DNA from: Labilibaculum euxinicum
GTDB taxonomy: Bacteria > Bacteroidota > Bacteroidia > Bacteroidales > Marinifilaceae
Length of the DNA stretch: 64,000 nucleotides
Direction: 5' to 3'
Assembly: GCF_009795715.1 (NCBI RefSeq)
Contig: NZ_WTCR01000011.1
Span: 1-64,000 of the forward strand
The position numbers and the translations under genes were made by a program. The notes beneath the pieces were generated by a model, which saw only the letters and a list, made by a program, of their open reading frames with translations, made no database searches and had not been told where the DNA came from. Positions 1 through 64,000 of the stretch are shown one piece after another (position 1 is the stretch's first letter; each line of letters begins with the position of its first letter).

Positions 1-1281
1 ATTTCCCCCTGAGCCGGCATTTGCAACTGGCTGTTCATAAAAGTTAACATTCACTGCATCACTGTCCAAACAACCATTACTAACCTCTGTCCAGGTAAAT
101 TCATAAGTATCGTAGGCATCAACTGTTGCTGTTGCATTTGGTGAATTAACATTTGGTGAAAAAACTGCATTGCCTGAACCTCCTGTCTTTGTCCAGGTTC
201 CTGTTCCAATACTTGGTGTTGCCGATAAAGTGAAATTCAAATCACATTCATCGCCTCCTGAACCTGCATTTGCAACTGGTTGCTCATAAAAATTAACAAC
301 TACATCATCAAAATCGGAACAGGTTCCATTTACTTCTGTCCATCTCAATGTAAAAGTTCCGTAAGTATCTGAGGTTACTACCGCATTGGGATCATTGGCA
401 TTAGGAGCGAAACTAAGACTCCCTGTACCTGATTGTTTTGTCCACGTTCCTGTTCCCATGCTTGGCGTTGCAGAAAGAGAAAAATTCAAGTCACATTCAT
501 TTCCTCCTGAACCTGCATCAGCTATTGGTTGTTCGTAAAAGTTAACATTCACTGCATCATTATCTGAACAACCGTTACTAACCTCTGTCCAGGTAAATTG
601 ATAAGTATCGTAGGCATCAACTGTTGCTGTTGCATTTGGTGAATTAACATTTGGTGAAAAAACAGCATTGCCTGAACCTCCTGTCTTTGTCCACGTTCCT
701 GTTCCAAGACTCGGAACTGCAGATAAAGAAAAATTCAAATCACATTCGTCGCCTCCTGAACCTGCATTTGCAACTGGTTGCTCATAAAAATTAACAACTA
801 CATCATCAAAATCGGAACAGGTTCCATTTACTTCAGTCCATCTCAATGTAAAAGTTCCATATGTATCTGAGGTTATTATTGCATTGGGATCATTGGCATT
901 AGGAACAAAACTAAGACTCCCTGTACCTGATTGTTTTGTCCACGTTCCTGTTCCCATGCTTGGCGTTGCAGAAAGAGAAAAATTCAAGTCGCATTCATTT
1001 CCCCCTGAGCCGGCATTTGCAACTGGCTGTTCATAAAAGTTAACATTCACTGCATCACTGTCCAAACAACCATTACTAACCTCTGTCCAGGTAAATTGAT
1101 AAGTATCGTAGGCATCAACTGTTACTGTTGCATTTGGAGAATTAACATTTGGTAAAAAAACAGCATTGCCTGAACCACCTGTCTTTGTCCATGTTCCTGT
1201 TCCAAGACTCGGAACTGCAGATAAAGAAAAATTCAAATCACATTCATCGCCTCCTGTACCCGCATCAGCAATTGGAGGATC
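1..1281 (-). repeat. 249-bp tandem coding repeats with 498-bp super-period
   Basis: The FYEQP codons recur at 34, 283, 532, 781 and 1030, so the unit is exactly 249 bp (83 aa). Two unit types alternate. One has GTGTWTKTGGSGNAVF and TEVSNGC; the other has GTGTWTKQSGTGSLSF and TEVNGTC. Units 498 bp apart differ by only a handful of bases, whereas neighbours differ clearly. The array continues off the left edge. High nucleotide identity indicates recent duplication or ongoing homogenisation. Confidence 0.92.
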
Positions 1282-2604
1282 GAAATATGTAACTGTTAAA
1301 GTTGCAGCACTCGCAGTACAAGGTCCATTACTTATTTTCCACTGATATTCATATGTGCCATATGCATTAACTGTTGCAGTTGAACTCCCAGAGTTGATAT
1401 CACTAAAAACAACAGTTCCAGGGCCTGAAATCTTAGACCAAACACCTGTTCCAACTGTAGGCGTATTTCCACCAAGAGGATCACTTGTTAATGTTCCGCA
1501 ATTACTAATATCTCCGACAATACCTGCTTTTGTTGGTTCTTCATAGAAACCAATCGTTAAATCATCTGAAGCAGAACAAGTTCCATTAATAACTGTTAGT
1601 GTGAATACATAAACACCATACTCGCTAACATTTACATTTGAAGAAAAGGAGTTTGGAGTAACTATATCAGCAATACCTGGACCCGAAGTTTGTTTCCATT
1701 CAGGATTTCCAACACTCGCACTTAGCACTGTTAGTGTGCTGCTTAAAGTATTACAGAGATCTTTGTCATCCTCTGGGGCCGAAAAAACGGGCTGACTAAA
1801 AATAACATCTATCAAATCAGCATCAGAACAAGTTCCACTATCAACAGTCCATGCAAATCTATAGGTGCCAGGTGCCGTTACAGAAACAATAGTGGCAGGA
1901 TCAGCAGCATTGGAATAACTCGCGGAGCCTGGACCTGAAACAATAGACCAGGTACCTGTTCCATTGATTGGTGCAGTACCACTAAATTTAAAATTTAAAT
2001 CACAGGATTCCCCTCCTAAACCTGCATCAGCAATAATATCACCACATGGACCAGAAGCACAAATTTGAAAATTACCTATAGTATTTTCTTGATCGTATAC
2101 CCTAATGTAAAGAATTTCTCCTGCTGCTCTACCAGAAAGTACAGCAGTTGTAATATACAAGCCTGAACTGGTTGGAGTATAACAGCCTATTTCAGTTAAA
2201 CCTGTACATGATCCGCTATATACTGCAAAATTTACTTTGTCAAGCCACCCTGATGTTCTGTCAGAATATGTTAAAATTACCATTTCACCGGAACTTGGAA
2301 CGACAGCAGTAAACCAAACATCGCTGCCAATATAACTTCCGCATGAAGGAACAGGTATCGTATTATCGGTAACCCAACTATCAGTAGCATCAATATTATT
2401 ATATTGAGCTAATGAACAAGCTGAACTAACAGAAAGAGGTGTTGCATTACAGGGCAAATCATTCGTTGGCGAAGGAGGTGCCGGAAGTTCCCCCCAAAAG
2501 TCATCTTTTAAATTTCCACCAGCCGATAACCGGCTGAATGTTCCTATTACAACCGATACAAATAATAATAAAAAAAGTACTACAAAGAGTAAAGGTCTTT
2601 TCAT
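1..2604 (-). CDS. Large PKD/Ig-like repeat surface protein, N-terminal part (partial)
   Basis: The frame is open from the ATG at 2602-2604 to the window edge (868 codons), so the C-terminus is missing. Residues 1-25 are a hydrophobic signal segment (MKRPLLFVVLFLLLFVSVVI). Residues of about 45-190 form a domain seen in Bacteroidota surface proteins (DVWFTAVVPSSGEMVI, then LYIRVYDQEN). After that come PKD-like beta-sandwich modules with the recurring ADAGxGGexCDLNF, GTGTW and FxWTexxGtCsD motifs. From about residue 440 onward these become near-identical 83-residue units. By analogy with Bacteroidota proteins of this build it is probably an exported adhesin carrying a T9SS type B C-terminal sorting domain, but that end is outside the window. 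The export route is therefore inference. Confidence 0.85.
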   Translation of the reverse strand, partial: MKRPLLFVVLFLLLFVSVVIGTFSRLSAGGNLKDDFWGELPAPPSPTNDLPCNATPLSVSSACSLAQYNNIDATDSWVTDNTIPVPSCGSYIGSDVWFTAVVPSSGEMVILTYSDRTSGWLDKVNFAVYSGSCTGLTEIGCYTPTSSGLYITTAVLSGRAAGEILYIRVYDQENTIGNFQICASGPCGDIIADAGLGGESCDLNFKFSGTAPINGTGTWSIVSGPGSASYSNAADPATIVSVTAPGTYRFAWTVDSGTCSDADLIDVIFSQPVFSAPEDDKDLCNTLSSTLTVLSASVGNPEWKQTSGPGIADIVTPNSFSSNVNVSEYGVYVFTLTVINGTCSASDDLTIGFYEEPTKAGIVGDISNCGTLTSDPLGGNTPTVGTGVWSKISGPGTVVFSDINSGSSTATVNAYGTYEYQWKISNGPCTASAATLTVTYFDPPIADAGTGGDECDLNFSLSAVPSLGTGTWTKTGGSGNAVFLPNVNSPNATVTVDAYDTYQFTWTEVSNGCLDSDAVNVNFYEQPVANAGSGGNECDLNFSLSATPSMGTGTWTKQSGTGSLSFVPNANDPNAIITSDTYGTFTLRWTEVNGTCSDFDDVVVNFYEQPVANAGSGGDECDLNFSLSAVPSLGTGTWTKTGGSGNAVFSPNVNSPNATATVDAYDTYQFTWTEVSNGCSDNDAVNVNFYEQPIADAGSGGNECDLNFSLSATPSMGTGTWTKQSGTGSLSFAPNANDPNAVVTSDTYGTFTLRWTEVNGTCSDFDDVVVNFYEQPVANAGSGGDECDLNFTLSATPSIGTGTWTKTGGSGNAVFSPNVNSPNATATVDAYDTYEFTWTEVSNGCLDSDAVNVNFYEQPVANAGSGGN

Positions 2605-2896
2605 TTATTAATTATTTGAATTTATTATCAATATTCCTTCGTAAGTGTAAAACTACAAAAATTACATATAATAAAGTAGGTACTATCAACCATTCAAATA
2701 TTATATTTAATTATTTAATTCGATGTAAAGGCAATATAACTCCCTGATGTGAAGTACAATAACACCTTAGGTTTGTATGAGTTGACAAAGGAAAAGTTCT
2801 CCGAATGTTATTATTGATTCCACGAATCCTTACTATTCTTCCACTAAAAATAATGAAACATCCTTAATGTCAAGCTTTCAGGAGGCATTGGTCAAG
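2605..2896. other. Intergenic region upstream of the repeat protein
   Basis: AT-rich region of about 290 bases holding the promoter of the minus-strand repeat protein. No convincing TAnnTTTG box, RNA gene or conserved ORF was recognised. Confidence 0.4.
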
Positions 2897-2934
2897 AAAA
2901 TAGCTTCTATAATTAAAATTACAGAAGCTATTTT
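2897..2934 (-). terminator. Terminator of the permease pair
   Basis: Perfect 12-bp inverted repeat AAAATAGCTTCT (2897-2908) and AGAAGCTATTTT (2923-2934), 25 nt after the stop of the 2959-4221 gene on the minus strand. It ends in an A/U-rich arm. Confidence 0.7.
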
Positions 2935-2958
2935 ACGAATGAAAGTAAAGCCCTTCAA

Positions 2959-4221
2959 TTATTCATCGCGGATTGCGTCGATCGGACGAATCTCCATTGC
3001 CCGTTTAGCTGGAATTATCCCGGCAAAAATTCCAGCGAGAATTAAAATTCCCAGAGCAATTATTGCCACATTAAAATCTACCTCTGGATTTGTAAACATG
3101 GAATTATCGCCACCACCACTTTGAATGGCTTTATTTATAAGTTCCAAAATAATCACCCCAAAAACAAGTCCAAACCATCCGGCAATTGCGGTTAAAACAA
3201 CCGACTCAGTTAAAATAGAGCTAATAATTACCGATGGAGAAGCTCCTAAAGCCCTTTGAATTCCTATTTCTTTTGTACGCTTCTTCACAATAAAAAGCAT
3301 AATATTACTGACTCCAATTATCCCGGCAATAAGTGTTCCTATACCTACAATCCAAATTAATCCTGCTATACCAATAAATAGATTATTAATTTTAATAAAT
3401 TCCTTTTCTATATTCTCGCTGCCTATTGCACGATCATCATCCGGGTGAACTGAGTGACGCCTTTTTAGTAAAGCCTTAACTTTCTCTTCAACATAGGTTG
3501 CGGTATATTCACTTTTAGATGTAATGGAATAATGGCCTACTCTATTCCCGTAATTATATGTTTTTTGAAGCGTTGAAAAGGGGATAAAAATGCATTGATT
3601 CTGCCATTCTCCCCATCCTTGATTGTGCATAGATTTAAAAGTGCCAACCACCTGAAAATAAACACCATTAAGCTTAATATATTCGCCTATTGGATTTTCA
3701 TCTTTTTCAAACAATACCTCAATCACCCTTTCTCCAATTACCGCAATTTTTCGGGTATCATTAATATCAACCTGATTCAAAAATCGGCCATCGGTTATGA
3801 TTACCGGATCAATTAAGTTCACTTCAGGGACATCACCAAGAATACTAAAAGCGCCGGTTTTTAAACCTCTGATGACATTATTATCACCATCACCGCCACG
3901 TGCCTGAATTCTGGGCGCCAACAGTTTTACTTCAGGGATATTATCCAGAATCGCTTTAGTGTCCTGATTCGTAAAATGATACCTGCGTCCCTGCTTATAT
4001 CCTTTATAGGGTTTGCTTGTTGGTTGGGTCCAGATAAAAACTGAATTTGTAGCAAAATCCCCCATTCCATAATACACACCATTTTCAAGTCCTTTCCCGG
4101 AACCCAGCATAATAATAAGCATGAAAATTCCCCAAAAAACACCGAATGCAGTTAAAAAGGTTCTTAATTTATTGCTTTTAAGAGCCATATATACTTCAGT
4201 CCATCTATCTCGATCAAACAT
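2959..4221 (-). CDS. MacB/FtsX-type ABC transporter permease
   Basis: A 420-aa inner-membrane protein with the MacB layout. There is one TM helix near residues 20-45 (FLTAFGVFWGIFMLIIMLGSG), then a periplasmic MacB_PCD domain. The C-terminal FtsX domain has three TM segments and the motif KKRTKEIGIQRALGASPSVI. The C-terminus ends FAGIIPAKRAMEIRPIDAIRDE, typical of the family. It lies 27 nt downstream of a paralogous permease (4249-5475), probably in one transcript. Such permeases work with an ABC ATPase and a periplasmic adaptor in efflux or lipoprotein-type transport, but neither partner is adjacent here. The substrate cannot be told. Confidence 0.92.
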   Translation of the reverse strand: MFDRDRWTEVYMALKSNKLRTFLTAFGVFWGIFMLIIMLGSGKGLENGVYYGMGDFATNSVFIWTQPTSKPYKGYKQGRRYHFTNQDTKAILDNIPEVKLLAPRIQARGGDGDNNVIRGLKTGAFSILGDVPEVNLIDPVIITDGRFLNQVDINDTRKIAVIGERVIEVLFEKDENPIGEYIKLNGVYFQVVGTFKSMHNQGWGEWQNQCIFIPFSTLQKTYNYGNRVGHYSITSKSEYTATYVEEKVKALLKRRHSVHPDDDRAIGSENIEKEFIKINNLFIGIAGLIWIVGIGTLIAGIIGVSNIMLFIVKKRTKEIGIQRALGASPSVIISSILTESVVLTAIAGWFGLVFGVIILELINKAIQSGGGDNSMFTNPEVDFNVAIIALGILILAGIFAGIIPAKRAMEIRPIDAIRDE

Positions 4222-4248
4222 TCTGTTATTATTTTCAGATTAGTATTT

Positions 4249-5475
4249 TTATTCGTGAGCCAAAGCTTCTATTGGTCTAACATTAGCAGCTTTCCATGCC
4301 GGAAAAAAACCAGCCAGCAAGCCGGCAAAAACGAGTACTAAAGTTGCCTGTATGCCAACGCTTAAGTCGACTGACGGATTCATAAAAAACTCTATTTGAG
4401 TATGTGGTGCCAGTACTTCCAGTAGTATTACCCCTAGAACCAAGCCAATATATCCGGCAGCACTGGTAATTAAAACTGATTCGAGTAACACCAAACCAAC
4501 TATTGAATTTGGAGTAGCTCCCAATGCTTTACGGATTCCTATTTCCTTGGTGCGTTCACGCACAACAATTATCATGATGTTGCTGACTCCTACAATTCCT
4601 GCAATAATTGTAAATATGCCTATTATCCAAACAAAAATTCGAATTCCGGAAAACAGAGCCATTGTCCGTTGATAGTTTTCCATATTGTTATTGATCCACA
4701 TCGCTCTTCTGTCTGTCACATCAAATTTATGCCGGGTTGCAAATGATTTTCTTAAATACTGCTCCATGGCCTGAAGTGATTCAATATCCGGAGTATTTGT
4801 TGTGAAAGACATATTTGATATTCGATTGGCTCCGTTGAATACTTTTTGAGCCGTAGATATGGGAACATAAACGCGCTGCAAATCCCTTTCTGAGTAATCT
4901 GTAAAAGTTCCTATAACCTGAAATGGAATTCCGTTTATTTTTACGTATTTACCAATAGGATTTTCTCTTTTAAACAAGGCTTCTTCAACTACAGTGCTAA
5001 TGGCTACTACTTTTCTGAAATTTTTAACATCTATATCATTTAAGAAGCGCCCTTTTATATTCGAAGTGCTCTCTAAAGTCTCTGTATCCGGGTGAACTGC
5101 AATAATATTGTAATTGACAAACTCTGTTTTGTAAGAAATTAAATTGTTCCTGAAAATGGAATACCTGGAACTTATTTTATCAATATCCAAGCCGGAATCT
5201 TTTGTTTTTTGATAATCATCATTGGTAAATTGAATTCTTCGGCCAGCCTTCATGCCGCTAAATGGAAGACTGGTTCTCCCACTGTAAATCCAGAGGCTAT
5301 TCACAGCGTCTTGTTTGAATTGATCCAAAACACCATTTTGCAGACCATTACCCGATCCCAGTAAAATAATTAACATGAAAATACCCCAGGATACACTGAA
5401 ACCGGTAAGAATAGTTCGGAGTTTGTTTTTTCGAATGGTTTCAAAAATTTCCTGCCACTTATCCAGATCAAACAT
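4249..5475 (-). CDS. MacB/FtsX-type ABC transporter permease (paralogue)
   Basis: A 408-aa paralogue of the downstream gene with the same architecture. It has an N-terminal TM (TILTGFSVSWGIFMLIILLGSG), a MacB_PCD periplasmic domain and a C-terminal FtsX core (VRERTKEIGIRKALGATPNSIVGLVLLESVL). It ends in FAGLLAGFFPAWKAANVRPIEALAHE. It is the first gene of the pair, and the two may form a heterodimer. No ATP-binding protein gene precedes it; upstream is about 390 bases of noncoding DNA, then a thioesterase gene. Confidence 0.92.
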   Translation of the reverse strand: MFDLDKWQEIFETIRKNKLRTILTGFSVSWGIFMLIILLGSGNGLQNGVLDQFKQDAVNSLWIYSGRTSLPFSGMKAGRRIQFTNDDYQKTKDSGLDIDKISSRYSIFRNNLISYKTEFVNYNIIAVHPDTETLESTSNIKGRFLNDIDVKNFRKVVAISTVVEEALFKRENPIGKYVKINGIPFQVIGTFTDYSERDLQRVYVPISTAQKVFNGANRISNMSFTTNTPDIESLQAMEQYLRKSFATRHKFDVTDRRAMWINNNMENYQRTMALFSGIRIFVWIIGIFTIIAGIVGVSNIMIIVVRERTKEIGIRKALGATPNSIVGLVLLESVLITSAAGYIGLVLGVILLEVLAPHTQIEFFMNPSVDLSVGIQATLVLVFAGLLAGFFPAWKAANVRPIEALAHE

Positions 5476-5506
5476 GATTTCTAATTTAGAATTTCACAAT
5501 ACTTAA

Positions 5507-5532
5507 GTATAGACGCGCGAAGCATGCTATAC
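5507..5532. repeat. REP-like palindrome
   Basis: GTATAG (5507-5512) and CTATAC (5527-5532) enclose a GACGCGCGAAGCATG core. The core resembles the GACGCG...CGCGTC palindrome seen at the transposase locus near 57300. A degenerate copy is plausible but not proven. Confidence 0.35.
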
Positions 5533-5739
5533 GTTACAATTGTGATGTCCTGAAATTTTGGTGGTATTTAATAACGGAAGGTTTTCTTACTTGCAAGTTA
5601 TAGAAAGATTTGAAAAAAATCAAAAAAAATAGTAACCCAAGCTATATATTGCGAATTGGCAGATAGGATTCTATCGCGGATACAGTATTCTTTTAATCTT
5701 ATTTAACGTTCCTTAGCAGCTATTAACCATGCTATGCTT

Positions 5740-5747
5740 TATCTTTG
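5740..5747 (+). promoter_or_regulatory. Bacteroidota -7 box (TATCTTTG) on the plus strand
   Basis: Exact TAnnTTTG match in the gap between two minus-strand genes, pointing at the terminator at 5816-5848. No good TTTG -33 element was seen. Confidence 0.4.
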
Positions 5748-5753
5748 GTGCAT

Positions 5754-5848
5754 AGGTTTAGAAATAAGAATAAGTAGTTTTATCATAGATTGAGATTAAG
5801 GTTAAATTTTAGTTTAAAAGGATCAGTTGGTTGCTGATCCTTTTTTTT
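5754..5848 (+). ncRNA. Candidate intergenic small RNA
   Basis: About 95 nt between the -7 box at 5740-5747 and a strong plus-strand terminator at 5816-5848. Both flanking genes are on the minus strand, so a plus-strand promoter and terminator with no ORF between them suggests an independent transcript. There is no homology to a named RNA family. Transcription start and strand are inferred. Confidence 0.35.
5816..5848. terminator. Bidirectional intrinsic terminator
   Basis: Stem AAAAGGATCAG (5816-5826) with CTGATCCTTTT (5834-5844) and a 7-nt loop, followed by T to 5848 on the plus strand. It also sits 18 nt after the stop of the minus-strand thioesterase gene and can end that transcript. Confidence 0.8.
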
Positions 5849-5865
5849 GTTAAAATTCCTTTTAT

Positions 5866-6270
5866 CTAAGCCAGATATTCTGCAAACAGTTCGTTGAAAA
5901 CTTCTCCTTTCGAGAGACGGCCCTTTACCAGACAGATTGTATATACTTTCCCCTTTGCACAAAGTTTGTTGTCAGATAAACGATAGATATCTTCATTAAA
6001 GACCAACTTCACTCCTTCCCGTTCAATGTTTAAGCGTACTTCGAATTCGTCGCCGCTGGTTAGTGAAGTTTTGTAGTCAATCTCAATTCTCGAAACCATA
6101 GCATCTGTTCCCTGTTCATGCAATGCTTTAAAATTAGTTCCTATGGATTCTAAAAACTCATGTCGTGCATGTTCCAAGTAATTCTGATAAACAGAGTTGT
6201 TTACAACTCCCTGAATGTCACACTCGTAATCGCGTACTTTAAACTTTAGATTGTATATGTAATTCACCAT
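5866..6270 (-). CDS. Acyl-CoA thioesterase, 4HBT (YbgC/FadM-like) hotdog fold
   Basis: A 134-aa single hotdog-domain protein. The active-site helix region reads RDYECDIQGVVNNSVYQNYLEHARHEFL, matching the D-x-x-G-x-V-x-x-x-x-Y pattern of 4-hydroxybenzoyl-CoA/YbgC thioesterases, with the Asp as the presumed catalytic residue. It is full length for the family and cytoplasmic. It likely hydrolyses short or medium acyl-CoA, but the substrate is unknown. It is a single-gene transcript: the C25 peptidase downstream has its own long gap, and a terminator follows at 5816-5848. Confidence 0.88.
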   Translation of the reverse strand: MVNYIYNLKFKVRDYECDIQGVVNNSVYQNYLEHARHEFLESIGTNFKALHEQGTDAMVSRIEIDYKTSLTSGDEFEVRLNIEREGVKLVFNEDIYRLSDNKLCAKGKVYTICLVKGRLSKGEVFNELFAEYLA

Positions 6271-6366
6271 TAAATTGTTTTTTTATTGAAAGGCTAAATC
6301 TAGTAATATTTGAAGAAACCGCAATTAAAATAAGTGTTTCAACTTCTTATTACAATAGGAATATAT

Positions 6367-6402
6367 AAAAAAAGAACTGCTGAGCGGGAATCTCAGCAGT
6401 TC
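6367..6402 (-). terminator. Terminator of the C25 peptidase gene
   Basis: Perfect 11-bp stem GAACTGCTGAG (6374-6384) and CTCAGCAGTTC (6392-6402), followed on the minus strand by a run of seven T. It lies 25 nt after the peptidase stop codon. Confidence 0.9.
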
Positions 6403-6426
6403 AAGATTATAAAGCATATCAATTTA

Positions 6427-9375
6427 TTACTTTACGATTAATTTTTTTGTCCAGCTTTTGCCATCAGCATCTACCTGTACCATATATATTCCGGTACTCA
6501 AACTACTCACATCAATTTCTTTTGATCCATCGGTATTGAATGTTCGAATTACATTTCCTGTAAGGCCAATAATCTTTACTTTCATTGTGCTTGAAATGCC
6601 GTTTAGTTCTATTTTAAAAAAATCACGGGTTGGGTTTGGATAGAGGCTGATTGTTACATTGTCAGCAATCGCCCGTTCTCTTTCACTCCTGCTATCCTGT
6701 ACTTGTACTCCATAATCTTCTATTTCGCCATAGCTTGCATTTCCACAAGCCAAGGGCGTTGCATTATAGGTAACACGAATCCTCATTCGTGTTGTTCCTA
6801 AACTTGCATCATCTGGAACCGAAACGGCACCTACTGCCTGGCCTAGTCCACCACTAATACTAAAACTTAACGCATATTCTTCATCTGCATCCTCAAAATC
6901 ACCATCCCGGTTCCAATCGAACCAAACGGTTACGTAATTGCGTGTATCCGGACGACCAATATTAACAGTCACGGCATAAGTCCCGCCTGGCTCAACAGAT
7001 GCCAGTTGCGATGTGTAATCGGAATATTGATTACAGACTGAATTATTATTGATTGTTTCGAATACCACACCCGAAATATATTCATATGAACTGCATCCGT
7101 TTGTTGTTGCTTCGCAGTAATCTTGCTGAATTGGAGTACTTACTGTAATCAGATCAGTGACTGTTTTTGTATCTGTACTACCTGTTTTAGACGCAGTTAA
7201 TGAAACAGAATAGGTTCCCTCTGTATCGTAGCTTACAGTTGGGTTTTGAGAGCTGCTTACAGTTGGAGTTCCTCCTGTAAAAGACCAGTTCCATGCCGTT
7301 GGATTGTTTGATGACAAATCAGTAAAACTAATGCTTTCTCCTTCATAAATGGAGGTTTTGTTTGCCGTAAAATTGGCAATTACATCGGTATCTCCCGATC
7401 CTGAAATATTTATGCTTGCCACATAAGGCATTTTATTATAGGCACTTACTGTAATTTTCACTGTTCCGCTTGCAGGTAAGGGACTGAAAGAGACTGTTGC
7501 CGTTCCGTTGCTGGTTTTTGCTGTCCCCAAAATTTCGCCGTTTAAGGTCAGGGAAACCCATGCGTCTTCGGTTGCACAAGTAACTGCTAATTGATTGCTG
7601 TTGGGAGCAATGGTGCCTGCATGACTTACTTGCAGACTGCCGGGAGTTTTGGTTCTAACCTGTAAAGATGGATCTCCGAATATGGTCCATGTATCCAACA
7701 TGGTTTCTCCACCCGATCCGTAAACATCAACCATTTTAAACATTCCATTCAAAGCCAAACCGGCAAAGGTTCTACGAATATTGTTGGCGTAACTCTCCAC
7801 TAAAATATCATTCATCTCAGTTTGGGCTATCATAGGCGGCACCCACGATTGATTAATGGTAGAAGCACAAATTGCAATAGCTCCTGCAGGCACACCATTG
7901 TTTGTGGCTCTTAACCATGCTTCGGCAAAGCAGGTGATTGATTTAAAGTTTCCATTCACACAAGCCACATCGAAAATAAAGGGAAGCTTGTTATTGTTGG
8001 TCAGGCTATTTACATTGGTGCTTGTGTATACCATACTCGCAAAACTGGTATTGGAACCATGACCTACATAATTGATTAAACTTTTGCCGGAATTCAGCAA
8101 ACTGGTCAATTGGCTTGCACTTCCTCCATCCTGATAGCAGCGGGAGATACTATATCCGTACCCTTCCAATTTGTTTTCGATGGTATTCATGTGTTCAGCA
8201 TCAGAAGGATTGGAACCTTCGTTCGAGGCAATTCCTACTCCTGAAGACAGCCATGTGTCGGCGGTAGTAACATCTCTCTCGTAATGAATCGTTCTATCAA
8301 CCTGAGTTGTTACCTGACTTGCGTTTTCGGCAGAAAACCGCCCCACAAAGATGTCGATATAGTGATCATTACCAACAATAAAGCCATAATTATTATCCGA
8401 ATCGCCGGCACTGGTATATGATGTAGGAACCTGCGGAGCATCGCCTACCAATAAAAGATAGGTCAATCCATGAGTGTTGTAGTAGTTGCTTACATAGGTT
8501 TTAATTGCCGAAGCATTACCAATTGTACTTACAGCAATCATTTCAACTGATATTCCTTTTTGTTTTTTCCAAGCCACAAAATCAGCCATCTCGTCCATGA
8601 AATCATCATAACAGATAATCAACATGTTTCCCGGAGCATCATTAAGAGCCGTGTATTTGGTGCTGTTACTGGTATAATTTAAAAAATGGTTTTGATATAC
8701 TTTTTCGAAACCATTATCTGCAGTAGTTGATTTTGTACCTGACATTGCATTTTTTGTTGATATTCTTCCGCTTGGACTCACCTTCATCTCAATGTGAGTA
8801 TAAATCCTGAGCTTTTTCTGAACAGGATTGTAAGCGATTGGCTGAACAACAACTGCCTGGCCACGAACGCTTCGCAATATATACGGTTCATTCATCGAAG
8901 CTAATACTGATGGATAAAATGCATCAGTCTGATAAATTTCTCCGTATTGATAGGGAATTGTTTTAGGATCGATATCTCTGGTAAGATTCCCTTTTGAAGG
9001 GATAATTTTAATATCGGTCAGTTCTATAAACTCTGAAGAAACAATCTCGACCTGCATATCGGCACTGGCAGGAATCATTATGGACCGGGCGAAACGAGGC
9101 AGTGCCGGATTTCCTTTTTCAAGAATATCACCCATACCATTTGCTTCAACCTTATAGGCATTTTCTGCTTCAATCCATTTAAGATCGTAAGAGTTCAACG
9201 TAAAATCAAGCACATAATCGTTGCCAACTGATGATTTCAGTGTCATCTCGTTTTTGTCGCTTCGATTATTCGGATCGATCTTAATGTGTTCCCGCTTTTG
9301 AGATAAAGCGTTAAATGTTGAAACCAGGGTAAGAGCAATGGCACATACCCAAAAAGAGTAAAATTTTGTTTTCAT
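6427..9375 (-). CDS. Gingipain-type C25 cysteine peptidase with PKD, GEVED and T9SS sorting domains
   Basis: A 982-aa secreted protease. Order of parts: signal peptide (1-25); propeptide (about 50-215); C25 catalytic domain (about 245-590); PKD domain (662-749); GEVED domain (750-893, with WFDWNRDGDFEDADE); and a T9SS type A C-terminal sorting domain (905-982, starting at ISLYPNPT and ending in WTKKLIVK). The catalytic dyad is visible as His439 in NYVGHGSN and Cys472 in FDVACVNGN. The 33-residue spacing equals that of the gingipain R dyad (His211/Cys244). It is probably secreted across the outer membrane and cleaved or anchored by the T9SS. It is monocistronic, with its own terminator at 6367-6402. 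The substrate is unknown; it may act in nutrient acquisition. Confidence 0.95.
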   Translation of the reverse strand: MKTKFYSFWVCAIALTLVSTFNALSQKREHIKIDPNNRSDKNEMTLKSSVGNDYVLDFTLNSYDLKWIEAENAYKVEANGMGDILEKGNPALPRFARSIMIPASADMQVEIVSSEFIELTDIKIIPSKGNLTRDIDPKTIPYQYGEIYQTDAFYPSVLASMNEPYILRSVRGQAVVVQPIAYNPVQKKLRIYTHIEMKVSPSGRISTKNAMSGTKSTTADNGFEKVYQNHFLNYTSNSTKYTALNDAPGNMLIICYDDFMDEMADFVAWKKQKGISVEMIAVSTIGNASAIKTYVSNYYNTHGLTYLLLVGDAPQVPTSYTSAGDSDNNYGFIVGNDHYIDIFVGRFSAENASQVTTQVDRTIHYERDVTTADTWLSSGVGIASNEGSNPSDAEHMNTIENKLEGYGYSISRCYQDGGSASQLTSLLNSGKSLINYVGHGSNTSFASMVYTSTNVNSLTNNNKLPFIFDVACVNGNFKSITCFAEAWLRATNNGVPAGAIAICASTINQSWVPPMIAQTEMNDILVESYANNIRRTFAGLALNGMFKMVDVYGSGGETMLDTWTIFGDPSLQVRTKTPGSLQVSHAGTIAPNSNQLAVTCATEDAWVSLTLNGEILGTAKTSNGTATVSFSPLPASGTVKITVSAYNKMPYVASINISGSGDTDVIANFTANKTSIYEGESISFTDLSSNNPTAWNWSFTGGTPTVSSSQNPTVSYDTEGTYSVSLTASKTGSTDTKTVTDLITVSTPIQQDYCEATTNGCSSYEYISGVVFETINNNSVCNQYSDYTSQLASVEPGGTYAVTVNIGRPDTRNYVTVWFDWNRDGDFEDADEEYALSFSISGGLGQAVGAVSVPDDASLGTTRMRIRVTYNATPLACGNASYGEIEDYGVQVQDSRSERERAIADNVTISLYPNPTRDFFKIELNGISSTMKVKIIGLTGNVIRTFNTDGSKEIDVSSLSTGIYMVQVDADGKSWTKKLIVK

Positions 9376-9941
9376 AAGTAAATTTTTAAATAGTTATCAC
9401 TTGATAATAGATCGAATAAATTTTGAATGAATATTTAGTCTTAATACTCACTGTTTTCAAAATAACAAATCAATTACTACCCCTTTATTCCCCATAAAGC
9501 CAAAAGGTAACCCAAAAAAGCAATAAACTTTATTAGTTATTATCTCTCATAAGCATTTGTATATTCATCAAAGTACTATATTCATTAGCATTGAACTATA
9601 TTAAATATATACTTTTTTTTATATAAAAATATATGCCTTATAATACAAATGATTGATTCAATTTGCAAAACACAACTACCCTATTATTTAAAATATATAT
9701 AAGATAAATATCTTACACAGTTATGTTTGTTTTTTATTATCAGTAAGCAATACCAAATACATTTTGAATTGAACTTACTTTATTTCAGCTTCTGTATTGC
9801 AATTTCAAAAGGGCATACAAGCGTTTTTGTAATCCATATAAATTAAAATTTAGCATATTAATATTATATAGTTTGTTCATAATGTAATTATAATGTACAT
9901 TCAAAAAATATTTTAAAAATAAAAACCAATACTTTATTAAG
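9376..9941. other. Long AT-rich divergent intergenic region
   Basis: About 566 bases between the start of the C25 peptidase (minus) and the start of the frameshifted HU-like gene (plus). It must carry both promoters. It is strongly AT-rich with runs of A and T, and no ORF, RNA gene or clear palindrome was recognised. Confidence 0.5.
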
Positions 9942-10635
9942 ATGATTGAATATTATTTGCACTTAAATGCATTAACAGATGCTCCGGACGACTGCATTGC
10001 CAAACCTTCGCCAATTGGTGTTTTAACCCGCGAAGATTTAATTAAAGAATGTTTGTGCCGAAGGCACTGGAATTACCCCATACGAAGCTGAGAGTATGTT
10101 TAAGCGTATTGAAACTGTGGTAACAGAGAATTTGGAAAAAGGCTATTCCATCAATACGCCGTTACTAAATATTTCACCAAGTATTACCGGAGTGTTCACT
10201 AATTGGGATGACAGCTTTGATGGATCCCGTCACAAACTGCGTTTTAAATCATCACCGGGCGTATTGTTGAAGGCCGTTGCTGACTCGAGTAAACTTCACA
10301 AAATTGATCGTAAGAAAACCATCATAGATATCTATAGCTTTACGGATCATTCCATTGGTCAGGAAACAAACAGTCTTCTGCCTAATGGTGTGGGTGAATT
10401 AAAGGGAAAACGATTAAAAATGGATACTTCGGACGAAAATCAAGGAATATTCCTGATTGCTGAAGATGGCACAGAATATCGGGTTGCGGTATATGTAACC
10501 AACACCGACAGCACTCAAATTTTTCAAATTCCTGAATTAACTGCCGGCAATTACGAATTACAGGTAAGGTGTATTGCCAAAAACAACAAAAAGCTTACCA
10601 TTGGGTATCACGACAAAACTCTTAGCGTAAAATAG
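9942..10635 (+). pseudogene. HU-like DNA-binding / DUF4469 protein, broken by a 1-base frameshift
   Basis: Translation from the ATG at 9942 gives MIEYYLHLNALTDAPDDC and continues to RREDL-type HU-like sequence, but stops at TGA 10089-10091. Deleting one A in the GAAGG at 10060-10064 restores CRGTGITPYEAESMF and joins the frame that runs to 10635. The result would be an intact protein of about 230 aa: an N-terminal HU-like domain followed by a DUF4469-type beta domain (NYELQVRC, LTIGYHDKTL). This build is common in Bacteroidota for nucleoid-type or repeat-associated DNA-binding proteins. Either the gene is a recent pseudogene or the extra base is a sequencing error. A terminator follows at 10643. 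Confidence 0.75.
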
Positions 10636-10642
10636 TACATAG

Positions 10643-10664
10643 AAAGCCGGTTGATCCGGCTTTT
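10643..10664 (+). terminator. Terminator of the HU-like gene
   Basis: Stem AAAGCCGG (10643-10650) with CCGGCTTT (10656-10663), a 5-nt loop and a T-rich tail, 8 nt after the stop codon. Confidence 0.8.
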
Positions 10665-10702
10665 ATTTTACTTATTAAGCTCCTCCTATTTCATCAGGAT
10701 AG

Positions 10703-10794
10703 TTTCCCTTGCACTGCTCCAAACTTTTCCCTTGCACCAGACAATACCTTTCCCTTGTGCAAGGGAAAGACCTTCCCTATAGGTAGGGAAATTC
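10703..10794. repeat. Four-unit imperfect 23-bp tandem repeat
   Basis: TTTCCCTTGCAC begins at 10703 and 10726, TTTCCCTTGTGC at 10749 and CTTCCCT at 10772, with an exact 23-bp period. Units 3 and 4 each also contain the inverse motif, giving hairpins CTTTCCCTTG/CAAGGGAAAG (10748-10769) and TTCCCTA/TAGGGAA. It sits between convergent transcription units. Function is unknown. Confidence 0.75.
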
Positions 10795-10826
10795 TTATTT
10801 CATTGTAAGGGATGCATCAACACAAA

Positions 10827-10858
10827 AGCCCCGACAGGTTTTAAAAACTGCCGGGGCT
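10827..10858 (-). terminator. Terminator of the arginine/carbamoyl-phosphate operon
   Basis: GC-rich hairpin with arms AGCCCCG (10827-10833) and CGGGGCT (10852-10858), extended by ACAGGTTTT/AAAACTG pairing. On the minus strand it is followed by TTTTG. It lies about 110 nt after the carB stop; a small CTCACT-TAG-AGTGAG hairpin (10937-10951) lies between. Confidence 0.8.
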
Positions 10859-10969
10859 AAAATAATATAAAGTATTACAATGCTATCAGGTTTGCAAATT
10901 GCCGAAAAGCAATAAGCTTTTAAAAGAATTGATACCCTCACTTAGAGTGAGAGTACCAAAAGTTATATT

Positions 10970-13900
10970 TTACCACTCCTGCTTTTGATCTACGTAATCG
11001 CTGAAACTGTCAATTCCTAAATCTTCTATCGATTTTTTGCAGAATGAATAGATAAAGGCTGAAGCCAAACGCGCGTTGGTGATTAATGGTATGTTTAAGT
11101 CGATGGCAGTTCTTCTGATCAGGTAATCGTTATTCAACTCCGATTTGCTTAAGTTTTTGGGGATGTTAATCACCAAATCAACTTTGCGTTCTTTTATCAA
11201 ATTCTGAGCTGTTATTTCAACATCTTCATCGGGCCAACCTACACTTTCGATGGTAATTCCGTTCTCTTCCAGGAATTTTGCGGTACCTCTTGTTCCATAT
11301 AATTTGTGTCCTTTCTCTTCAAGCATCTTCGCACTTTTTAAAAGTTCCACTTTCGAGCGAATAGGACCACTGCTGATTAGGATTGCACTCTTCGGTATGC
11401 GGTAACCAACTGATAACATTGCTTTTAATATTGCATCGTAGTAATCAGCTCCTATACAGCCAACTTCACCGGTTGATGACATATCTACACCCAAAACCGG
11501 ATCTGCTTTTGACAATCTTGAAAAGGAAAACTGAGAGGCTTTTATCCCAATATGCTCCAATTCGAACATCGAAGGTAAATTGTTTGGAATAGGAACATCT
11601 AACATTGCCTGAGTGGCAGTTTCGATAAAATTAAAGTTCATTACCTTCGAAACAAAAGGAAAACTTCTACTTGCACGCAGGTTGCACTCGATAACCTTAA
11701 TGTCATTATCCTTTGCCAGTAACTGCATATTAAAAGGTCCGGTAATGTTCAGCGATTTTGCAATTTTACCAGCAATTTTACGAATTCTGCGAATGGTTTC
11801 GAAATACAGTTTTTGCGGTGGAAATACTAAAGTAGCATCTCCCGAATGTACTCCGGCAAACTCAACATGTTCCGAAATGGCATCAATAATAATTTCACCA
11901 TTTTTGGCTACTCCGTCAAACTCGATCTCTTTTGCTTCCTGAATAAATTCACTAACAACAACCGGATACTGTTTCGATACCTGCGCAGCTAAATCCAGAA
12001 AATGGCCTAATTCATCCTTGTTCGAAACCACATTCATTGCAGCACCGGAAAGCACATAACTTGGTCTGATTAATACAGGAAAACCTACTTCATCAATAAA
12101 GTCATTAATCGCTTCCTTGCTGGTTAATTCATTCCATCTAGGCTGATCAATTTTCAATTCATCAAGCATAGCTGAAAATGTCTGTCGGTTTTCGGCTCTG
12201 TCAATCGATTCAGGAGATGTTCCCAAGACTTTTACACCTGCCTTGTGCAAACGCATTGATAGGTTCTGAGGAATCTGCCCTCCAACCGATACAATTACAC
12301 CGCGGGGTGATTCCAAATCGATAATATCCAATACTCTTTCGAAAGAAAGTTCATCAAAGTACAACCGATCACACACATCGTAATCGGTACTTACCGTTTC
12401 GGGATTGTAATTGATCATTACCGATCGTAATCCTTCTTTGTTTACCGCGTTCAGCGCATTCACACTACACCAGTCAAACTCTACCGATGATCCAATTCTG
12501 TATGCACCTGAACCCAACACAATAACGGATTGATTATCGTCTGCATAAGTAATGTCATTTTCATCACCACTGTAAGTCAAATAAACGTAGTTGGTTTGTG
12601 CAGGGTACTCTGCTGCAAGTGTGTCAATTTGTTTAACAACCGGAACAATTCCTTTTGCTTTACGGTGTTTCCTCACCTCTAAAAGCTCCGATTCCATATC
12701 AGTTCTCTCTGGTTTCAAAACAAAGCGTGCTAACTGGAAATCGGAAAAACCGTATACTTTTGCTGCTTTTAGTAAAGTGTCAGGTAATTCCTGTAAGTTA
12801 TTGTATTTCTGAAGATCCCATTTCAATTTTGTGATGTGTTCCAGTTTGCTAAGGAACCATTTATCAATTTTGGTAAGATCATGTATTTTGTCAATGGAAT
12901 ATCCTTTTTCAAAAGCTTGTGCGATAGAGAAAATACGCATATCAGTTGGATGCGTTAATTCCTGATCAACATCGTCGAACTTCGAATGAACATTCCCAAC
13001 AAATCCGTGCATTCCCTGTCCAATCATACGCAAACCTTTTTGAACGGCTTCCTCGAAATTACGACCAACGGCCATTACTTCCCCTACACTCTTCATGCTG
13101 GAACCAATCTCTTTGGTTACGCCTTCAAACTTATTTAAATCCCAACGTGGAATTTTGCAAACTACATAATCTAATGCAGGTTCGAAACAAGCTGTTGTTG
13201 TTTTTGTTACAGCATTTTTAAGCTCGTGCAAGGCATAACCCAAACCAAGTTTGGCTGCAACAAAGGCCAAAGGATAACCGGTAGCTTTCGAAGCCAATGC
13301 AGATGATCTTGATAAACGGGCATTTACTTCAATTACACGGTAATCTTCCGAATTAGGATCAAGAGCATACTGAACGTTACACTCTCCCACAACGCCAAAG
13401 TGACGAATAATTTTAATGGCTAATGATCTTAGTTTGTGATACTCCGAATTGGTCAGCGTTTGCGATGGTGCAATAACGATACTCTCACCTGTATGAATTC
13501 CCAGCGGATCGAAATTTTCCATATTACAAACTGTAATACAGTTGTCATACGCATCCCTAACCACTTCATATTCTACTTCTTTCCATCCTTTTAATGATTC
13601 CTCAACCAATATCTGACTTGAATAGGACAAAGCATTTTCAGCCAACTTCTCCAATTCAGCCATATTCGAACAGAATCCGCTTCCTTGTCCACCTAAAGTA
13701 AAGGCTGCACGAACTATAATTGGAAAACCTAGTTTTTCTGCCGCTTTTAATGCTTCAGGAATGGATTCAACGGCGAAAGACTGTGGGGTTTTTACATCGA
13801 TTCCTCGAAGCTCGTTGGCAAATATCTCTCTGTCTTCAGTTTTAATAATGGTCTCGATTGGAGTCCCTAAAACCTGAAGATTGTATTTCTTTAGCAATCC

Positions 13901-14212
13901 GGCATTGAAAAGCTGAATACCACAGTTTAATGCAGTTTGTCCTCCAAAAGCCAAAAGGATTCCATCAGGCTTTTCTTTTAAGATAACCTGTTCTACAAAA
14001 TAAGGTGTAACCGGCAAAAAATAAATTTGATCGGCAATTCCTTTTGACGTTTGTACAGTTGCAATATTGGGATTGATAAGTACAGTATGAATACCTTCTT
14101 CCTTCATTGCTTTTAATGCCTGTGATCCAGAATAGTCAAACTCCCCTGCTTCACCAATTTTAAGTGCTCCGGAACCTAATACCAGTACTTTCTTTATGTT
14201 GTCTTTTATCAT
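10970..14212 (-). CDS. carB: Carbamoyl-phosphate synthase large subunit
   Basis: Makes carbamoyl phosphate from ammonia (delivered by CarA), bicarbonate and two ATP, for arginine and pyrimidine synthesis. The protein is 1080 aa from the ATG at 14210-14212 (MIKDNIKKVLVLGSGALKIG), the usual length. It has two homologous halves, each with a preATP-grasp region (VLGSGALKIGEAGEFDYSGS; VLGSGAYRIGSSVEFDWCSV) and an ATP-grasp domain. A C-terminal MGS-like allosteric domain follows (KMLEEKGHKLYGTRGTAKFL). The frame is open 45 codons further upstream, but that extension reads through an interspersed repeat and does not look like CarB. Last gene of the arginine operon. Confidence 0.97.
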   Translation of the reverse strand: MIKDNIKKVLVLGSGALKIGEAGEFDYSGSQALKAMKEEGIHTVLINPNIATVQTSKGIADQIYFLPVTPYFVEQVILKEKPDGILLAFGGQTALNCGIQLFNAGLLKKYNLQVLGTPIETIIKTEDREIFANELRGIDVKTPQSFAVESIPEALKAAEKLGFPIIVRAAFTLGGQGSGFCSNMAELEKLAENALSYSSQILVEESLKGWKEVEYEVVRDAYDNCITVCNMENFDPLGIHTGESIVIAPSQTLTNSEYHKLRSLAIKIIRHFGVVGECNVQYALDPNSEDYRVIEVNARLSRSSALASKATGYPLAFVAAKLGLGYALHELKNAVTKTTTACFEPALDYVVCKIPRWDLNKFEGVTKEIGSSMKSVGEVMAVGRNFEEAVQKGLRMIGQGMHGFVGNVHSKFDDVDQELTHPTDMRIFSIAQAFEKGYSIDKIHDLTKIDKWFLSKLEHITKLKWDLQKYNNLQELPDTLLKAAKVYGFSDFQLARFVLKPERTDMESELLEVRKHRKAKGIVPVVKQIDTLAAEYPAQTNYVYLTYSGDENDITYADDNQSVIVLGSGAYRIGSSVEFDWCSVNALNAVNKEGLRSVMINYNPETVSTDYDVCDRLYFDELSFERVLDIIDLESPRGVIVSVGGQIPQNLSMRLHKAGVKVLGTSPESIDRAENRQTFSAMLDELKIDQPRWNELTSKEAINDFIDEVGFPVLIRPSYVLSGAAMNVVSNKDELGHFLDLAAQVSKQYPVVVSEFIQEAKEIEFDGVAKNGEIIIDAISEHVEFAGVHSGDATLVFPPQKLYFETIRRIRKIAGKIAKSLNITGPFNMQLLAKDNDIKVIECNLRASRSFPFVSKVMNFNFIETATQAMLDVPIPNNLPSMFELEHIGIKASQFSFSRLSKADPVLGVDMSSTGEVGCIGADYYDAILKAMLSVGYRIPKSAILISSGPIRSKVELLKSAKMLEEKGHKLYGTRGTAKFLEENGITIESVGWPDEDVEITAQNLIKERKVDLVINIPKNLSKSELNNDYLIRRTAIDLNIPLITNARLASAFIYSFCKKSIEDLGIDSFSDYVDQKQEW

Positions 14213-14364
14213 TTTTCTTAAGCTGAGAGCCATTAGCTTATCGCTTTTGGCTGTTAATTGATAATTGTTTTTCTTTAAAAATACCCTCCTCTGTTCTTCG
14301 GACATCTCCCCTGAAAGGGAGAATAAGAATAATGAGGCTTTTTTCAACTTTAAACTTTCTCTTT
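14213..14364 (-). repeat. Interspersed repeat-like insert between carA and carB
   Basis: This 152-base gap is unusually long for the operon. It contains a hairpin TCTCCC-CTGAAA-GGGAGA (about 14305-14322) next to a GATGTCCGAAGAACAGAGGAGGG segment of the kind dispersed in many Bacteroidota genomes, and an AGCTAATGGCTCTCAGCTT stretch. It is likely a REP-type element. It creates a spurious in-frame extension of carB. Confidence 0.5.
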
Positions 14365-15453
14365 TTAACTTTTACCTTTATGATCTTCCATCATTTTAAT
14401 GAAATCATCGAACAGAAATTCGGTATCTGTAGGGCCACTGGAAGCTTCGGGGTGAAACTGAGACGCAAAAAATGGTTTGTTTGTGTGCTTTAATCCTTCG
14501 CATGTGCCATCATTGGCATTAACAAACAATGGCTCCCACTCTTTTGGTAAGGTATCCATATTAATGGCGTACCCGTGATTTTGCGAAGTGATAAAACAAC
14601 GCTTGCTTCCTTTCAGTACAACCGGCTGATTGTGACTACGGTGTCCGTACTTCAGCTTATAAGTATCAGCACCTGCAGCAAGAGCCATTAATTGTGTTCC
14701 CAGACAAATCCCCATAATTGGTGTATCCTGACCGAAAACTGTTTTTAGATTGGCGATTGCTTTTGTATTTTGTTTTGGATCACCAGGACCATTGGATATG
14801 AATAATCCATCGTATTCCTCCTGAGTAAAATCGTAATCGTGTGGAACTCTGATTACTGTGGTATCTCTTTTTAATAAACAACGGATAATGTTGTTTTTCA
14901 CACCACAATCCAACAAAACTACTTTGTGTTTTCCATTTCCGTAAACAATTTTTTCCGGTGTGCTTACCTGAGCTACAAGATTCTCCAGATTTGGATCTTT
15001 CCATTCTGGTTCTTTGCCTTCAAAAACAATTTTGGCAAGCATACTGCCTTGCTCCCGAAGCTTTTTGGTTAATGCTCGGGTGTCAACACCGTAAATTCCT
15101 GGTATTTTGTGTTGTTTCATCCAGTCTCCAAGGCTTAAACTCGCATTCCAATGACTGAATTCCTCGGTATAATCGGACACAATAAATGCAGACACCTGAA
15201 TTTTTTCCGACTCATAAAAGCGAAACAAATCATCTTCCTGCAATGTCCCCGGCACTCCATAATTTCCAATCAGAGGAAATGTACTAACCAGAATTTGTCC
15301 GCGGTACGAAGGATCGGTTAAACTCTCCGGATATCCGGTCATTGCAGTATTAAACACCATTTCTCCGGAAATGGATTCCTGGTAACCAAATGATGTACCG
15401 ATATACTCCGATCCATCCTGTAAAATTAATTTAGCTTTTGTCTCTCCTGACAT
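14365..15453 (-). CDS. carA: Carbamoyl-phosphate synthase small subunit (glutamine amidotransferase)
   Basis: Releases ammonia from glutamine for CarB. The protein is 362 aa. The N-terminal CPSase_sm domain starts at KAKLILQDGSEYIGTSFG, with FNTAMTGYPESLTDPSY following. The C-terminal class I glutaminase domain has nucleophile Cys250 in MGICLGTQL and the catalytic His-Glu pair in SQFHPEASSGPTDTE. The residue after Gly in the nucleophile elbow is Thr where many CarA have His or Asn. It lies 45 nt after argH in the same operon. Confidence 0.97.
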   Translation of the reverse strand: MSGETKAKLILQDGSEYIGTSFGYQESISGEMVFNTAMTGYPESLTDPSYRGQILVSTFPLIGNYGVPGTLQEDDLFRFYESEKIQVSAFIVSDYTEEFSHWNASLSLGDWMKQHKIPGIYGVDTRALTKKLREQGSMLAKIVFEGKEPEWKDPNLENLVAQVSTPEKIVYGNGKHKVVLLDCGVKNNIIRCLLKRDTTVIRVPHDYDFTQEEYDGLFISNGPGDPKQNTKAIANLKTVFGQDTPIMGICLGTQLMALAAGADTYKLKYGHRSHNQPVVLKGSKRCFITSQNHGYAINMDTLPKEWEPLFVNANDGTCEGLKHTNKPFFASQFHPEASSGPTDTEFLFDDFIKMMEDHKGKS

Positions 15454-15498
15454 AAAAGTTCTATAAAATGGTTAAATATAAATTTCTTTTAAACTGGT

Positions 15499-16836
15499 CT
15501 AAATTCTATTCAATAAGTTCATGTAAGCCTCTTTGGTTTTGTTGAAATTAAAACCAACGAAAATCTCATTCATCTTATCTACAATTTTATCATTGCATAA
15601 ATTGCCGATACTGCCTTCGTGAACATGATTCACTTTACCTTCGTATTTGAAAGTACCTTCTTCCACGATTTGTCCGATCTTTTTATAAGCATCGCGAAAA
15701 GGAACACCGTTAAGTACCATCTGGTTCACTTCTTCCACTGTAAACATGTACTTATAACGTTCATCCTTTAAAACATCTTTATTGATTTTCACTTCGGAAA
15801 GCATTATTCGTGTCATTTCCAAACAAGCAATCATTTTATCGAAAGCAGGCATAAAGAACTCTTTTGTAAGCTGATAGTCTCTATGATATCCGGAAGGAAG
15901 GTTTGACGTTACTGCCTGAATTTGTGCCGGCAACATCTGCAATGCATTTGCATGAGCCCGAATCAACTCAAAAACATCAGGATTCTTTTTATGAGGCATG
16001 ATACTGCTTCCTGTTGTTAATTCATCAGGAAAACTTAAAAAGTTAAAATTCTGACAGTTATACAAACAGGCATCCATAGCTAATTTTCCAATTGTCATAG
16101 CCATATTTGCCAAGGCTGAAAGAACCGTAAATTCCATCTTTCCACGCCCCATTTGTGCATAAACTACATTGTAACTTAAATCTCTAAATCCTAGTAAGTC
16201 AGTAGTCATTTGCCGGTTTAATGGAAAAGAAGATCCGTAACCGGCTCCTGATCCTAACGGATTCTGATTAACCACTTTATAAGCAGCCTGCAACACCATC
16301 ATATCATCTGATAAGCTTTCGGCATAGGCTCCAAACCACAAGCCAAATGAGGATGGCATAGCTACTTGCAGGTGAGTATAACCAGGAATTAAGACATCCT
16401 TATTCTCATTACTCTTTGCAATCAACTCATCAAAAAGTAATCTTCCTTCCCGAACAATTTCTTCCAGTTTGTTTCTTGTAAAAAGCTTTAAATCTAAAAG
16501 AACCTGATCGTTTCTTGATCGGCCGCTATGAATCTTTTTTCCAATATCACCTAAAGCTAAAGTCAACTGATATTCAATTTGAGAATGAACATCCTCTGTT
16601 CCATCATCAATCACAAAATCATTGTTTTTTATCGAGGAATAAATTTTCCGTAATTCTTCCTGAATCAATTTCAATTCTGTTTTTTCCAATAATCCGATGG
16701 ATTCGAGCATTTCAATGTGTGCAAGCGATCCCAGCACATCAAACGCAGCAAGTTGCAAGTCCAATTCGCGATCCATTCCAACAGTGAATTGTTCAATTTT
16801 TTTATCAACTTTTACGCCTTTATCCCAAAGTTTCAT
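15499..16836 (-). CDS. argH: Argininosuccinate lyase
   Basis: Cleaves argininosuccinate to arginine and fumarate, the last step of the pathway. The protein is 445 aa, of the fumarase/aspartase superfamily. The signature loop is GSSIMPHKKNPDVFELIRAHA, with His in place of the more usual Gln in MPQKKNP. Other conserved stretches are EDVHSQIEYQL and KIHSGRSRNDQVLLDLKL, and PGYTHLQVAMPSSFG. It lies 68 nt downstream of argE. Confidence 0.97.
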   Translation of the reverse strand: MKLWDKGVKVDKKIEQFTVGMDRELDLQLAAFDVLGSLAHIEMLESIGLLEKTELKLIQEELRKIYSSIKNNDFVIDDGTEDVHSQIEYQLTLALGDIGKKIHSGRSRNDQVLLDLKLFTRNKLEEIVREGRLLFDELIAKSNENKDVLIPGYTHLQVAMPSSFGLWFGAYAESLSDDMMVLQAAYKVVNQNPLGSGAGYGSSFPLNRQMTTDLLGFRDLSYNVVYAQMGRGKMEFTVLSALANMAMTIGKLAMDACLYNCQNFNFLSFPDELTTGSSIMPHKKNPDVFELIRAHANALQMLPAQIQAVTSNLPSGYHRDYQLTKEFFMPAFDKMIACLEMTRIMLSEVKINKDVLKDERYKYMFTVEEVNQMVLNGVPFRDAYKKIGQIVEEGTFKYEGKVNHVHEGSIGNLCNDKIVDKMNEIFVGFNFNKTKEAYMNLLNRI

Positions 16837-16904
16837 AGTAATTCTCTTTAAAGTTAGGTGTTCGTGTTTAATCCGTTTTTTACTTCTTGTTAACTTAGCT
16901 GAGG

Positions 16905-17975
16905 TTATATTTTCAAACCGTTCAACAAGTTATAATATTTTTCAATTCCTTTTTCAATTTCGTCAATGTAGATGAACTCATCAGCGGTATGAGATCTGGC
17001 AGAATCTCCCGGACCCAATTTTAAGGTTGGAAATCCCTTCATAATAGCCTGATCAGATGTGGTTGGAGAACCGTAATATTTCATGCCTAAGTTCAATCCT
17101 GTCTGAATTAACGGGTGCTCCAATGGTATTCCTGAAGAATTCATTCTAAAGGATCGGGCTGTAACATTACTTTCCAACTTTTCTTTGATGATTGCAAATG
17201 CCTTTTCGTTAGAATAATGCTCATTCGTGCGAACATCAACTACAAATTTGCAGGATGATGGAATTACATTGTGCTGTTTCCCTGCATTGATCTGTGTTAC
17301 TGTCATTTTTACTGCTCCCAGTATCTCAGATTCCAAAGCAAATTTATAAGAATGAAGCCATTCTATATCTCTCATTGCAATAGTTATTGAGTTAACACCC
17401 TCGTTACGGGCCGCATGTCCGGGAACACCAATTGCATCGCAATCCAGCACCATCAATCCTTTTTCTGCAATGGCCATTTCCATAAGTGTCGGCTCGCCTA
17501 CAATTCCAACATCAATTCGTCCTATTTCTTCCTGCACCAGCTCAAAACCTCCGGTTCCTGATATTTCCTCTTCTGCAGATGCTACAAAAACACGGTTATA
17601 AGCCTGATTTGTTCCCTCTAATGCCAGAAAGCTTGCGAAAAGAGAAACCAGACAGCCACCCGCATCATTGCTCCCCAGTCCGTACAATTTGCCGTCGGAC
17701 ACCTCCGGATTGAAAGGATCTTTGGTATACTTTTCAGAAGGTTTTACGGTGTCTAAATGAGAATTTAGTAGCAAAACCGGCTTTTTATCATCAAAATCCT
17801 TATTGAAAGCCCATACATTATTTCCTTTACGGTGTACCTGATATCCAAAATCAGTTAGTTTCTGCTCCATTACATCTGCAACTTGATTTTCTTCTTTGCT
17901 GTATGATTGAATAGAAATCAATTGCTTAAGTGTGGTCAAGGCTATTTCAGTATACTTTTTTAAATCCATATGCAT
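16905..17975 (-). CDS. argE: M20-family deacylase of arginine biosynthesis (ArgE type)
   Basis: A 356-aa zinc-dependent amidohydrolase. Metal-site motifs are LLNSHLDTVKP, GLGSNDAGGCLVSL and VASAEEEISGTGG, and a dimerisation domain lies in the middle. In Bacteroidota the homologue in this operon position removes the acyl group (acetyl or succinyl) from acyl-citrulline rather than acyl-ornithine. Which substrate applies here cannot be read from sequence. It is spaced 3 nt from argB; the start may instead be the second Met (17969). Confidence 0.88.
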   Translation of the reverse strand: MHMDLKKYTEIALTTLKQLISIQSYSKEENQVADVMEQKLTDFGYQVHRKGNNVWAFNKDFDDKKPVLLLNSHLDTVKPSEKYTKDPFNPEVSDGKLYGLGSNDAGGCLVSLFASFLALEGTNQAYNRVFVASAEEEISGTGGFELVQEEIGRIDVGIVGEPTLMEMAIAEKGLMVLDCDAIGVPGHAARNEGVNSITIAMRDIEWLHSYKFALESEILGAVKMTVTQINAGKQHNVIPSSCKFVVDVRTNEHYSNEKAFAIIKEKLESNVTARSFRMNSSGIPLEHPLIQTGLNLGMKYYGSPTTSDQAIMKGFPTLKLGPGDSARSHTADEFIYIDEIEKGIEKYYNLLNGLKI

Positions 17976-17978
17976 AAG

Positions 17979-18758
17979 CTAAGAATTAATAATTTGTGTT
18001 CCTGAGGAATGATTTGTCTCCATCGAAACAAAATTCCCGATTACAACCTCTTCCACTCCTTTTGATAAGGCATAAAATGCATTTTGTGTTTTGGGCAGCA
18101 TTCCTGTATTAATCTTACCTAATTTCACCATTTCGGAGCATTTTACGTCAGAAAGAACAGGCATTACACTACTGTCATCCTCCGCATTCATTAATACTCC
18201 AAGTTTTTCGAAACTATAAATCAATTTCACCTTATAGAAACGACTTAAAGCAACGGCTACTTCTGTTGCTACTGTATCGGCATTGGTGTTGAATAATTGT
18301 CCCTTGCCATCATGAGTAATCGGAGCAATAACCAAAACCGAATTGCATTCAATTTGCTTGCATAAAGCCAGGGTATTCACTGCTGTAACATCACCAACAA
18401 AACCAAAATCGACCTTTGTATTGCTTCTTTTTTCAGCCCTGATCAAATCCAAATCGGCACCACACATTCCCATTGCATTTACTCCACGAGCCTGCAAAGC
18501 AGCAACAATATTCTTATTAATTAGTCCTGCATAAACCATGGTAACCAACTTCAGGTTTTCGGCATCAGTTATGCGTCTTCCATCCACCATTTTGGTTTGA
18601 ACTCCAAGTTTGCCTGCTAAATCGGATGCTAGTTTTCCACCTCCGTGAACCAATACAATCTTGCCGTTTAAATTTGAAAATGCATCGAGAAAATCATTTA
18701 GTTTTTCGGTATCGTCAATTACGTTACCACCAATTTTTACAACAGTTAAATCTATCAT
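17979..18758 (-). CDS. argB: Acetylglutamate (or acylglutamate) kinase
   Basis: Phosphorylates the N-acylglutamate gamma-carboxyl using ATP. The protein is 259 aa, of the amino acid kinase fold. The N-terminal lysine motif is VVKIGGNVID and the Gly-rich loop is LVHGGGKLASDLAGKLG, with ITDAENLKLVTMVYAGLINK following. The C-terminus has MLPKTQNAFYAL. It is short, with no N-terminal helix of the arginine-inhibited hexameric type, so feedback control at this enzyme may be absent and transcriptional control may carry more weight (inference). Its start overlaps the argD stop by 4 nt. Confidence 0.95.
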   Translation of the reverse strand: MIDLTVVKIGGNVIDDTEKLNDFLDAFSNLNGKIVLVHGGGKLASDLAGKLGVQTKMVDGRRITDAENLKLVTMVYAGLINKNIVAALQARGVNAMGMCGADLDLIRAEKRSNTKVDFGFVGDVTAVNTLALCKQIECNSVLVIAPITHDGKGQLFNTNADTVATEVAVALSRFYKVKLIYSFEKLGVLMNAEDDSSVMPVLSDVKCSEMVKLGKINTGMLPKTQNAFYALSKGVEEVVIGNFVSMETNHSSGTQIINS

Positions 18759-19888
18759 GTCAATACAATTTGGGTTAGTTTTTGAAATGCTTGAATGAAT
18801 TGATCCACCTCTTTTTTGGTAATTGAAAGTGGTGGCAGTAAACGAAGTGTTGTACTACCTGATGATCCTGTGAAAATTCCATATTCCTCAAGAAGTTGTT
18901 TCCTGATTTTAGGCATATCCTCAAGATCAATACCAATCATTAATCCTTTCCCCCTTATTGCTTTTATTGCTTTATTATCTTTTAATTCAGAGATTAAATA
19001 ATCTCCTAATCTGTCTGCATTATCGATTAACTGTTCTTCTTCGATAGCCTCTAAAACAGCCATTCCTGCAGCACATGCCAAATGATTTCCCCCAAAGGTT
19101 GTTCCTAACATTCCGCTCCATGCTTTTATTGCAGGTGAGATAATTACTCCGGCAATTGGAAATCCATTTCCCATTCCTTTCGCTGTAGTTATAATATCTG
19201 CCTTAACACCTGCATGCTGATGTGCGAAAAATTTCCCTGTTCTTCCATAGCCTGACTGAATCTCATCCAAAATAAGCATTGCTTTGTGAGTTTTACACAA
19301 ACTTTCGGCAGATTTTAAGAATTCAACCGATGGTTCAACAACTCCATTCACACCTTGTATTCCTTCAATAATCACTGCTGCAACGTCATTTTCCCCAAGA
19401 GTTTTTTCCAGTGCGGGGATGTCATTCATCTCTATAAAAACAACATCGTGTTTTACATTAAATTCTGATGATAATGCGGGATTATCTGTTATTGCTAAAA
19501 CACCACTGCTTCTTCCGTGAAAAGCTCCTTTAATTGCAACAATTTTCGATTTACCTGTGTGAAAAGATGCCACTTTCAAGGCATTTTCGTTGGCTTCGGC
19601 TCCTGAGTTACACAAAAATAAATTGTAATCATCATATCCTGAAAGTGTACCCAATTTGCTGGCTAATTTCTCCTGCATATCATTTCTTACTGCATTCGAA
19701 TAAAAGCCTAAACAATGAAGTTGGTGCTCCATTCTGAAAATATAGTGAGGATGACTGTGACCAATTGAAATCACACCATGTCCACCATAAAAATCTAAAT
19801 ATTTATTTCCTTTATCGTCAGATATGCTTGATCCTTTCCCATTAACCAGGTTTATATCGTAACAATTATATACGTTAAATAATTCCAT
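18755..19888 (-). CDS. argD: Acetylornithine (acylornithine) aminotransferase
   Basis: Class III PLP aminotransferase that converts N-acylglutamate semialdehyde to N-acylornithine. The protein is 377 aa. The PLP lysine lies in DIITTAKGMGNGFPIAG, and the cofactor-binding aspartate in LILDEIQSGYGRTGKFFAHQ. FLCNSGAEANENALKVA is the Gly/Ala phosphate-binding segment. In related Bacteroidota operons an acylornithine carbamoyltransferase gene often follows argD. Here argD runs straight into argB with a 4-nt overlap. Confidence 0.96.
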   Translation of the reverse strand: MELFNVYNCYDINLVNGKGSSISDDKGNKYLDFYGGHGVISIGHSHPHYIFRMEHQLHCLGFYSNAVRNDMQEKLASKLGTLSGYDDYNLFLCNSGAEANENALKVASFHTGKSKIVAIKGAFHGRSSGVLAITDNPALSSEFNVKHDVVFIEMNDIPALEKTLGENDVAAVIIEGIQGVNGVVEPSVEFLKSAESLCKTHKAMLILDEIQSGYGRTGKFFAHQHAGVKADIITTAKGMGNGFPIAGVIISPAIKAWSGMLGTTFGGNHLACAAGMAVLEAIEEEQLIDNADRLGDYLISELKDNKAIKAIRGKGLMIGIDLEDMPKIRKQLLEEYGIFTGSSGSTTLRLLPPLSITKKEVDQFIQAFQKLTQIVLT

Positions 19889-19900
19889 TTCTTTCTTTTT

Positions 19901-20866
19901 TTAAAATCCAACCGGTTTTAAGCCCAATCCCAATATTTCCGGCATTCCGAATAATAAATTCATATTCTGAACTGCCTGACCAGAAGCCCCTTTCAATAAA
20001 TTATCAATCACTGAAATAATCATCAGCTTGCTACCATGTTTTTCAAGATACAATACACATTTATTTGTGTTTACAACTTGCTTTACATCGGGCGATATGT
20101 TTGATATTGAAACGAATGGATGATTTTTATAATATGTTTTGTACTTCTCAACAGCTTCTTCAGCAGACCAATCACAATCGGTATAGATTGTGGCCATTAT
20201 TCCCCGGCTAAAGTTTCCTCTAACGGGAATAAAATTGATTTCTTTATCGAAATTGGGTTGAAGTTGCAAAACCGTTTCTGTTATCTCAGCCAAATGCTGA
20301 TGAGTAAATGCTTTGTATACGGAAACATTGTTGTTTTTCCAGCTAAAATGTGAAGTTGATGTTGGATTCTGTCCTGCACCAGTTGATCCTGTTATTGCAG
20401 TAACATGAACCTCCTCCTTCAATTTACTTTCATTAGCTAAAGGCAATAATCCCAATTCTATACATGTAGCAAAACATCCCGGATTGGCTATTTTATCAGC
20501 ATTTGCAATTTTGGCTTTATTAATTTCGGGCAATCCGTAAACAAAACCTTTTTCATTTGCTTTTGGTCTGAAATCAGTACTTAAATCGATAATTTTGACA
20601 GCCTCAGGTAAATTATTCTCTTCCAAAAACAATTTGGTTTTCCCATGTCCCGAACAGATAAATAAAACATCAATTGCCTTATAATCAGCTTCGGAAAATG
20701 ACAAATCTGTATCTCCTAACAAATCCCTATGGACATCTGATACCGGATGTCCCATATGACTTGTACTCTGCACGAAACTGATATTTGCCTGTGGATGCCA
20801 AATTAAAATCCGCAACAATTCTCCCGCCGTATACCCTGCTCCACCTATAATTCCTACATTCACCAT
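19901..20866 (-). CDS. argC: N-acyl-gamma-glutamyl-phosphate reductase
   Basis: NADPH-dependent reduction of acylglutamyl phosphate to the semialdehyde. The protein is 321 aa. The Rossmann motif GIIGGAGYTAGELLRIL is at the N-terminus. The active-site cysteine lies in ANPGCFATCIELGLLPL, and STGAGQNPTSTSHFSWKNN is a conserved substrate-loop region. It lies 2 nt after argG and 12 nt before argD. Confidence 0.97.
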   Translation of the reverse strand: MVNVGIIGGAGYTAGELLRILIWHPQANISFVQSTSHMGHPVSDVHRDLLGDTDLSFSEADYKAIDVLFICSGHGKTKLFLEENNLPEAVKIIDLSTDFRPKANEKGFVYGLPEINKAKIANADKIANPGCFATCIELGLLPLANESKLKEEVHVTAITGSTGAGQNPTSTSHFSWKNNNVSVYKAFTHQHLAEITETVLQLQPNFDKEINFIPVRGNFSRGIMATIYTDCDWSAEEAVEKYKTYYKNHPFVSISNISPDVKQVVNTNKCVLYLEKHGSKLMIISVIDNLLKGASGQAVQNMNLLFGMPEILGLGLKPVGF

Positions 20867-20868
20867 AA

Positions 20869-22068
20869 CTACTGTTTATTTACGGTGTAATAGATCTTCA
20901 ATGAATTAGCCAGAATATTGGTAAATCCTTTTGCATCATCTGCTGTCCATCCTTTACTGCTTTCGCCGTACTGACCAAATAAATCAGTCATTAAGTCGTT
21001 AGGTGAAGTAATACCTTCTACAAAGAAATATTTTGGATTCAAATTTAAAATGGCTGTTCCTGTTACCTTTTTTTGAGTGTCAAGAAGGAAAGTCTCCATG
21101 TTTCTCATTACCGGCTCTAAGTACTGAGCTTCGTGCAACAACATTCCATAAAAATTGGCAATTTGCTCTTTCCAATGCATTTGCCATTTGGTAAGCGTGT
21201 GTTTTTCAAGAGTTTGATGAGCCTTAATAATCATTAAAGGCGCAGCAGCTTCAAATGCAACCCTTCCTTTTGTTCCAATAATTGTGTCACCAATGTGCAT
21301 GTCTCTTCCAATGCCAAATTGAGAACCAATTGCTTCAATTTTTTTAATTGCATCCAAAGGATGTTGTACTTTTTCTCCATTCACACTAACCAATTCTCCC
21401 TTTTCGAATCCTATGGTCAGTTTCTCCGATTCGGTTTTAACAACCTGTTTTGGATAGGCATCTTCAGGAAGAGGTTGATCTGAAGTAAGTGTTTCTTTTC
21501 CACCGATACTTGTACCCCAGATTCCTGCATTAATGGAATATTTCATTTTTTCGAAATTGGCTGAAATGCCATTTTCTTTCAGGTAATTGATTTCTGTTTC
21601 CCTGCTCAACTGCATATCTCTGGTTGGAGTAATAATTTCGGCATTGGGAGCCATTATTTTAAAAATAAGATCAAATCTTATCTGATCGTTACCAGCTCCG
21701 GTACTTCCGTGAGCGATATAATCAGCATCAATGGAATGGGCATATTGAGCAATTGCCATGGCTTGAAATGCTCTTTCTGAGCTTACAGACAATGGATATG
21801 TATTGTTTTTTAAAACATTTCCCATTATCATGTATTTAATGCATTTATCGTAGTATTCTTCGGTAATATCAAGTGAGGCATGCTGAACAACTCCCAGTTG
21901 TTTTGTCCTGTTCTCTATTTCAGCTAATTCTTCATTGCTGAAACCACCTGTATTCCCCAATACTGTGTACACATCCATGTTTAACTCCTTAGACAAATAA
22001 AGTGCACAGTATGTTGTATCTAAACCTCCGCTATATGCTAATACTACTTTTTTCTTAGTTGATGTCAT
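20869..22068 (-). CDS. argG: Argininosuccinate synthase
   Basis: Joins citrulline and aspartate with ATP to give argininosuccinate. The protein is 399 aa, normal length. The ATP pyrophosphatase loop is KVVLAYSGGLDTTYCALYL, and the citrulline/aspartate-binding region contains IAHGSTGAGNDQIRFDL. It is the second gene of the operon, 69 nt after the GNAT gene. Confidence 0.97.
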   Translation of the reverse strand: MTSTKKKVVLAYSGGLDTTYCALYLSKELNMDVYTVLGNTGGFSNEELAEIENRTKQLGVVQHASLDITEEYYDKCIKYMIMGNVLKNNTYPLSVSSERAFQAMAIAQYAHSIDADYIAHGSTGAGNDQIRFDLIFKIMAPNAEIITPTRDMQLSRETEINYLKENGISANFEKMKYSINAGIWGTSIGGKETLTSDQPLPEDAYPKQVVKTESEKLTIGFEKGELVSVNGEKVQHPLDAIKKIEAIGSQFGIGRDMHIGDTIIGTKGRVAFEAAAPLMIIKAHQTLEKHTLTKWQMHWKEQIANFYGMLLHEAQYLEPVMRNMETFLLDTQKKVTGTAILNLNPKYFFVEGITSPNDLMTDLFGQYGESSKGWTADDAKGFTNILANSLKIYYTVNKQ

Positions 22069-22137
22069 TATATTGTTATTTGTAGATTTTCAAAATCTTG
22101 TTGATAAATTGATTAAATTGCTTTCCTTTCAGAATAA

Positions 22138-22707
22138 TTACTTTTTATCCTTTTTATTGGGATCATACAGCATACCTGTACACAAACACATTTTCCGATT
22201 GGTTCGCTGCAATATGTCATAATTCACACAACCACTGCATCCTTTCCAAAATGTATCATCTGTAGTCAGCTCCGAAAAGGTAACTGGTCTGTATCCTAAT
22301 TCTGAATTGATTTTCATTACAGGAAGACTGGTGGTGAGTCCAAATATTTTGGCCTCAGGATAACGTTTTCTGGATAACTCGAATGCTTTAGCTTTAATCA
22401 TTTTAGCTAAACCTACAGCTCTGTAATCAGGATCAACAATTAGTCCCGAATTAGCTACATACTTGCCGTGTTCCCAAGTTTCTATATAACAGAAACCAAT
22501 CACTTTATCCTGATCAAAGGCAATAATTGCCTTTCCTTCCTGAATTTTTTGTACGATGTACAAAGCTTCTCTTTTAGCAATTCCGGTACCGCGGATTTTC
22601 GCAGCACTCTCAATCATATCACAAATTTCCTGGGCATATTCGTAATGCCTTAAACCTGCTATAATGACACTTAATTTTTGCTCAATTTCCATTGAAGTAT
22701 CTATCAT
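22138..22707 (-). CDS. GNAT acetyltransferase heading the arg operon, probable N-acylglutamate synthase
   Basis: A 189-aa GNAT-fold protein. The acetyl-CoA region is about residues 85-110 (GLIVDPDYRAVGLAKMIKAKA). A cysteine-rich tail (FWKGCSGCVNYDILQ, then KMCLCTGML) has CxxC and CxC spacing suggestive of a metal site. Position as first gene after an arginine attenuator, and the absence of argA or argJ in the cluster, suggest it acylates glutamate. That activity is inferred, not shown. The ATG at 22707 is favoured because it is 27 nt after terminator 4, the same spacing that separates each upstream leader from the preceding terminator. Confidence 0.8.
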   Translation of the reverse strand: MIDTSMEIEQKLSVIIAGLRHYEYAQEICDMIESAAKIRGTGIAKREALYIVQKIQEGKAIIAFDQDKVIGFCYIETWEHGKYVANSGLIVDPDYRAVGLAKMIKAKAFELSRKRYPEAKIFGLTTSLPVMKINSELGYRPVTFSELTTDDTFWKGCSGCVNYDILQRTNRKMCLCTGMLYDPNKKDKK

Positions 22708-22722
22708 TTTATTCTAAATAAT

Positions 22723-22863
22723 CTAAATTTCCCAAAAAAGTGCTACTGCTGTTAAGCACAACCACCTGTTATTTAATTCTACAAAAAAATCCGCTCTTGC
22801 GGTCTGGTTGTTTTGTTCCCGAAAACAGCGTCTTCGAAAGTCTAAGGAGTTGAAAAAATTCAT
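22723..22863 (-). CDS. Arginine leader peptide 4
   Basis: A 46-codon ORF beginning MNFFNSLDFRRRCFRE, with Arg at codons 10, 11, 12 and 15. The start lies 24 nt after terminator 3. Unlike leaders 1-3 its stop codon (22723-22725) lies beyond both terminator candidates, so full translation would pass through them. Only the early part may matter for sensing, or this module may have decayed. Confidence 0.6.
   Translation of the reverse strand: MNFFNSLDFRRRCFREQNNQTARADFFVELNNRWLCLTAVALFWEI
22734..22759 (-). terminator. Attenuator terminator 4 (last before the GNAT gene)
   Basis: On the minus strand GTGCT (22759-22755) pairs with AGCAC (22744-22740), followed by six T (22739-22734). The stem is only 5 bp with a 10-nt loop, weaker than terminators 1-3. 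A second weak candidate, CCGC-AAGA-GCGG with seven T, lies at 22783-22802. Confidence 0.55.
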
Positions 22864-22886
22864 TTTTTTTAGTTTTTAGTTTATAC

Positions 22887-22919
22887 AAAAAAAGCTTACC
22901 GTCCGAAAACAGTAAGCTT
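22887..22919 (-). terminator. Attenuator terminator 3
   Basis: Minus-strand stem AAGCTTACTG (22919-22910) with CGGTAAGCTT (22901-22892): 10 bp with one G-U, 8-nt loop. It is followed by a T-run at 22893-22887. It starts 5 nt after the stop of leader 3. Confidence 0.88.
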
Positions 22920-22924
22920 GTTAA

Positions 22925-23026
22925 TTATGATATTTCAATAACAGAAATAGCAAGCTCATCCGTTCCCCCTGGGTAACAGTTACTACGCAAATGGCGTCGG
23001 CTTTGTGTATAGATAATTTGCTTCAT
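22925..23026 (-). CDS. Arginine leader peptide 3
   Basis: A 33-aa ORF beginning MKQIIYTQSRRHLRS, with Arg at codons 10, 11 and 14 (CGA CGC ... CGT). The start is 25 nt after terminator 2. It shares position of the Arg run, size class and downstream terminator with the other three leaders. Confidence 0.75.
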   Translation of the reverse strand: MKQIIYTQSRRHLRSNCYPGGTDELAISVIEIS

Positions 23027-23050
23027 TTCTATTTGTGATTATATAGTTTC

Positions 23051-23087
23051 AAAAAAAAGGCTTACCGATAAAAACGGTAAGCCTTTT
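23051..23087 (-). terminator. Attenuator terminator 2
   Basis: Perfect 13-bp stem, arms 23055-23067 and 23075-23087 (core GGCTTACCG/CGGTAAGCC), 7-nt loop. It is followed on the minus strand by eight T. It starts 15 nt after the stop of leader 2. Confidence 0.93.
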
Positions 23088-23102
23088 AAATATTGCTGCT
23101 AA

Positions 23103-23189
23103 TCATTGATTACAAGACAATACGACACCAACCGCTTTTCCTAAAGGAGCGCTCTGTCTTCGTCGTTGTATGTTGTAAAATAAAATCAT
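23103..23189 (-). CDS. Arginine leader peptide 2
   Basis: A 28-aa ORF beginning MILFYNIQRRRQSAPLGK, with three consecutive Arg at codons 9-11 (CGA CGA AGA). The start is 30 nt after terminator 1. Confidence 0.8.
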   Translation of the reverse strand: MILFYNIQRRRQSAPLGKAVGVVLSCNQ

Positions 23190-23218
23190 TTGATGTTTTT
23201 TTCTGTTGTTTCAAATTC

Positions 23219-23246
23219 AAAAAAAATGCTTCCCGATATGGAAAGC
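23219..23246 (-). terminator. Attenuator terminator 1
   Basis: Minus-strand stem GCTTTCC (23246-23240) with GGGAAGC (23234-23228): 7 bp with one G-U, 5-nt loop. It is followed after one A by eight T (23226-23219). It starts 31 nt after the stop of leader 1. Confidence 0.85.
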
Positions 23247-23277
23247 TTGGAAAATTAAATATGCCAGAGCTTACACC

Positions 23278-23334
23278 TTATCGTTTGGATAAAGATCTAA
23301 TAAAGCGTCGTCGAATAATTTGTAAATTTTCCAT
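23278..23334 (-). CDS. Arginine leader peptide 1
   Basis: An 18-aa ORF, MENLQIIRRRFIRSLSKR, with Arg at codons 8, 9, 10, 13 and 18. It begins about 23 nt downstream of a -7 box. This is the classic composition of an attenuator leader peptide for an arginine operon. Confidence 0.82.
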   Translation of the reverse strand: MENLQIIRRRFIRSLSKR

Positions 23335-23356
23335 ACCTGTTCTTATTTGTTGTCTA

Positions 23357-23364
23357 CAAAGATA
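23357..23364 (-). promoter_or_regulatory. Promoter -7 box of the arginine operon leader
   Basis: TATCTTTG on the minus strand, an exact TAnnTTTG match, about 23 nt upstream of leader 1. No comparable box was found between the four leader modules, so one promoter probably serves all. A clear -33 TTTG was not found. Confidence 0.6.
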
Positions 23365-23684
23365 AATGCAAAAAACAGTAATATCCTAATAAAACCATCT
23401 TTTTTTTAGTTCATCCTTATTTAAAACCTTTGCGTATAAATTTCATTGTGTTTTTAATGAAATACCATCAATAATCAGCACTCATCTTTCTGAAATTTCA
23501 TGTTTTTTAGTAAAGATGACGGATGGAATTCAATCAAACAATTTAGATGAAATCATATCTTTTAGTCTAAATAATAGTGTATTATAGTTTTTTAACAGTT
23601 CTAAATTCATTTTTTTAGCAACCATTTATAAATTGCGCCGTAGAATTGCTTTAGTATCTAAATTTAAAAAGATTTGAAATTATC
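23365..23684. other. Divergent intergenic region between the arg leader and the small membrane protein gene
   Basis: About 320 AT-rich bases carrying the upstream part of the arg promoter and the promoter of the 23685 gene. No operator palindrome with arginine-box character was recognised. Confidence 0.4.
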
Positions 23685-23963
23685 ATGGAGTTAAAAAAAA
23701 TTGTTGGATTTGTGTTGTTGGGCTTAGCTGTTGTTACTTTCTTCCTTTATCTCTCCTTACCTTTTATTCTATCGGGTTCTAATAAAATCATTCTGTTAAC
23801 GGCATCCGTTTACCTTTTGAATAAAGTTTTCTTTTATTCTTCAATTTATATTTTAGGAAAACAATTCATTTCCAAGTTTGGAAAATATTTACCCAAATGG
23901 ATTGAAAGACGATTGTTAAAATTATTAAAAGTTCAACCTGTTGTTGAAACAAACAATAAGTAA
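23685..23963 (+). CDS. Small two-helix membrane protein (transporter-suffix-like)
   Basis: A 92-aa protein with TM segments at about residues 6-29 (IVGFVLLGLAVVTFFLYLSLPFIL) and 35-58. A basic C-terminal tail follows (SKFGKYLPKWIERR). The layout resembles small proteins annotated as transporter suffix domain proteins in Bacteroidota. Function is unknown. It is divergent from the arg operon and upstream of gltB by about 390 nt. Confidence 0.6.
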   Translation: MELKKIVGFVLLGLAVVTFFLYLSLPFILSGSNKIILLTASVYLLNKVFFYSSIYILGKQFISKFGKYLPKWIERRLLKLLKVQPVVETNNK

Positions 23964-24354
23964 TCTTCTTTTTAGCATTAAACATAAATTTCAAAAGACA
24001 ATTCCTTCGCTTTCTTTTCAGACAAATGTCTCTTATTTTTATAAATGCCTGAATATCATGCAAACCTTTGCAATGATAATTATCATGTTTTTTTTACTTT
24101 TCAAACGTTTCCGCCCATATACTTAACAATAATAATTGCATATATAGATTTAATTGTGTTATATTTGCTCAACGGATTAGACAAGCAAAAAATTGATCAC
24201 CTCCATCTTTGGGTGTTTCTTGAATTAAGGCAACGACTCTCGGATTTATAAAAGTCGTTACTAAATGATATGGAATGGGGATTTCTATTCATTTCTTAAG
24301 GTCCTTAAGTTTAAAAGATAAAATCATTTCCTGGCTTCGCACTAAAAATTGCCT
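23964..24354 (+). promoter_or_regulatory. gltB upstream region with -7 box, palindromes and a structured leader
   Basis: A TATATTTG box at 24160-24167, with TTG at 24136-24138 as a possible -33 element, predicts a 5' UTR of about 180 nt. Upstream of it lie two adjacent palindromes, TGCAAACCTTTGCA (24059-24072) and ATGATAATTATCAT (24073-24086). Within the UTR, AACGACT (24232-24238) can pair with AGTCGTT (24253-24259). A short ORF (24265-24321, MIWNGDFYSFLKVLKFKR) follows, with no obvious regulatory bias. Confidence 0.45.
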
Positions 24355-27300
24355 ATGCGAAACCTTAGACCAAAACAGCAGGGTCTTTACGACCCTCAGA
24401 ACGAACATGACAATTGTGGGATTGGCTTTGTAGCCAACATTAAAGGAAAAAAATCTTTCGAGATTATTACCCGTGGACTGGAGGTGCTTTGCAATATGGA
24501 ACACCGCGGCGCGCGTGGTGCTGATAATGTAAGTGGTGATGGTGCCGGTATTTTAATGCAATTGCCTCACAGTTTCTACAAAAAAATTGGAATCAAGCTT
24601 CCTTTAGCAGGAAGATATGGTACCGGTTTAATTTTCTTACCAAAAGACGAAACCGAAGAAAAGTTCTGTCTTGAAGTTCTTATTCAGATTCTGGAAGAAG
24701 AAGGATTGGAATTTCTTCAATTACGTGATGTCCCAACGGACACCAATGCAATTGGTGAAATTGCAAGACAATCAGAACCAGTGATCAAACAAATCTTTGT
24801 TGGTGGAAATTACGAACAGGATGAATTGGAACGACGACTCTATTTAGCTAGAAAACAATCTGAAAGTTATATTCGCGCAACTAAAATGAAGGAAAAGGAG
24901 ATGTTTTACATTCCTAGTCTTTCGTCTAAAGTTTTGGTATATAAGGGAATGTTTGCAAGCGACCAACTGGGGAAATATTATAGTGATCTTCAGGATTCCC
25001 GTATGGAAAGCGCTATTGCAATGGTTCACTCACGTTTTAGTACCAACACATTCCCTTCCTGGGATTTAGCTCAGCCATTTCGTATTGTAGCTCACAATGG
25101 TGAAATCAATACAATAAAAGGAAACCGTTTGTGGATGCAAGCCCGTGAATCTCTTTTAAAATCGGAGATGTTTGGTGATGACATCAAAAAACTATTCCCG
25201 GTTGTTGAACCAAACAAGAGTGATTCTGCCTCTTTCGATAATGTGCTTGAATTTTTATTCTTAACTGGAAGAAGTCTGCCGCATGCCTTGAGTATGATGG
25301 TGCCGGAATCGTGGAATGAAAAAAATCCTATCCCTGATAGTTTAAAAGCATTTTACGAATATCATTCCACTTTTATGGAGCCTTGGGATGGACCAGCTTC
25401 GTTGGTGTTTTCTGATGGCCGTTATATTGGCGGCACATTGGATAGAAATGGATTGCGCCCTTCCCGTTATGTGATTACTCAGGATGACATGATTGTAATG
25501 GGTTCTGAAGTGGGTATTCAACAATTTAAAGCCGAAGAAATCAAAGAAAAGGGTCGTCTAAGACCTGGTAAGCTATTGCTTGTTGATACTCAGTTAGGAA
25601 TCATCATTCCTGACCAGGAGGTAAAATCACAACTGACTTATCGTAATCCTTATCAAAACTGGCTAAAAGAGAATCGTTTGGATTTAAAGGCTATTCCTGT
25701 TGAAAAAAGGGTTCCTTCAGATATTGGAGATCATTTTAACATTTGCCAGAAGACCTTTAACTATTGCAAAGAAGATTTTGAAAGAGTTCTTCTTCCAATG
25801 GCAACGGGTGCACAAGAGCCTGTGGGATCGATGGGTAACGATGCTCCGATACCGGTATTGTCGCCAAAACCTCAATTGTTTTTCAATTACTTCCGTCAAT
25901 TATTTGCTCAGGTAACCAATCCTCCAATTGATTCAATTCGGGAGAATCTGGTGATGGATCTGACCAATTATATAGGATCAGTTCAGAAAAATTTATTGGA
26001 TGAAACAGCTCAGCATTGTAAGTTAATTCGATTCAAAAGTCCGTTAATTACTAATACTGATCTTGGCAAGATAAAGAAACTTAAGCATGAAGAATTCAGA
26101 CATCAATCCATTGATATACTGTTTAAAGCATCTCAAAATGGTGCTGGCTTGGAAAGTGCTCTGGATTCTATTTGTCTGTTAGCCGAAAAGGCTGTTGATG
26201 AACAGAAAAATTACATTATTCTTACGGATCGGAATATGTCCGAATCAATGGCTCCAATTCCTGTTCTTTTAGCTGTAGCAGCGGTTCATCATCATCTTAT
26301 AAAGAAGAGAAAGAGGATGCAGATTGGTCTCGTTGTGGAAACGGGTGAGGCTCGTGAAGTAAATCATATTGCCTTACTGATTGCATACGGGGCTAGTGTT
26401 ATTAATCCATACATGAGTTATGCGGTTATTGACAAATTGGTGAAAGATGGAAGAACCAATCTTGAGTATAAAACGGCTCGTAAAAACTATATAAAAGCCG
26501 TTGATAAGGGATTGCTAAAAGTGATGTCTAAAATGGGAATATCAACCATTGGCAGTTATCTTGGTGCCCAAATTTACGAGGCTTTAGGTGTGAGTAAAGA
26601 TGTTATTGACAAATACTTCACAGGTACAATTTCCAGGATTGAGGGAATTGGATTAAAAGAGATTTCAGAAGAAATTCTTTGTCATCACAAGAAAGCTTAT
26701 TCAGAAGAGGATCCTTTCAATAATCAGGATTTGCTCACCAATAATGGAAATATTCACTACAGAAAAAATGGTGAGCCTCATAGCTGGAACCCTGAAACAA
26801 TAGGATTGCTGCAATGGGCAACCAGAACAAATGATTTCAAAAAATTTAAGGAATACAGCACAATTGTAAATAAAGAAACTGCTTCTCCCAATTTTTTAAG
26901 AGGCTTCTTTGATTATAAAAAGAATCCTATTGATATCAGTGAAGTAGAACCGGTTGAAAACATCATGAAAAGATTTTGTACTGGTGCCATGTCTTATGGT
27001 TCCATTTCAAAAGAGGCTCATGAAGCTCTGGCTATTGCAATGAATAAAATTGGCGGCAGAAGTAATACCGGTGAAGGAGGAGAAAGTTCAAAACGCTTCT
27101 ATTCAAGTGCAAGAAGTTCAATTAAGCAAATTGCTTCAGGTCGATTTGGTGTAAATGCTGAATATCTTGTAAATGCTGATGAATTACAAATTAAGGTAGC
27201 TCAAGGTGCAAAACCGGGAGAAGGAGGTCAATTACCTGGATTTAAAGTTGATAATATCATAGCTAAGCTTAGGAATTCAACTCCGGGGATTACACTGATC

Positions 27301-28875
27301 TCTCCGCCTCCACATCATGATATTTATTCAATTGAAGATTTAGCACAATTAATTTTCGATCTGAAAAATATAAATCCAACAGCTTGTGTAAGTGTAAAGC
27401 TGGTTTCAGAAAATGGTGTTGGAACTGTTGCTGCGGGTGTTGCCAAAGCAAACGCTGATCTTATTGTGATTGCAGGCTGCGAAGGTGGAACAGGCGCAAG
27501 TCCGTTGAGTTCAATTAAACATACAGGATTACCTGTTGAACTTGGATTAGCTGAGGCGCAACAAACACTTGTAATGAACGATTTGCGTGGTCGTATCAAA
27601 TTACAAACCGATGGACAATTAAAAACCGGAAGAGATATTATTTCAATGGCCCTGCTTGGAGCTGAGGAGTTTGGATTTGCTACAAGCGCCTTGGTGGTGT
27701 TGGGTTGCGTAATGATGCGTAAATGTCACCTAAACACATGTCCTGTTGGAATCGCAACTCAAAACAAGGAGCTTAGAGAAAAATTCCTTGGTCGTTCAGA
27801 ATGGCTGATTAACTATTTTACTTTCTTAGGAGAAGAGTGCCGTGAATTGATGGCGGAACTTGGAATTCGAAAATTTGATGATTTGGTTGGTCGATCTGAT
27901 TTACTGGAAAAACGCAAAAACATCGAAAATTGGAAAGCAAAAACAGTTAGTATAGACAACTTAATTCATCTTCCAAACACTGATGGACACACCATATGTG
28001 GTGCAAACGCTAAAATAAAATCCATTGGTGAGGTTCTTGATCATGAGCTGATTAAACAATCTGCGAAAGCGTTGCATGATGGAGAAAAAGTTTGGATTGA
28101 TCAGAAAATCAACAATACTGACAGAACCACAGGAGCTATGCTTTCTGGTAAAGTTGCTTTACTAAAACCAAAAAGAGTTTTAGACGAGGATACAATTCAT
28201 TGCATATTTAGAGGATCTGCAGGACAAAGTTTTGGAGCTTTTCTTGAACAAGGAATTACTTTCCGTTTGATTGGGGACTCTAATGACTATTTTGGAAAGG
28301 GCTTATCGGGAGGAAAGCTGGTTGTTTATCCTTCGGAGAAAAGCAAATTTAAACCTGAAGAACAAATTATTATTGGAAATACCGCGCTTTATGGTGCAAC
28401 CAGCGGATCGGCATATATAAGAGGAATGGCGGGAGAACGTTTTTGTGTTCGTAATTCCGGTGGAATCGCTGTTATTGAAGGTGTTGGTGATCATGGTTGC
28501 GAATACATGACTGGAGGTAGAGTTGTAATTCTAGGTAAAACAGGTAGAAACTTTGCGGCTGGTATGAGTGGTGGAATTGCTTACGTTCTTAATATGGAAG
28601 GACGATTGGATTATTTTTGCAACAAAAGTCTTGTTTCCCTTGAACCGGTTGAAAATATGCAGGATATTCATGAGCTTCAGGGAATGATCCACGAACATTT
28701 GTTATTAACACAGAGTAGTGTGGCTTCTAAAGTACTTACTCATTGGGAAGAATATCTACCACATTTTGTGAAAGTTATTCCTTATGAGTATAAAAAAGTT
28801 CTTGAGGAGAAAAAACTGAAGAAGATTCACCGAAAGTTAAAAGCGGCTCAATCACAAACAGAAGTTCACGAGTAA
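24355..28875 (+). CDS. gltB: Glutamate synthase large subunit
   Basis: Transfers the amide of glutamine to 2-oxoglutarate to give glutamate. The protein is 1506 aa from the ATG at 24355; an in-frame TTG at 24349 is less likely. The short propeptide ends before Cys21 (EHDNCGIGF), the N-terminal nucleophile of the glutaminase domain (about 21-430). A central domain follows, then the FMN-binding synthase domain (about 820-1190) with 3Fe-4S ligands Cys1118, Cys1124 and Cys1129 (GCVMMRKCHLNTCPVG). The C-terminal GXGXG beta-helix has GGRVVILGKTGRNFAAGMSGG. It pairs with gltD and feeds glutamate to the arginine pathway next door. Confidence 0.97.
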   Translation: MRNLRPKQQGLYDPQNEHDNCGIGFVANIKGKKSFEIITRGLEVLCNMEHRGARGADNVSGDGAGILMQLPHSFYKKIGIKLPLAGRYGTGLIFLPKDETEEKFCLEVLIQILEEEGLEFLQLRDVPTDTNAIGEIARQSEPVIKQIFVGGNYEQDELERRLYLARKQSESYIRATKMKEKEMFYIPSLSSKVLVYKGMFASDQLGKYYSDLQDSRMESAIAMVHSRFSTNTFPSWDLAQPFRIVAHNGEINTIKGNRLWMQARESLLKSEMFGDDIKKLFPVVEPNKSDSASFDNVLEFLFLTGRSLPHALSMMVPESWNEKNPIPDSLKAFYEYHSTFMEPWDGPASLVFSDGRYIGGTLDRNGLRPSRYVITQDDMIVMGSEVGIQQFKAEEIKEKGRLRPGKLLLVDTQLGIIIPDQEVKSQLTYRNPYQNWLKENRLDLKAIPVEKRVPSDIGDHFNICQKTFNYCKEDFERVLLPMATGAQEPVGSMGNDAPIPVLSPKPQLFFNYFRQLFAQVTNPPIDSIRENLVMDLTNYIGSVQKNLLDETAQHCKLIRFKSPLITNTDLGKIKKLKHEEFRHQSIDILFKASQNGAGLESALDSICLLAEKAVDEQKNYIILTDRNMSESMAPIPVLLAVAAVHHHLIKKRKRMQIGLVVETGEAREVNHIALLIAYGASVINPYMSYAVIDKLVKDGRTNLEYKTARKNYIKAVDKGLLKVMSKMGISTIGSYLGAQIYEALGVSKDVIDKYFTGTISRIEGIGLKEISEEILCHHKKAYSEEDPFNNQDLLTNNGNIHYRKNGEPHSWNPETIGLLQWATRTNDFKKFKEYSTIVNKETASPNFLRGFFDYKKNPIDISEVEPVENIMKRFCTGAMSYGSISKEAHEALAIAMNKIGGRSNTGEGGESSKRFYSSARSSIKQIASGRFGVNAEYLVNADELQIKVAQGAKPGEGGQLPGFKVDNIIAKLRNSTPGITLISPPPHHDIYSIEDLAQLIFDLKNINPTACVSVKLVSENGVGTVAAGVAKANADLIVIAGCEGGTGASPLSSIKHTGLPVELGLAEAQQTLVMNDLRGRIKLQTDGQLKTGRDIISMALLGAEEFGFATSALVVLGCVMMRKCHLNTCPVGIATQNKELREKFLGRSEWLINYFTFLGEECRELMAELGIRKFDDLVGRSDLLEKRKNIENWKAKTVSIDNLIHLPNTDGHTICGANAKIKSIGEVLDHELIKQSAKALHDGEKVWIDQKINNTDRTTGAMLSGKVALLKPKRVLDEDTIHCIFRGSAGQSFGAFLEQGITFRLIGDSNDYFGKGLSGGKLVVYPSEKSKFKPEEQIIIGNTALYGATSGSAYIRGMAGERFCVRNSGGIAVIEGVGDHGCEYMTGGRVVILGKTGRNFAAGMSGGIAYVLNMEGRLDYFCNKSLVSLEPVENMQDIHELQGMIHEHLLLTQSSVASKVLTHWEEYLPHFVKVIPYEYKKVLEEKKLKKIHRKLKAAQSQTEVHE

Positions 28876-28881
28876 TTAAAT

Positions 28882-28922
28882 TTTAAGGAAGGGTGAAAAC
28901 AGGATTCGATCCTTTCCTTTAA
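28882..28922 (+). other. Imperfect hairpin between gltB and gltD
   Basis: TTAAGGAAGG can pair imperfectly with CCTTTCCTTTAA. It is not followed by a T-run, so it is more likely a processing or stabilising hairpin than a terminator. Confidence 0.35.
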
Positions 28923-28955
28923 TTACTGCACTATTCATTAACAAACAGAACGATT

Positions 28956-30377
28956 ATGGGAAATCCGAAAGGTTTTTTAGAAATAAAAAGAAAAGAAGCC
29001 GGCTACCGTCCGGTAAGAGATAGAATTGGGGATTTTGGAGAAGTTGAACAGACATTGAATCTTGATGACAGAATAGATCAAGCAGCCAGATGTATGGATT
29101 GCGGTGTACCTTTCTGTCACTGGGCCTGTCCTACAGCCAGCAAAATTCCCGAATGGCAGGATGCTGTTTACAGAGAAAATTGGGAGGAGGCAAGCCAAAT
29201 TTTACATTCAACGAACAGCTTTCCCGAATTTACAGGAAGAATTTGTCCGGCTCCATGCGAGAAATCCTGTGTGCTGGCGTTGCAGAAATCGCCTGTAACC
29301 ATACGCGAAAATGAGGCTGCTGTTATCGAAAAAGCTTTTGAGTACGGCTATATCAAGGCTCGGCCCCCTAAAAAGCGTACTGGTAAAAAGATCGCTGTAA
29401 TTGGTTCAGGACCAGCAGGATTATCTGTTGCAGATCTGCTAAACAGAGCTGGTCATAATGTGACTGTATTTGAAAAAGATGATGCGATTGGCGGATTACT
29501 TCGTTACGGAATACCTGATTTTAAATTGGATAAAGGCGTTATTGATCGACGTTTGGAACTTTTTGTTGAGGAAGGTATCGAATTTAAAACCAATCAGGAT
29601 GTAGGTGGAAATGTTTCATTTACTGAATTGGAAGCGGAATATGATGCCATTTGCCTCGCAATTGGTGCAATGAAACCACGCGATTTGCCAATTAAAGGCC
29701 GTGAACTGGAAGGTGTACATTTTGCTATGGATTTTCTCAAGCAACAAAATAAACTGATACGTGGCGACGAATTCACCAAGCAGGAAAGAATATCTGCTAA
29801 AGGTAAAAACGTTGTTGTTATTGGAGGTGGCGATACTGGTTCCGATTGTGTTGGGACTTCAATTCGTCAAAAGGCAAAATCTGTTTTGCAGATAGAATTG
29901 CTGCCAAAACCACCTGAAGAAAGAAAAGAGACCAATCCTTGGCCTTACTGGCCGGAAACTTTAAGAACTTCCAGTTCTCACCTTGAGGGGTGTGAGAGAA
30001 GATGGTCTCTTAGTTCTAAAGAGATTTTAGGTGAAGATGGCAGCGTGAAAAAACTTACTATCACACAAATTGAATGGACTAAGGATGAAAAGGGACAATT
30101 CAAAATGAATGAGGTTCCAGGAACTGAAGAAACCATTGATGCTGATTTAATATTATTAGCTATGGGATTTGTTCATCCCGTGCATGAAGGATTAGTTAAT
30201 GAATTAGGACTTGAATTGGATGGCAGAGGAAATATTAAAACTGATGCGAAAGGTCAAACTTCAAATTCGAAAATCTTCTGCTCAGGTGATGCAACATCCG
30301 GTGCAAGCCTGGTTGTTCGTGCATTGGATCATGGACGCAAAACAGCTCACGCAATTCACAAATACTTAGGAGCTTAA
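28956..30377 (+). CDS. gltD: Glutamate synthase small subunit
   Basis: NAD(P)H-dependent electron-supplying subunit. The protein is 473 aa. The N-terminal Fe-S region has Cys46, Cys49, Cys54 and Cys58 (RCMDCGVPFCHWACP) and a second set in CPAPCEKSC. The FAD motif is IAVIGSGPAGLSVADLL and the NAD(P)H motif is VVVIGGGDTGSDCVG. The C-terminal GDATSGASLVVRALDHGR completes the flavin domain. It is co-transcribed with gltB (80-nt gap). Confidence 0.96.
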   Translation: MGNPKGFLEIKRKEAGYRPVRDRIGDFGEVEQTLNLDDRIDQAARCMDCGVPFCHWACPTASKIPEWQDAVYRENWEEASQILHSTNSFPEFTGRICPAPCEKSCVLALQKSPVTIRENEAAVIEKAFEYGYIKARPPKKRTGKKIAVIGSGPAGLSVADLLNRAGHNVTVFEKDDAIGGLLRYGIPDFKLDKGVIDRRLELFVEEGIEFKTNQDVGGNVSFTELEAEYDAICLAIGAMKPRDLPIKGRELEGVHFAMDFLKQQNKLIRGDEFTKQERISAKGKNVVVIGGGDTGSDCVGTSIRQKAKSVLQIELLPKPPEERKETNPWPYWPETLRTSSSHLEGCERRWSLSSKEILGEDGSVKKLTITQIEWTKDEKGQFKMNEVPGTEETIDADLILLAMGFVHPVHEGLVNELGLELDGRGNIKTDAKGQTSNSKIFCSGDATSGASLVVRALDHGRKTAHAIHKYLGA

Positions 30378-30420
30378 AAAATGCAATAAGTTACACTAAA
30401 CATAGGCAGTTAAGTGGTTA

Positions 30421-30464
30421 GAACCGATAGTTTAATCTCGACAAAGATAGCTGTCGGTTCTTTG
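30421..30464 (+). terminator. Terminator of gltBD
   Basis: GAACCGATAG (30421-30430) pairs with CTGTCGGTTC (30451-30460), 10 bp with one G-U, followed by TTTG. The loop is long (20 nt), so efficiency is uncertain. Confidence 0.55.
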
Positions 30465-30475
30465 TATATAAACAA

Positions 30476-30665
30476 ATAAGGAATGCTCAAAATGAACATT
30501 CCTTATCATGCTCTTAATAAAATCTAATTCACTTCCGCAATTTACAACCACACAAATTACGAATACTTTCCAGATTTTATCATTATTAAAGTTGACTCAA
30601 CCTTTAAAACAAAATCAACTTAAAATTTTTAGAAGTAGCTGTCTTTAGAAATATAAAGACAGCTA
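30476..30665 (-). terminator. Two hairpins downstream of the curlin-repeat gene
   Basis: TAGCTGTCTTT (30636-30646) and AAAGACAGCTA (30655-30665) form a perfect 11-bp stem 12 nt after the curlin stop codon. ATAAGGAATG (30476-30485) and CATTCCTTAT (30497-30506) form a perfect 10-bp stem with a T-rich minus-strand tail. Either may end the minus-strand transcript. Confidence 0.6.
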
Positions 30666-30676
30666 AAATATTTTAA

Positions 30677-32119
30677 TTATGGATTTAAACTGGAATTAGT
30701 TTGATCTACTGTTGCACTATTTCCATTACCATACTGCATTACTACACTTGAATGTCCAAAACCTGACTGATATACATCAGCAGCATTGCCGGATCCATCC
30801 TGTGAAATTCCAGAATAATTGTAATCTCCAACCTGAGTAACTATTGCAAAATTATTGTCCCCGTTGTATTGAAGAACAACAGATTCGTTTAATTCACCAT
30901 CCTGAAAAATATCAGCAACAGAATTTGTTACATTTTCTTGTAGGATACCTGAATAGTTACCATAACCAGATTGCTCTATAATTGCAAGGTTCTCACCACC
31001 ACCAAACTGATAAGTTTCGGTATAATTCATTGCTCCATCCTGCAATACAGAAATAGTATTGTTCTCACCACCAACCTGTTTTGTATAGGAAAAGTTATCA
31101 TCACCAATCTGGTAAACTTCTGCCAAATTTCCTTCGCCGCGAATTTGTTTCATTATTACAGTATTTCCATCACCTGCCTGCTCTGCGTACGCTTCGTTAT
31201 CAATACCTTTTCTTTGAATAGCAGTGGCTTTATTGAAATCACCATTTTGAACCAAACCGGCCCAATTAGATTCTCCCTTAATTTGCTTAATAGAAGCATC
31301 ATTAGCATAACCAATCTGTGCGATACCTGCATAGTTATCCTCTCCTTTTACTTGTGTAATTTTACCGAAGTTCCAGTCTCCCAACTGACCAACATAAGCA
31401 CGATTCATAACACCGCCATACTGATTTACTACTGCAGTATTACTATTCTCATATTGTTCAACTTCGATAGAATTGCCTTCGCCACCCATTTGAGTTGTAA
31501 ATGCCCAATTATCTTCACCTTCTTGTGTAACGTAAGAAGAATTACCAATTCCATTGGCCTGATATACATCGGCTAAATTGAACGATCCTGTTTGAATAAC
31601 ACCTGCCCAATTGCTATCATTACCATATTGACGTATTCTTGCTTGATTTGCAAAACCATCTTGAATAATGCCGGCAAAATCACGATAACCATCAGCCTGA
31701 TCAACTTTAGCCCAATTAGAATCTCCAAATTGATTTATTAAAGCTTCTGACCAGAAATTGTTCACTTGCTCAACATACGAAATATTAAAATTACCATCTT
31801 GAAGTACATTTGCAATATCCCAATCACTACTTTGATATACAGAAGAGAAATTCAAGAATCCGTATTGCTCAACGTAAGCTTCTACCCAAACACTATTAAT
31901 CTGATTAATAAAAGAAGAATTTAAATCGCCTAACTGAGTAGCTGAAGCAACATTTAATTCTCCGGATTGATTTATTTGACTGTAATTCCAAACACCTACC
32001 TGATCAACTGTTGCTTCTTGATCTGTTCCAAGTTGTTGAATTTCGGAAACATTTTGTTGAGCAAAAGATGCTGCTGCAGTAACAACTACAGCGACCATAA
32101 TTAACATTACTTTTTTCAT
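30677..32119 (-). CDS. Long curlin-repeat (CsgA-like) amyloid protein
   Basis: A 480-aa secreted protein with a signal peptide (residues 1-20, cleaved after SFA). Roughly 20 tandem repeats of about 22-25 residues follow, of the curlin form N-x-A-x-V-x-Q-x-G-x-x-N, for example DNYAGIAQIGYANDASIKQ and NNFAIVTQVGDYNYSGISQ. CsgA and CsgB are about 150 aa with five repeats, so this is roughly three times longer. It is probably a functional amyloid or fibre subunit on the cell surface. No csgE/F/G export or nucleator gene is adjacent. It stands alone, with a large upstream gap. Confidence 0.88.
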   Translation of the reverse strand: MKKVMLIMVAVVVTAAASFAQQNVSEIQQLGTDQEATVDQVGVWNYSQINQSGELNVASATQLGDLNSSFINQINSVWVEAYVEQYGFLNFSSVYQSSDWDIANVLQDGNFNISYVEQVNNFWSEALINQFGDSNWAKVDQADGYRDFAGIIQDGFANQARIRQYGNDSNWAGVIQTGSFNLADVYQANGIGNSSYVTQEGEDNWAFTTQMGGEGNSIEVEQYENSNTAVVNQYGGVMNRAYVGQLGDWNFGKITQVKGEDNYAGIAQIGYANDASIKQIKGESNWAGLVQNGDFNKATAIQRKGIDNEAYAEQAGDGNTVIMKQIRGEGNLAEVYQIGDDNFSYTKQVGGENNTISVLQDGAMNYTETYQFGGGENLAIIEQSGYGNYSGILQENVTNSVADIFQDGELNESVVLQYNGDNNFAIVTQVGDYNYSGISQDGSGNAADVYQSGFGHSSVVMQYGNGNSATVDQTNSSLNP

Positions 32120-32911
32120 TGTTGAATTTTTTAAGGTTTAAATGAATATTTCGATGAAGTTAACGATTGAATAAATATGGTTGTGGTTTGAAAATATCCA
32201 GAACTTCATCAGGTTTATATAGTTTACTTTTAATCAATTAACACAAAAAATAAATAATTCGTTCTTGCTTCCAATTACACACATTCCAATTAATAGATGG
32301 TATTTTTGCACCTAATAAGTTTTTTACTGACATAGTGGAAATACGATGAACAGCAGTTGCAAAAGAAAAAAATGAAGAACACGCTGTTTTGTCTCTTTGA
32401 ATTAGAGATGGCATTATATGATATAGATGAATACCACAATTGACAAGGAATAATATCAAAAAATTATGTACGTGATTCACAGTCAAATTTTAAGGTTCAT
32501 TTAAAATTGTTAAATAGAAACGAGAGCTTCTTACTGGTATTGGGACAAATCAAAATTTTAAAACAATAAAATCATAATTATATACCTATCTCCTCCATCT
32601 AATCAACAAAATAAATTTACTGAAGTCATATTACATGATCTAAAGCTTTTACACAAAACACATTAAAATAACCACGAAAATACCTAAATTGAAGATTAAA
32701 ATATAAATGACACTATAGTTAGCTTGCTGTTGTTAATTTTAATTAAACAAATAATTACAATTTTAAATATTCATCATAAGCCGAAAATAAAATTCACTAA
32801 AACAATTAGTCTGTTTTGGAAAGCAATAAAACTTCTGTACCACTTATAAAAAGGATAATTTTATTAGTAAATTTGCATCTAAGCAATAACATTTAATTTT
32901 TAGTAAAATAC
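32120..32911. other. Long divergent intergenic region upstream of the curlin gene
   Basis: About 790 bases separate the divergent curlin and DUF6155 genes. It is very AT-rich. On the plus strand a TAAATTTG -7 box lies at 32868-32875, 37 nt before the DUF6155 start. A minus-strand frame at 32238-32486 has no recognisable protein character. Long upstream regions are usual for regulated surface-fibre genes, but no operator was identified. Confidence 0.45.
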
Positions 32912-33415
32912 ATGAGCAAAAAAGACTTAAAAGAATACCTGCAGCAACTGAACAAAAAGCAGCTTCAGGAACAAATTACCGATCTTTATACCAGATTTAA
33001 AGATGTTAAGGAGTTTTACGATTTCGCATTTAATCCTCAGGAGAATAAATTGCTGGAAGAATGTAAATTCAAAATTTCGAAAGAATACTTTCCTGTATCG
33101 GGCCGTAAAGCGAAAATGAGACGTTCTGTAGCTCAAAAATTTATTCGCCATTTTAAAAAGCTTGGTGTGGAACCAAACTTGATTGCAGATGTAATGCTTT
33201 ATCAGATTGAAATAGCAATTACATACACTTCTGAAAAATACATTAAACAGGAAGCCTTTTATAAGAGCATGCTTAAATCGTTTGCCGAAGCGGTTACATA
33301 CATCAATGAAAATGCGATAAGAAATGATTTTAACGATCGGCTAATTCGAATTGCAGATGATGTGGCAGAGCAAAATTGGATTGGTTGGCGGGGATTCGAA
33401 AAACTTATAAAATGA
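32912..33415 (+). CDS. DUF6155-like protein
   Basis: A 167-aa cytoplasmic, helical protein with conserved stretches DLYTRFKDVKEFYDFAFNPQE, FKISKEYFP and KAKMRRSVAQKFIRHFKKLGV. These match my memory of Bacteroidota/Firmicutes DUF6155 proteins. It has no catalytic motif or signal peptide. It is monocistronic from the TAAATTTG box at 32868. Function is unknown. Confidence 0.7.
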   Translation: MSKKDLKEYLQQLNKKQLQEQITDLYTRFKDVKEFYDFAFNPQENKLLEECKFKISKEYFPVSGRKAKMRRSVAQKFIRHFKKLGVEPNLIADVMLYQIEIAITYTSEKYIKQEAFYKSMLKSFAEAVTYINENAIRNDFNDRLIRIADDVAEQNWIGWRGFEKLIK

Positions 33416-33492
33416 TCTGTTTTGATCATGAAGAAATAACTTGCCTACTCTATTAAGGATTTTCGGCAACCTCCTTTCGTTAGAATTTCTGA

Positions 33493-33777
33493 TTAGACGT
33501 TCATGCCAATTATGGCTGCTAAGCTTGCAGCAACTACAAGTAACACCACAATGCCAATTAAGCTAATAACTAAACCTGCAATGGCCAGTCCTTTACCAAC
33601 TCCAACTTTATTAGCTTTACTTAATCCAAGAGCACTAAAAATAAGCCCTAACAGCCAAGTAACCCATCCAACAAAAGGAATCCAACCAAAAAATACGGTA
33701 ATAAGGGCCAAAACGAAACCCGCAGTTGCCATTCCGTTGCTTTTCTTCTCGACTATTTGAATAACTTGTTCACTCAT
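33493..33777 (-). CDS. Small DUF4190-type membrane protein
   Basis: A 94-aa protein with a short polar N-terminus and two long hydrophobic segments at about residues 17-48 (TAGFVLALITVFFGWIPFVGW and onward) and 62-92. A Gly-rich loop (SKANKVGVGKGLAIAG) lies between them, the pattern of DUF4190 proteins. Function is unknown. It is a single gene. Confidence 0.7.
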   Translation of the reverse strand: MSEQVIQIVEKKSNGMATAGFVLALITVFFGWIPFVGWVTWLLGLIFSALGLSKANKVGVGKGLAIAGLVISLIGIVVLLVVAASLAAIIGMNV

Positions 33778-34014
33778 TGTTATTTTGTTTTTTTACTACC
33801 TACTTCTATTTTAAGGTTAATTCGGCTTATTCCACCTTTAGTTTTATTATTGAAGCAATAAAAAATGCACTCATGTAATTATTACATAATAAAAGTAGTA
33901 TTTCATATTGATTAATTAAAATAATTAGGTAATAATAATTATTATTACTGATATTTTTTGAATAAAGCGGAATACTGTGCACTAGATAATTCTTTACCTG
34001 CAACCATGAAAAGG

Positions 34015-34971
34015 TTAATTATCAGCTTGGATTAAGCCAGATAAAACATCTTTGACAGAGCGAATGCTTTTAACACTTTCAATGCTTGGACCTGCGCACC
34101 ACACATTCTGATAACTTGCTTTAAATGCAGATTTTTTTACTTTACTCATTCCTTGCCAGGCTAAAATCAGCTTTGCATATTTTTTAAGAATGGAACTATT
34201 ATTAATTAACCACTCCCAAAAGTTTGCCTTAGTTCCAATTCTCTTTACATATGCTGTGTTGATTACTGTGAGTGCTGAGCCGGTTAATTTTGTTGATTTT
34301 ATGATATCTTTTGAGCCGTATTGAATCATTGCCTGCTTGTACTCCTTTGAAACATCGGATTCGTAAGTGGCAATAAAAATAGTACCAACAGAAACACCGG
34401 ATGCTCCCCACTCCATCATTTGCTTCACATCCAAATTATTACGAATTCCGCCCGCAGATACAATTGGTAAGTTTGTAAACTGAAGTAATTTAGAAATTAA
34501 TTCCTTTGCCGGTAAATGGCCGCAGTGTCCGCCAGCCTGCGAGTTGACAGCAATAATTGCATCCGCACCCAATTGCTCCACTTTTTGAGCATATTCCACA
34601 TCCGTAACATCACAAAAAACTTTGATTCCCAGAGGTTGACACGATGCAATAACATCTTTAGGATTCCCCAGGGAGGTAATTATAAAATCCACTTTAAGAT
34701 CAAGCAAAGTCTTTAATTGAGACTTATATTTAAGATTGGATTTATTCACAATTAGATTAAAACCAAATGGTTTTGATATCGCCCTCCTGATTTCCAATAT
34801 GGCCTCGTGCAATTCCTTTTCTGATCGGTAATTAAGAGCAGGAATGGCTGCAGTACAGCCACAGCTCAGAGCCTCAATAACCATTTTGGTGTTGGATATT
34901 AAAAACATAGGAGCCAGCAGTATTGAATGTTCAATTCCCAGAAGTTGACTTAAAGTGCATCGTTGCTTCAT
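34015..34971 (-). CDS. NAD(P)H-dependent flavin oxidoreductase / nitronate monooxygenase-like
   Basis: A 318-aa FMN-binding TIM barrel from the ATG at 34969-34971 (MKQRCTLSQLLGIEHSILLAPMF). The frame is open 17 codons upstream, but that part is not family-like. FMN-phosphate motifs are AVNSQAGGHCGHLPAKE and LPIVSAGGIRNN, then GASGVSVGTIFIATYESDVS. It probably oxidises nitronates or reduces enoyl-type substrates. The family is broadly annotated and the true substrate is unknown. Confidence 0.85.
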   Translation of the reverse strand: MKQRCTLSQLLGIEHSILLAPMFLISNTKMVIEALSCGCTAAIPALNYRSEKELHEAILEIRRAISKPFGFNLIVNKSNLKYKSQLKTLLDLKVDFIITSLGNPKDVIASCQPLGIKVFCDVTDVEYAQKVEQLGADAIIAVNSQAGGHCGHLPAKELISKLLQFTNLPIVSAGGIRNNLDVKQMMEWGASGVSVGTIFIATYESDVSKEYKQAMIQYGSKDIIKSTKLTGSALTVINTAYVKRIGTKANFWEWLINNSSILKKYAKLILAWQGMSKVKKSAFKASYQNVWCAGPSIESVKSIRSVKDVLSGLIQADN

Positions 34972-35035
34972 AATAAAATAATTGGTTTGAAGAAGATACA
35001 AAGAAAATCCAGAATTGAACATTTAGATTTGGAGC

Positions 35036-35070
35036 AAAAAAAAAGACCGACACTTTCGTATCGATCTTTT
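35036..35070 (-). terminator. Terminator after tRNA-Leu
   Basis: Arms 35041-35053 (AAAAGACCGACAC) and 35058-35070 (GTATCGATCTTTT) pair over 13 bp with G-U pairs and a GAAA tetraloop on the minus strand. A T-run follows. Confidence 0.85.
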
Positions 35071-35072
35071 TG

Positions 35073-35154
35073 TGCGGATGAAGGGACTCGAACCCCCACG
35101 CCTCTCGGCACTAGATCCTAAGTCTAGCGCGGCTACCAATTACGCCACATCCGC
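35073..35154 (-). tRNA. tRNA-Leu (anticodon UAG)
   Basis: An 82-nt type II tRNA. The acceptor stem is GCGGATG/CATCCGC with discriminator A. The D-loop region is TGGCGTAATTGGTAGCCGC, and the anticodon loop CTTAGGA gives UAG. A variable arm (TGCCGAGAGGCGT) and T-arm (GGGGGTTCGAGTCCC) follow. CCA is not encoded. Confidence 0.95.
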
Positions 35155-35336
35155 GTTTCATTTGATTGCGATGCAAAGATGGGGATTTTTTCTTATCCTC
35201 CAAATCTTTTTGCAATAAAAAAATCACTACACCTCTTTATTAATAGGCATTACAGGACTAAACGTTCTGAATTACAAGTTTATCGCATCATTAAAAAAAA
35301 TAAAAATTTTATGAATAATTCATTGACTAAATAAAA

Positions 35337-35364
35337 AGAGAAGGCCGAAACATATGCTTCGGCC
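35337..35364 (-). terminator. Terminator of nhaA
   Basis: GGCCGAA (35343-35349) pairs with TTCGGCC (35358-35364), 7-nt loop, followed on the minus strand by a T-rich tail. Confidence 0.8.
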
Positions 35365-35394
35365 CTCAAAAAATTAACTAAACTATGAAAACAT

Positions 35395-36729
35395 TTATTT
35401 CGTTGATTGATTACCGAATAATTTTAAGATGAAAAAACCTATCAAACCCGACATAATTGAAGCTATTAGCACAGCAATTTTTGCCTGATTTAAAATTAAC
35501 AAATCAGAAAAGGCAAGTTGCGAGACAAAGAAAGACATGGTAAAACCAATTCCTCCCAAAAAGCCAATTCCAATAATTTGTGACCAACATATTTTTTGAG
35601 GTTTTTGAGCAATGCCCATTTTTACGCCTAAATAGGAAAACAGAAAAATGCCCAGTGGTTTCCCTATAAACAGACCTAAAATTATACCTAGGGAGATTGG
35701 ATCAAAAGCTTTGCTCATTAAATCTCCATTTACAATTACACCTGCATTGGAAAAAGCAAATAAGGGAACTATTAAATAGGCTACCCATGGATGAAATAAA
35801 TGTTCTAACCTTTGCAATGGTGATATTACCTCAACACAATTAGCAACTATGGAAGTGATTGAGGCTTGTACATTTTTCTCCTTTGACTTTTTATCTTTAG
35901 CAAGAGTAGTTCCCAATTGTTTTAATAGTATGGTATTGGATCGAATGAATTCGAAAACATTTCGGTTTGCTCTGGCCGGTATTGTGAAGGCTAATAGAAT
36001 ACCTGCAAGTGTTGCATGTATGCCCGATTTTAACAAAGCAAACCAAAGTAAAACACCAAGAAATAAAAAAACAGGAATATTTCTGATTTTTAATAAATTG
36101 AGACACCATAAAACAGCATATATACCACCGCCGTAAAGAAGATAAACCCAATCTATTTCACTGGTATAATAAAGAGCAATTACAATTACAGCGCCTATAT
36201 CATCAACAATTGCAATTGATGTTAACAAGAGCTTAAGTGAAGTCGGTATTCTTTTGCCCAAAAGAAGTAATATTCCTAAGGCGAAAGCAATATCTGTTGC
36301 CATTGGGATTCCCCAGCCATGTGTTCCTGATCCTGTTTGATTTAGACCAAAATATATTAATGCAGGCACCAACATACCTCCAATAGCCGCAAAAATTGGT
36401 AAACTCGCCTTTTTAACTGATGACAGACCTCCTGTAAGCAATTCCCTTTTTATTTCCAATCCAACTACGAAGAAGAAAACTGCCATTAAGCCGTCATTAA
36501 TCCAGTGTAAAAGACTCTTGTTTAGCTCCCAATCACCAAAATTAATGCCTAAATATTGTTTCCAGTAAGATAAAAAGGATTCTCCAAATGTGGAATTGGT
36601 TAACCCAATGGCTAGAATAGTAAAAAACATCAATACAATTCCTCCAAATGATTCTAACCTTACAAATTCAATTAGAGGATTCTTATTTTTATCAAATATT
36701 CTTTTTTCCTTCAAAAATTGTATCATCAT
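35395..36729 (-). CDS. nhaA: Na+/H+ antiporter NhaA
   Basis: A 444-aa polytopic inner-membrane antiporter that expels Na+ in exchange for H+. Family motifs include NDGLMAVFFFVVGLEIKRELLTGGLSS, GWGIPMATDIAFALGILLLLG and SIAIVDDIGAVIVIALYY. The last holds the paired aspartates that bind the ion. GGIGFTMSFFVSQLAF lies near the C-terminus. It suits a saline habitat. An inverted repeat (36848-36861) lies about 120 nt upstream. Confidence 0.95.
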   Translation of the reverse strand: MMIQFLKEKRIFDKNKNPLIEFVRLESFGGIVLMFFTILAIGLTNSTFGESFLSYWKQYLGINFGDWELNKSLLHWINDGLMAVFFFVVGLEIKRELLTGGLSSVKKASLPIFAAIGGMLVPALIYFGLNQTGSGTHGWGIPMATDIAFALGILLLLGKRIPTSLKLLLTSIAIVDDIGAVIVIALYYTSEIDWVYLLYGGGIYAVLWCLNLLKIRNIPVFLFLGVLLWFALLKSGIHATLAGILLAFTIPARANRNVFEFIRSNTILLKQLGTTLAKDKKSKEKNVQASITSIVANCVEVISPLQRLEHLFHPWVAYLIVPLFAFSNAGVIVNGDLMSKAFDPISLGIILGLFIGKPLGIFLFSYLGVKMGIAQKPQKICWSQIIGIGFLGGIGFTMSFFVSQLAFSDLLILNQAKIAVLIASIMSGLIGFFILKLFGNQSTK

Positions 36730-36847
36730 TTATTTTTTATTCTCACTCAGCATCAATCCTTACACTACAAATAATAATTAATTAAACACCAAGCATTTAT
36801 TTGGTTTAATATCCTGCGAAAATAAGCCTGAAAAGAGAATTGAACAA

Positions 36848-36861
36848 TAGGGAAATCCCTA
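36848..36861. promoter_or_regulatory. Palindrome upstream of nhaA, candidate operator
   Basis: TAGGGA-AA-TCCCTA, a perfect 6-2-6 inverted repeat followed by CTTCGG. A near-identical palindrome lies at 39353-39367 on the other side of the two-component genes. Confidence 0.45.
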
Positions 36862-36963
36862 CTTCGGAATAAGAACTATAATTAAACAAGACACGTAGAT
36901 TTATACGATGTTCATTATCTTCATAAATATTTATTGAAACAGATGCACTTCCGGAAAAACAGA

Positions 36964-37617
36964 TTAGAAATTCACAATTTGATGTTTGAAGCTAAAAATC
37001 ACCAAATTTACAGTATTTAAAACACCTGTCTTTTGAAAAAGGCTGCTCTTGTGTTTCTCCACTGTTTTAGGACTAATAAAGATTTTTTCTGCAATTTCTT
37101 TATTCCCAAATCCTTTACAAATTAATTCAAGGATTTCTTTCTCCCGATCCGTAAATACCGGCAATTCCATTTGTTGAACTTTGCGGCTGCGAAGGATATT
37201 TAATTTGTCAGAAAGTAATGCGACAATTTCTGCTGAGAAATAGTTTCCTCCTGAATATACTTTCAAAATTGCTTTTTCGAACTCCTCAATATCTGCATTC
37301 TTCAACATATAAGCTTCCACACCTGCCATTAACATTTGTTCCAGATAATCATCATCCAGAAAGGTAGTAAGTGCTATGATTTTAAGATCCGGATATTTTT
37401 CGAGAGCTCTTTTACTTGCTTCTACACCATCAACATGAGGCATATTTACATCCATGAAAATAATATCAGGAATATTAACCTCAAGTACTTTTAATAATTC
37501 TAAACCATTTGAGGCTTCGCAGATCACATCAACATATGGAAAACTCTGCAGCAAAAGACGAAACCCATCTCTAAATATCTTATGATCGTCGACCAAAATA
37601 ACTTTAATTGTTTCCAT
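36964..37617 (-). CDS. NarL/FixJ-type response regulator
   Basis: A 217-aa two-domain regulator. The receiver domain (1-120) has the phosphoacceptor Asp56 in IIFMDVNMPHVDGVEA, the acidic pair in VDDH (residues 9-12) and a conserved Thr/Lys pair (ALTTF, MLKNAD). The LuxR-type HTH (about 150-212) contains FTDREKEILELICKGFGNKEI and SPKTVEKHKSSLFQK. It lies 5 nt downstream of its kinase. Its targets are unknown; the palindromes at 36848 and 39353 are candidates. Confidence 0.95.
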   Translation of the reverse strand: METIKVILVDDHKIFRDGFRLLLQSFPYVDVICEASNGLELLKVLEVNIPDIIFMDVNMPHVDGVEASKRALEKYPDLKIIALTTFLDDDYLEQMLMAGVEAYMLKNADIEEFEKAILKVYSGGNYFSAEIVALLSDKLNILRSRKVQQMELPVFTDREKEILELICKGFGNKEIAEKIFISPKTVEKHKSSLFQKTGVLNTVNLVIFSFKHQIVNF

Positions 37618-37622
37618 ATAAT

Positions 37623-38879
37623 TTACTTATCAATTCTTAGTTCAATTGTAATTGCGAATCCATTCCCAGGAGTAGTATCAATTAAAGAATCACCTCCTAT
37701 GGATTCAATCCGGTCAATTATATTTAACAAACCCATGCCGTTCTTTTCATGCAATGATAACTTTCTGCTATCAAAACCCGAACCGTTATCCTGATAATGA
37801 AGAATAATTTTGGTGTTCCCTTTTAGAGTAATGAAGGCTTCTGTTGCATTTGCATGCTTTATGGTGTTATTGATTAACTCACTAATAATACGATAAATAA
37901 TTACTTCGGTACTCTTATTCATTTCTCCAATAAACTTCTTCGATTCCAGATGGAGTTTAACATTTCCGATACTGTTGACTCGTGCACACAGTCTGTCCAA
38001 TGATTCAACAAGACCATAACGATTTAAAATTGATGGATTCAGATTATTAATTACTTCAGAAACGGTTTGCAAGGCCTGATTTGACAACAAGGTAATTTGA
38101 TTTAGTTGACCATGTATCTTTGGATCATCCTTAAATTTTTTCTCCAAAATCTTACTGTAGAGACCCACACTCGATAGCATGGCACCTAAACCATCATGAA
38201 GATCCATCGCTATTCTCCTGCGCTCACTCTGCTCCACTTTCATCGTGTTGTGAAGAAGTATGCGGTTGGTTCTAATGAGTGAATTCATTAATCGAACAAT
38301 TAAAACCAAACTAATAATCAGTATCGTAAATATGCTGGTAAGGAGAATAAACAGCTCACGTTTTAAACGATAATTATTTTCGCTGATAAAAGCGTGCAAA
38401 GTTTTACCATATTCATCAAACTTTAGCATAAATTCGAGGTATGATCCGGCCAAATTTGAATCGACACTATTCACATTCTTGTTTATCTTAGTACGTACAA
38501 TTTCTTTAATCTGATGAATTAAAAGTCTTAGTTCTGAAAGTTGATACAGAAAATGATTTTCCTTATCTAATTTGATTTTTTTAGTTTTCGAAATTATTTG
38601 TTCGATATCTGATATATATTTTTCGGCTCTATCAAAACGTTCAAAAACAGAACTGTTTGTAATGGTTTTATAACCACTTAGAAGTTCATCCATTTTAATT
38701 CTCCCATTGAAAACTTCAATTTCTACTTTTTCCGAGAATTCAACCAGTCGGATATGCTGAGAATCGAGCACAGCACTGTTACTAAAGGTGTAGATGATTC
38801 CTCCAAAAGCAAATAAACTAAAGAGTAATAAAACAAATATTACTTTTTGTTTAATGAACAGACTCTTTTTTATTTTCAT
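37623..38879 (-). CDS. Two-TM sensor histidine kinase (HisKA_3)
   Basis: A 418-aa membrane kinase from the ATG at 38877-38879. An in-frame ATG 21 nt upstream is less likely because the conserved ATAATCAT-type context shared with two other genes abuts the downstream ATG. TM1 is at about residues 10-31 and TM2 at about 175-196, enclosing a helical periplasmic sensor of about 140 aa. The dimerisation motif SERRRIAMDLHDGLGAMLSS carries the phospho-His. The ATPase domain has ELINNTIKHANATEA and DNGSGFD, then GMGLLNIIDRIESIGG. It phosphorylates the adjacent regulator; the signal is unknown. Confidence 0.92.
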   Translation of the reverse strand: MKIKKSLFIKQKVIFVLLLFSLFAFGGIIYTFSNSAVLDSQHIRLVEFSEKVEIEVFNGRIKMDELLSGYKTITNSSVFERFDRAEKYISDIEQIISKTKKIKLDKENHFLYQLSELRLLIHQIKEIVRTKINKNVNSVDSNLAGSYLEFMLKFDEYGKTLHAFISENNYRLKRELFILLTSIFTILIISLVLIVRLMNSLIRTNRILLHNTMKVEQSERRRIAMDLHDGLGAMLSSVGLYSKILEKKFKDDPKIHGQLNQITLLSNQALQTVSEVINNLNPSILNRYGLVESLDRLCARVNSIGNVKLHLESKKFIGEMNKSTEVIIYRIISELINNTIKHANATEAFITLKGNTKIILHYQDNGSGFDSRKLSLHEKNGMGLLNIIDRIESIGGDSLIDTTPGNGFAITIELRIDK

Positions 38880-38969
38880 ATGAGTATAATTTGTTTTCAT
38901 TTGCCATATGGAACTCCCAAATTACACTTATCATCCTGCATGTAACACTATTGTATAGGGGCGTTTCAT
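38880..38969 (-). repeat. Shared leader element, copy 1
   Basis: Upstream of the kinase on the minus strand: ATGAAACGCC, a variable region, then GTAATTTGGGAGTTCCAT, TGGCAA and AAATTATACTCAT directly before the ATG. It shares these blocks in the same order with 41026-41112 and 53714-53809. Confidence 0.7.
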
Positions 38970-39352
38970 TCCAAAAACGTTTCAGGTACCATTCTGCAAA
39001 GTGGAACAAATTTACAAATAATTGCAAAGCTTTTACTTCCGGGGTTTAGTTGACTGAATTTTGCCAAATAGAATTTCAAAAATTACAATCCATACCAACG
39101 AAAACATCATACACCAACTGTTTTTAATTCTTATTGCGAATATTCTAAAACCATTAATTTATAAAGCTAAGTTCTATAAAGATATTTCATCGCAAATTGT
39201 ATTGCGTCCCAATTCCCGTCAGAAAAATCTGCAAGAATTAAAATATTCTCTCTGGTTCGGTATGTTTCACTCACTAATTGCATGTTTCTAATTTTTATAA
39301 CAAAAGTATAGATGATGGCAATGATGTGAAACAGGGCTGTTCCTACTTCGTG

Positions 39353-39367
39353 TAGGGAAATACCCTA
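39353..39367. promoter_or_regulatory. Palindrome upstream of the 39443 gene, candidate operator
   Basis: TAGGG-AAATA-CCCTA, preceded by CCTACTTCG. It centres about 60 nt upstream of the -7 box TACATTTG at 39417-39424, a plausible activator position. It matches the palindrome at 36848-36861. Confidence 0.45.
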
Positions 39368-39416
39368 CTTTTAAATGCATAAAAAGAAACAGTACTGCTT
39401 TGCGTTGGATTTTTTA

Positions 39417-39424
39417 TACATTTG
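39417..39424 (+). promoter_or_regulatory. -7 box of the 39443 gene
   Basis: TACATTTG, an exact TAnnTTTG match, 18 nt before the ATG at 39443. It overlaps an in-frame TTG, which excludes that codon as the start. Confidence 0.6.
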
Positions 39425-39442
39425 CGTAACAAATATAAAATC

Positions 39443-39739
39443 ATGAAAAATCTATCAGTTTTACTGATATTCTTATCGCTGCTATTGCTTGTGATACCGA
39501 TCATACAACAAATGATTAAGGTAAATCAAGAAAATAAACCTGCGTTGGCAGCCGGTTTGATAAGCGGAACAGATGTAACTTCTTCGGAATATGATGATAC
39601 TGATATAGAAGATCTGGATGTGTGTTTTGACAGCAAAACAGAGTTATATTTGTATGATAATGACAGTTCTAAGAATTCAAATACAGCAATAAGTAATTCT
39701 AGCAGACTAGAACTGGAATCTCCGCCTCCCAAGGCCTAA
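39443..39739 (+). CDS. Small membrane-anchored protein of unknown function
   Basis: A 98-aa protein with a TM segment at about residues 4-25 (LSVLLIFLSLLLLVIPIIQQ). An acidic, Ser/Asn-rich tail follows (SSEYDDTDIEDLD), ending ESPPPKA. No family was recognised. It lies beside the two-component system and may belong to its regulon because of the palindrome at 39353. That link is inference. Confidence 0.55.
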   Translation: MKNLSVLLIFLSLLLLVIPIIQQMIKVNQENKPALAAGLISGTDVTSSEYDDTDIEDLDVCFDSKTELYLYDNDSSKNSNTAISNSSRLELESPPPKA

Positions 39740-39953
39740 GTCTTCTTTTCTTTAGTAAATCTCTGCAATTACAAATTTGCTTCAAAAAATATTTAACCAT
39801 CGATATTGAGCTGATTTGTAAAACACGCATCACTATTACATTCATGTTTCATAGTTTATCTATCCAACAGATACAAATATGTAATCAGATTCAAAATAAT
39901 TCCCAGAGATGCTTTTCAAAATTCAATTTCCCGATTAAACAGATTAATACTTA

Positions 39954-40577
39954 ATGAAAACAAATATTGTGCGAAAAAATCGCAAACCAAAAATACAACT
40001 TCTGCATCAATATTACTCATATACAGGATTCTACCAATTTATTGGGGCAACTCTAAAAAAGGTTGCTGTTCCTTTTGCTGTGCTTGTTGGTCTCATTCTT
40101 TTTCTGGAATATTATGTACTTGATTTTCATAGTTTGTTTCATGAAACCACAAAAGATTATTCTCCAATCAGTGTTTTTATGATCTTTTTTACTTCAGAAT
40201 CCATATTAGGCTTAATTCCCCCCGAACTATTTATTGCATGGGTAAAAACTCTGCCCGATCCAATGCTTCAGCTTTCTTTACTGGCTCTACTCTCGTATCT
40301 GGGAGGTTGTGTATCCTATTTTATTGGGAAAACGATACTTAGCATTCCTTCTGTTAAAAAGACGGTAGAAAACAAAATGAAAAAACACATAACAAACCTA
40401 AAAAAATGGGGTGGCTTACTTATTGTTGTAGGAGCACTGCTGCCATTGCCATTTTCTATGGTGAGCATGGCATCGGGGATTATCAATTTTAGTTTTAAAA
40501 GATATCTATTGTTTGGATTGTTTCGTTTTTTGCGATTTTATCTGTTCGCCCTGGCTATTTTTAACATCATGAATTAA
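39954..40577 (+). CDS. VTT/DedA-like membrane protein
   Basis: A 207-aa polytopic protein with 4-5 hydrophobic segments. The second half resembles VTT-domain (SNARE-associated, YqaA/DedA-like) proteins: LSLLALLSYLGGCVSYFIGK, then GGLLIVVGALLPLPFSMVSM and GIINFSFKRYLLFGLFRFLR. DedA relatives act in membrane lipid or polyprenyl phosphate translocation. The role here is not established. It is a single gene, ended by the terminator at 40613-40646. Confidence 0.75.
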   Translation: MKTNIVRKNRKPKIQLLHQYYSYTGFYQFIGATLKKVAVPFAVLVGLILFLEYYVLDFHSLFHETTKDYSPISVFMIFFTSESILGLIPPELFIAWVKTLPDPMLQLSLLALLSYLGGCVSYFIGKTILSIPSVKKTVENKMKKHITNLKKWGGLLIVVGALLPLPFSMVSMASGIINFSFKRYLLFGLFRFLRFYLFALAIFNIMN

Positions 40578-40612
40578 AGAGTGTTACAAAAACCAAAGCG
40601 TTTCAACAAAAT

Positions 40613-40646
40613 AAAAAAGATCGGCGCACGAGCATCGATCTTTTTT
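40613..40646. terminator. Bidirectional terminator between convergent genes
   Basis: AAAAAAGATCG (40613-40623) pairs with CGATCTTTTTT (40636-40646). T-runs lie on both strands. Confidence 0.85.
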
Positions 40647-40668
40647 ATGCAAATCATTGAAATAAATC

Positions 40669-41025
40669 CTATTGCAACTCAATAAATTCCATTACAAACA
40701 CACCAAAACAATCATGGTCATCGTAACTGTGACCCACTATCTGATTATTAGCGTTTAAAATTCCTTCCCAGGTATCCAGATGGTATTCAAACTGATTTTC
40801 AACATCCAGCAATTCAACTTTTGTTCCAGTCACTTTAAAATTAACACCATCAAAATTCCCTTCAACCTCCTGCTGAACTCTGAATGGAGTTTCATCATCA
40901 ATTCTTTCGGTATAAACCACCACTCCTGTTATTGAATCACCTTCCTGAGTAAATTCTGCAAAGCCTTCGTCCTTGCCAAAGCCAAAATCTTCGTTAAATG
41001 TCCAACGACCCGTTATATTTTTCAT
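40669..41025 (-). CDS. Small cytoplasmic protein of unknown function
   Basis: A 118-aa acidic, beta-rich protein from the ATG at 41023-41025 (MKNITGRWTFNEDFGFGKDEG). The frame is open 13 codons further, but that part lies in the shared leader element. Alternating beta-strand pattern such as EGDSITGVVVYTERI and VEGNFDGVNFKVTGTKVEL suggests a lipocalin/calycin-like barrel without a signal peptide. No family was recognised with confidence. Confidence 0.6.
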   Translation of the reverse strand: MKNITGRWTFNEDFGFGKDEGFAEFTQEGDSITGVVVYTERIDDETPFRVQQEVEGNFDGVNFKVTGTKVELLDVENQFEYHLDTWEGILNANNQIVGHSYDDHDCFGVFVMEFIELQ

Positions 41026-41112
41026 ATGATTATAATTGTGTGTTTTTGCCAATGAAACTCCCAAATTACGCTTATTCTCCTTTGTGCAGCATTTTTACCA
41101 GAGGCGTTTCAT
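41026..41112 (-). repeat. Shared leader element, copy 2
   Basis: ATGAAACGCC, a variable region, AAGCGTAATTTGGGAGTTTCAT, TGGCAA and ACAATTATAATCAT directly before the ATG at 41025. The terminal ATGAAAC and GTTTCAT are inverted repeats. Confidence 0.75.
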
Positions 41113-41243
41113 AGTATCAGATTTATTTGCAGACAAAAATAGCAAAAGAAAAAAGCTGACGTGTTGAAAAGCTAAAAAAATAGTGCCGGCTGCAAAGATC
41201 CGGATTAAGTTCATTTCAACATTTATAATTAGCAATTCTCTTC

Positions 41244-41251
41244 TATCTTTG
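41244..41251 (+). promoter_or_regulatory. -7 box of mnmE
   Basis: TATCTTTG, an exact TAnnTTTG match, 28 nt before the mnmE ATG. Confidence 0.6.
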
Positions 41252-41279
41252 TAGTTCATTATTTACAATTGGAACAACT

Positions 41280-42677
41280 ATGATTGATCAATCTACTATA
41301 TGTGCAATTTCAACAGCTCCTGGCAATGGAGCCATTGCAATTGTGCGCCTTTCGGGAGCTGATGCTCTTACAATCTGCGATAAAGTATTTACAGCAGCAA
41401 GCAAAAAACTCATTGCTGATCAAAAAGCAAACACGGTTCATTTTGGAACAATTCAGGATGGCGAAGAAATTATCGACGAGGTTTTAGTGAGTGTTTTTAA
41501 AGCTCCTCACTCTTACACGGGCGAAAACAGCATTGAAATTGCTTGTCATGGTGCTCCCTTTATTCAATATCGAATTCTTCAGGTTCTGCTAAAAAATGGT
41601 GCCCGAAGCGCCAATCCCGGTGAATATACACAACGTGCCTTTTTAAACGGCAAAATGGATCTTTCACAAGCCGAAGCTGTCGCCGATTTAATCGCATCGA
41701 GTTCGGCAGCTGCTCATAAAGTGGCATTGCAGCAAATGCGTGGTGGTTTTTCGAACGAAATTGCCAACTTACGCGGACGATTATTGAATTTTATATCGCT
41801 GATTGAATTGGAACTCGATTTTGGTGAAGAAGATGTTGAATTTGCCGATCGTACACAGCTAACTAATTTGGTAAACGAAATACAAAGTCTGATTCAGAAA
41901 CTGGTCAACTCTTTTGAGTTGGGGAATGTGATTAAAAACGGTGTCCCCGTTGCCATTGTGGGAAACACAAATGTGGGTAAATCAACACTGCTGAATGCTC
42001 TTTTAAACGAAGATCGTGCTATTGTTTCGGATATTGCGGGTACAACACGTGATGTAATTGAAGACACCATTAACCTTGGCGGAATAACTTTCCGCTTTAT
42101 CGATACGGCAGGAATTCGAACCACTCTTGACCGAATTGAAAGTATGGGTATTGAACGTACCTACAGCAAAATGAAACAGGCTCAAATCGTTCTTTTACTG
42201 ATTGATGCCGACCGGGATATGGAAAACATAAATGATTCTATCTCGAAAGTAAATCAGACCATAGACCGCGAGACTCAACACCTAGTGGTTTGCATCAATA
42301 AAATTGATTTGATTCCTGATCCTCAGGGGCTGGCAAAACGATTAACCGGACTGGATGTAGAAGACAAAATCATTTTTATCTCGGCCAAACAAAAGCAAAA
42401 CATCGACTCCTTAACCAACGAACTGCTGAAAACAGTAAACATGGGTGCTGTTAACGAGCAAGATGTAATTGTAACCAACATCCGCCATTTCGAAGCTCTT
42501 AAAAACGCATTGGGAAGTATTGACAGGGTTAATAGCGGTCTGGAAGCAAATATCCCTACAGATTTTTTAGCTCAGGACATTCGCGAATGTCTTCATTTCC
42601 TTGGCGAGATAACCGGAGACATTTCAACTGATGAAGTTTTGGGAAATATCTTTAAGAATTTCTGCATCGGGAAGTAA
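41280..42677 (+). CDS. mnmE: tRNA uridine-5-carboxymethylaminomethyl GTPase MnmE
   Basis: With MnmG it modifies the wobble uridine of several tRNAs. The protein is 465 aa. The N-terminal formyl-THF-binding domain starts at TICAISTAPGNGAIAIVRLSG. A helical domain and a G domain inserted in it follow, with P-loop GNTNVGKSTLLNALL (about residue 228), SDIAGTTRDVIED, DTAGIR and NKID. The C-terminus ends in the invariant CIGK with its catalytic Cys. It is ended by the hairpin at 42696-42732. A fragment of a second copy lies 1 kb downstream. Confidence 0.97.
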   Translation: MIDQSTICAISTAPGNGAIAIVRLSGADALTICDKVFTAASKKLIADQKANTVHFGTIQDGEEIIDEVLVSVFKAPHSYTGENSIEIACHGAPFIQYRILQVLLKNGARSANPGEYTQRAFLNGKMDLSQAEAVADLIASSSAAAHKVALQQMRGGFSNEIANLRGRLLNFISLIELELDFGEEDVEFADRTQLTNLVNEIQSLIQKLVNSFELGNVIKNGVPVAIVGNTNVGKSTLLNALLNEDRAIVSDIAGTTRDVIEDTINLGGITFRFIDTAGIRTTLDRIESMGIERTYSKMKQAQIVLLLIDADRDMENINDSISKVNQTIDRETQHLVVCINKIDLIPDPQGLAKRLTGLDVEDKIIFISAKQKQNIDSLTNELLKTVNMGAVNEQDVIVTNIRHFEALKNALGSIDRVNSGLEANIPTDFLAQDIRECLHFLGEITGDISTDEVLGNIFKNFCIGK

Positions 42678-42695
42678 ACAATTCTATCATTACAC

Positions 42696-42732
42696 AAAAG
42701 GCCTTTCTGGAAGTTCATCCACAAGGCCTTTT
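42696..42732. terminator. Terminator between mnmE and the lipoprotein gene
   Basis: AAAAGGCCTT (42696-42705) and AAGGCCTTTT (42723-42732), a perfect 10-bp stem. It can serve both convergent genes. Confidence 0.8.
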
Positions 42733-42751
42733 GGTATCAAATTACATTCGT

Positions 42752-43498
42752 TTACTGTACTTTTGCAAAATCCTGATAACTGTTTGTTTCTTCATCAATT
42801 AAGATGAGTACCTTATCAGAGAACTCCATTTTTCTTACTATGGTTTCACCATCTATGGTAATGCTAAGCTTATCTCCCGATACTTCAAACTCAAAATCGG
42901 TTTCTTCATCTTCCATTACAATATCATTATATGTACCAATCACTTTCTCAACACCTGTCATGTCCTCTTTAAAGGTCAACACCTCTTCGTATACCGAAAG
43001 ACCCGAAACCGAGGTATAAAACCAACTTCCAATTAGCTTCTTAATATTAGCCTGATCCTCCTCTTCTTTTCTTTTTTCCTCTTCTAATGCTGCAAGCTCT
43101 TGCTTTGTTAACCTAGTATACTCTCTTTTATAAGTATCTCCATTTACTTTGGCCTCAATGGTTAGAATTTGGCCATCAACATAAGCAGTTGTGGTTCTGT
43201 TGATATCGGCTGAATTGATCGTCAGGCTCGATCCATCGAACTTATAGGTAAAGTCGTATGCATCCGAAGTGGTAGTCATATCACCAATACTAACCTGAGT
43301 GGTCATAAATCCGGTATTATCGGCATTGAACTCCATAATTTCTGTCACTGTACTAGTAACACCCCATTGAGTACTTTTCGAAACCAGTTTCCATACCCCT
43401 GTGATTTCCAATCCATCCGAATCGTCTTTCGAACAAGAAGCAAAAAAACTCGATAATCCCAATGAAAGGAACAATAGTATTAATGTAAAATTTTTCAT
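42752..43498 (-). CDS. Lipocalin-like lipoprotein with two related domains
   Basis: A 248-aa protein with a lipoprotein signal peptide and lipobox FFASC (Cys22). Two similar beta-barrel halves follow: about 30-125, starting at ITGVWKLVSKSTQWG, and about 155-245, starting at LIGSWFYTSVSGLSV. Each has the EIMEFNADNTGFM / EVLTFKEDMTGVE pattern of lipocalin-like domains in Bacteroidota lipoproteins. A charged coiled linker (LAALEEEKRKEEEDQ) joins them. It is probably outer-membrane or periplasm anchored. The ligand is unknown. Confidence 0.8.
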   Translation of the reverse strand: MKNFTLILLFLSLGLSSFFASCSKDDSDGLEITGVWKLVSKSTQWGVTSTVTEIMEFNADNTGFMTTQVSIGDMTTTSDAYDFTYKFDGSSLTINSADINRTTTAYVDGQILTIEAKVNGDTYKREYTRLTKQELAALEEEKRKEEEDQANIKKLIGSWFYTSVSGLSVYEEVLTFKEDMTGVEKVIGTYNDIVMEDEETDFEFEVSGDKLSITIDGETIVRKMEFSDKVLILIDEETNSYQDFAKVQ

Positions 43499-43730
43499 TC
43501 TAATAGATTTTGAATTAATATTATTTTGTGATAAAATTTATTTCTTAAAAGTGACTCATTTCAAAAAGTTAAAACTTAGGTTTTTACAGTGTTCTATTCT
43601 ACACATTATATTTTTTTCGTTAATAAATTATAAATATAATACTTAAATTATAAATACAATCCTGTCAAATTTGCCAAGTTAAATCATCTCTTAAATTGGC
43701 ATCAAACAAACAAGACACAGGACCTTAATT

Positions 43731-44133
43731 TACAATACTTTGTAGTTCGTATCAGCAAGATCGATTTGATTGAGAATCCTCAAGAGATTGCCAAAAATTT
43801 AATTGGTATGGAAGACGTAGACAAATTGTTGTTCATTTCGTCCAAACAGAAGCAAAATATCGATGCCATTACTGCCAAATTGCTTAAATCTGTGAGTATG
43901 AGTAAGGTGAACGAACAAGATGTAATTGTAACCAACATCCGCCATTTCGAAGCCCTTAAAAACGCATTGGGAAGCATTGACAGGGTTAATAGCGGTCTGG
44001 AAGAAATATCCCTACAGATTTTTTAGCTCAGGACATTCGCGAATGTCTTCATTTCCTTGGCGAGATAACCGGAGACATCTCAACTGATGAAGTTTTGGGA
44101 AATATTTTCAAGAATTTCTGCATCGGGAAGTAA
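43731..44133 (+). pseudogene. Partial second copy of mnmE (3' third), frameshifted
   Basis: Translation gives YFVVRISKIDLIENPQEIA and continues to DVIVTNIRHFEALKNALGS, matching the MnmE C-terminal region. Relative to mnmE a C is missing in GGTCTGGAAG(C)AAATATCC (about 44001), shifting the frame. The original frame resumes to TAA at 44131-44133, after the CIGK codons. The 5' portion (to about 43910) is clearly diverged from mnmE, while the last 220 bases are almost identical. No 5' two-thirds of the gene is present, so this is a nonfunctional remnant. Confidence 0.88.
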
Positions 44134-44151
44134 TTTAAAAATGGACTTATT

Positions 44152-44763
44152 TCAATAATGAAAGCGCATGATAGCCGGCAGATCTTCCGGGATATTTTCA
44201 ATTTGATTTTCCATTAAATTCAGCTCGGTGAGTTGATGGCTTTTAAGCAGATGAAAGGGAAATGACTTTATGCAATTGTTTTCCAAATAAATGTTGGTGA
44301 TGGATGCTGAGTGCAAAAGCTGTTCCAGTCCTTCAGAAATTTCATTGTTCGTAAAATCAATTAGTTCCAGTTTAGGACAGGTACTAAGAGCCGAAGGCAC
44401 AACAGTAAAGCTATTGTTACCCAAATATAATTTTTGAAGATTTGGCATTTCAGTAATTGACTGAGGCAGTGAACTGATCTGGTTCCGACGAATATCCAGA
44501 CATCGTAAACTCTTTAAGTCTGCGATTTCCTCCGGAATTGATTCAAGCCCATTTTCCTGAATGTCTAAAAATTCCAGGTGTTTCAATTTAAAAAGTGCAG
44601 CAGGCCACTTGCCTTTCAAATTCTTTTTCGAAATATTTAAACGGGTAACCTGAGCCAATTCATTCAACTGATAGCCTTTTATCAACCAAGTAACTTTCTC
44701 TACTTGTTTTATTTTCCACTTTAGCTGAGCATTCAACTCTTCAATTATAAGTAAGTCTCCCAT
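44152..44763 (-). CDS. Short leucine-rich-repeat protein
   Basis: A 203-aa protein without signal peptide, with about six LRRs of 22-23 residues from about residue 38. Examples are LEFLDIQENGLESIPEEIADL, LRCLDIRRNQISSLPQSIT and LQKLYLGNNSFTVVPSAL. It is probably a cytoplasmic protein-interaction scaffold with unknown partners. Its stop lies 18 nt from the mnmE remnant, on the opposite strand. Confidence 0.85.
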   Translation of the reverse strand: MGDLLIIEELNAQLKWKIKQVEKVTWLIKGYQLNELAQVTRLNISKKNLKGKWPAALFKLKHLEFLDIQENGLESIPEEIADLKSLRCLDIRRNQISSLPQSITEMPNLQKLYLGNNSFTVVPSALSTCPKLELIDFTNNEISEGLEQLLHSASITNIYLENNCIKSFPFHLLKSHQLTELNLMENQIENIPEDLPAIMRFHY

Positions 44764-44887
44764 CGATAATATTTCTTACTGTTTATTTGTGCTGCACAAG
44801 CAACGTAAACTTACTATTTATACCAAACAAAAAGAAATGCGCCAATGTCTTGTTTCACCAGCTCCCAACACTTTTTTCCTGCAATAA

Positions 44888-44917
44888 AAAAAATCCCCCA
44901 ATACATGGAGGATTTGT
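44888..44917 (-). terminator. Terminator downstream of the DUF6261-like gene
   Basis: On the minus strand AAATCCTCC pairs with GGGGGATTT around a 7-nt loop, followed by a T8 run. It lies about 150 nt after the stop at 45070. Confidence 0.7.
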
Positions 44918-45069
44918 CTGTTAGATAGATATCGGCTTACAAATTAAATTAAGCTATAATAAATATTTCCAAAAATGATTGTATTTTTAGAAACAAGCCG
45001 GGGCCCTCAATTCCCATTTTAAACTTTAGGCGGTTTACAGGAGAATTTAAGGAGCCTCTGCTTTTTTTA

Positions 45070-45801
45070 TTAAGCCTCTGTTACTTCTGCAGCATTCGCA
45101 TTTTTGGTTTTTCTTGAGCGGGCCACTGTCAGGTATTTTTGATTGCATTCGTTAATGAACTTTGCTATCGCATTGTATTTTTCGTTCGGAGCAATACGAT
45201 TAAGCACCTCTATGGCCTCAAACAACTCTTCGCAGGCAAGTCGTGCACTTTTATATATTTCCTGCGTGTCGTAATCTATTTCCTCATTTTTTGCAATGCT
45301 CTTTTCCTCGCTTTGTTGATTAAAGGCATTGTTGTCCTCCAGCATTTCACTGTACCATGAAGCCGCTTCCAATTGAAGTATCAATGCCTGATTTTCGGAC
45401 TGATTCAACTCCTTAAGCAAACTTGCCATTTTTGCAGACTGAATTTTATAACCTCTGCTGTACAAACTCCAATTGTGAGTTCTAATAATTCTGCAGATTT
45501 GTTCCGCCGCATTTGCAATGGCTTCGTCCCTGCGATGCGTCGATGCCTCCATAAAATTTCTAAAAGCGACGAATGATTCATCTCTTCTGTTATCCAATTG
45601 ACGGATGCGTTCGGTAAACCCGCTGGCCGTGGTTCTATTGGCTGCGGCAAGCGCCTCTCCTACCTTGTTGTTTAGCTTTTCTACCGGACTGGTGATTTGC
45701 AAACCTTCCAGATCTGCACCTATTAGGTAAGTGATAATTTCGTTGAAATAGCCTAACAATTCGTTAAGCCGCAACAAACTAAAATACATTTTTTTTATCA
45801 T
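45070..45801 (-). CDS. DUF6261-like helical protein
   Basis: A 243-aa, mainly helical cytoplasmic protein. It has LRLNELLGYFNEIITYLIG near the N-terminus and an Arg-rich central helix (RIRQLDNRRDESFVAF). A charged C-terminus (RKTKNANAAEVTEA) resembles Bacteroidota DUF6261 proteins. Function is unknown. A degenerate repeat field lies directly upstream. Confidence 0.6.
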   Translation of the reverse strand: MIKKMYFSLLRLNELLGYFNEIITYLIGADLEGLQITSPVEKLNNKVGEALAAANRTTASGFTERIRQLDNRRDESFVAFRNFMEASTHRRDEAIANAAEQICRIIRTHNWSLYSRGYKIQSAKMASLLKELNQSENQALILQLEAASWYSEMLEDNNAFNQQSEEKSIAKNEEIDYDTQEIYKSARLACEELFEAIEVLNRIAPNEKYNAIAKFINECNQKYLTVARSRKTKNANAAEVTEA

Positions 45802-45989
45802 TTCTTAATTTTTACATGAATAAAACAGCGATATCTATTTAACTGAAGCATAAATATATGCTATTTTATTTTAGTAAGCATAAAAAAAATTACTTTTTAA
45901 CAAAAATTCACTAAACACCTCTCCTAACTCTCCATTATTTGCCTATCTGCACGAGCCCACACTCCCTTTTAATGACTGAATGACAGGCT

Positions 45990-46230
45990 GCACAAACTCA
46001 GATGCTGTTTTTGCGGCCAAATTGCCACCTGTATGAATGCGGACAGCCTTTTTATGGCTCAAAGGCCAGCTGCAGCGGTTTGCAGCCTTGTTTTACCACT
46101 AAAAACGATACTGTAGTTCCGCAGGTACCTGTTTTGCCGCTAAAAGGCTGTCTGCAGCTTTTCAGAAGCCCTCTTTGCACATGAACGGGAGTCTGCACGC
46201 ATCCTGTTCCTTACGGAACAGCCTGTTTGC
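45990..46230. repeat. Degenerate tandem repeats of about 40-45 bp
   Basis: Successive units share the pattern TGTTTT-CC-CTAAAA-G-CTG-CTGCAG...GCC, for example TGTTTTGCCGCTAAAAGGC (46130) and TTGTTTTACCACTAAAAACG (46091). Local GC is well above the surroundings. A 60-codon plus-strand frame (46002-46184) crosses the units, but its translation shows only the repeat and no protein family. Confidence 0.5.
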
Positions 46231-46599
46231 AGGGATTTGGAGGTGAGTGCCGGTAAAGTGAGACCAGACAGGTCTGATCAACTGATTGTATTTCGCTTTG
46301 GGTTGGGTGATAGGATAAAGAATGCTGAACTCCCTGCCCTCAGATTATAAATCTACGGAGCTGGTTTGTATCTAAGTTGAAGAAATCGACATTTCGAGTG
46401 ACCTCACGAGTGCCTTCGGTTTGAACTGTCCGGAAATTCCGGATAGTTGCACCTTCCTGCAACTCATCAGCTTTAAATATATTTTTAAGAGGTTCGTTGA
46501 CTGTACGCACTTAAAATACTTTAATATTGGTGTTTGGGCTTAATTGTTTGAAAATTTGCGCCACATTGGTTTTTACATCATTGGTGACAAATACTTTTG
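46231..46599. other. Intergenic region with two hairpins
   Basis: It contains the perfect 7-1-7 palindrome TCCGGAAATTCCGGA (46429-46443) followed at once by GTTGCA-CCTTCC-TGCAAC (46446-46463). Near 46520-46599 a minus-strand frame reads TKVFVTNDVKTNVAQIFKQL and stops, which looks like the tail of a lost gene. Nothing else was recognised. Confidence 0.4.
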
Positions 46600-46971
46600 T
46601 TAATCATCATACTTATAAAAACTGCCCGAACCATAGGCATTGATTTCAATAATACCTTCGTCCCCATATCCAGCATAGCCATAATAGGAAGTGAAAGTCA
46701 GATAATAATCTGTTCCATTGATTTCATATAAATCACCGGGTCCGTCTGAGATCGTAATTTCGTATCTGCCAGCCTTTAAAGAAGATTTTGTGAAAATACA
46801 ATCAATTGATTGACCTTGTTCATCCAAAGTTCCATAATCTAAATCAATTTTTTGATATATATCATCAATGCTATACTCATCCATTTTGGTCTTATTAGAA
46901 GATGGTAGAGTAGATCCTGTAAATAGGAATAGTATTGATACGGAAAAAACAAGTAATCTTAAAGTTTTCAT
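46600..46971 (-). CDS. Small secreted protein of unknown function
   Basis: A 123-aa protein with an N-terminal hydrophobic signal (LRLLVFSVSILFLFTGSTL). A soluble domain rich in Tyr and Gly follows (TFTSYYGYAGYGDEGIIEI). No cysteine follows the signal in lipobox position. No family was recognised. It lies 7 nt after the 46979 gene and may be co-transcribed with it. Confidence 0.55.
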   Translation of the reverse strand: MKTLRLLVFSVSILFLFTGSTLPSSNKTKMDEYSIDDIYQKIDLDYGTLDEQGQSIDCIFTKSSLKAGRYEITISDGPGDLYEINGTDYYLTFTSYYGYAGYGDEGIIEINAYGSGSFYKYDD

Positions 46972-46978
46972 TTTTGCT

Positions 46979-47227
46979 TTAATCTAAATTTTTAAAACGA
47001 ATTATTCCATTACCAAGGTTTTCGAAAAGATGATGATATCGCCCCTTGCTTAGCATTGTTCTTAATTCTATTTGTTCTACTAGTGTAATGTTTCCTTCTC
47101 GGATAGGGAAAAGATTCCGCTTCTCAATAAACTCTGCGATTTCATCGAAAGAAGCTTGCCGGCCAGGAAAAGAAATTAAAGCTACTACCATGGTTTCGTG
47201 AAGTGACAAGAGGTTCTTTCTGTTCAT
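46979..47227 (-). CDS. Small winged-helix-like (HARE-HTH-like) protein
   Basis: An 82-aa protein. LLSLHETMVVALISFPGRQASFDEIAE and YHHLFENLGNGIIRFKNLD give a helix-turn-helix-wing pattern similar to HARE-HTH and related domains often found beside restriction systems. No wider similarity was recognised. It lies downstream of hsdS, separated by a 59-nt gap holding a CTGTCAG/CTGACAG hairpin. Confidence 0.5.
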   Translation of the reverse strand: MNRKNLLSLHETMVVALISFPGRQASFDEIAEFIEKRNLFPIREGNITLVEQIELRTMLSKGRYHHLFENLGNGIIRFKNLD

Positions 47228-47286
47228 TTTTGTAGTTTCTGAAACGCTGTCAGGGCAAGCGGAGCTTGACTCTGACAGGTTTTTGT

Positions 47287-48594
47287 TTATTGGTTTGTTT
47301 TGTATTCCCCGGCTGGCTCTGCGACCATAGCCAAGTTACTCAGTTTAGCCTCTGCCTCTTTTACAGTAACCTGACCATTCATTAACATGGGTAAAAGCCA
47401 ATCGCGTAACCCAACTAATTCTTTATTCTGAAAAGCATTGATATTTATCTTTTCGTACGTAGGGTTTGCCAACTCATAGTATTTATCAAGAATCTCCTTA
47501 GAAGGTAAAATCATTAAGGTTTTATCAACAGTTTGCTTGTTAATATGAGGTTGCTGAGCACCCGTTCTCAATGACATATATTTGGGAACCTCATTACAAA
47601 TAAGTGGATAGCTATAACTGCTTTTAATTTTTTCAGTTTCATATACACCAACAACAGATTGGTTGGCACATGCATCAATTGCCAATATTGAGGGACGAAT
47701 GTGTCGTGTAATGGATAATGTAACAGTACCTTTAGGCATCAACTTAGTTGCAGAATTTATGATTGCGTCCTTAGTAATTTTCAACTCTGAAGTAATAATT
47801 GGGAAATTTGCAATTTCGCCTGAATTTAACCATTGAAATTCTCCATTTTCCCAGTATTGCTTATTCTTAGTTGACGGTGTACCACCAAGTGATGTTTTCA
47901 AAATACTACCTAAAAATCCAACCTCCCATCCCACAGGAATTTCTCGTTTGAGATCTTGATTAAAAACCATTTTACCACCTGATGATTTGTAGGGTTTTCC
48001 GTTTTCATCGGGGAAATCGAACTGTACAAACCAATAGTCGTAAAGCAATTTTGCCATGCTCTCTAATTCGGTGTTGATGCGGTTGTTGAGTTCGATTTTA
48101 GAGTTAATTAAATCTATAAGATTTGCTTTTTTTCTATGATTTTCAACAAAGCTAATTAGCAGTTTTTGAATTGCTTCTTTGGTTAATGCATTTCTTGTTC
48201 CACCGACTTTGCAGATGGTTAATAAATGTTTCTTTAAAAACTGTAAATAACAAAGTACATAGTATGCATCCTTTTTATCTTCACATCTTATAATAGCAAC
48301 ATGTTGATTTACTCTAGCAGGCAAAATCTCTTCAGGAACCATACAAGCTCTTGCAATTGAATCACCTGTAATATTTAAAAGGATGTCATTTTCTTGTACA
48401 GTTACATTATTAAGTAGTTCTGCTTGATCATTATCAATGAATGCAAGACCTTTCTTTAAAAATTTAAAATCATGTACATTTTGACTTCTTATTAAAGAAA
48501 TACCTTCGGTTTTATATGCTTTATTGCCTCCCCTAGGAGTGGCACCACTTCCAATTTTAACAGTAACATCTACTAATGATTCAACTCTACTCAT
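47287..48594 (-). CDS. hsdS: Type I restriction-modification specificity subunit
   Basis: A 435-aa DNA-recognition subunit with two target-recognition domains. TRD1 starts near VKIGSGATPRGGNKAYKTEG. TRD2 starts near IPVGWEVGFLGSILKTSLGG. Each is followed by a conserved helical spacer (LIDLINSKIELNNRINTELESMAKLLYDYWFVQFDFPD; and the C-terminal KELVGLRDWLLPMLMNGQV). It sets the bipartite target sequence for both methylation and cleavage. It overlaps hsdM by 8 nt, indicating translational coupling. Confidence 0.93.
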   Translation of the reverse strand: MSRVESLVDVTVKIGSGATPRGGNKAYKTEGISLIRSQNVHDFKFLKKGLAFIDNDQAELLNNVTVQENDILLNITGDSIARACMVPEEILPARVNQHVAIIRCEDKKDAYYVLCYLQFLKKHLLTICKVGGTRNALTKEAIQKLLISFVENHRKKANLIDLINSKIELNNRINTELESMAKLLYDYWFVQFDFPDENGKPYKSSGGKMVFNQDLKREIPVGWEVGFLGSILKTSLGGTPSTKNKQYWENGEFQWLNSGEIANFPIITSELKITKDAIINSATKLMPKGTVTLSITRHIRPSILAIDACANQSVVGVYETEKIKSSYSYPLICNEVPKYMSLRTGAQQPHINKQTVDKTLMILPSKEILDKYYELANPTYEKININAFQNKELVGLRDWLLPMLMNGQVTVKEAEAKLSNLAMVAEPAGEYKTNQ

Positions 48595-50212
48595 ACCTTA
48601 CCCCCTCCAAATTCTTTTGAATTGCTGATTCCAAATCTTTAGACTCTACAAACAAGCTATTCAAATTTGTTTTGTAGCTATCCATTTTAACTTCGAACTC
48701 ATCATGGGTGATATCGGTGTATTCGATTTTCACTTCGAAGTATTGACCAGCACTAAAGGAGTAGTTTTTTGACTTAATATCCTCGTAAGAGAGTACCACC
48801 GAAAAGTCGTCGATTGCTTGTTTGCTATTGAAAGCGTTGATAATTCGTTGTTCCTCTTTTCCAGATAAAAGCGTTTTTTGGTTTTTGCCTTCCTTTACGG
48901 TTGTGCCTAGTTTTGAGGCATCGATGAGTACAATCTCCTCTTTGTTCTGTTTGTCTATAAAGAGAATGGATACGTTGGTGCCGGTAGTTGCAAAAATATT
49001 GCTGGGCATGGAAACGACACCTGCCAGCATTTTGCTGTCGACCAATTTCTGGCGTATCTGCTTATCGATACCCGATTGTGCGGTGATGAATCCTGTTGGC
49101 ACTACAATAGCAGCCTTTCCCTTTTTGGTGAGCGAGTGCATGATGTGCTGAATGAACAAGAGGTAAATTGCCATTTTGTCTTTTGCAGCTTTAGGCACAT
49201 TGGGCAAACCGGCAAAAAAGCGTTCGGTGTTTTCCTTGCAATCGAGCTCGTCGCGGTAATCACTAAAGTCCAATTTAAAAGGGGGATTGGAAACAATATA
49301 ATCGAAGTTTTGCAAACTGCCATTCTCCTGCTTGTGGTAGGGATGCAATATGGTATTTCCCTCGATGATGTTTTGAATGGAATGCACCAGATTGTTCAAG
49401 ATCAGGTTTAATCGTAATAAATTCGACGATTTTTGAGAGATATCCTGAGAGTAAATGGTGCATTTGTCCTCGCCAATGGCGTGGGCCAAATTCATTAAGA
49501 GGGTTCCCGAACCTGCTGAAGGATCGTAACGGGTCACGTTCTGTACTTCTTCATCAACTAAAATAGCGGCCATTATTTTTGCTACAGCATGGGGGGTGTA
49601 GTACTCGGCATATTTTCCGCCCGAGTCGTTGTTGTAGTCTTTAATCAAGTATTCGAAAATGGTGGCGAAAAAATCGTATTTCTCATCGAAAATGCGTTCG
49701 AAGCTGAAGTTGATGAGCTTGTTGATGATTGCCTTGCAGAAATCATTGCGTTTGGACTCATCGTTGATGTACTCGCTGAACTGGCCAAATAGTTTTACTT
49801 TGGCTCCGCCTTCGGTTTTTACCGAGAAAATATCGTTGTTGGTGATGGCGATATCGCGCAGGGTATCGTCGAAGGTTTTGGCAAAATCGTTCTCGTTCTG
49901 TTTTCCGAACAGGTGAGAGACAAAATGATGCGGTTTTAGTTGTGCTGTATCGGCTCCCAAATGCATTAAGAGCATTTCGTAATCATTTTCGGAATAGGCT
50001 TTCAGGGCTTCCTGCCAATTGTCGGCTTTTGCTAATGTTTCATCGATCTGTTTGGCTTGCCAGGCGAACTTGTCGTTCATGAATTTGTAGAGAAAAACCT
50101 GTGTGATGATTTTAAACTCATTTCCATCGTTCCCCAATCCGTAATTGGCACATATTGCTTTCAGCTCATCGATGAGTTGTTTGGTTTTTGCTTCAAATTC
50201 TGATGTCGTCAT
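48587..50212 (-). CDS. hsdM: Type I restriction-modification N6-adenine methyltransferase subunit
   Basis: A 541-aa protein from the ATG at 50210-50212 (MTTSEFEAKTKQLIDELKAI). An in-frame upstream ATG at 50293 would add 27 residues that read through an interspersed repeat. The N-terminal HsdM_N helical domain is followed by the SAM-binding fold, with motif I YDPSAGSGTLLMN (about residue 230) and catalytic NPPF in DYIVSNPPFKLDF (about residue 310). It methylates adenine in the HsdS-defined site. Confidence 0.95.
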   Translation of the reverse strand: MTTSEFEAKTKQLIDELKAICANYGLGNDGNEFKIITQVFLYKFMNDKFAWQAKQIDETLAKADNWQEALKAYSENDYEMLLMHLGADTAQLKPHHFVSHLFGKQNENDFAKTFDDTLRDIAITNNDIFSVKTEGGAKVKLFGQFSEYINDESKRNDFCKAIINKLINFSFERIFDEKYDFFATIFEYLIKDYNNDSGGKYAEYYTPHAVAKIMAAILVDEEVQNVTRYDPSAGSGTLLMNLAHAIGEDKCTIYSQDISQKSSNLLRLNLILNNLVHSIQNIIEGNTILHPYHKQENGSLQNFDYIVSNPPFKLDFSDYRDELDCKENTERFFAGLPNVPKAAKDKMAIYLLFIQHIMHSLTKKGKAAIVVPTGFITAQSGIDKQIRQKLVDSKMLAGVVSMPSNIFATTGTNVSILFIDKQNKEEIVLIDASKLGTTVKEGKNQKTLLSGKEEQRIINAFNSKQAIDDFSVVLSYEDIKSKNYSFSAGQYFEVKIEYTDITHDEFEVKMDSYKTNLNSLFVESKDLESAIQKNLEGVRYE

Positions 50213-50635
50213 TTTTGTTTTTATTGTTTTAAACGCTGTCAGGTTTTGGAAGTTTGGCTTTCTTATTAACAGATTGCCGCGTTCCCGAATCATCGGGACA
50301 GGCTGTACTTCCTCGCAATGACAGGTTGTTTTTAATTTTATTGTAATAAATTGGCGCTTCGCCCAAACCAGACTTCATTTTTTGGCTTAATCCAAAAAAC
50401 GAAGCAAAAAAGATCAAGGCTGAGGCACTCAGTGACCCATTACCTTTTGAAGTCTGAAAAAAATAATTATCTCCCTCGTTCCTCGTCCGAAGAAATTTTT
50501 TCCTTTACGACTTCTTCAAGTATGGGTTCCCCACTTGCGTTGCCAATGCCGGTGGGAGCAATGTTTTGCATTCTTTTTATTTATTTAACGCTGTCAGGTC
50601 TGAAAAAGACGCTGACAGGTTATTTTGATTGTTTA
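50213..50635. repeat. Repeat-rich gap between hsdR and hsdM
   Basis: About 420 bases with no gene. Two copies of ACGCTGTCAGG (50233-50243, 50588-50598) occur, the second forming a hairpin with GACGCTGACAGG (50608-50619). A third copy with the same hairpin lies after hsdS (47244-47279). Around 50276-50330 there is a TCCCGA-ATCA-TCGGGA hairpin followed by CTTCCTCGCAATGACAGG, a form of short dispersed repeat seen in many genomes. Confidence 0.6.
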
Positions 50636-53600
50636 TTAATGAGCTGTTCGGCCGTGGAATTCGTCCATGTATTCCTTTACCACCAAATGGTTGATGTATT
50701 TGGCGCCTTCGGCATCTAATGTGATCTTGTTCTTCTTCATAAACTGATCTAATAACAATTTGACCATCATTGAATTGAAATAGTTTTCGTTGTTGAGCAG
50801 TTTTGTGTTTTGCAATACAAAATTGTCGGCATCGGTTTTTACTCCATTGAGTGCTTCGAAAATTTGGCTTTCACGTTTGGTGAGGTTTCCTTTTTCGACT
50901 AAACGCTTGTGAATTCGTGCATATTTTTCATCATTGTTGTATTTGGCTTTCAATAGGTTATTTTGTCTGTTGAGCTCAGCTATTTTGGCGAAAATCTTAT
51001 TTAAATCGCCAATGTTTGCCTGCATTTCTTCCTGTGTAATTTCATTTAAGTTCCTTTTCTTAAACAAACGTTCCAGTTCCTCTTTCAGGCTGACAAATTT
51101 AGCATCTTTTTTGTCGAAATTACCTGCCAATGCCTCTCTTGTTTTACGAAGAGTGTCTTTTAATTCATCGGCTAATTTTAATTCATCCTGAGAAATTTTT
51201 GTAAAGGCGAAGATTACGTCCTCTAAGGCAATGTTTAGAAGGTTGGTAGTTTCACCGCTGTTTTCAATGGCCTCTTTCTGGTTGATAAGTGCCAAATGAT
51301 TGCTGGCTTCGCGAGCCAGTATGTTGATTTTCTTAAAATCGAGCTGTTCGAGGATTTCGTAATGTCCTGTTAACCGGATGAGATTGTACAATTCCCGGGC
51401 ATTGTTTAGGGCTTTTGTTATCCCGAGCATCGTTTTTCGATCCTGAATTTTGCTGATCTGTTGAGAGAAAATTTCGGCATTTTGAGTATCGAATTTAAAC
51501 AGGGTTTCTTTGATGTTCAGGATTTCTTCCTCTATTTCCTCTTTGGATTTAAAGAGATCGGAATAGTGCTGCATTTCGTCGCCCAATTCTTCCTGCAGTT
51601 CATCGAAATAGGCTTTGTTGGTGGCGTCGAATTCGCTTTTTATATCGGCAAAATCGACCACGTATCCGTACTTGAAGTTTTTGTAGGTTCGGTTGACACG
51701 CGTTAGGGTTTGCAAGAGGTTATGACGTTTTATCACACGACCTAAATACATTTTTTTCAGTCGTTTGGCATCGAACCCTGTTAACAGCATGTTGTAGACA
51801 AAAAGGAAATCAAATTTCCCCTCTTTGAATTCTTCCACCTGAGTTTTGCGTTCATCTTTGGTTCCTATATCGTGCAATATCAGCGCTGCAGTTTTTACTT
51901 TCTCTTTCTGTTTTTTCTTTGTTGCATAGGTAACGATTGATTCTGCCGCCATGTCGAATTCTTCAATTCTTTCATCCGCTTGAGCGTATTTACTGTTGAA
52001 AATCTCAAACATCATTTTTGCCTGATCGGAAGAATCACAAACCACCATACCACCTATGGTTGGATCATCGAAAGTGTGCCGTGCTTTTTCGAAATCGCTG
52101 ATGATGTAATCGAGCATAGGCTCTACAAAACGATGATGGGCATAAATTTCCTTTTTAGGAATATCGCCTTCCAGTACTTCAATTTTTTTCAGAGTCTCTT
52201 CCAACAGCAATTTATAGCGGGTTTCAATCTCTTCGCGAATGAGGCGCAGGGTGTACCCATCGGCAATGGATGCGTTGTAATAGTATTTGTGTATGTAGTT
52301 GCCAAAAAGGGCTTTGGAGTTGTAATCATCGCCCAATAGGGGTGTGCCTGTTAATCCTATTTTAATTGCCTTTTCGTCGGAGTCCTTCAGGTTTGCCAAG
52401 AAACTTCCTTTAGGGTTATAGCTTCGGTGCACCTCGTCGAGGAAGTAAATGCGCTGTACGTTTACGTTGTAATCGCTGTTGCGGACTACTGCCGGATCAT
52501 CTTTGAACTTTTGAATGTTGACCACCGTAATTTCAGCTTTTCCCGAGTTGTTGTGAATGACTGCGGTTGATTTGATGTCGCGGGCAAATTCTTCTCTGGA
52601 ATTTACATTGTGAACAATTAAACCTCTGCTTCGGAATTCGAGGCCAGCTTGAATCAGCAAATCGAGACGATCGACAATAAAATAGAACTTGGGAACAATT
52701 CCTTTCTTTTGATAATAATCAGTCAAATGCTTCACATTGTAAAAAGCCAAAGCCGTTTTTCCACTTCCCTGTGTGTGCCAAATGATTCCTTTTCGAATGC
52801 CATCGTTCAATTTGTTTTCGATGGCTTTGGTCGCAAAGATTTGAGGATAGCGCATGATGTGCTTTTCCAATCCTGTTTTTTCTTTTACGTAGGTAATGGC
52901 ATATTTTAAAATAAAGGCCAGACGATCGTGACTAAAAAGTGAAGTACAGATACGATTGGTTGGTGCGCCTGAATCTTTATTGGTTATAAATTCAGGAGAA
53001 TGCTTTATAATCGCCAGGTTGTTATCCTTTAGAACGAAATTTTCCAATTCATCCTCTTCCTCTTTTAAAAGTTGGCTTAGATCCAGTTGTTCTTCTTCCC
53101 GGAAATAATTGAATATGGGATTGTGATAGGAAGCTGAAGCATAAAAGGCTCCTTCGATGGGTTCCGGTGAAAAATCATCGTACTCCATGTTGTTGGAGAA
53201 GACCATCAATTGAGTGATGTTGACAAATTTTCGAAATTTCTTGTTTTGGAATCGAGTATTAATTCGATCCCGTTCGGCTATTATCCCATCTCTATTATTC
53301 GGCTTTTTCACCTCGATGAATGCTAAAGGCATTCCGTTGATCAGCAAAATAATATCGGGACGGAATTCTTCATCGCCATTTTTATAGGTTAACTCGGTAA
53401 GAACATGAAAGGAGTTGTTGTCGAAATTCTCAAAATCGATGAGTTTGGTTCCCGATTTCGCAATCAGCTTCTCATAAAAAGCATTCCCCAAATCTTCATT
53501 ATCGAGCGTTAAAAGGGTATCCTGATAAAATCGATTGACTTCCTCTTCCTCCAAGTCAGGATTGATACGTTGTATGCTTTCCTTAAATATATCGGTAAAA

Positions 53601-53713
53601 ACATTGGTGCTGTCATCGTATTTTGCTCCTTTCAGGGAAAGGTATTGATATCCTAATCTACACAAGTGCAGTATAGTAGGGATTTTCACCCGAGAGTCTT
53701 CGTTGAACTTCAT
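50636..53713 (-). CDS. hsdR: Type I restriction enzyme endonuclease/translocase subunit
   Basis: A 1025-aa protein. The N-terminal nuclease domain shows the PD-(D/E)xK pattern with Asp120, Glu134 and Lys136 (RPDIILLINGMPLAFIEVKK). The SF2 motor has Walker A HTQGSGKT (about residue 310), DEVH in YFLDEVHRSYN, and later TRVNRTYKNFKYGYVVDF. A C-terminal helical region binds the methylase complex. It cuts unmethylated DNA after ATP-driven translocation. It is the first gene of the R-M-S series and starts after copy 3 of the shared leader element. Confidence 0.96.
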   Translation of the reverse strand: MKFNEDSRVKIPTILHLCRLGYQYLSLKGAKYDDSTNVFTDIFKESIQRINPDLEEEEVNRFYQDTLLTLDNEDLGNAFYEKLIAKSGTKLIDFENFDNNSFHVLTELTYKNGDEEFRPDIILLINGMPLAFIEVKKPNNRDGIIAERDRINTRFQNKKFRKFVNITQLMVFSNNMEYDDFSPEPIEGAFYASASYHNPIFNYFREEEQLDLSQLLKEEEDELENFVLKDNNLAIIKHSPEFITNKDSGAPTNRICTSLFSHDRLAFILKYAITYVKEKTGLEKHIMRYPQIFATKAIENKLNDGIRKGIIWHTQGSGKTALAFYNVKHLTDYYQKKGIVPKFYFIVDRLDLLIQAGLEFRSRGLIVHNVNSREEFARDIKSTAVIHNNSGKAEITVVNIQKFKDDPAVVRNSDYNVNVQRIYFLDEVHRSYNPKGSFLANLKDSDEKAIKIGLTGTPLLGDDYNSKALFGNYIHKYYYNASIADGYTLRLIREEIETRYKLLLEETLKKIEVLEGDIPKKEIYAHHRFVEPMLDYIISDFEKARHTFDDPTIGGMVVCDSSDQAKMMFEIFNSKYAQADERIEEFDMAAESIVTYATKKKQKEKVKTAALILHDIGTKDERKTQVEEFKEGKFDFLFVYNMLLTGFDAKRLKKMYLGRVIKRHNLLQTLTRVNRTYKNFKYGYVVDFADIKSEFDATNKAYFDELQEELGDEMQHYSDLFKSKEEIEEEILNIKETLFKFDTQNAEIFSQQISKIQDRKTMLGITKALNNARELYNLIRLTGHYEILEQLDFKKINILAREASNHLALINQKEAIENSGETTNLLNIALEDVIFAFTKISQDELKLADELKDTLRKTREALAGNFDKKDAKFVSLKEELERLFKKRNLNEITQEEMQANIGDLNKIFAKIAELNRQNNLLKAKYNNDEKYARIHKRLVEKGNLTKRESQIFEALNGVKTDADNFVLQNTKLLNNENYFNSMMVKLLLDQFMKKNKITLDAEGAKYINHLVVKEYMDEFHGRTAH

Positions 53714-53809
53714 ATGATTATAAATTGCTTTTAAGTTGCCAGATGAAACTTAGCTTGCAGGAATCATCATTTCCCAGTATTTTAAAATCACTTTGGTATG
53801 GCCGTTTCA
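53714..53809 (-). repeat. Shared leader element, copy 3
   Basis: ATGAAACGGCC, a variable region, AAGTTTCAT, CTGGCAA and GCAATTTATAATCAT directly before the hsdR ATG. It has the same order of blocks as copies 1 and 2, but a more diverged middle. Confidence 0.65.
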
Positions 53810-53830
53810 TATATTGTTTCTGTTGTTTTA

Positions 53831-54667
53831 TTACTTTCTCTTTAACTCATCCAAAGTTTTTCCCTGTTTGTCCTTCCATTCAGTCCAGCCATTGGCATTA
53901 CGAGCTAAAACCTGAGCTGCTGCAGAACTTGGAGAACTAAATATTTCATTCTCCTGAAAAACATAAATATCACCATCTTCAATCAAAATTTTACGCTCAA
54001 TAAGATTTCCCCTTAACCGACGGATGGTAGTATTACAACCAGGAGCTAAATCCTTGTTTGCTTTGGATCCTTTAAAAACGACAAATCCATCTTCTTTGTA
54101 TTCTCCTTCTGCAAGAGCTTCTTTCCCTTTACAGAAAAGTAGTTCTTTGGATTTCTCCTCTTTAGCAATAATATCAAATAGGGGAAAACCAAGGGTTGAA
54201 AGCAAAATTTTAATGGTATCGAAATTATCCAACAAGTCGGCTTCCATTGTTTCGGGCACTTTAAACTTGCGCGGATTGACTGCGTTGTCCAATGCATAGC
54301 GATTTGCTTCGTATGCTTTTGTAATGGCTAACTCTTCCAGGTATTCAATATGAGTTTGGGTAAAACTTTCGGTTTTTGAAATGATCAAAACCGCATAGTT
54401 CCAAAAATCTTTCTTTTGGTCGTGGGTTTTAATTCGATCTAAACAGTTACGGGATTGTCCAATATAAACCATGGACTTTGCATCTTCGCCATTCTTTCCA
54501 AATAAAAAATAGATCCCCGGCCGGGATACTTCTGTTCTATTATTGGCCTCATTCATCTTAGAGCGAGGAATGAAAATGGCCTGTTCAATGTTACTGGTTA
54601 TTTCGGCCAATTTAATCCCACGGGGGGAACCATCTGTTAGGAAGACCTGAATTGTTTTGCCTCTCAT
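53831..54667 (-). CDS. GIY-YIG nuclease family protein with DUF4357-type C-terminus
   Basis: A 278-aa protein. The GIY-YIG core is at about residues 50-140: RPGIYFLFGK, MVYIGQSRNCLDRIKTHD and a distal acidic HIEYLEELAITKA. A C-terminal domain (SSPSSAAAQVLARNANGWTEWKD) is typical of DUF4357. Such proteins often accompany type I R-M systems and may give an extra nuclease function. It is the most upstream gene of the restriction cluster, 117 nt before hsdR, and has its own start region. Confidence 0.85.
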   Translation of the reverse strand: MRGKTIQVFLTDGSPRGIKLAEITSNIEQAIFIPRSKMNEANNRTEVSRPGIYFLFGKNGEDAKSMVYIGQSRNCLDRIKTHDQKKDFWNYAVLIISKTESFTQTHIEYLEELAITKAYEANRYALDNAVNPRKFKVPETMEADLLDNFDTIKILLSTLGFPLFDIIAKEEKSKELLFCKGKEALAEGEYKEDGFVVFKGSKANKDLAPGCNTTIRRLRGNLIERKILIEDGDIYVFQENEIFSSPSSAAAQVLARNANGWTEWKDKQGKTLDELKRK

Positions 54668-54875
54668 TTATTTAATTGTTTGTCTCGTTTTACAAAGTAG
54701 GGTTACCAAAGCTAAGTAAAACTAAATAGCCATGCTGCAATTAATCCTTAAATTTAGTCAGCAAGTATTATTTTAAGCGATTCTTAAGAATCACCACTTA
54801 TTAAATTTTCAATGATATGAAGAGCCTGAGCAAATATTTCAGAACATTATTCATACATCAATAAACGAATTAAAC

Positions 54876-56879
54876 CTACCCAACACTCTTCACTTTCACA
54901 ACTCCCTTTCGGTAAGCATCGAGCAGTCGGTTCAGATCGAGAATTTGCTGGCGCAGATTGGCTCCAATATAGGTATCTCCCACTCTGATTCGTTTGGTTG
55001 CATGCTCAATCATGCTTCGGGTTGAAACAATATCAACTTCATCGTGTATGGCTTTGTGTTTCGATTCGAAAGAGGTATGCTCGGCAAGTATTAAACTGTA
55101 AGAATCATAAATTAAGGTATATCCGGCAATACCGGTCACTTTTTGATAGGGCTTCGACATTCCTCCATCAATAACAAAGAGTTTTCCCTCTGCTTTTACC
55201 GGACTTTCTCCTTTTCCCACTTTTACCGGCACATGCCCATTAACAATGTGCGATACTTCCGGATCAAGTCCAAATTCTTTTAAAATCCGACAGCAGGAAT
55301 CTTTATCATCCCTCAACTTGTAATACATATTGCTTTCTTCGCGCTGAACTTCTTTATCGTTCAGAAAATATCGTTCGAAAGTGGCCATCTTCTTTTTGCC
55401 AAAAAGCGGCGAATAAGCCCCGCTCCACAGATACCACATGTAATCGCGGTCTTTGTTCCTTGTTTCGGGATGTTCGCGGTTAAAATAAGCCCGTCGGGAA
55501 ATTAAATCGAACTGATCGCACAAGGCCTTCCCTTTGTATTTTTCACCCAGTAAAGTAAGTTCTTTAAAATCTCCCTTTTCATCGAGGGGGATACAGCCAT
55601 GAAACAGCAAATTTGAATTGTAGGAAAGATAAGTACCTCCTTTTGAGAATAATGTTTTAATGTGTCGCTGCAGTTTGTCGCAATACAAAAAGGAAATTTG
55701 AAGTTTTTCGGCCAACTCCTTCTCCTCTTCTGTTAGTTGATAAGGATTTTTAGGATCGATAGTGGGAAATGATTTGTCGTTCAACACCAGTTCCCGTCCA
55801 TCAATTATCACAGTACCTTTTTCATAATCGATTTTGTCGAGCAGCAAACGGTCGCCCATTTCCATTTCGGGGTTTCGCTGAATGATCTCTCCTGCCAGTT
55901 TCATTTCAATCACCATAATGGCTTTGTGCATTTTACTGGTCAGTTTAATCTGAGTCGATCCAATGTTTTCTACCGGTGTATTCTTAGGAATAAAAGCCTC
56001 ACATGGATCTCCCTCGTAGGCTTTCATAGCGAAGGTTGCCAGTGGCATCAAATTAATCCCGTAGGCATCTTCCAGCGTGTCCAAATTGTTGTATCGGGCA
56101 CTCAAACGAATTACGGCAGCTATACTGGCACGTATTCCTGTTGCGGCAGCCATCCATACAATGTCGTGGTTTCCCCACTGAATATCTACCGAATAATGAT
56201 CCTGTATCACATCCATCACCTTATCGGCATAGGGACCTCTGTCATATATATCACCAATAATGTGCAGCCTATCAATCAACAAGCGTTGTATAAACTTACT
56301 GATCGCGACAATAAACTGGTTGGCCCGATCTACATCAATAATGGATTGTATGATGCATTCGAAATATTTTTCCTTTTTCGCGTTAGGTTCATTCAGCAAT
56401 TCATCAATTACATAGGCAAAATCAGCCGGCATGGCCTTTCTTACTTTCGATTGTGTATACTTATCGGCCGAAACACGGGCTACGTCAATCAGTCTGCGAA
56501 GTGTTACCGCAAACCATTCATTCAGATTATCCTGTTCTTTTGTGATGAGTTTGAGTTTATCCTCAGGGTAATAAATGAGTGTTGACAGCTGATTCTTCTC
56601 TTTTTCGCTGATTGTGTTCCCGTAGACTATATCAATTTTCTTTCGTACCATGCCCGATGCATTTCGCAGCACATGACTAAAGGTCTCGTATTCTCCATGA
56701 ATATCCGTAAGGAAATGCTCCGTGCCTTTGGGCAGATTCATGATTGATTCAAGATTAATGATTTCGGTACAGGCGGCTTGAACTGTGGGGAATTTCTCAG
56801 CAAGAAGGTTCAGAAATCTTAATTCGTCTTCGCTGTAATTGTGTTTTAACAATTGATCTTTATTGTAGTTGGGAACCAT
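54876..56879 (-). CDS. fbp: Class III fructose-1,6-bisphosphatase
   Basis: Gluconeogenic phosphatase that removes the C1 phosphate of fructose 1,6-bisphosphate. The protein is 667 aa, the normal length for the class III enzyme. The metallophosphoesterase signature appears as HIIGDIYDRGPYADK and WGNHDIVWMAA, with a distal HIVNGHVPVKVGKGESP. The N-terminus is FLTDIHGEYETFSHVLRN. It is monocistronic. Confidence 0.96.
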   Translation of the reverse strand: MVPNYNKDQLLKHNYSEDELRFLNLLAEKFPTVQAACTEIINLESIMNLPKGTEHFLTDIHGEYETFSHVLRNASGMVRKKIDIVYGNTISEKEKNQLSTLIYYPEDKLKLITKEQDNLNEWFAVTLRRLIDVARVSADKYTQSKVRKAMPADFAYVIDELLNEPNAKKEKYFECIIQSIIDVDRANQFIVAISKFIQRLLIDRLHIIGDIYDRGPYADKVMDVIQDHYSVDIQWGNHDIVWMAAATGIRASIAAVIRLSARYNNLDTLEDAYGINLMPLATFAMKAYEGDPCEAFIPKNTPVENIGSTQIKLTSKMHKAIMVIEMKLAGEIIQRNPEMEMGDRLLLDKIDYEKGTVIIDGRELVLNDKSFPTIDPKNPYQLTEEEKELAEKLQISFLYCDKLQRHIKTLFSKGGTYLSYNSNLLFHGCIPLDEKGDFKELTLLGEKYKGKALCDQFDLISRRAYFNREHPETRNKDRDYMWYLWSGAYSPLFGKKKMATFERYFLNDKEVQREESNMYYKLRDDKDSCCRILKEFGLDPEVSHIVNGHVPVKVGKGESPVKAEGKLFVIDGGMSKPYQKVTGIAGYTLIYDSYSLILAEHTSFESKHKAIHDEVDIVSTRSMIEHATKRIRVGDTYIGANLRQQILDLNRLLDAYRKGVVKVKSVG

Positions 56880-56967
56880 TTATCTTTGTATCAGTTAATT
56901 TGATAGTTACTTTTGCTAACCCGCAAACCCTAAGGACTGCTTATCGTAAGATTATGTTTATTATTCT

Positions 56968-57076
56968 GTACAGACGCGGTGTTTCGTGTCTCATAAATTA
57001 TTATCCTTTTCTGATGCCATGAATGGTATCCTTTAATTTCATTTGCAATTCAGACGCCATGCATGGCGTCTTTACC
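56968..57076. repeat. 109-bp direct repeat, copy at the 3' side of the transposase
   Basis: Runs from GTACAGACGCGG to GGCGTCTTTACC. It holds two hairpins, GACGCG-GTGTTT-CGTGTC and AGACGCCATGCATGGCGTCT (perfect 20-bp palindrome). It is nearly identical to 57627-57735. The transposase stop codon (57072-57074) lies inside it. Confidence 0.9.
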
Positions 57077-57605
57077 ATTCATACATTTCGTCATTTTTCC
57101 AGTTGCCTGGATTATTTTGTATGTATTGTTCTATTCTGTGGCAGGAATCAAAATCGCGCACAATATGATCGTGAAACCGGGTTTGCCATGCGAAATTGGA
57201 ATTGATTTTTCGGGCATTGATGGTCACGGATGATTTGAATCCGCGAATGATTGATGCCAAATTTTTGGATTGTGATCCAAACGCAGAGACGCGATGCATC
57301 GCGTCTGTACCGGTATTGTAATTATTTTTGCCAATGGTGATTAGGGCATGAAAATGATTTGGCATGATTACAAATTCGCCCAATTCCAAATTCATATCGG
57401 GTCTGATTTCGGGTGTTTTTATCCATTCACATTGCGCCAATTCCCCAATTTCATTCAATATCATTTTTCCATTGGTAATTTCCCCAAAATAATGTTCGCG
57501 TTGGTGGGTGCAGATGGTTACAAAATAAATGGCATTCGATCCGTAATCCCAATCTTTTAATCGGGCGGATGGTATGCGGTATTTATTTTGAAATTTATCG
57601 GCCAT
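57072..57605 (-). CDS. REP-associated tyrosine transposase (RAYT, Y1 family)
   Basis: A 177-aa single-strand transposase of the IS200-like type. The HUH metal-binding motif is in PNHFHALITI, and the catalytic Tyr is probably in RIEQYIQNNPGNW. The N-terminus is RLKDWDYGSNAIYFVTICT. RAYTs act on REP hairpins and are usually domesticated single-copy genes. It is flanked by two 109-bp repeats with REP hairpins. A REP palindrome lies inside its own coding frame. Confidence 0.92.
   Translation of the reverse strand: MADKFQNKYRIPSARLKDWDYGSNAIYFVTICTHQREHYFGEITNGKMILNEIGELAQCEWIKTPEIRPDMNLELGEFVIMPNHFHALITIGKNNYNTGTDAMHRVSAFGSQSKNLASIIRGFKSSVTINARKINSNFAWQTRFHDHIVRDFDSCHRIEQYIQNNPGNWKNDEMYEW
57287..57306. 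repeat. REP palindrome inside the RAYT coding sequence
   Basis: AGACGCGATGCATCGCGTCT, a perfect 20-bp palindrome, in frame as part of the codons for TDAMHRVSA. It shares the AGACGC...GCGTCT arms with the hairpins in the flanking repeats. Confidence 0.85.
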
Positions 57606-57626
57606 TTTCTAAATTTTATTTATGAT

Positions 57627-57735
57627 GTACAGACGCGGTGTTTCGCGTCTCATAAATTATTATCCTTTTCTGATGCCATGAATGGAATCCTTTAATTTCA
57701 TTTACAATTCAGACGCCAAGTATGGCGTCTCTACC
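57627..57735. repeat. 109-bp direct repeat, copy at the 5' side of the transposase
   Basis: Same layout as 56968-57076. GACGCG-GTGTTT-CGCGTC pairs perfectly here. The second hairpin is AGACGCCA-AGTA-TGGCGTCT. It begins 21 nt upstream of the transposase ATG. Confidence 0.9.
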
Positions 57736-57998
57736 TTACACAAACATTTTTTTGTAACAATCCTTTTTTGAATCTATTGTATTCCAAATTAGAATCTGAA
57801 ATTTTTGATTGTTTTCAAAAATAACAAAATATGTAAATATTAACCTTATTAGATTCGATTTTTCAAGTAATTGCTGCAGTTCAGCAAAACGCGAAAAAAT
57901 ACAGAGCTAAAAGAAAAGTAAGGGATACAAAGCGTTCATTCATGAGACAAAAGAAATCTCATTTTCAAGCAATTCTAAACGGGAAGCAAAATTTTAGT

Positions 57999-59042
57999 TT
58001 ATTCAGACAGTACGCGTGATTCACTTTGTACCTCAAGCAAACTCTTTGCAGCCAATACGCGATTCACAAAAACTTCAACAGAGTCTTCAGACTGTATGCA
58101 CTGGTCGTCGACATACAAGGAAAATGGTTTTGGGGCATCTTTATTCACCTCCAGGCGGTTACTGTCGTCCGGATTTGCTTTTACAAGCCTAACTCCTTTT
58201 CGGGATAAGGCCCGCCGAAGTAAAACATATTCGAATCCATGACCTTTTACTGCTACCTGTGAGTGTTGCGTGTGCATCACTTTAAACAAACCTGTTTTAT
58301 TGTCGAACACAACTCCTTTGTGCTGAAACATTTTTTGAAAGGCATTTTTAAGCAGTAAGTCTTCCGGACTACCTGTAATTAAAGGACCTCCATTTTGCAG
58401 CAACCACAAGCGATCCGATAGCTGCAAAGCCAAATCCAGATCGTGGGTCGACATTAAAATGGATTTTCCGGATGTATTGGCAATATCCCGTAACAACTGC
58501 ATGATCTCAACTCTGGCGGGCAAATCTAAAAAAGCAGTTGGTTCGTCCAATATAATTAGCGGCGTATCCTGAGCAAGAGCTTTGGCGATAAAAGCTTTTT
58601 GTCTCTCTCCGTCGCTTAAAGAAGTCAACAAGCTGTCTTTTTTGTGTGCAATTCCGCATTGTTCCATGGCACGAGCAACAATAATTTTATCTGCTGCGTT
58701 CAATCGTCCCAACATCCCTGTGTAAGGACTGCGGCCATAACCTACCAATTCCTGCACATTCGCATTCGGAACAACAACTCTATCGGTTAACACCACTGCA
58801 ATCTGTTTCGACAACTCCTTTTCGTTCAATTGATGAACTTCCTGATTGTCAATCAGAATTAAACCTCCTAAAACAGGCTGAAAACCACAAATACTTCGCA
58901 TCAAAGTACTTTTTCCTGTTCCGTTTGATCCCAACAGGCAAATTAATTCTCCTGACGGAATAATGGCTGATAAATTGCCGGCCACAATTTTGCTGCCGTA
59001 ACCTATCGAAAGATTTCTGATGTGCAGTAGGTTTTTATTCAT
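57999..59042 (-). CDS. ABC transporter ATP-binding protein (FecE/BtuD type)
   Basis: A 347-aa protein. The ATPase domain (1-250) has Walker A LLGSNGTGKSTLMRSIC, signature LSDGERQKAFIAKALAQ, Walker B LIILDEPTAFLDLPARV and the H-loop MSTHDLDLAL. A C-terminal extension of about 95 residues (from VAVKGHGFEYVLLRRALS) is longer than the usual 250-260-aa FecE. It energises the permease at 59052-60101, 9 nt upstream, for uptake of a siderophore, haem or cobalamin-type chelate. Confidence 0.93.
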   Translation of the reverse strand: MNKNLLHIRNLSIGYGSKIVAGNLSAIIPSGELICLLGSNGTGKSTLMRSICGFQPVLGGLILIDNQEVHQLNEKELSKQIAVVLTDRVVVPNANVQELVGYGRSPYTGMLGRLNAADKIIVARAMEQCGIAHKKDSLLTSLSDGERQKAFIAKALAQDTPLIILDEPTAFLDLPARVEIMQLLRDIANTSGKSILMSTHDLDLALQLSDRLWLLQNGGPLITGSPEDLLLKNAFQKMFQHKGVVFDNKTGLFKVMHTQHSQVAVKGHGFEYVLLRRALSRKGVRLVKANPDDSNRLEVNKDAPKPFSLYVDDQCIQSEDSVEVFVNRVLAAKSLLEVQSESRVLSE

Positions 59043-59051
59043 GCTAAAGGG

Positions 59052-60101
59052 CTAAAAATTTTCTTTGCGTTTTTTCCAGATTACTGAGATAACAACCGGT
59101 GCGCCAATAAAAGCAGTTACCGAATTAATAGGTAATTCACTCTCCATTCCTGGAAGACGGGCCAGCAAATTACAAAGCAATGCTGTTGCTGCTCCTAAAA
59201 TGCAGGCATTACAAATTAAATATAAATGATTGCTTGTGCGGGATACCAGTTTTGCCAGATGCGGAACGGCCATGCCAATGAATATGATGGGACCGCAAAA
59301 GGCAGTTACAATAGCAGTTAATGTTCCTGCACATAAAATGATCAGCAAGCGTGCCCGCTTGATCTTTAAACCTAAATTGCTGGCGTACCGGTCGCCCAAA
59401 GCCATTAAATTCAGCGATTTACTTAAAAACAAAGCAAGTAAGGAGGGCACAATGGTAATCATCGCAAACAAATAAGCCCGGTCAACCGACATGCGCGAAA
59501 AACTGCCCAATCCCCATATTACATAGTTGTGCACATCTTCTTCCATGCTGTAGAATTTCAATACACCCACCACCGAATTAGACAGATAACCAATCATCAC
59601 TCCGATGATAAGCACACTCAAGGTGCCTCCAATTTTATGAGAGATGAACAGGATCAAAGCTAAAACAGCAAAAGCACCTCCCAACGAGGCTGTAATTATT
59701 GCTAAATCGCCCCAAATGCCCAATCGGGAAAACGAAAATCCCCAAACCTGCCCTGCCACCAAAAGCACAAAGCCAACTCCCAAACTCGATCCCGAAGAAA
59801 TTCCCAATACCGAAGGTCCTGCCAAAGGATTTCGAAAAAGTGTTTGCATCAGCAGTCCGGCTACTCCAAGAGCCATACCTGCACCTAAAGCAACTATGGT
59901 TTGCGGCAGCCGGGTTCGCAGCAGAATATTCTCCCAAATTACATTGGATGATCCTTTTCCTGTTACAATATCAACCACCCCGGCAATAGGAATATTGACC
60001 GATCCCATTGCCAGATTTAAGGCAGTCAAAATCAACAAAATACCAAGAGATAAAGGAATAAGAACTGATTTTCTCTGAAAAATAGGTATCATAGGATTCA
60101 C
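59052..60101 (-). CDS. FecCD-family ABC transporter permease
   Basis: A 349-aa inner-membrane permease with about 10 TM helices. Family motifs are LRTRLPQTIVALGAGMALGVAGLLMQTLFRNPLAGPSVLGISSGSSLG near the N-terminus, and the EAA-type loop FCGPIIFIGMAVPHLAKLV. It overlaps the upstream binding-protein gene by 4 nt. It imports metal chelates (iron siderophore, haem or B12); the exact substrate is unknown. Confidence 0.94.
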   Translation of the reverse strand: MNPMIPIFQRKSVLIPLSLGILLILTALNLAMGSVNIPIAGVVDIVTGKGSSNVIWENILLRTRLPQTIVALGAGMALGVAGLLMQTLFRNPLAGPSVLGISSGSSLGVGFVLLVAGQVWGFSFSRLGIWGDLAIITASLGGAFAVLALILFISHKIGGTLSVLIIGVMIGYLSNSVVGVLKFYSMEEDVHNYVIWGLGSFSRMSVDRAYLFAMITIVPSLLALFLSKSLNLMALGDRYASNLGLKIKRARLLIILCAGTLTAIVTAFCGPIIFIGMAVPHLAKLVSRTSNHLYLICNACILGAATALLCNLLARLPGMESELPINSVTAFIGAPVVISVIWKKRKENF

Positions 60102-61237
60102 TTTAAAACTTCATAAAATTCCGGTTTGTAATCGGGCAGCAAATCGGGATGAAAGAAATGAATGTAATCTGCCAATATCACATCCGGTTTCATAGCATTT
60201 TGCTCATAGTAGGGTTTCTCTCTGATGTTGCACATGATTACATTTCCTTTTTTGTAGGCTTTAAAATCGGCATAGCGTACATCTTGCTCAATCAGTGATT
60301 TGCGCCCGAAACCTAAGGGTTCGGGAACCAAAATCCGCCAAAAATCGGCATTGGCAGCTTTGGTGTAAACACTTTCGAAACCCAAAGGATATGCTCCTTG
60401 TTTATCGTCCTCAATAATATATTTGGCTCCTGCATCGCGGAAATAATTGGCATAAAAACTTTTGCCTCCCGGCACATACCAGGTTCCCGACTTCATTTTT
60501 CCTGAGAATACTGTTGGTCGTATTTTCACTTTTTTAGTGAGGGTTTTAAGGGAATCATAGCGAAAGGCAATTTTCTGAAACAAAGAATCGGCCTGCTTTT
60601 CTTTTCCAACAAAAGGTGCAATCATTTTTACCCATTCGGCTCTCCCCAACGGTGATTTTTCATCGTAAGCCGCCATAGGAACCAATGGAATACCCAGATT
60701 TTTCAAGGCATCGTAACCACCCGATTTGTAAGGAGAAACGATAATTAAATCAGGATTTAAACCCGCAATCAATTCGGTATTAAAGTGCCCCTCTTTTCCA
60801 ACCCGTTTCACACTTCCATCTTCTATTCGCTTGTTGATGCCTTCGTGAAACAAGTGCCGGCTGCTGTTGGTTGCCACAATGCGGTTAATATCTTGTAATG
60901 CAAAAAAGTAGGTCAGTTGAGTGGACGATAAACAGATGATTTTTTTACAAGGAACCTGAATGGTATTCGGACTCTTATCTCCTGCCAATTTCTCTCTCAC
61001 CAATTTAAATTCCTGATAAGTTGAATCATTCGCTTTGCCATTATAAATTCTTAGAACCTGATCCTTATCGGAATTAAAAATCTCAAAGCCTTTAGCATAC
61101 TCTAAATCTTTCTTCTGATACTTTTGTATAAACCTTGAGTCCACTTTTTTTGAACTTTGATTGCAGGAAGTCAATACAAATAAGAGTACTAATAAATAGC
61201 AACAAATGGAATAATATCTTTTCATCGTTCTTCTCAT
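60098..61237 (-). CDS. Chelate-binding lipoprotein of the ABC importer (FecB/BtuF type)
   Basis: A 379-aa protein with a lipoprotein signal (LLVLLFVLTSCNQSS, lipobox Cys). A periplasmic-binding fold follows: NRIVATNSSRHLF, ELIAGLNPDLIIVSPYKSGGYD, and the C-terminal IREKPYYEQNAMKPDVILADYIHFFHP. It captures the ligand and delivers it to the FecCD permease. The start could be the second Met (MKRYYS, four codons on). The operon context suggests iron or tetrapyrrole uptake. Confidence 0.9.
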   Translation of the reverse strand: MRRTMKRYYSICCYLLVLLFVLTSCNQSSKKVDSRFIQKYQKKDLEYAKGFEIFNSDKDQVLRIYNGKANDSTYQEFKLVREKLAGDKSPNTIQVPCKKIICLSSTQLTYFFALQDINRIVATNSSRHLFHEGINKRIEDGSVKRVGKEGHFNTELIAGLNPDLIIVSPYKSGGYDALKNLGIPLVPMAAYDEKSPLGRAEWVKMIAPFVGKEKQADSLFQKIAFRYDSLKTLTKKVKIRPTVFSGKMKSGTWYVPGGKSFYANYFRDAGAKYIIEDDKQGAYPLGFESVYTKAANADFWRILVPEPLGFGRKSLIEQDVRYADFKAYKKGNVIMCNIREKPYYEQNAMKPDVILADYIHFFHPDLLPDYKPEFYEVLK

Positions 61238-61244
61238 AATACTT

Positions 61245-61946
61245 CTATTCTATTACAATATATTTTATAAAACCAACTTTTCGTCCATTGGAATCATATT
61301 CGTAAATCCGTTTGGAATTGGGCCTTTTCCCTGAATGATAATAAGTGAAACTTGTGCTTCTTTGAGATTCTTTATTGTAATCGTAATGATTCAACTTCAC
61401 CAACTTCCCATTAGTATCGCGTGTGTACTTCTCACTCAATCTGCCATTTTTATCATACTTGTTTTCAGTGTAAAACAAAGAGGTTTGCTTTCCTTCAGCA
61501 TTATAAGTTGTGGATTCAATCTGATGACCAAATTCATTAAATGCGTACTTCACCGTTTTTAACAATGTTTTATTAGAATAATATTCTGTTTTAATATTTC
61601 TTCCCTTGTCATCGTAAGTATAACGTTTACTGCTTACCTTATTCTTAAGGTGATCTATTTTAGAGCTCTTTGTTTTCTGTTTCTTCTCATTAAATTGATA
61701 TTCATAGACTGTAATCAATTTATTGGTCACGTTATATTTTTCAGTCTTTATTTTATTTCCTTGCTCATCGTAGAAATAAAGCACTTTCTTTTTCAGTCTT
61801 TTTGGGCTGTCGAAACTTAATTTTCCTGAACACAAACCTTCTTCATTATAGGTATATTGCCCACATCCTATAAATTGATATTCTTTCGTTACTGCCTTTT
61901 CTTGTATCGAAGTAAAAGACAATAAAAGGATCAATAAGTTCATCAT
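61245..61946 (-). CDS. Periplasmic/exported YD-repeat-like protein
   Basis: A 233-aa protein with a short hydrophobic N-terminus (MNLLILLLSFTSI). About eight repeats of the form YxYDxxGxxxKxEYYxN follow (VLYFYDEQGNKIKTEKYN, YTYDDKGRNIKTEYYSN, YEYDSNGRKVGFIKY). They resemble RHS/YD repeats or MORN-like antitoxin folds. The role in the uptake operon is unknown. Gaps of 7 and 2 nt to its neighbours indicate co-transcription. Confidence 0.7.
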   Translation of the reverse strand: MMNLLILLLSFTSIQEKAVTKEYQFIGCGQYTYNEEGLCSGKLSFDSPKRLKKKVLYFYDEQGNKIKTEKYNVTNKLITVYEYQFNEKKQKTKSSKIDHLKNKVSSKRYTYDDKGRNIKTEYYSNKTLLKTVKYAFNEFGHQIESTTYNAEGKQTSLFYTENKYDKNGRLSEKYTRDTNGKLVKLNHYDYNKESQRSTSFTYYHSGKRPNSKRIYEYDSNGRKVGFIKYIVIE

Positions 61947-61948
61947 TC

Positions 61949-62842
61949 TTATTTTGATTTAAGTTCGATTAGTACTTCTTTCAGGTGTTCAATCCAAATG
62001 CGGACAACATTATCCTGATCTGCCATTCCTCTCAAAACTGCTTCTGTTTTGTATCCTCTGGCTTCCAATACTGATTTCCAGCTTTCTTCCTCTTCACCCG
62101 CCATATCGTTTCGGGCATGATCGCCGGCAATGGTCATAAAAGGAAGCAACCATACTTTGTTTACCTTTCGGGTTTCCAATTTCTCAATCACCTGATTCAA
62201 TTCAGGATATCCCTCTACTGTAGCCAGAAATACATTGGAATGTTTTTGCCATAAATAGTACTGCATTCCTGGATAATATACGTTTGCCGGATGATGCGTG
62301 CCATGCCCCATAAAAACAACAACATCGCCTTCCACCATTCCTTTCGGTAAGTTTTGCAGCAAAACATCGCCTAGATTTTCAATGTCATTTTGATGATACA
62401 ACAAAGGTTTGCCCAGTTGAACCTGATCAATTCCTTTTGGCATCCCCGAAAATGCTTCCACCGTTGTTTTCAAATTTTCATATTCTTCTCCGGGAATTAC
62501 ATGCAGAGACTGAACCGCGACATTTGTGAAACCTTCCTCTCCCATTTTGGCCAAAGCTTCGGCAGGCGAATCAATAGTTTCGCCGCGTGAGCGAAGTTTA
62601 TTGCGAATTATTTTTGATGTAAAAGCCCAATGTATTTCCAAATCTGGAAACGTGGCTTTCACTTCCGCTTCGATGTGTTGAAAGGTTGCCCGGGTTTCGG
62701 GATAACTGGAACCAAAGGAGACCAATAGAATTCCTGTTTTATTCGCTTTTTTTGTGTGTGCAGCAGCCATAAATGAAAATGTTATTAGGAGCAGGAACAA
62801 GCCTGTCTTTAAATATTTACTGAACTGATATTTTTTAATCAT
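61949..62842 (-). CDS. cbiK: Sirohydrochlorin cobaltochelatase CbiK, with signal peptide
   Basis: A 297-aa type II chelatase. The N-terminal hydrophobic segment (residues about 13-28, FLLLITFSFMAAAH) acts as a signal peptide, implying a periplasmic enzyme. Conserved parts are GILLVSFGSSYPETRATF, the metal-site His in VVVFMGHGTHHPANVYYPG, and LLPFMTIAGDHARNDMAGEEEESW. In cytoplasmic B12 synthesis it inserts Co2+ into sirohydrochlorin. A periplasmic form in an uptake operon may instead handle haem or another metal-tetrapyrrole (inference). It overlaps the PepSY gene by 8 nt. Confidence 0.93.
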   Translation of the reverse strand: MIKKYQFSKYLKTGLFLLLITFSFMAAAHTKKANKTGILLVSFGSSYPETRATFQHIEAEVKATFPDLEIHWAFTSKIIRNKLRSRGETIDSPAEALAKMGEEGFTNVAVQSLHVIPGEEYENLKTTVEAFSGMPKGIDQVQLGKPLLYHQNDIENLGDVLLQNLPKGMVEGDVVVFMGHGTHHPANVYYPGMQYYLWQKHSNVFLATVEGYPELNQVIEKLETRKVNKVWLLPFMTIAGDHARNDMAGEEEESWKSVLEARGYKTEAVLRGMADQDNVVRIWIEHLKEVLIELKSK

Positions 62843-64000
62843 TGGATTTTATTTTAACCGGTTTCAATCTTACCGGCAGTGATTTTTTAGCTTTTCTCCT
62901 GATCCATTTTATTCCCAACACAAAGCCTGATACACTTACCACGGTTCCTCCCAACGAAAGGAATAACAGCAAAAACTTTCTTAACCATTCGTGTTGTTTT
63001 AAAAATGGGAAATCCAAAGTGTGCAAAGATTTGTACAACCAACGGCGTCCTCTGTCGTTGCTGTTGTAGCTTTTGATGACTTCTCCCGTTTTCGGATGAA
63101 TATACATGCAGGTATGATCGGCATCGTGCAAATTCAATTGCCATGCCGGCAAAGGGCGTTTCCACATCCCGGATTTTTGATAGTAGGCATCAAATTCGTT
63201 CAACTCTTTTAGATCGTAATTGGTGCCTGCAAATGCACTTTTGCACCAACTGCTGATTTCCTTTTCTGAATAGTCCGGTTTTGCAAAAACACCATCAGCT
63301 GCGGCAACATACACATCCGGCAATTCAAACTGATCCCGATACACCCAAAAGCAAGCTTGATTCATAACGGTTTTCCAAACTACTTTCCGGATCGGTTTAT
63401 TGTCCTCAATTGCATTCCATAAATCAGACATTGATATTGCGGCATGCTGTTTCACATCAGTTTTCTGATTCCATACTTTTTTAGCAGAAACTTTTGCATG
63501 TACCGGCACCAGGCTTTTGGGAATGTCTACAACAGAGAAAAAACCACTCAAAATAAACGTGAATACAAAAAAGCCAAACAGAAAACCTGTAATGTGATGC
63601 CACTTGTACCAAAACTTTTTATAAGGACTAAATTCTGTCCACTGTGAATTTTTCTTTCGCTTCTTCAAACGAATAAAGCCTGCCACTAAACCCGTAATAC
63701 TTACCAGAATACCCAGAAAAGAAATCCAGGCCACCACCTTCAACCAAAGTCCTTTTTGCAGACGCAGCGATTTAAAGTAAATCCAATGAGGAATGGCTCC
63801 CAATCGTGCGGCCCAACGGCTTTTTCTTGTTGTTTCCTGAATGATACTTCCTGTTTTTTCTGAAATATAAATCCGTGTATGATCCTTATCGTTTAAATAA
63901 CACTTGTAGATAGGAAGTAAGGGATTGTAGTAGTCCCAAGGAATCCACTGATCTAATTCTTCAATCTTTTCAACTGATTGAAGCTTAGCACCCGTAAAAT
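62835..64000 (-). CDS. PepSY-associated TM protein (partial, 5' end beyond the window)
   Basis: The open frame runs from 63998 to the stop at 62835-62837, so the N-terminus is missing. The visible part has LDQWIPWDYYNPLLPIYKCYL, TRIYISEKTGSIIQETTRKS, TM helices (LKVVAWISFLGILVSITGLV; HHITGFLFGFFVFTFILSGFF) and a periplasmic region. A final TM follows (FLLLFLSLGGTVVSVSGFVLG). PepSY-TM proteins in such operons often act as siderophore-iron or haem reductases. It is translationally coupled to cbiK. Confidence 0.9.
   Translation of the reverse strand, partial: FTGAKLQSVEKIEELDQWIPWDYYNPLLPIYKCYLNDKDHTRIYISEKTGSIIQETTRKSRWAARLGAIPHWIYFKSLRLQKGLWLKVVAWISFLGILVSITGLVAGFIRLKKRKKNSQWTEFSPYKKFWYKWHHITGFLFGFFVFTFILSGFFSVVDIPKSLVPVHAKVSAKKVWNQKTDVKQHAAISMSDLWNAIEDNKPIRKVVWKTVMNQACFWVYRDQFELPDVYVAAADGVFAKPDYSEKEISSWCKSAFAGTNYDLKELNEFDAYYQKSGMWKRPLPAWQLNLHDADHTCMYIHPKTGEVIKSYNSNDRGRRWLYKSLHTLDFPFLKQHEWLRKFLLLFLSLGGTVVSVSGFVLGIKWIRRKAKKSLPVRLKPVKIKSND

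Follow-up and report, generated by a model that had tools for sequence, protein, structure and literature searches.

Leader-peptide attenuation of the trp/his type is a textbook mechanism that is usually drawn as a single unit, and T-boxes bind tRNA directly. In 2004, Vitreschak and colleagues reportedly predicted single attenuators in Bacteroidetes/Chlorobi. Ribosome-mediated transcription attenuation by leader peptides is described in PMC3641672, whose authors call the tandem attenuators of mgtCBR a singular example. A transcriptome of Flavobacterium psychrophilum gave clues for leader-peptide attenuation of amino-acid operons (PMC9723704), and a 462-nt 5' UTR with several putative short ORFs is reported in Bacteroides thetaiotaomicron (BT_4401; PMC7366714); in their accessible portions, these two maps mention neither an arginine leader nor serial attenuators that share one amino acid. 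Three modules of the arginine leader described here resemble the trp/his attenuators, with end-product codons in a short ORF, alternative protector, antiterminator and terminator pairings, and a terminator before the operon. Unlike that type, the array strings together three units for a single amino acid and adds a fourth ORF; this amino acid is arginine, and the host is a member of the Bacteroidota without a detected ArgR.

The locus lies in a 64,000-nt stretch of Labilibaculum euxinicum (contig NZ_WTCR01000011.1; hereafter the window), where one promoter element and four Arg-rich short ORFs stand ahead of an arginine/carbamoyl-phosphate operon of 11.7 kb (Table 1). An earlier sequence-only reading had placed four Arg ORFs in series behind one -7 box and regarded them as equivalent attenuators. 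Its coordinates and module lengths were confirmed (145, 163, 163 and 156 nt, with leader starts at 23334, 23189, 23026 and 22863 and the GNAT ATG at 22707), and so was the single promoter element: this -7 element, TATCTTTG or TACATTTG, lies 30-32 nt upstream of the leader-1 ATG in all 22 genomes carrying the array, and no second TAnnTTTG stands between this element and the first gene in 21 of them. The equivalence of the four modules was not supported, as module 4 is without a clearly conserved terminator and the C-terminus of its ORF is constrained at the amino acid level. ‘Four equivalent attenuators’ should thus better be read as ‘three plus a distinct fourth stage’. Regarding the structural genes, argC, argB, argH, carA and carB have NCBIfam matches over the curated cut-off, and the best or typical matches of argG, argD and the argE-like gene lie below it. 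The first gene, a GNAT acetyltransferase, gave no NCBIfam match at E 0.001 and is called argA-like from its operon position only.

Table 1. Features of the arginine leader and operon in the window.
Feature	Position	Strand	Remark
-7 promoter element TATCTTTG	23357..23364	-	in front of leader 1
Leader ORF 1, MENLQIIRRRFIRSLSKR	23278..23334	-	found in 22/22 genomes
Module 1 protector (1:2) hairpin, covers leader-1 stop codon	23276..23294	-	RNAalifold, columns 44-64 of A3
Module 1 antiterminator (23272-23264 with 23250-23243)	23243..23272	-	85.7% of cells paired
Intrinsic terminator 1	23219..23248	-	94.7% of cells paired; RNAalifold; detectors
Leader ORF 2, MILFYNIQRRRQSAPLGKAVGVVLSCNQ, stop TGA in 22/22	23103..23189	-	
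Module 2 pairing of Arg-codon part (23164-23160) with UUGUC (23120-23116)	23116..23164	-	RNAalifold, columns 29-33/73-77 of A4
Module 2 antiterminator (23134-23122 with 23085-23075)	23075..23134	-	87.0% of cells paired
Intrinsic terminator 2, 11 or more bp, 8 U	23051..23087	-	99.6% of cells paired
Leader ORF 3, MKQIIYTQSRRHLRSNCYPGGTDELAISVIEIS	22925..23026	-	SRRHLRSNCYP in 22/22
Module 3 protector (1:2) hairpin	22960..22979	-	RNAalifold; 90.0% of cells paired
Module 3 antiterminator (22962-22952 with 22919-22910)	22910..22962	-	96.5% of cells paired
Intrinsic terminator 3	22887..22919	-	98.2% of cells paired
ORF 4, 46 codons, Arg-rich first third, stop TAG in 22/22	22723..22863	-	
Hairpin in ORF 4: weak terminator, translational element or incidental	22740..22759	-	
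First structural gene, GNAT acetyltransferase (argA-like)	22138..22707	-	Pfam Acetyltransf_1 over cut-off
Remainder of operon: argG, argC, argD, argB, argE-like, argH, carA, carB	10970..22068	-	gaps of at most 69 nt

Modules were called by a detector defined as an ATG ORF with at least three Arg in six codons together with a stem-loop and a T-rich tail. Three modules were called in the 657-nt leader (22708-23364); among 1000 dinucleotide shuffles of this leader, 997 gave no module and 3 gave one. Over both strands of the whole window, the detector called these three modules and one other place. Sixty of the 96 genomes searched as relatives carry the GNAT gene. Where the GNAT protein is 72-100% identical, all 22 genomes (six genera) have the four ORFs and the three terminators in the same order; at the other 38 GNAT loci (at most 66% identity) the detector calls no module, three of these loci having just 89, 213 and 522 nt upstream. 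The Arg codons and stems, whose conservation in relatives was the refutation test that the sequence-only reading had set itself, are kept in 22 of 22 genomes. ORF 4 was found in 22 of the 56 family genomes, which are the same 22 that bear the array. Because synonymous change in GNAT is high, with a pS of 0.34 within the Labilibaculum-like group and of 0.64-0.82, near saturation, between the three sub-clades, this conservation is not mere recent ancestry.

Throughout, Labilibaculum-like denotes the GTDB genera g1 and g10, Marinifilum-like g5, g7 and g9, and Ancylomarina-like g17, labels that are based in part on how similar the leaders are. A search with the GNAT protein gave Labilibaculum (99% identical), Marinifilum and Ancylomarina as the nearest named relatives; a merger of these genera has been proposed in one paper (PMC12325347). 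Twenty of the 22 array genomes have a completeness of 90% or more and a contamination of 5% or less. Alignments A3-A6 hold 23 sequences each, namely the 22 genomes and an extra locus, L064; for pair counts, rows identical over the stretch were removed, so that 21, 21, 20 and 22 rows were kept. The start of leader 1 in L012 was set at an inner ATG, the outer one lying upstream of the -7 box, and inner ATGs were also taken for leader 2 ORFs longer than 29 codons (L013, L015, L017, L022). In a search of leader 3 against the other 294 genomes of an order sample holding few close relatives, two weak matches of 16-17 residues appeared (E 0.002 and 0.008), and leader 4 gave six weak matches beyond the window among 395 phylum genomes, none of full length; all of these were judged to be chance. 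The family search with leader 4 gave a second weak partial match in G034 (E 0.004). Upstream of the promoter, at about 23430, most Labilibaculum- and Marinifilum-like genomes carry CGCAAAGGTT, and Ancylomarina-like genomes carry its reverse complement AACCTTTGCG or a near form.

In the case of leaders 1-3, each shows clustered Arg codons in a short ORF in 22 of 22 genomes, and the chance of such a cluster in a 28-codon ORF, simulated with the Arg use of the window, is about 0.007. CGA makes up 57, 73, 42 and 36% of the Arg codons in leaders 1-4 (pooled over the 22 genomes) and 7 of the 17 in the window's own four leaders; its share in 27 ORFs of the window is 16%. Enteric bacteria read CGA more slowly than CGU/CGC in a his-leader assay, in which AGG stalled most (PMC4046918). 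In leaders 1 and 2, the alignment gaps that fall on Arg codons are codon-sized and keep the frame, and therefore speak for translation. Locus L064 has a Cys codon in place of the third Arg codon of leader 1, and leader 3 reads on through its terminator in four genomes (L012, L013, L015, L017). The pN/pS was 0.41-0.69 for the first seven codons of leader 1 and 0.46-0.90 for the tested stretch of leader 2; in the core of leader 3 it was 0.00-0.31, with a lowered pS as expected where RNA structure counts too. The TGA stop of leader 2 (23105-23103) is fixed in 22 of 22 genomes and the stop of leader 3 varies; TGA closes 2 of the 27 long ORFs in the window.

Modules 1-3 look like classical leader-peptide attenuators in their pairings and also in having early Arg codons and a U-tract. 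The sequence-only reading could not settle the antiterminators by eye; possible ones were now found in modules 1-3, each using the 5' arm of its own terminator. Their paired cells amount to 85.7-96.5%, compared to 15-71% when the partner is slid (15.5-70.8% for antiterminator 1, 38-53% for antiterminator 2 and 28-50% for antiterminator 3). Antiterminator 1 is, however, broken in 5 Ancylomarina-like rows of 21, where another pairing, spotted by eye, would have to replace it. Covariation, which had been proposed as a check on the region, was found in the protectors of modules 1 and 3, which RNAalifold gives unprompted: in the former one pair is changed on both sides in 7 of 21 rows, and in the latter U-A is changed to C-G in 5 of 20 rows (slid versions of this protector reach 51-64%). 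Elsewhere compensatory changes are few, with none in antiterminators 1 and 2 or terminators 1 and 3 and one two-sided change (one cell) each in terminator 2 and antiterminator 3. The Arg-codon pairing of module 2 is practically invariant and hence without covariation. In module 3, the antiterminator overlaps the protector at one side and the terminator at the other, which is, as far as these predicted pairings go, a classical switch. Letter shuffles do not separate most stems from chance because the stems hardly vary, whereas the slid control does separate them. Folded as single sequences, modules 1-4 gave z-values of -1.92, -4.58, -2.58 and -1.47, so that module 2 alone folds far better than its shuffles.

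The leader had also been taken for the only visible control of the operon, and this agrees with the distribution of ArgR (PF02863), which was detected in 0 of 22 array genomes, the source genome included. In the other 34 family genomes, ArgR was found in 24 and missing in 10; 21 of the 34 carry the GNAT gene, 14 of them together with ArgR. Five of the seven GNAT-bearing genomes with neither ArgR nor array belong to genus g16, and six of the seven are at most 84% complete. Because the 22 genomes are related, the coincidence of array and ArgR absence amounts to an association on a single branch and should not be counted as 22 independent cases. In other families with GNAT, an argR match lies just upstream on the same strand, at 42-117 nt, in 11 of 17 genomes. 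The motif TATGCATA, picked by eye from a few of the sequences tested, occurs within 300 nt before the GNAT gene in 7 of the 14 ArgR-bearing family genomes and in 1 of the 7 without ArgR (G053, 66% complete); as an ArgR box at the array it was rejected, with 0 of 22 genomes having it within 300 nt before the GNAT gene or before leader 1. A literature search for ArgR regulons in Bacteroidetes found none. A similar control of argF was also rejected: in the 4 genomes covered, the argF homologue is located away from the operon, behind what by eye is a carbamate kinase gene, and has no Arg leader with terminator. Upstream of GNAT, two Tenacibaculum loci (L069, L074) show two Arg-rich short ORFs in series, for which the detector found no T-tract terminator. 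Several other Flavobacteriia and Dyadobacter have, by eye, a single Arg-containing leader, in some cases then a GCCC..GGGC or GGTGAGTCCGGTTC stretch.

Repeated attenuators are found before other operons of the array clade as well. Cognate leader runs, each with a terminator, were seen for his (His), ilv (Ile/Val) and trp (Trp). The trp operon has one leader module (two clade genomes), ilv has two serial Ile/Val modules, which precede ilvD in all 21 clade genomes counted (including L184, G000:C32), and his has one module in 16 of 21 and two in 5. These five are Ancylomarina-like genomes (L182, L220, L226, L227, L238) with two His-run modules before hisG, whereas Labilibaculum- and Marinifilum-like genomes have one; because the two terminators are alike, this suggests a duplication within the Ancylomarina-like branch. 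Outside the clade, one module was counted for ilv in 7 of 8 genomes and for his in 8 of 9, with none detected in the remaining genome of each set. For these counts, ilv of G022 was taken as 1, two of its 3 detector modules resting on a non-leader ORF, his of G004 was counted by inspection (His-run leader and terminator, detector 0), and G006 (63% complete, no ilvD or hisG match) was left out of both. Given the ilv and his repeats, arginine is therefore the extreme of a wider habit of the clade. Upstream of ilvD, two loci from different genera, L204 (G028) and L208 (G045), have identical ilv leader peptides and terminator stems despite differing arg regions, which points to either transfer or a mixed assembly.

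ORF 4 has no indel in the alignment and a conserved C-terminus, NN[RK]WL.LT.VALFWE[IT]. It ends 7-17 nt before the GNAT ATG, and its TAG (22725-22723) is fixed in 22 of 22 genomes, whereas the GNAT gene uses TAA and TAG. The pN/pS of codons 29-46 was 0.07, 0.22, 0.05 and 0.16 in four clade comparisons (pS 0.31-0.93) and that of GNAT 0.09-0.21; by these ratios, the C-terminal peptide appears to be constrained about as strongly as the enzyme. Codons 2-22 are only loosely constrained (pN/pS 0.18-1.01), and therefore the peptide end alone seems to be held. Such amino-acid-level constraint is absent from the tested stretches of leaders 1 and 2. AlphaFold gives one helix for ORF 4 (mean pLDDT 77, pTM 0.35). 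Since ORF 4 is without a clearly conserved terminator and ends so close to the first gene, it is most likely a uORF or arrest peptide that gates translation of this gene; a translational gate is favoured because the start of GNAT would be covered by any ribosome that paused on the stop codon of ORF 4. ORF 4 is thus a candidate arginine-linked arrest peptide in Bacteroidota.

Altogether, we consider it probable, with good confidence, that the operon is under serial ribosome-operated arginine control by three leader-peptide attenuators and a distinct fourth ORF stage. Judging from the -7 element, transcription would start at a single site about 15-20 nt before leader 1, and RNA polymerase would pass the three attenuators one after another. 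When arginine is plentiful, the ribosome would move past the Arg codons, many of them CGA. The antiterminator would be blocked by the protector pairing or by the ribosome itself, and each terminator would form and presumably end transcription. When charged tRNA-Arg is scarce, the ribosome would stall on the Arg codons, the antiterminator would form and the polymerase would continue. At the fourth stage, the C-terminal nascent peptide of ORF 4 and its fixed TAG would most likely slow the ribosome and gate translation of the first enzyme. That the serial stages multiply, giving a steep response, is reasonable to infer. More tentatively, and as something we rate somewhat short of probable, this RNA-only control, with three serial ribosome-operated terminators and an arrest-peptide uORF gating the first committed enzyme, may have replaced ArgR as part of a clade-wide serial duplication of attenuators (two before ilv, one or two before his, and three with an additional stage before arg) that widens the range of regulation.

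If all four modules were equivalent transcription attenuators, with the terminator of the last one at 22734-22759 within ORF 4, this would account for the Arg run in ORF 4 and for the hairpin and U-rich tail near its end. Over 22 rows, 81.8% of cells are paired in the window's 5-bp stem, which has two-sided changes at 3 of its 5 pairs, the closing pair being G-C in 11 and A-U in 9 of the rows; two of the five pairs are broken, one in 7 rows and one in 11. A different, mostly stronger hairpin is folded by most Marinifilum- and Ancylomarina-like rows, and among the 7 Marinifilum-like rows it reaches -8.9 to -11.7 kcal/mol in 6. A fourth module passes the detector in 7 of 22 genomes and in locus L064. 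The window is not among these; its stem reaches only -5.4 kcal/mol, RNAalifold gives module 4 almost no consensus stem (-0.6 kcal/mol), and the U-tract is interrupted in many rows. Compared to synonymous shuffles, the hairpin has z-values of -3.1 to -0.5 in 12 Marinifilum- and Ancylomarina-like rows and of -1.05 to 0.16 in 10 Labilibaculum-like rows, the latter thus folding no or little better than the shuffles. Furthermore, the hairpin lies in translated sequence, where a ribosome reading onward would melt it, the opposite of what is expected in modules 1-3, and the amino-acid-level constraint on ORF 4 would be left unexplained. Of the four terminators first proposed, 1-3 were therefore retained and the fourth is doubtful, and we regard four equivalent attenuators as unlikely.

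The extra modules could also be redundant duplicates kept by drift, with one attenuator doing the work; terminators 2 and 3 do share motifs and the clade duplicates modules elsewhere, but drift should have decayed some modules, and none of them is missing from the 22 genomes, where their Arg codons and terminators persist across near-saturated divergence, which makes this account distinctly improbable. An action in trans of the short terminated RNAs or leader peptides, with the cis effect secondary, as for peTrpL in Sinorhizobium, seems quite unlikely. The ORF 4 C-terminus and the leader 3 core are conserved as peptides and trans-acting leader peptides exist (PMC7298713); however, competing cis structures are found in modules 1-3, the array stands at the operon in the genomes examined, and the sole match of leader 3 in its own whole genome is the array itself. 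Finally, terminators with alternative pairings would look alike if a riboswitch, T-box or protein-bound antiterminator took the place of ribosome stalling. We give this hardly any credence: an Rfam scan of 22500-24400 gave 13 matches up to E 5, all below the gathering score, the Arg ORFs keep their frame with codon-sized gaps, and other operons have runs of their cognate codons.

The serial ribosome-operated control that we prefer, which apparently stands in for the usual repressor, may illustrate how a strong control can arise in bacteria by repetition of weak ones. Together with its one- and two-unit his and ilv relatives, the arg array is a ready experimental series on how stages multiply. 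With this series, one can also ask if the degree of starvation to which a stage responds differs between early and late stages, and if the role of a repressor can pass to RNA control in series.

Among described systems, Salmonella mgtCBR likewise has two leader ORFs in series in one mRNA leader; it differs in responding to two signals (ATP and proline) with stems unlike intrinsic terminators, whereas the array would respond to one signal with three intrinsic terminators (PMC3641672). Tandem T-boxes, for instance the two or three found upstream of threonyl-tRNA synthetase genes in Bacillota (PMC12452182), are serial for the same amino acid like the array. The direct ligand of a T-box is tRNA, whereas in the array the translating ribosome would be the sensor. 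In the case of ORF 4, a possible model by analogy is orf34 of the Salmonella speF leader, a uORF that contains consecutive Arg codons as well as a conserved domain and acts on the following gene at several levels (PMC6386406). As described there, orf34 is a single, Rho-dependent uORF of a polyamine gene, and the likeness is one of description rather than of shown sequence kinship. A literature search over titles and the starts of abstracts, with most subscription journals outside its scope, found no leader-peptide attenuator series for one amino acid, and because of this we judge the array to be new as a series. Overall, it is a variation on known leader-peptide attenuation, in which the serial ribosome-operated units for one amino acid are the new element.
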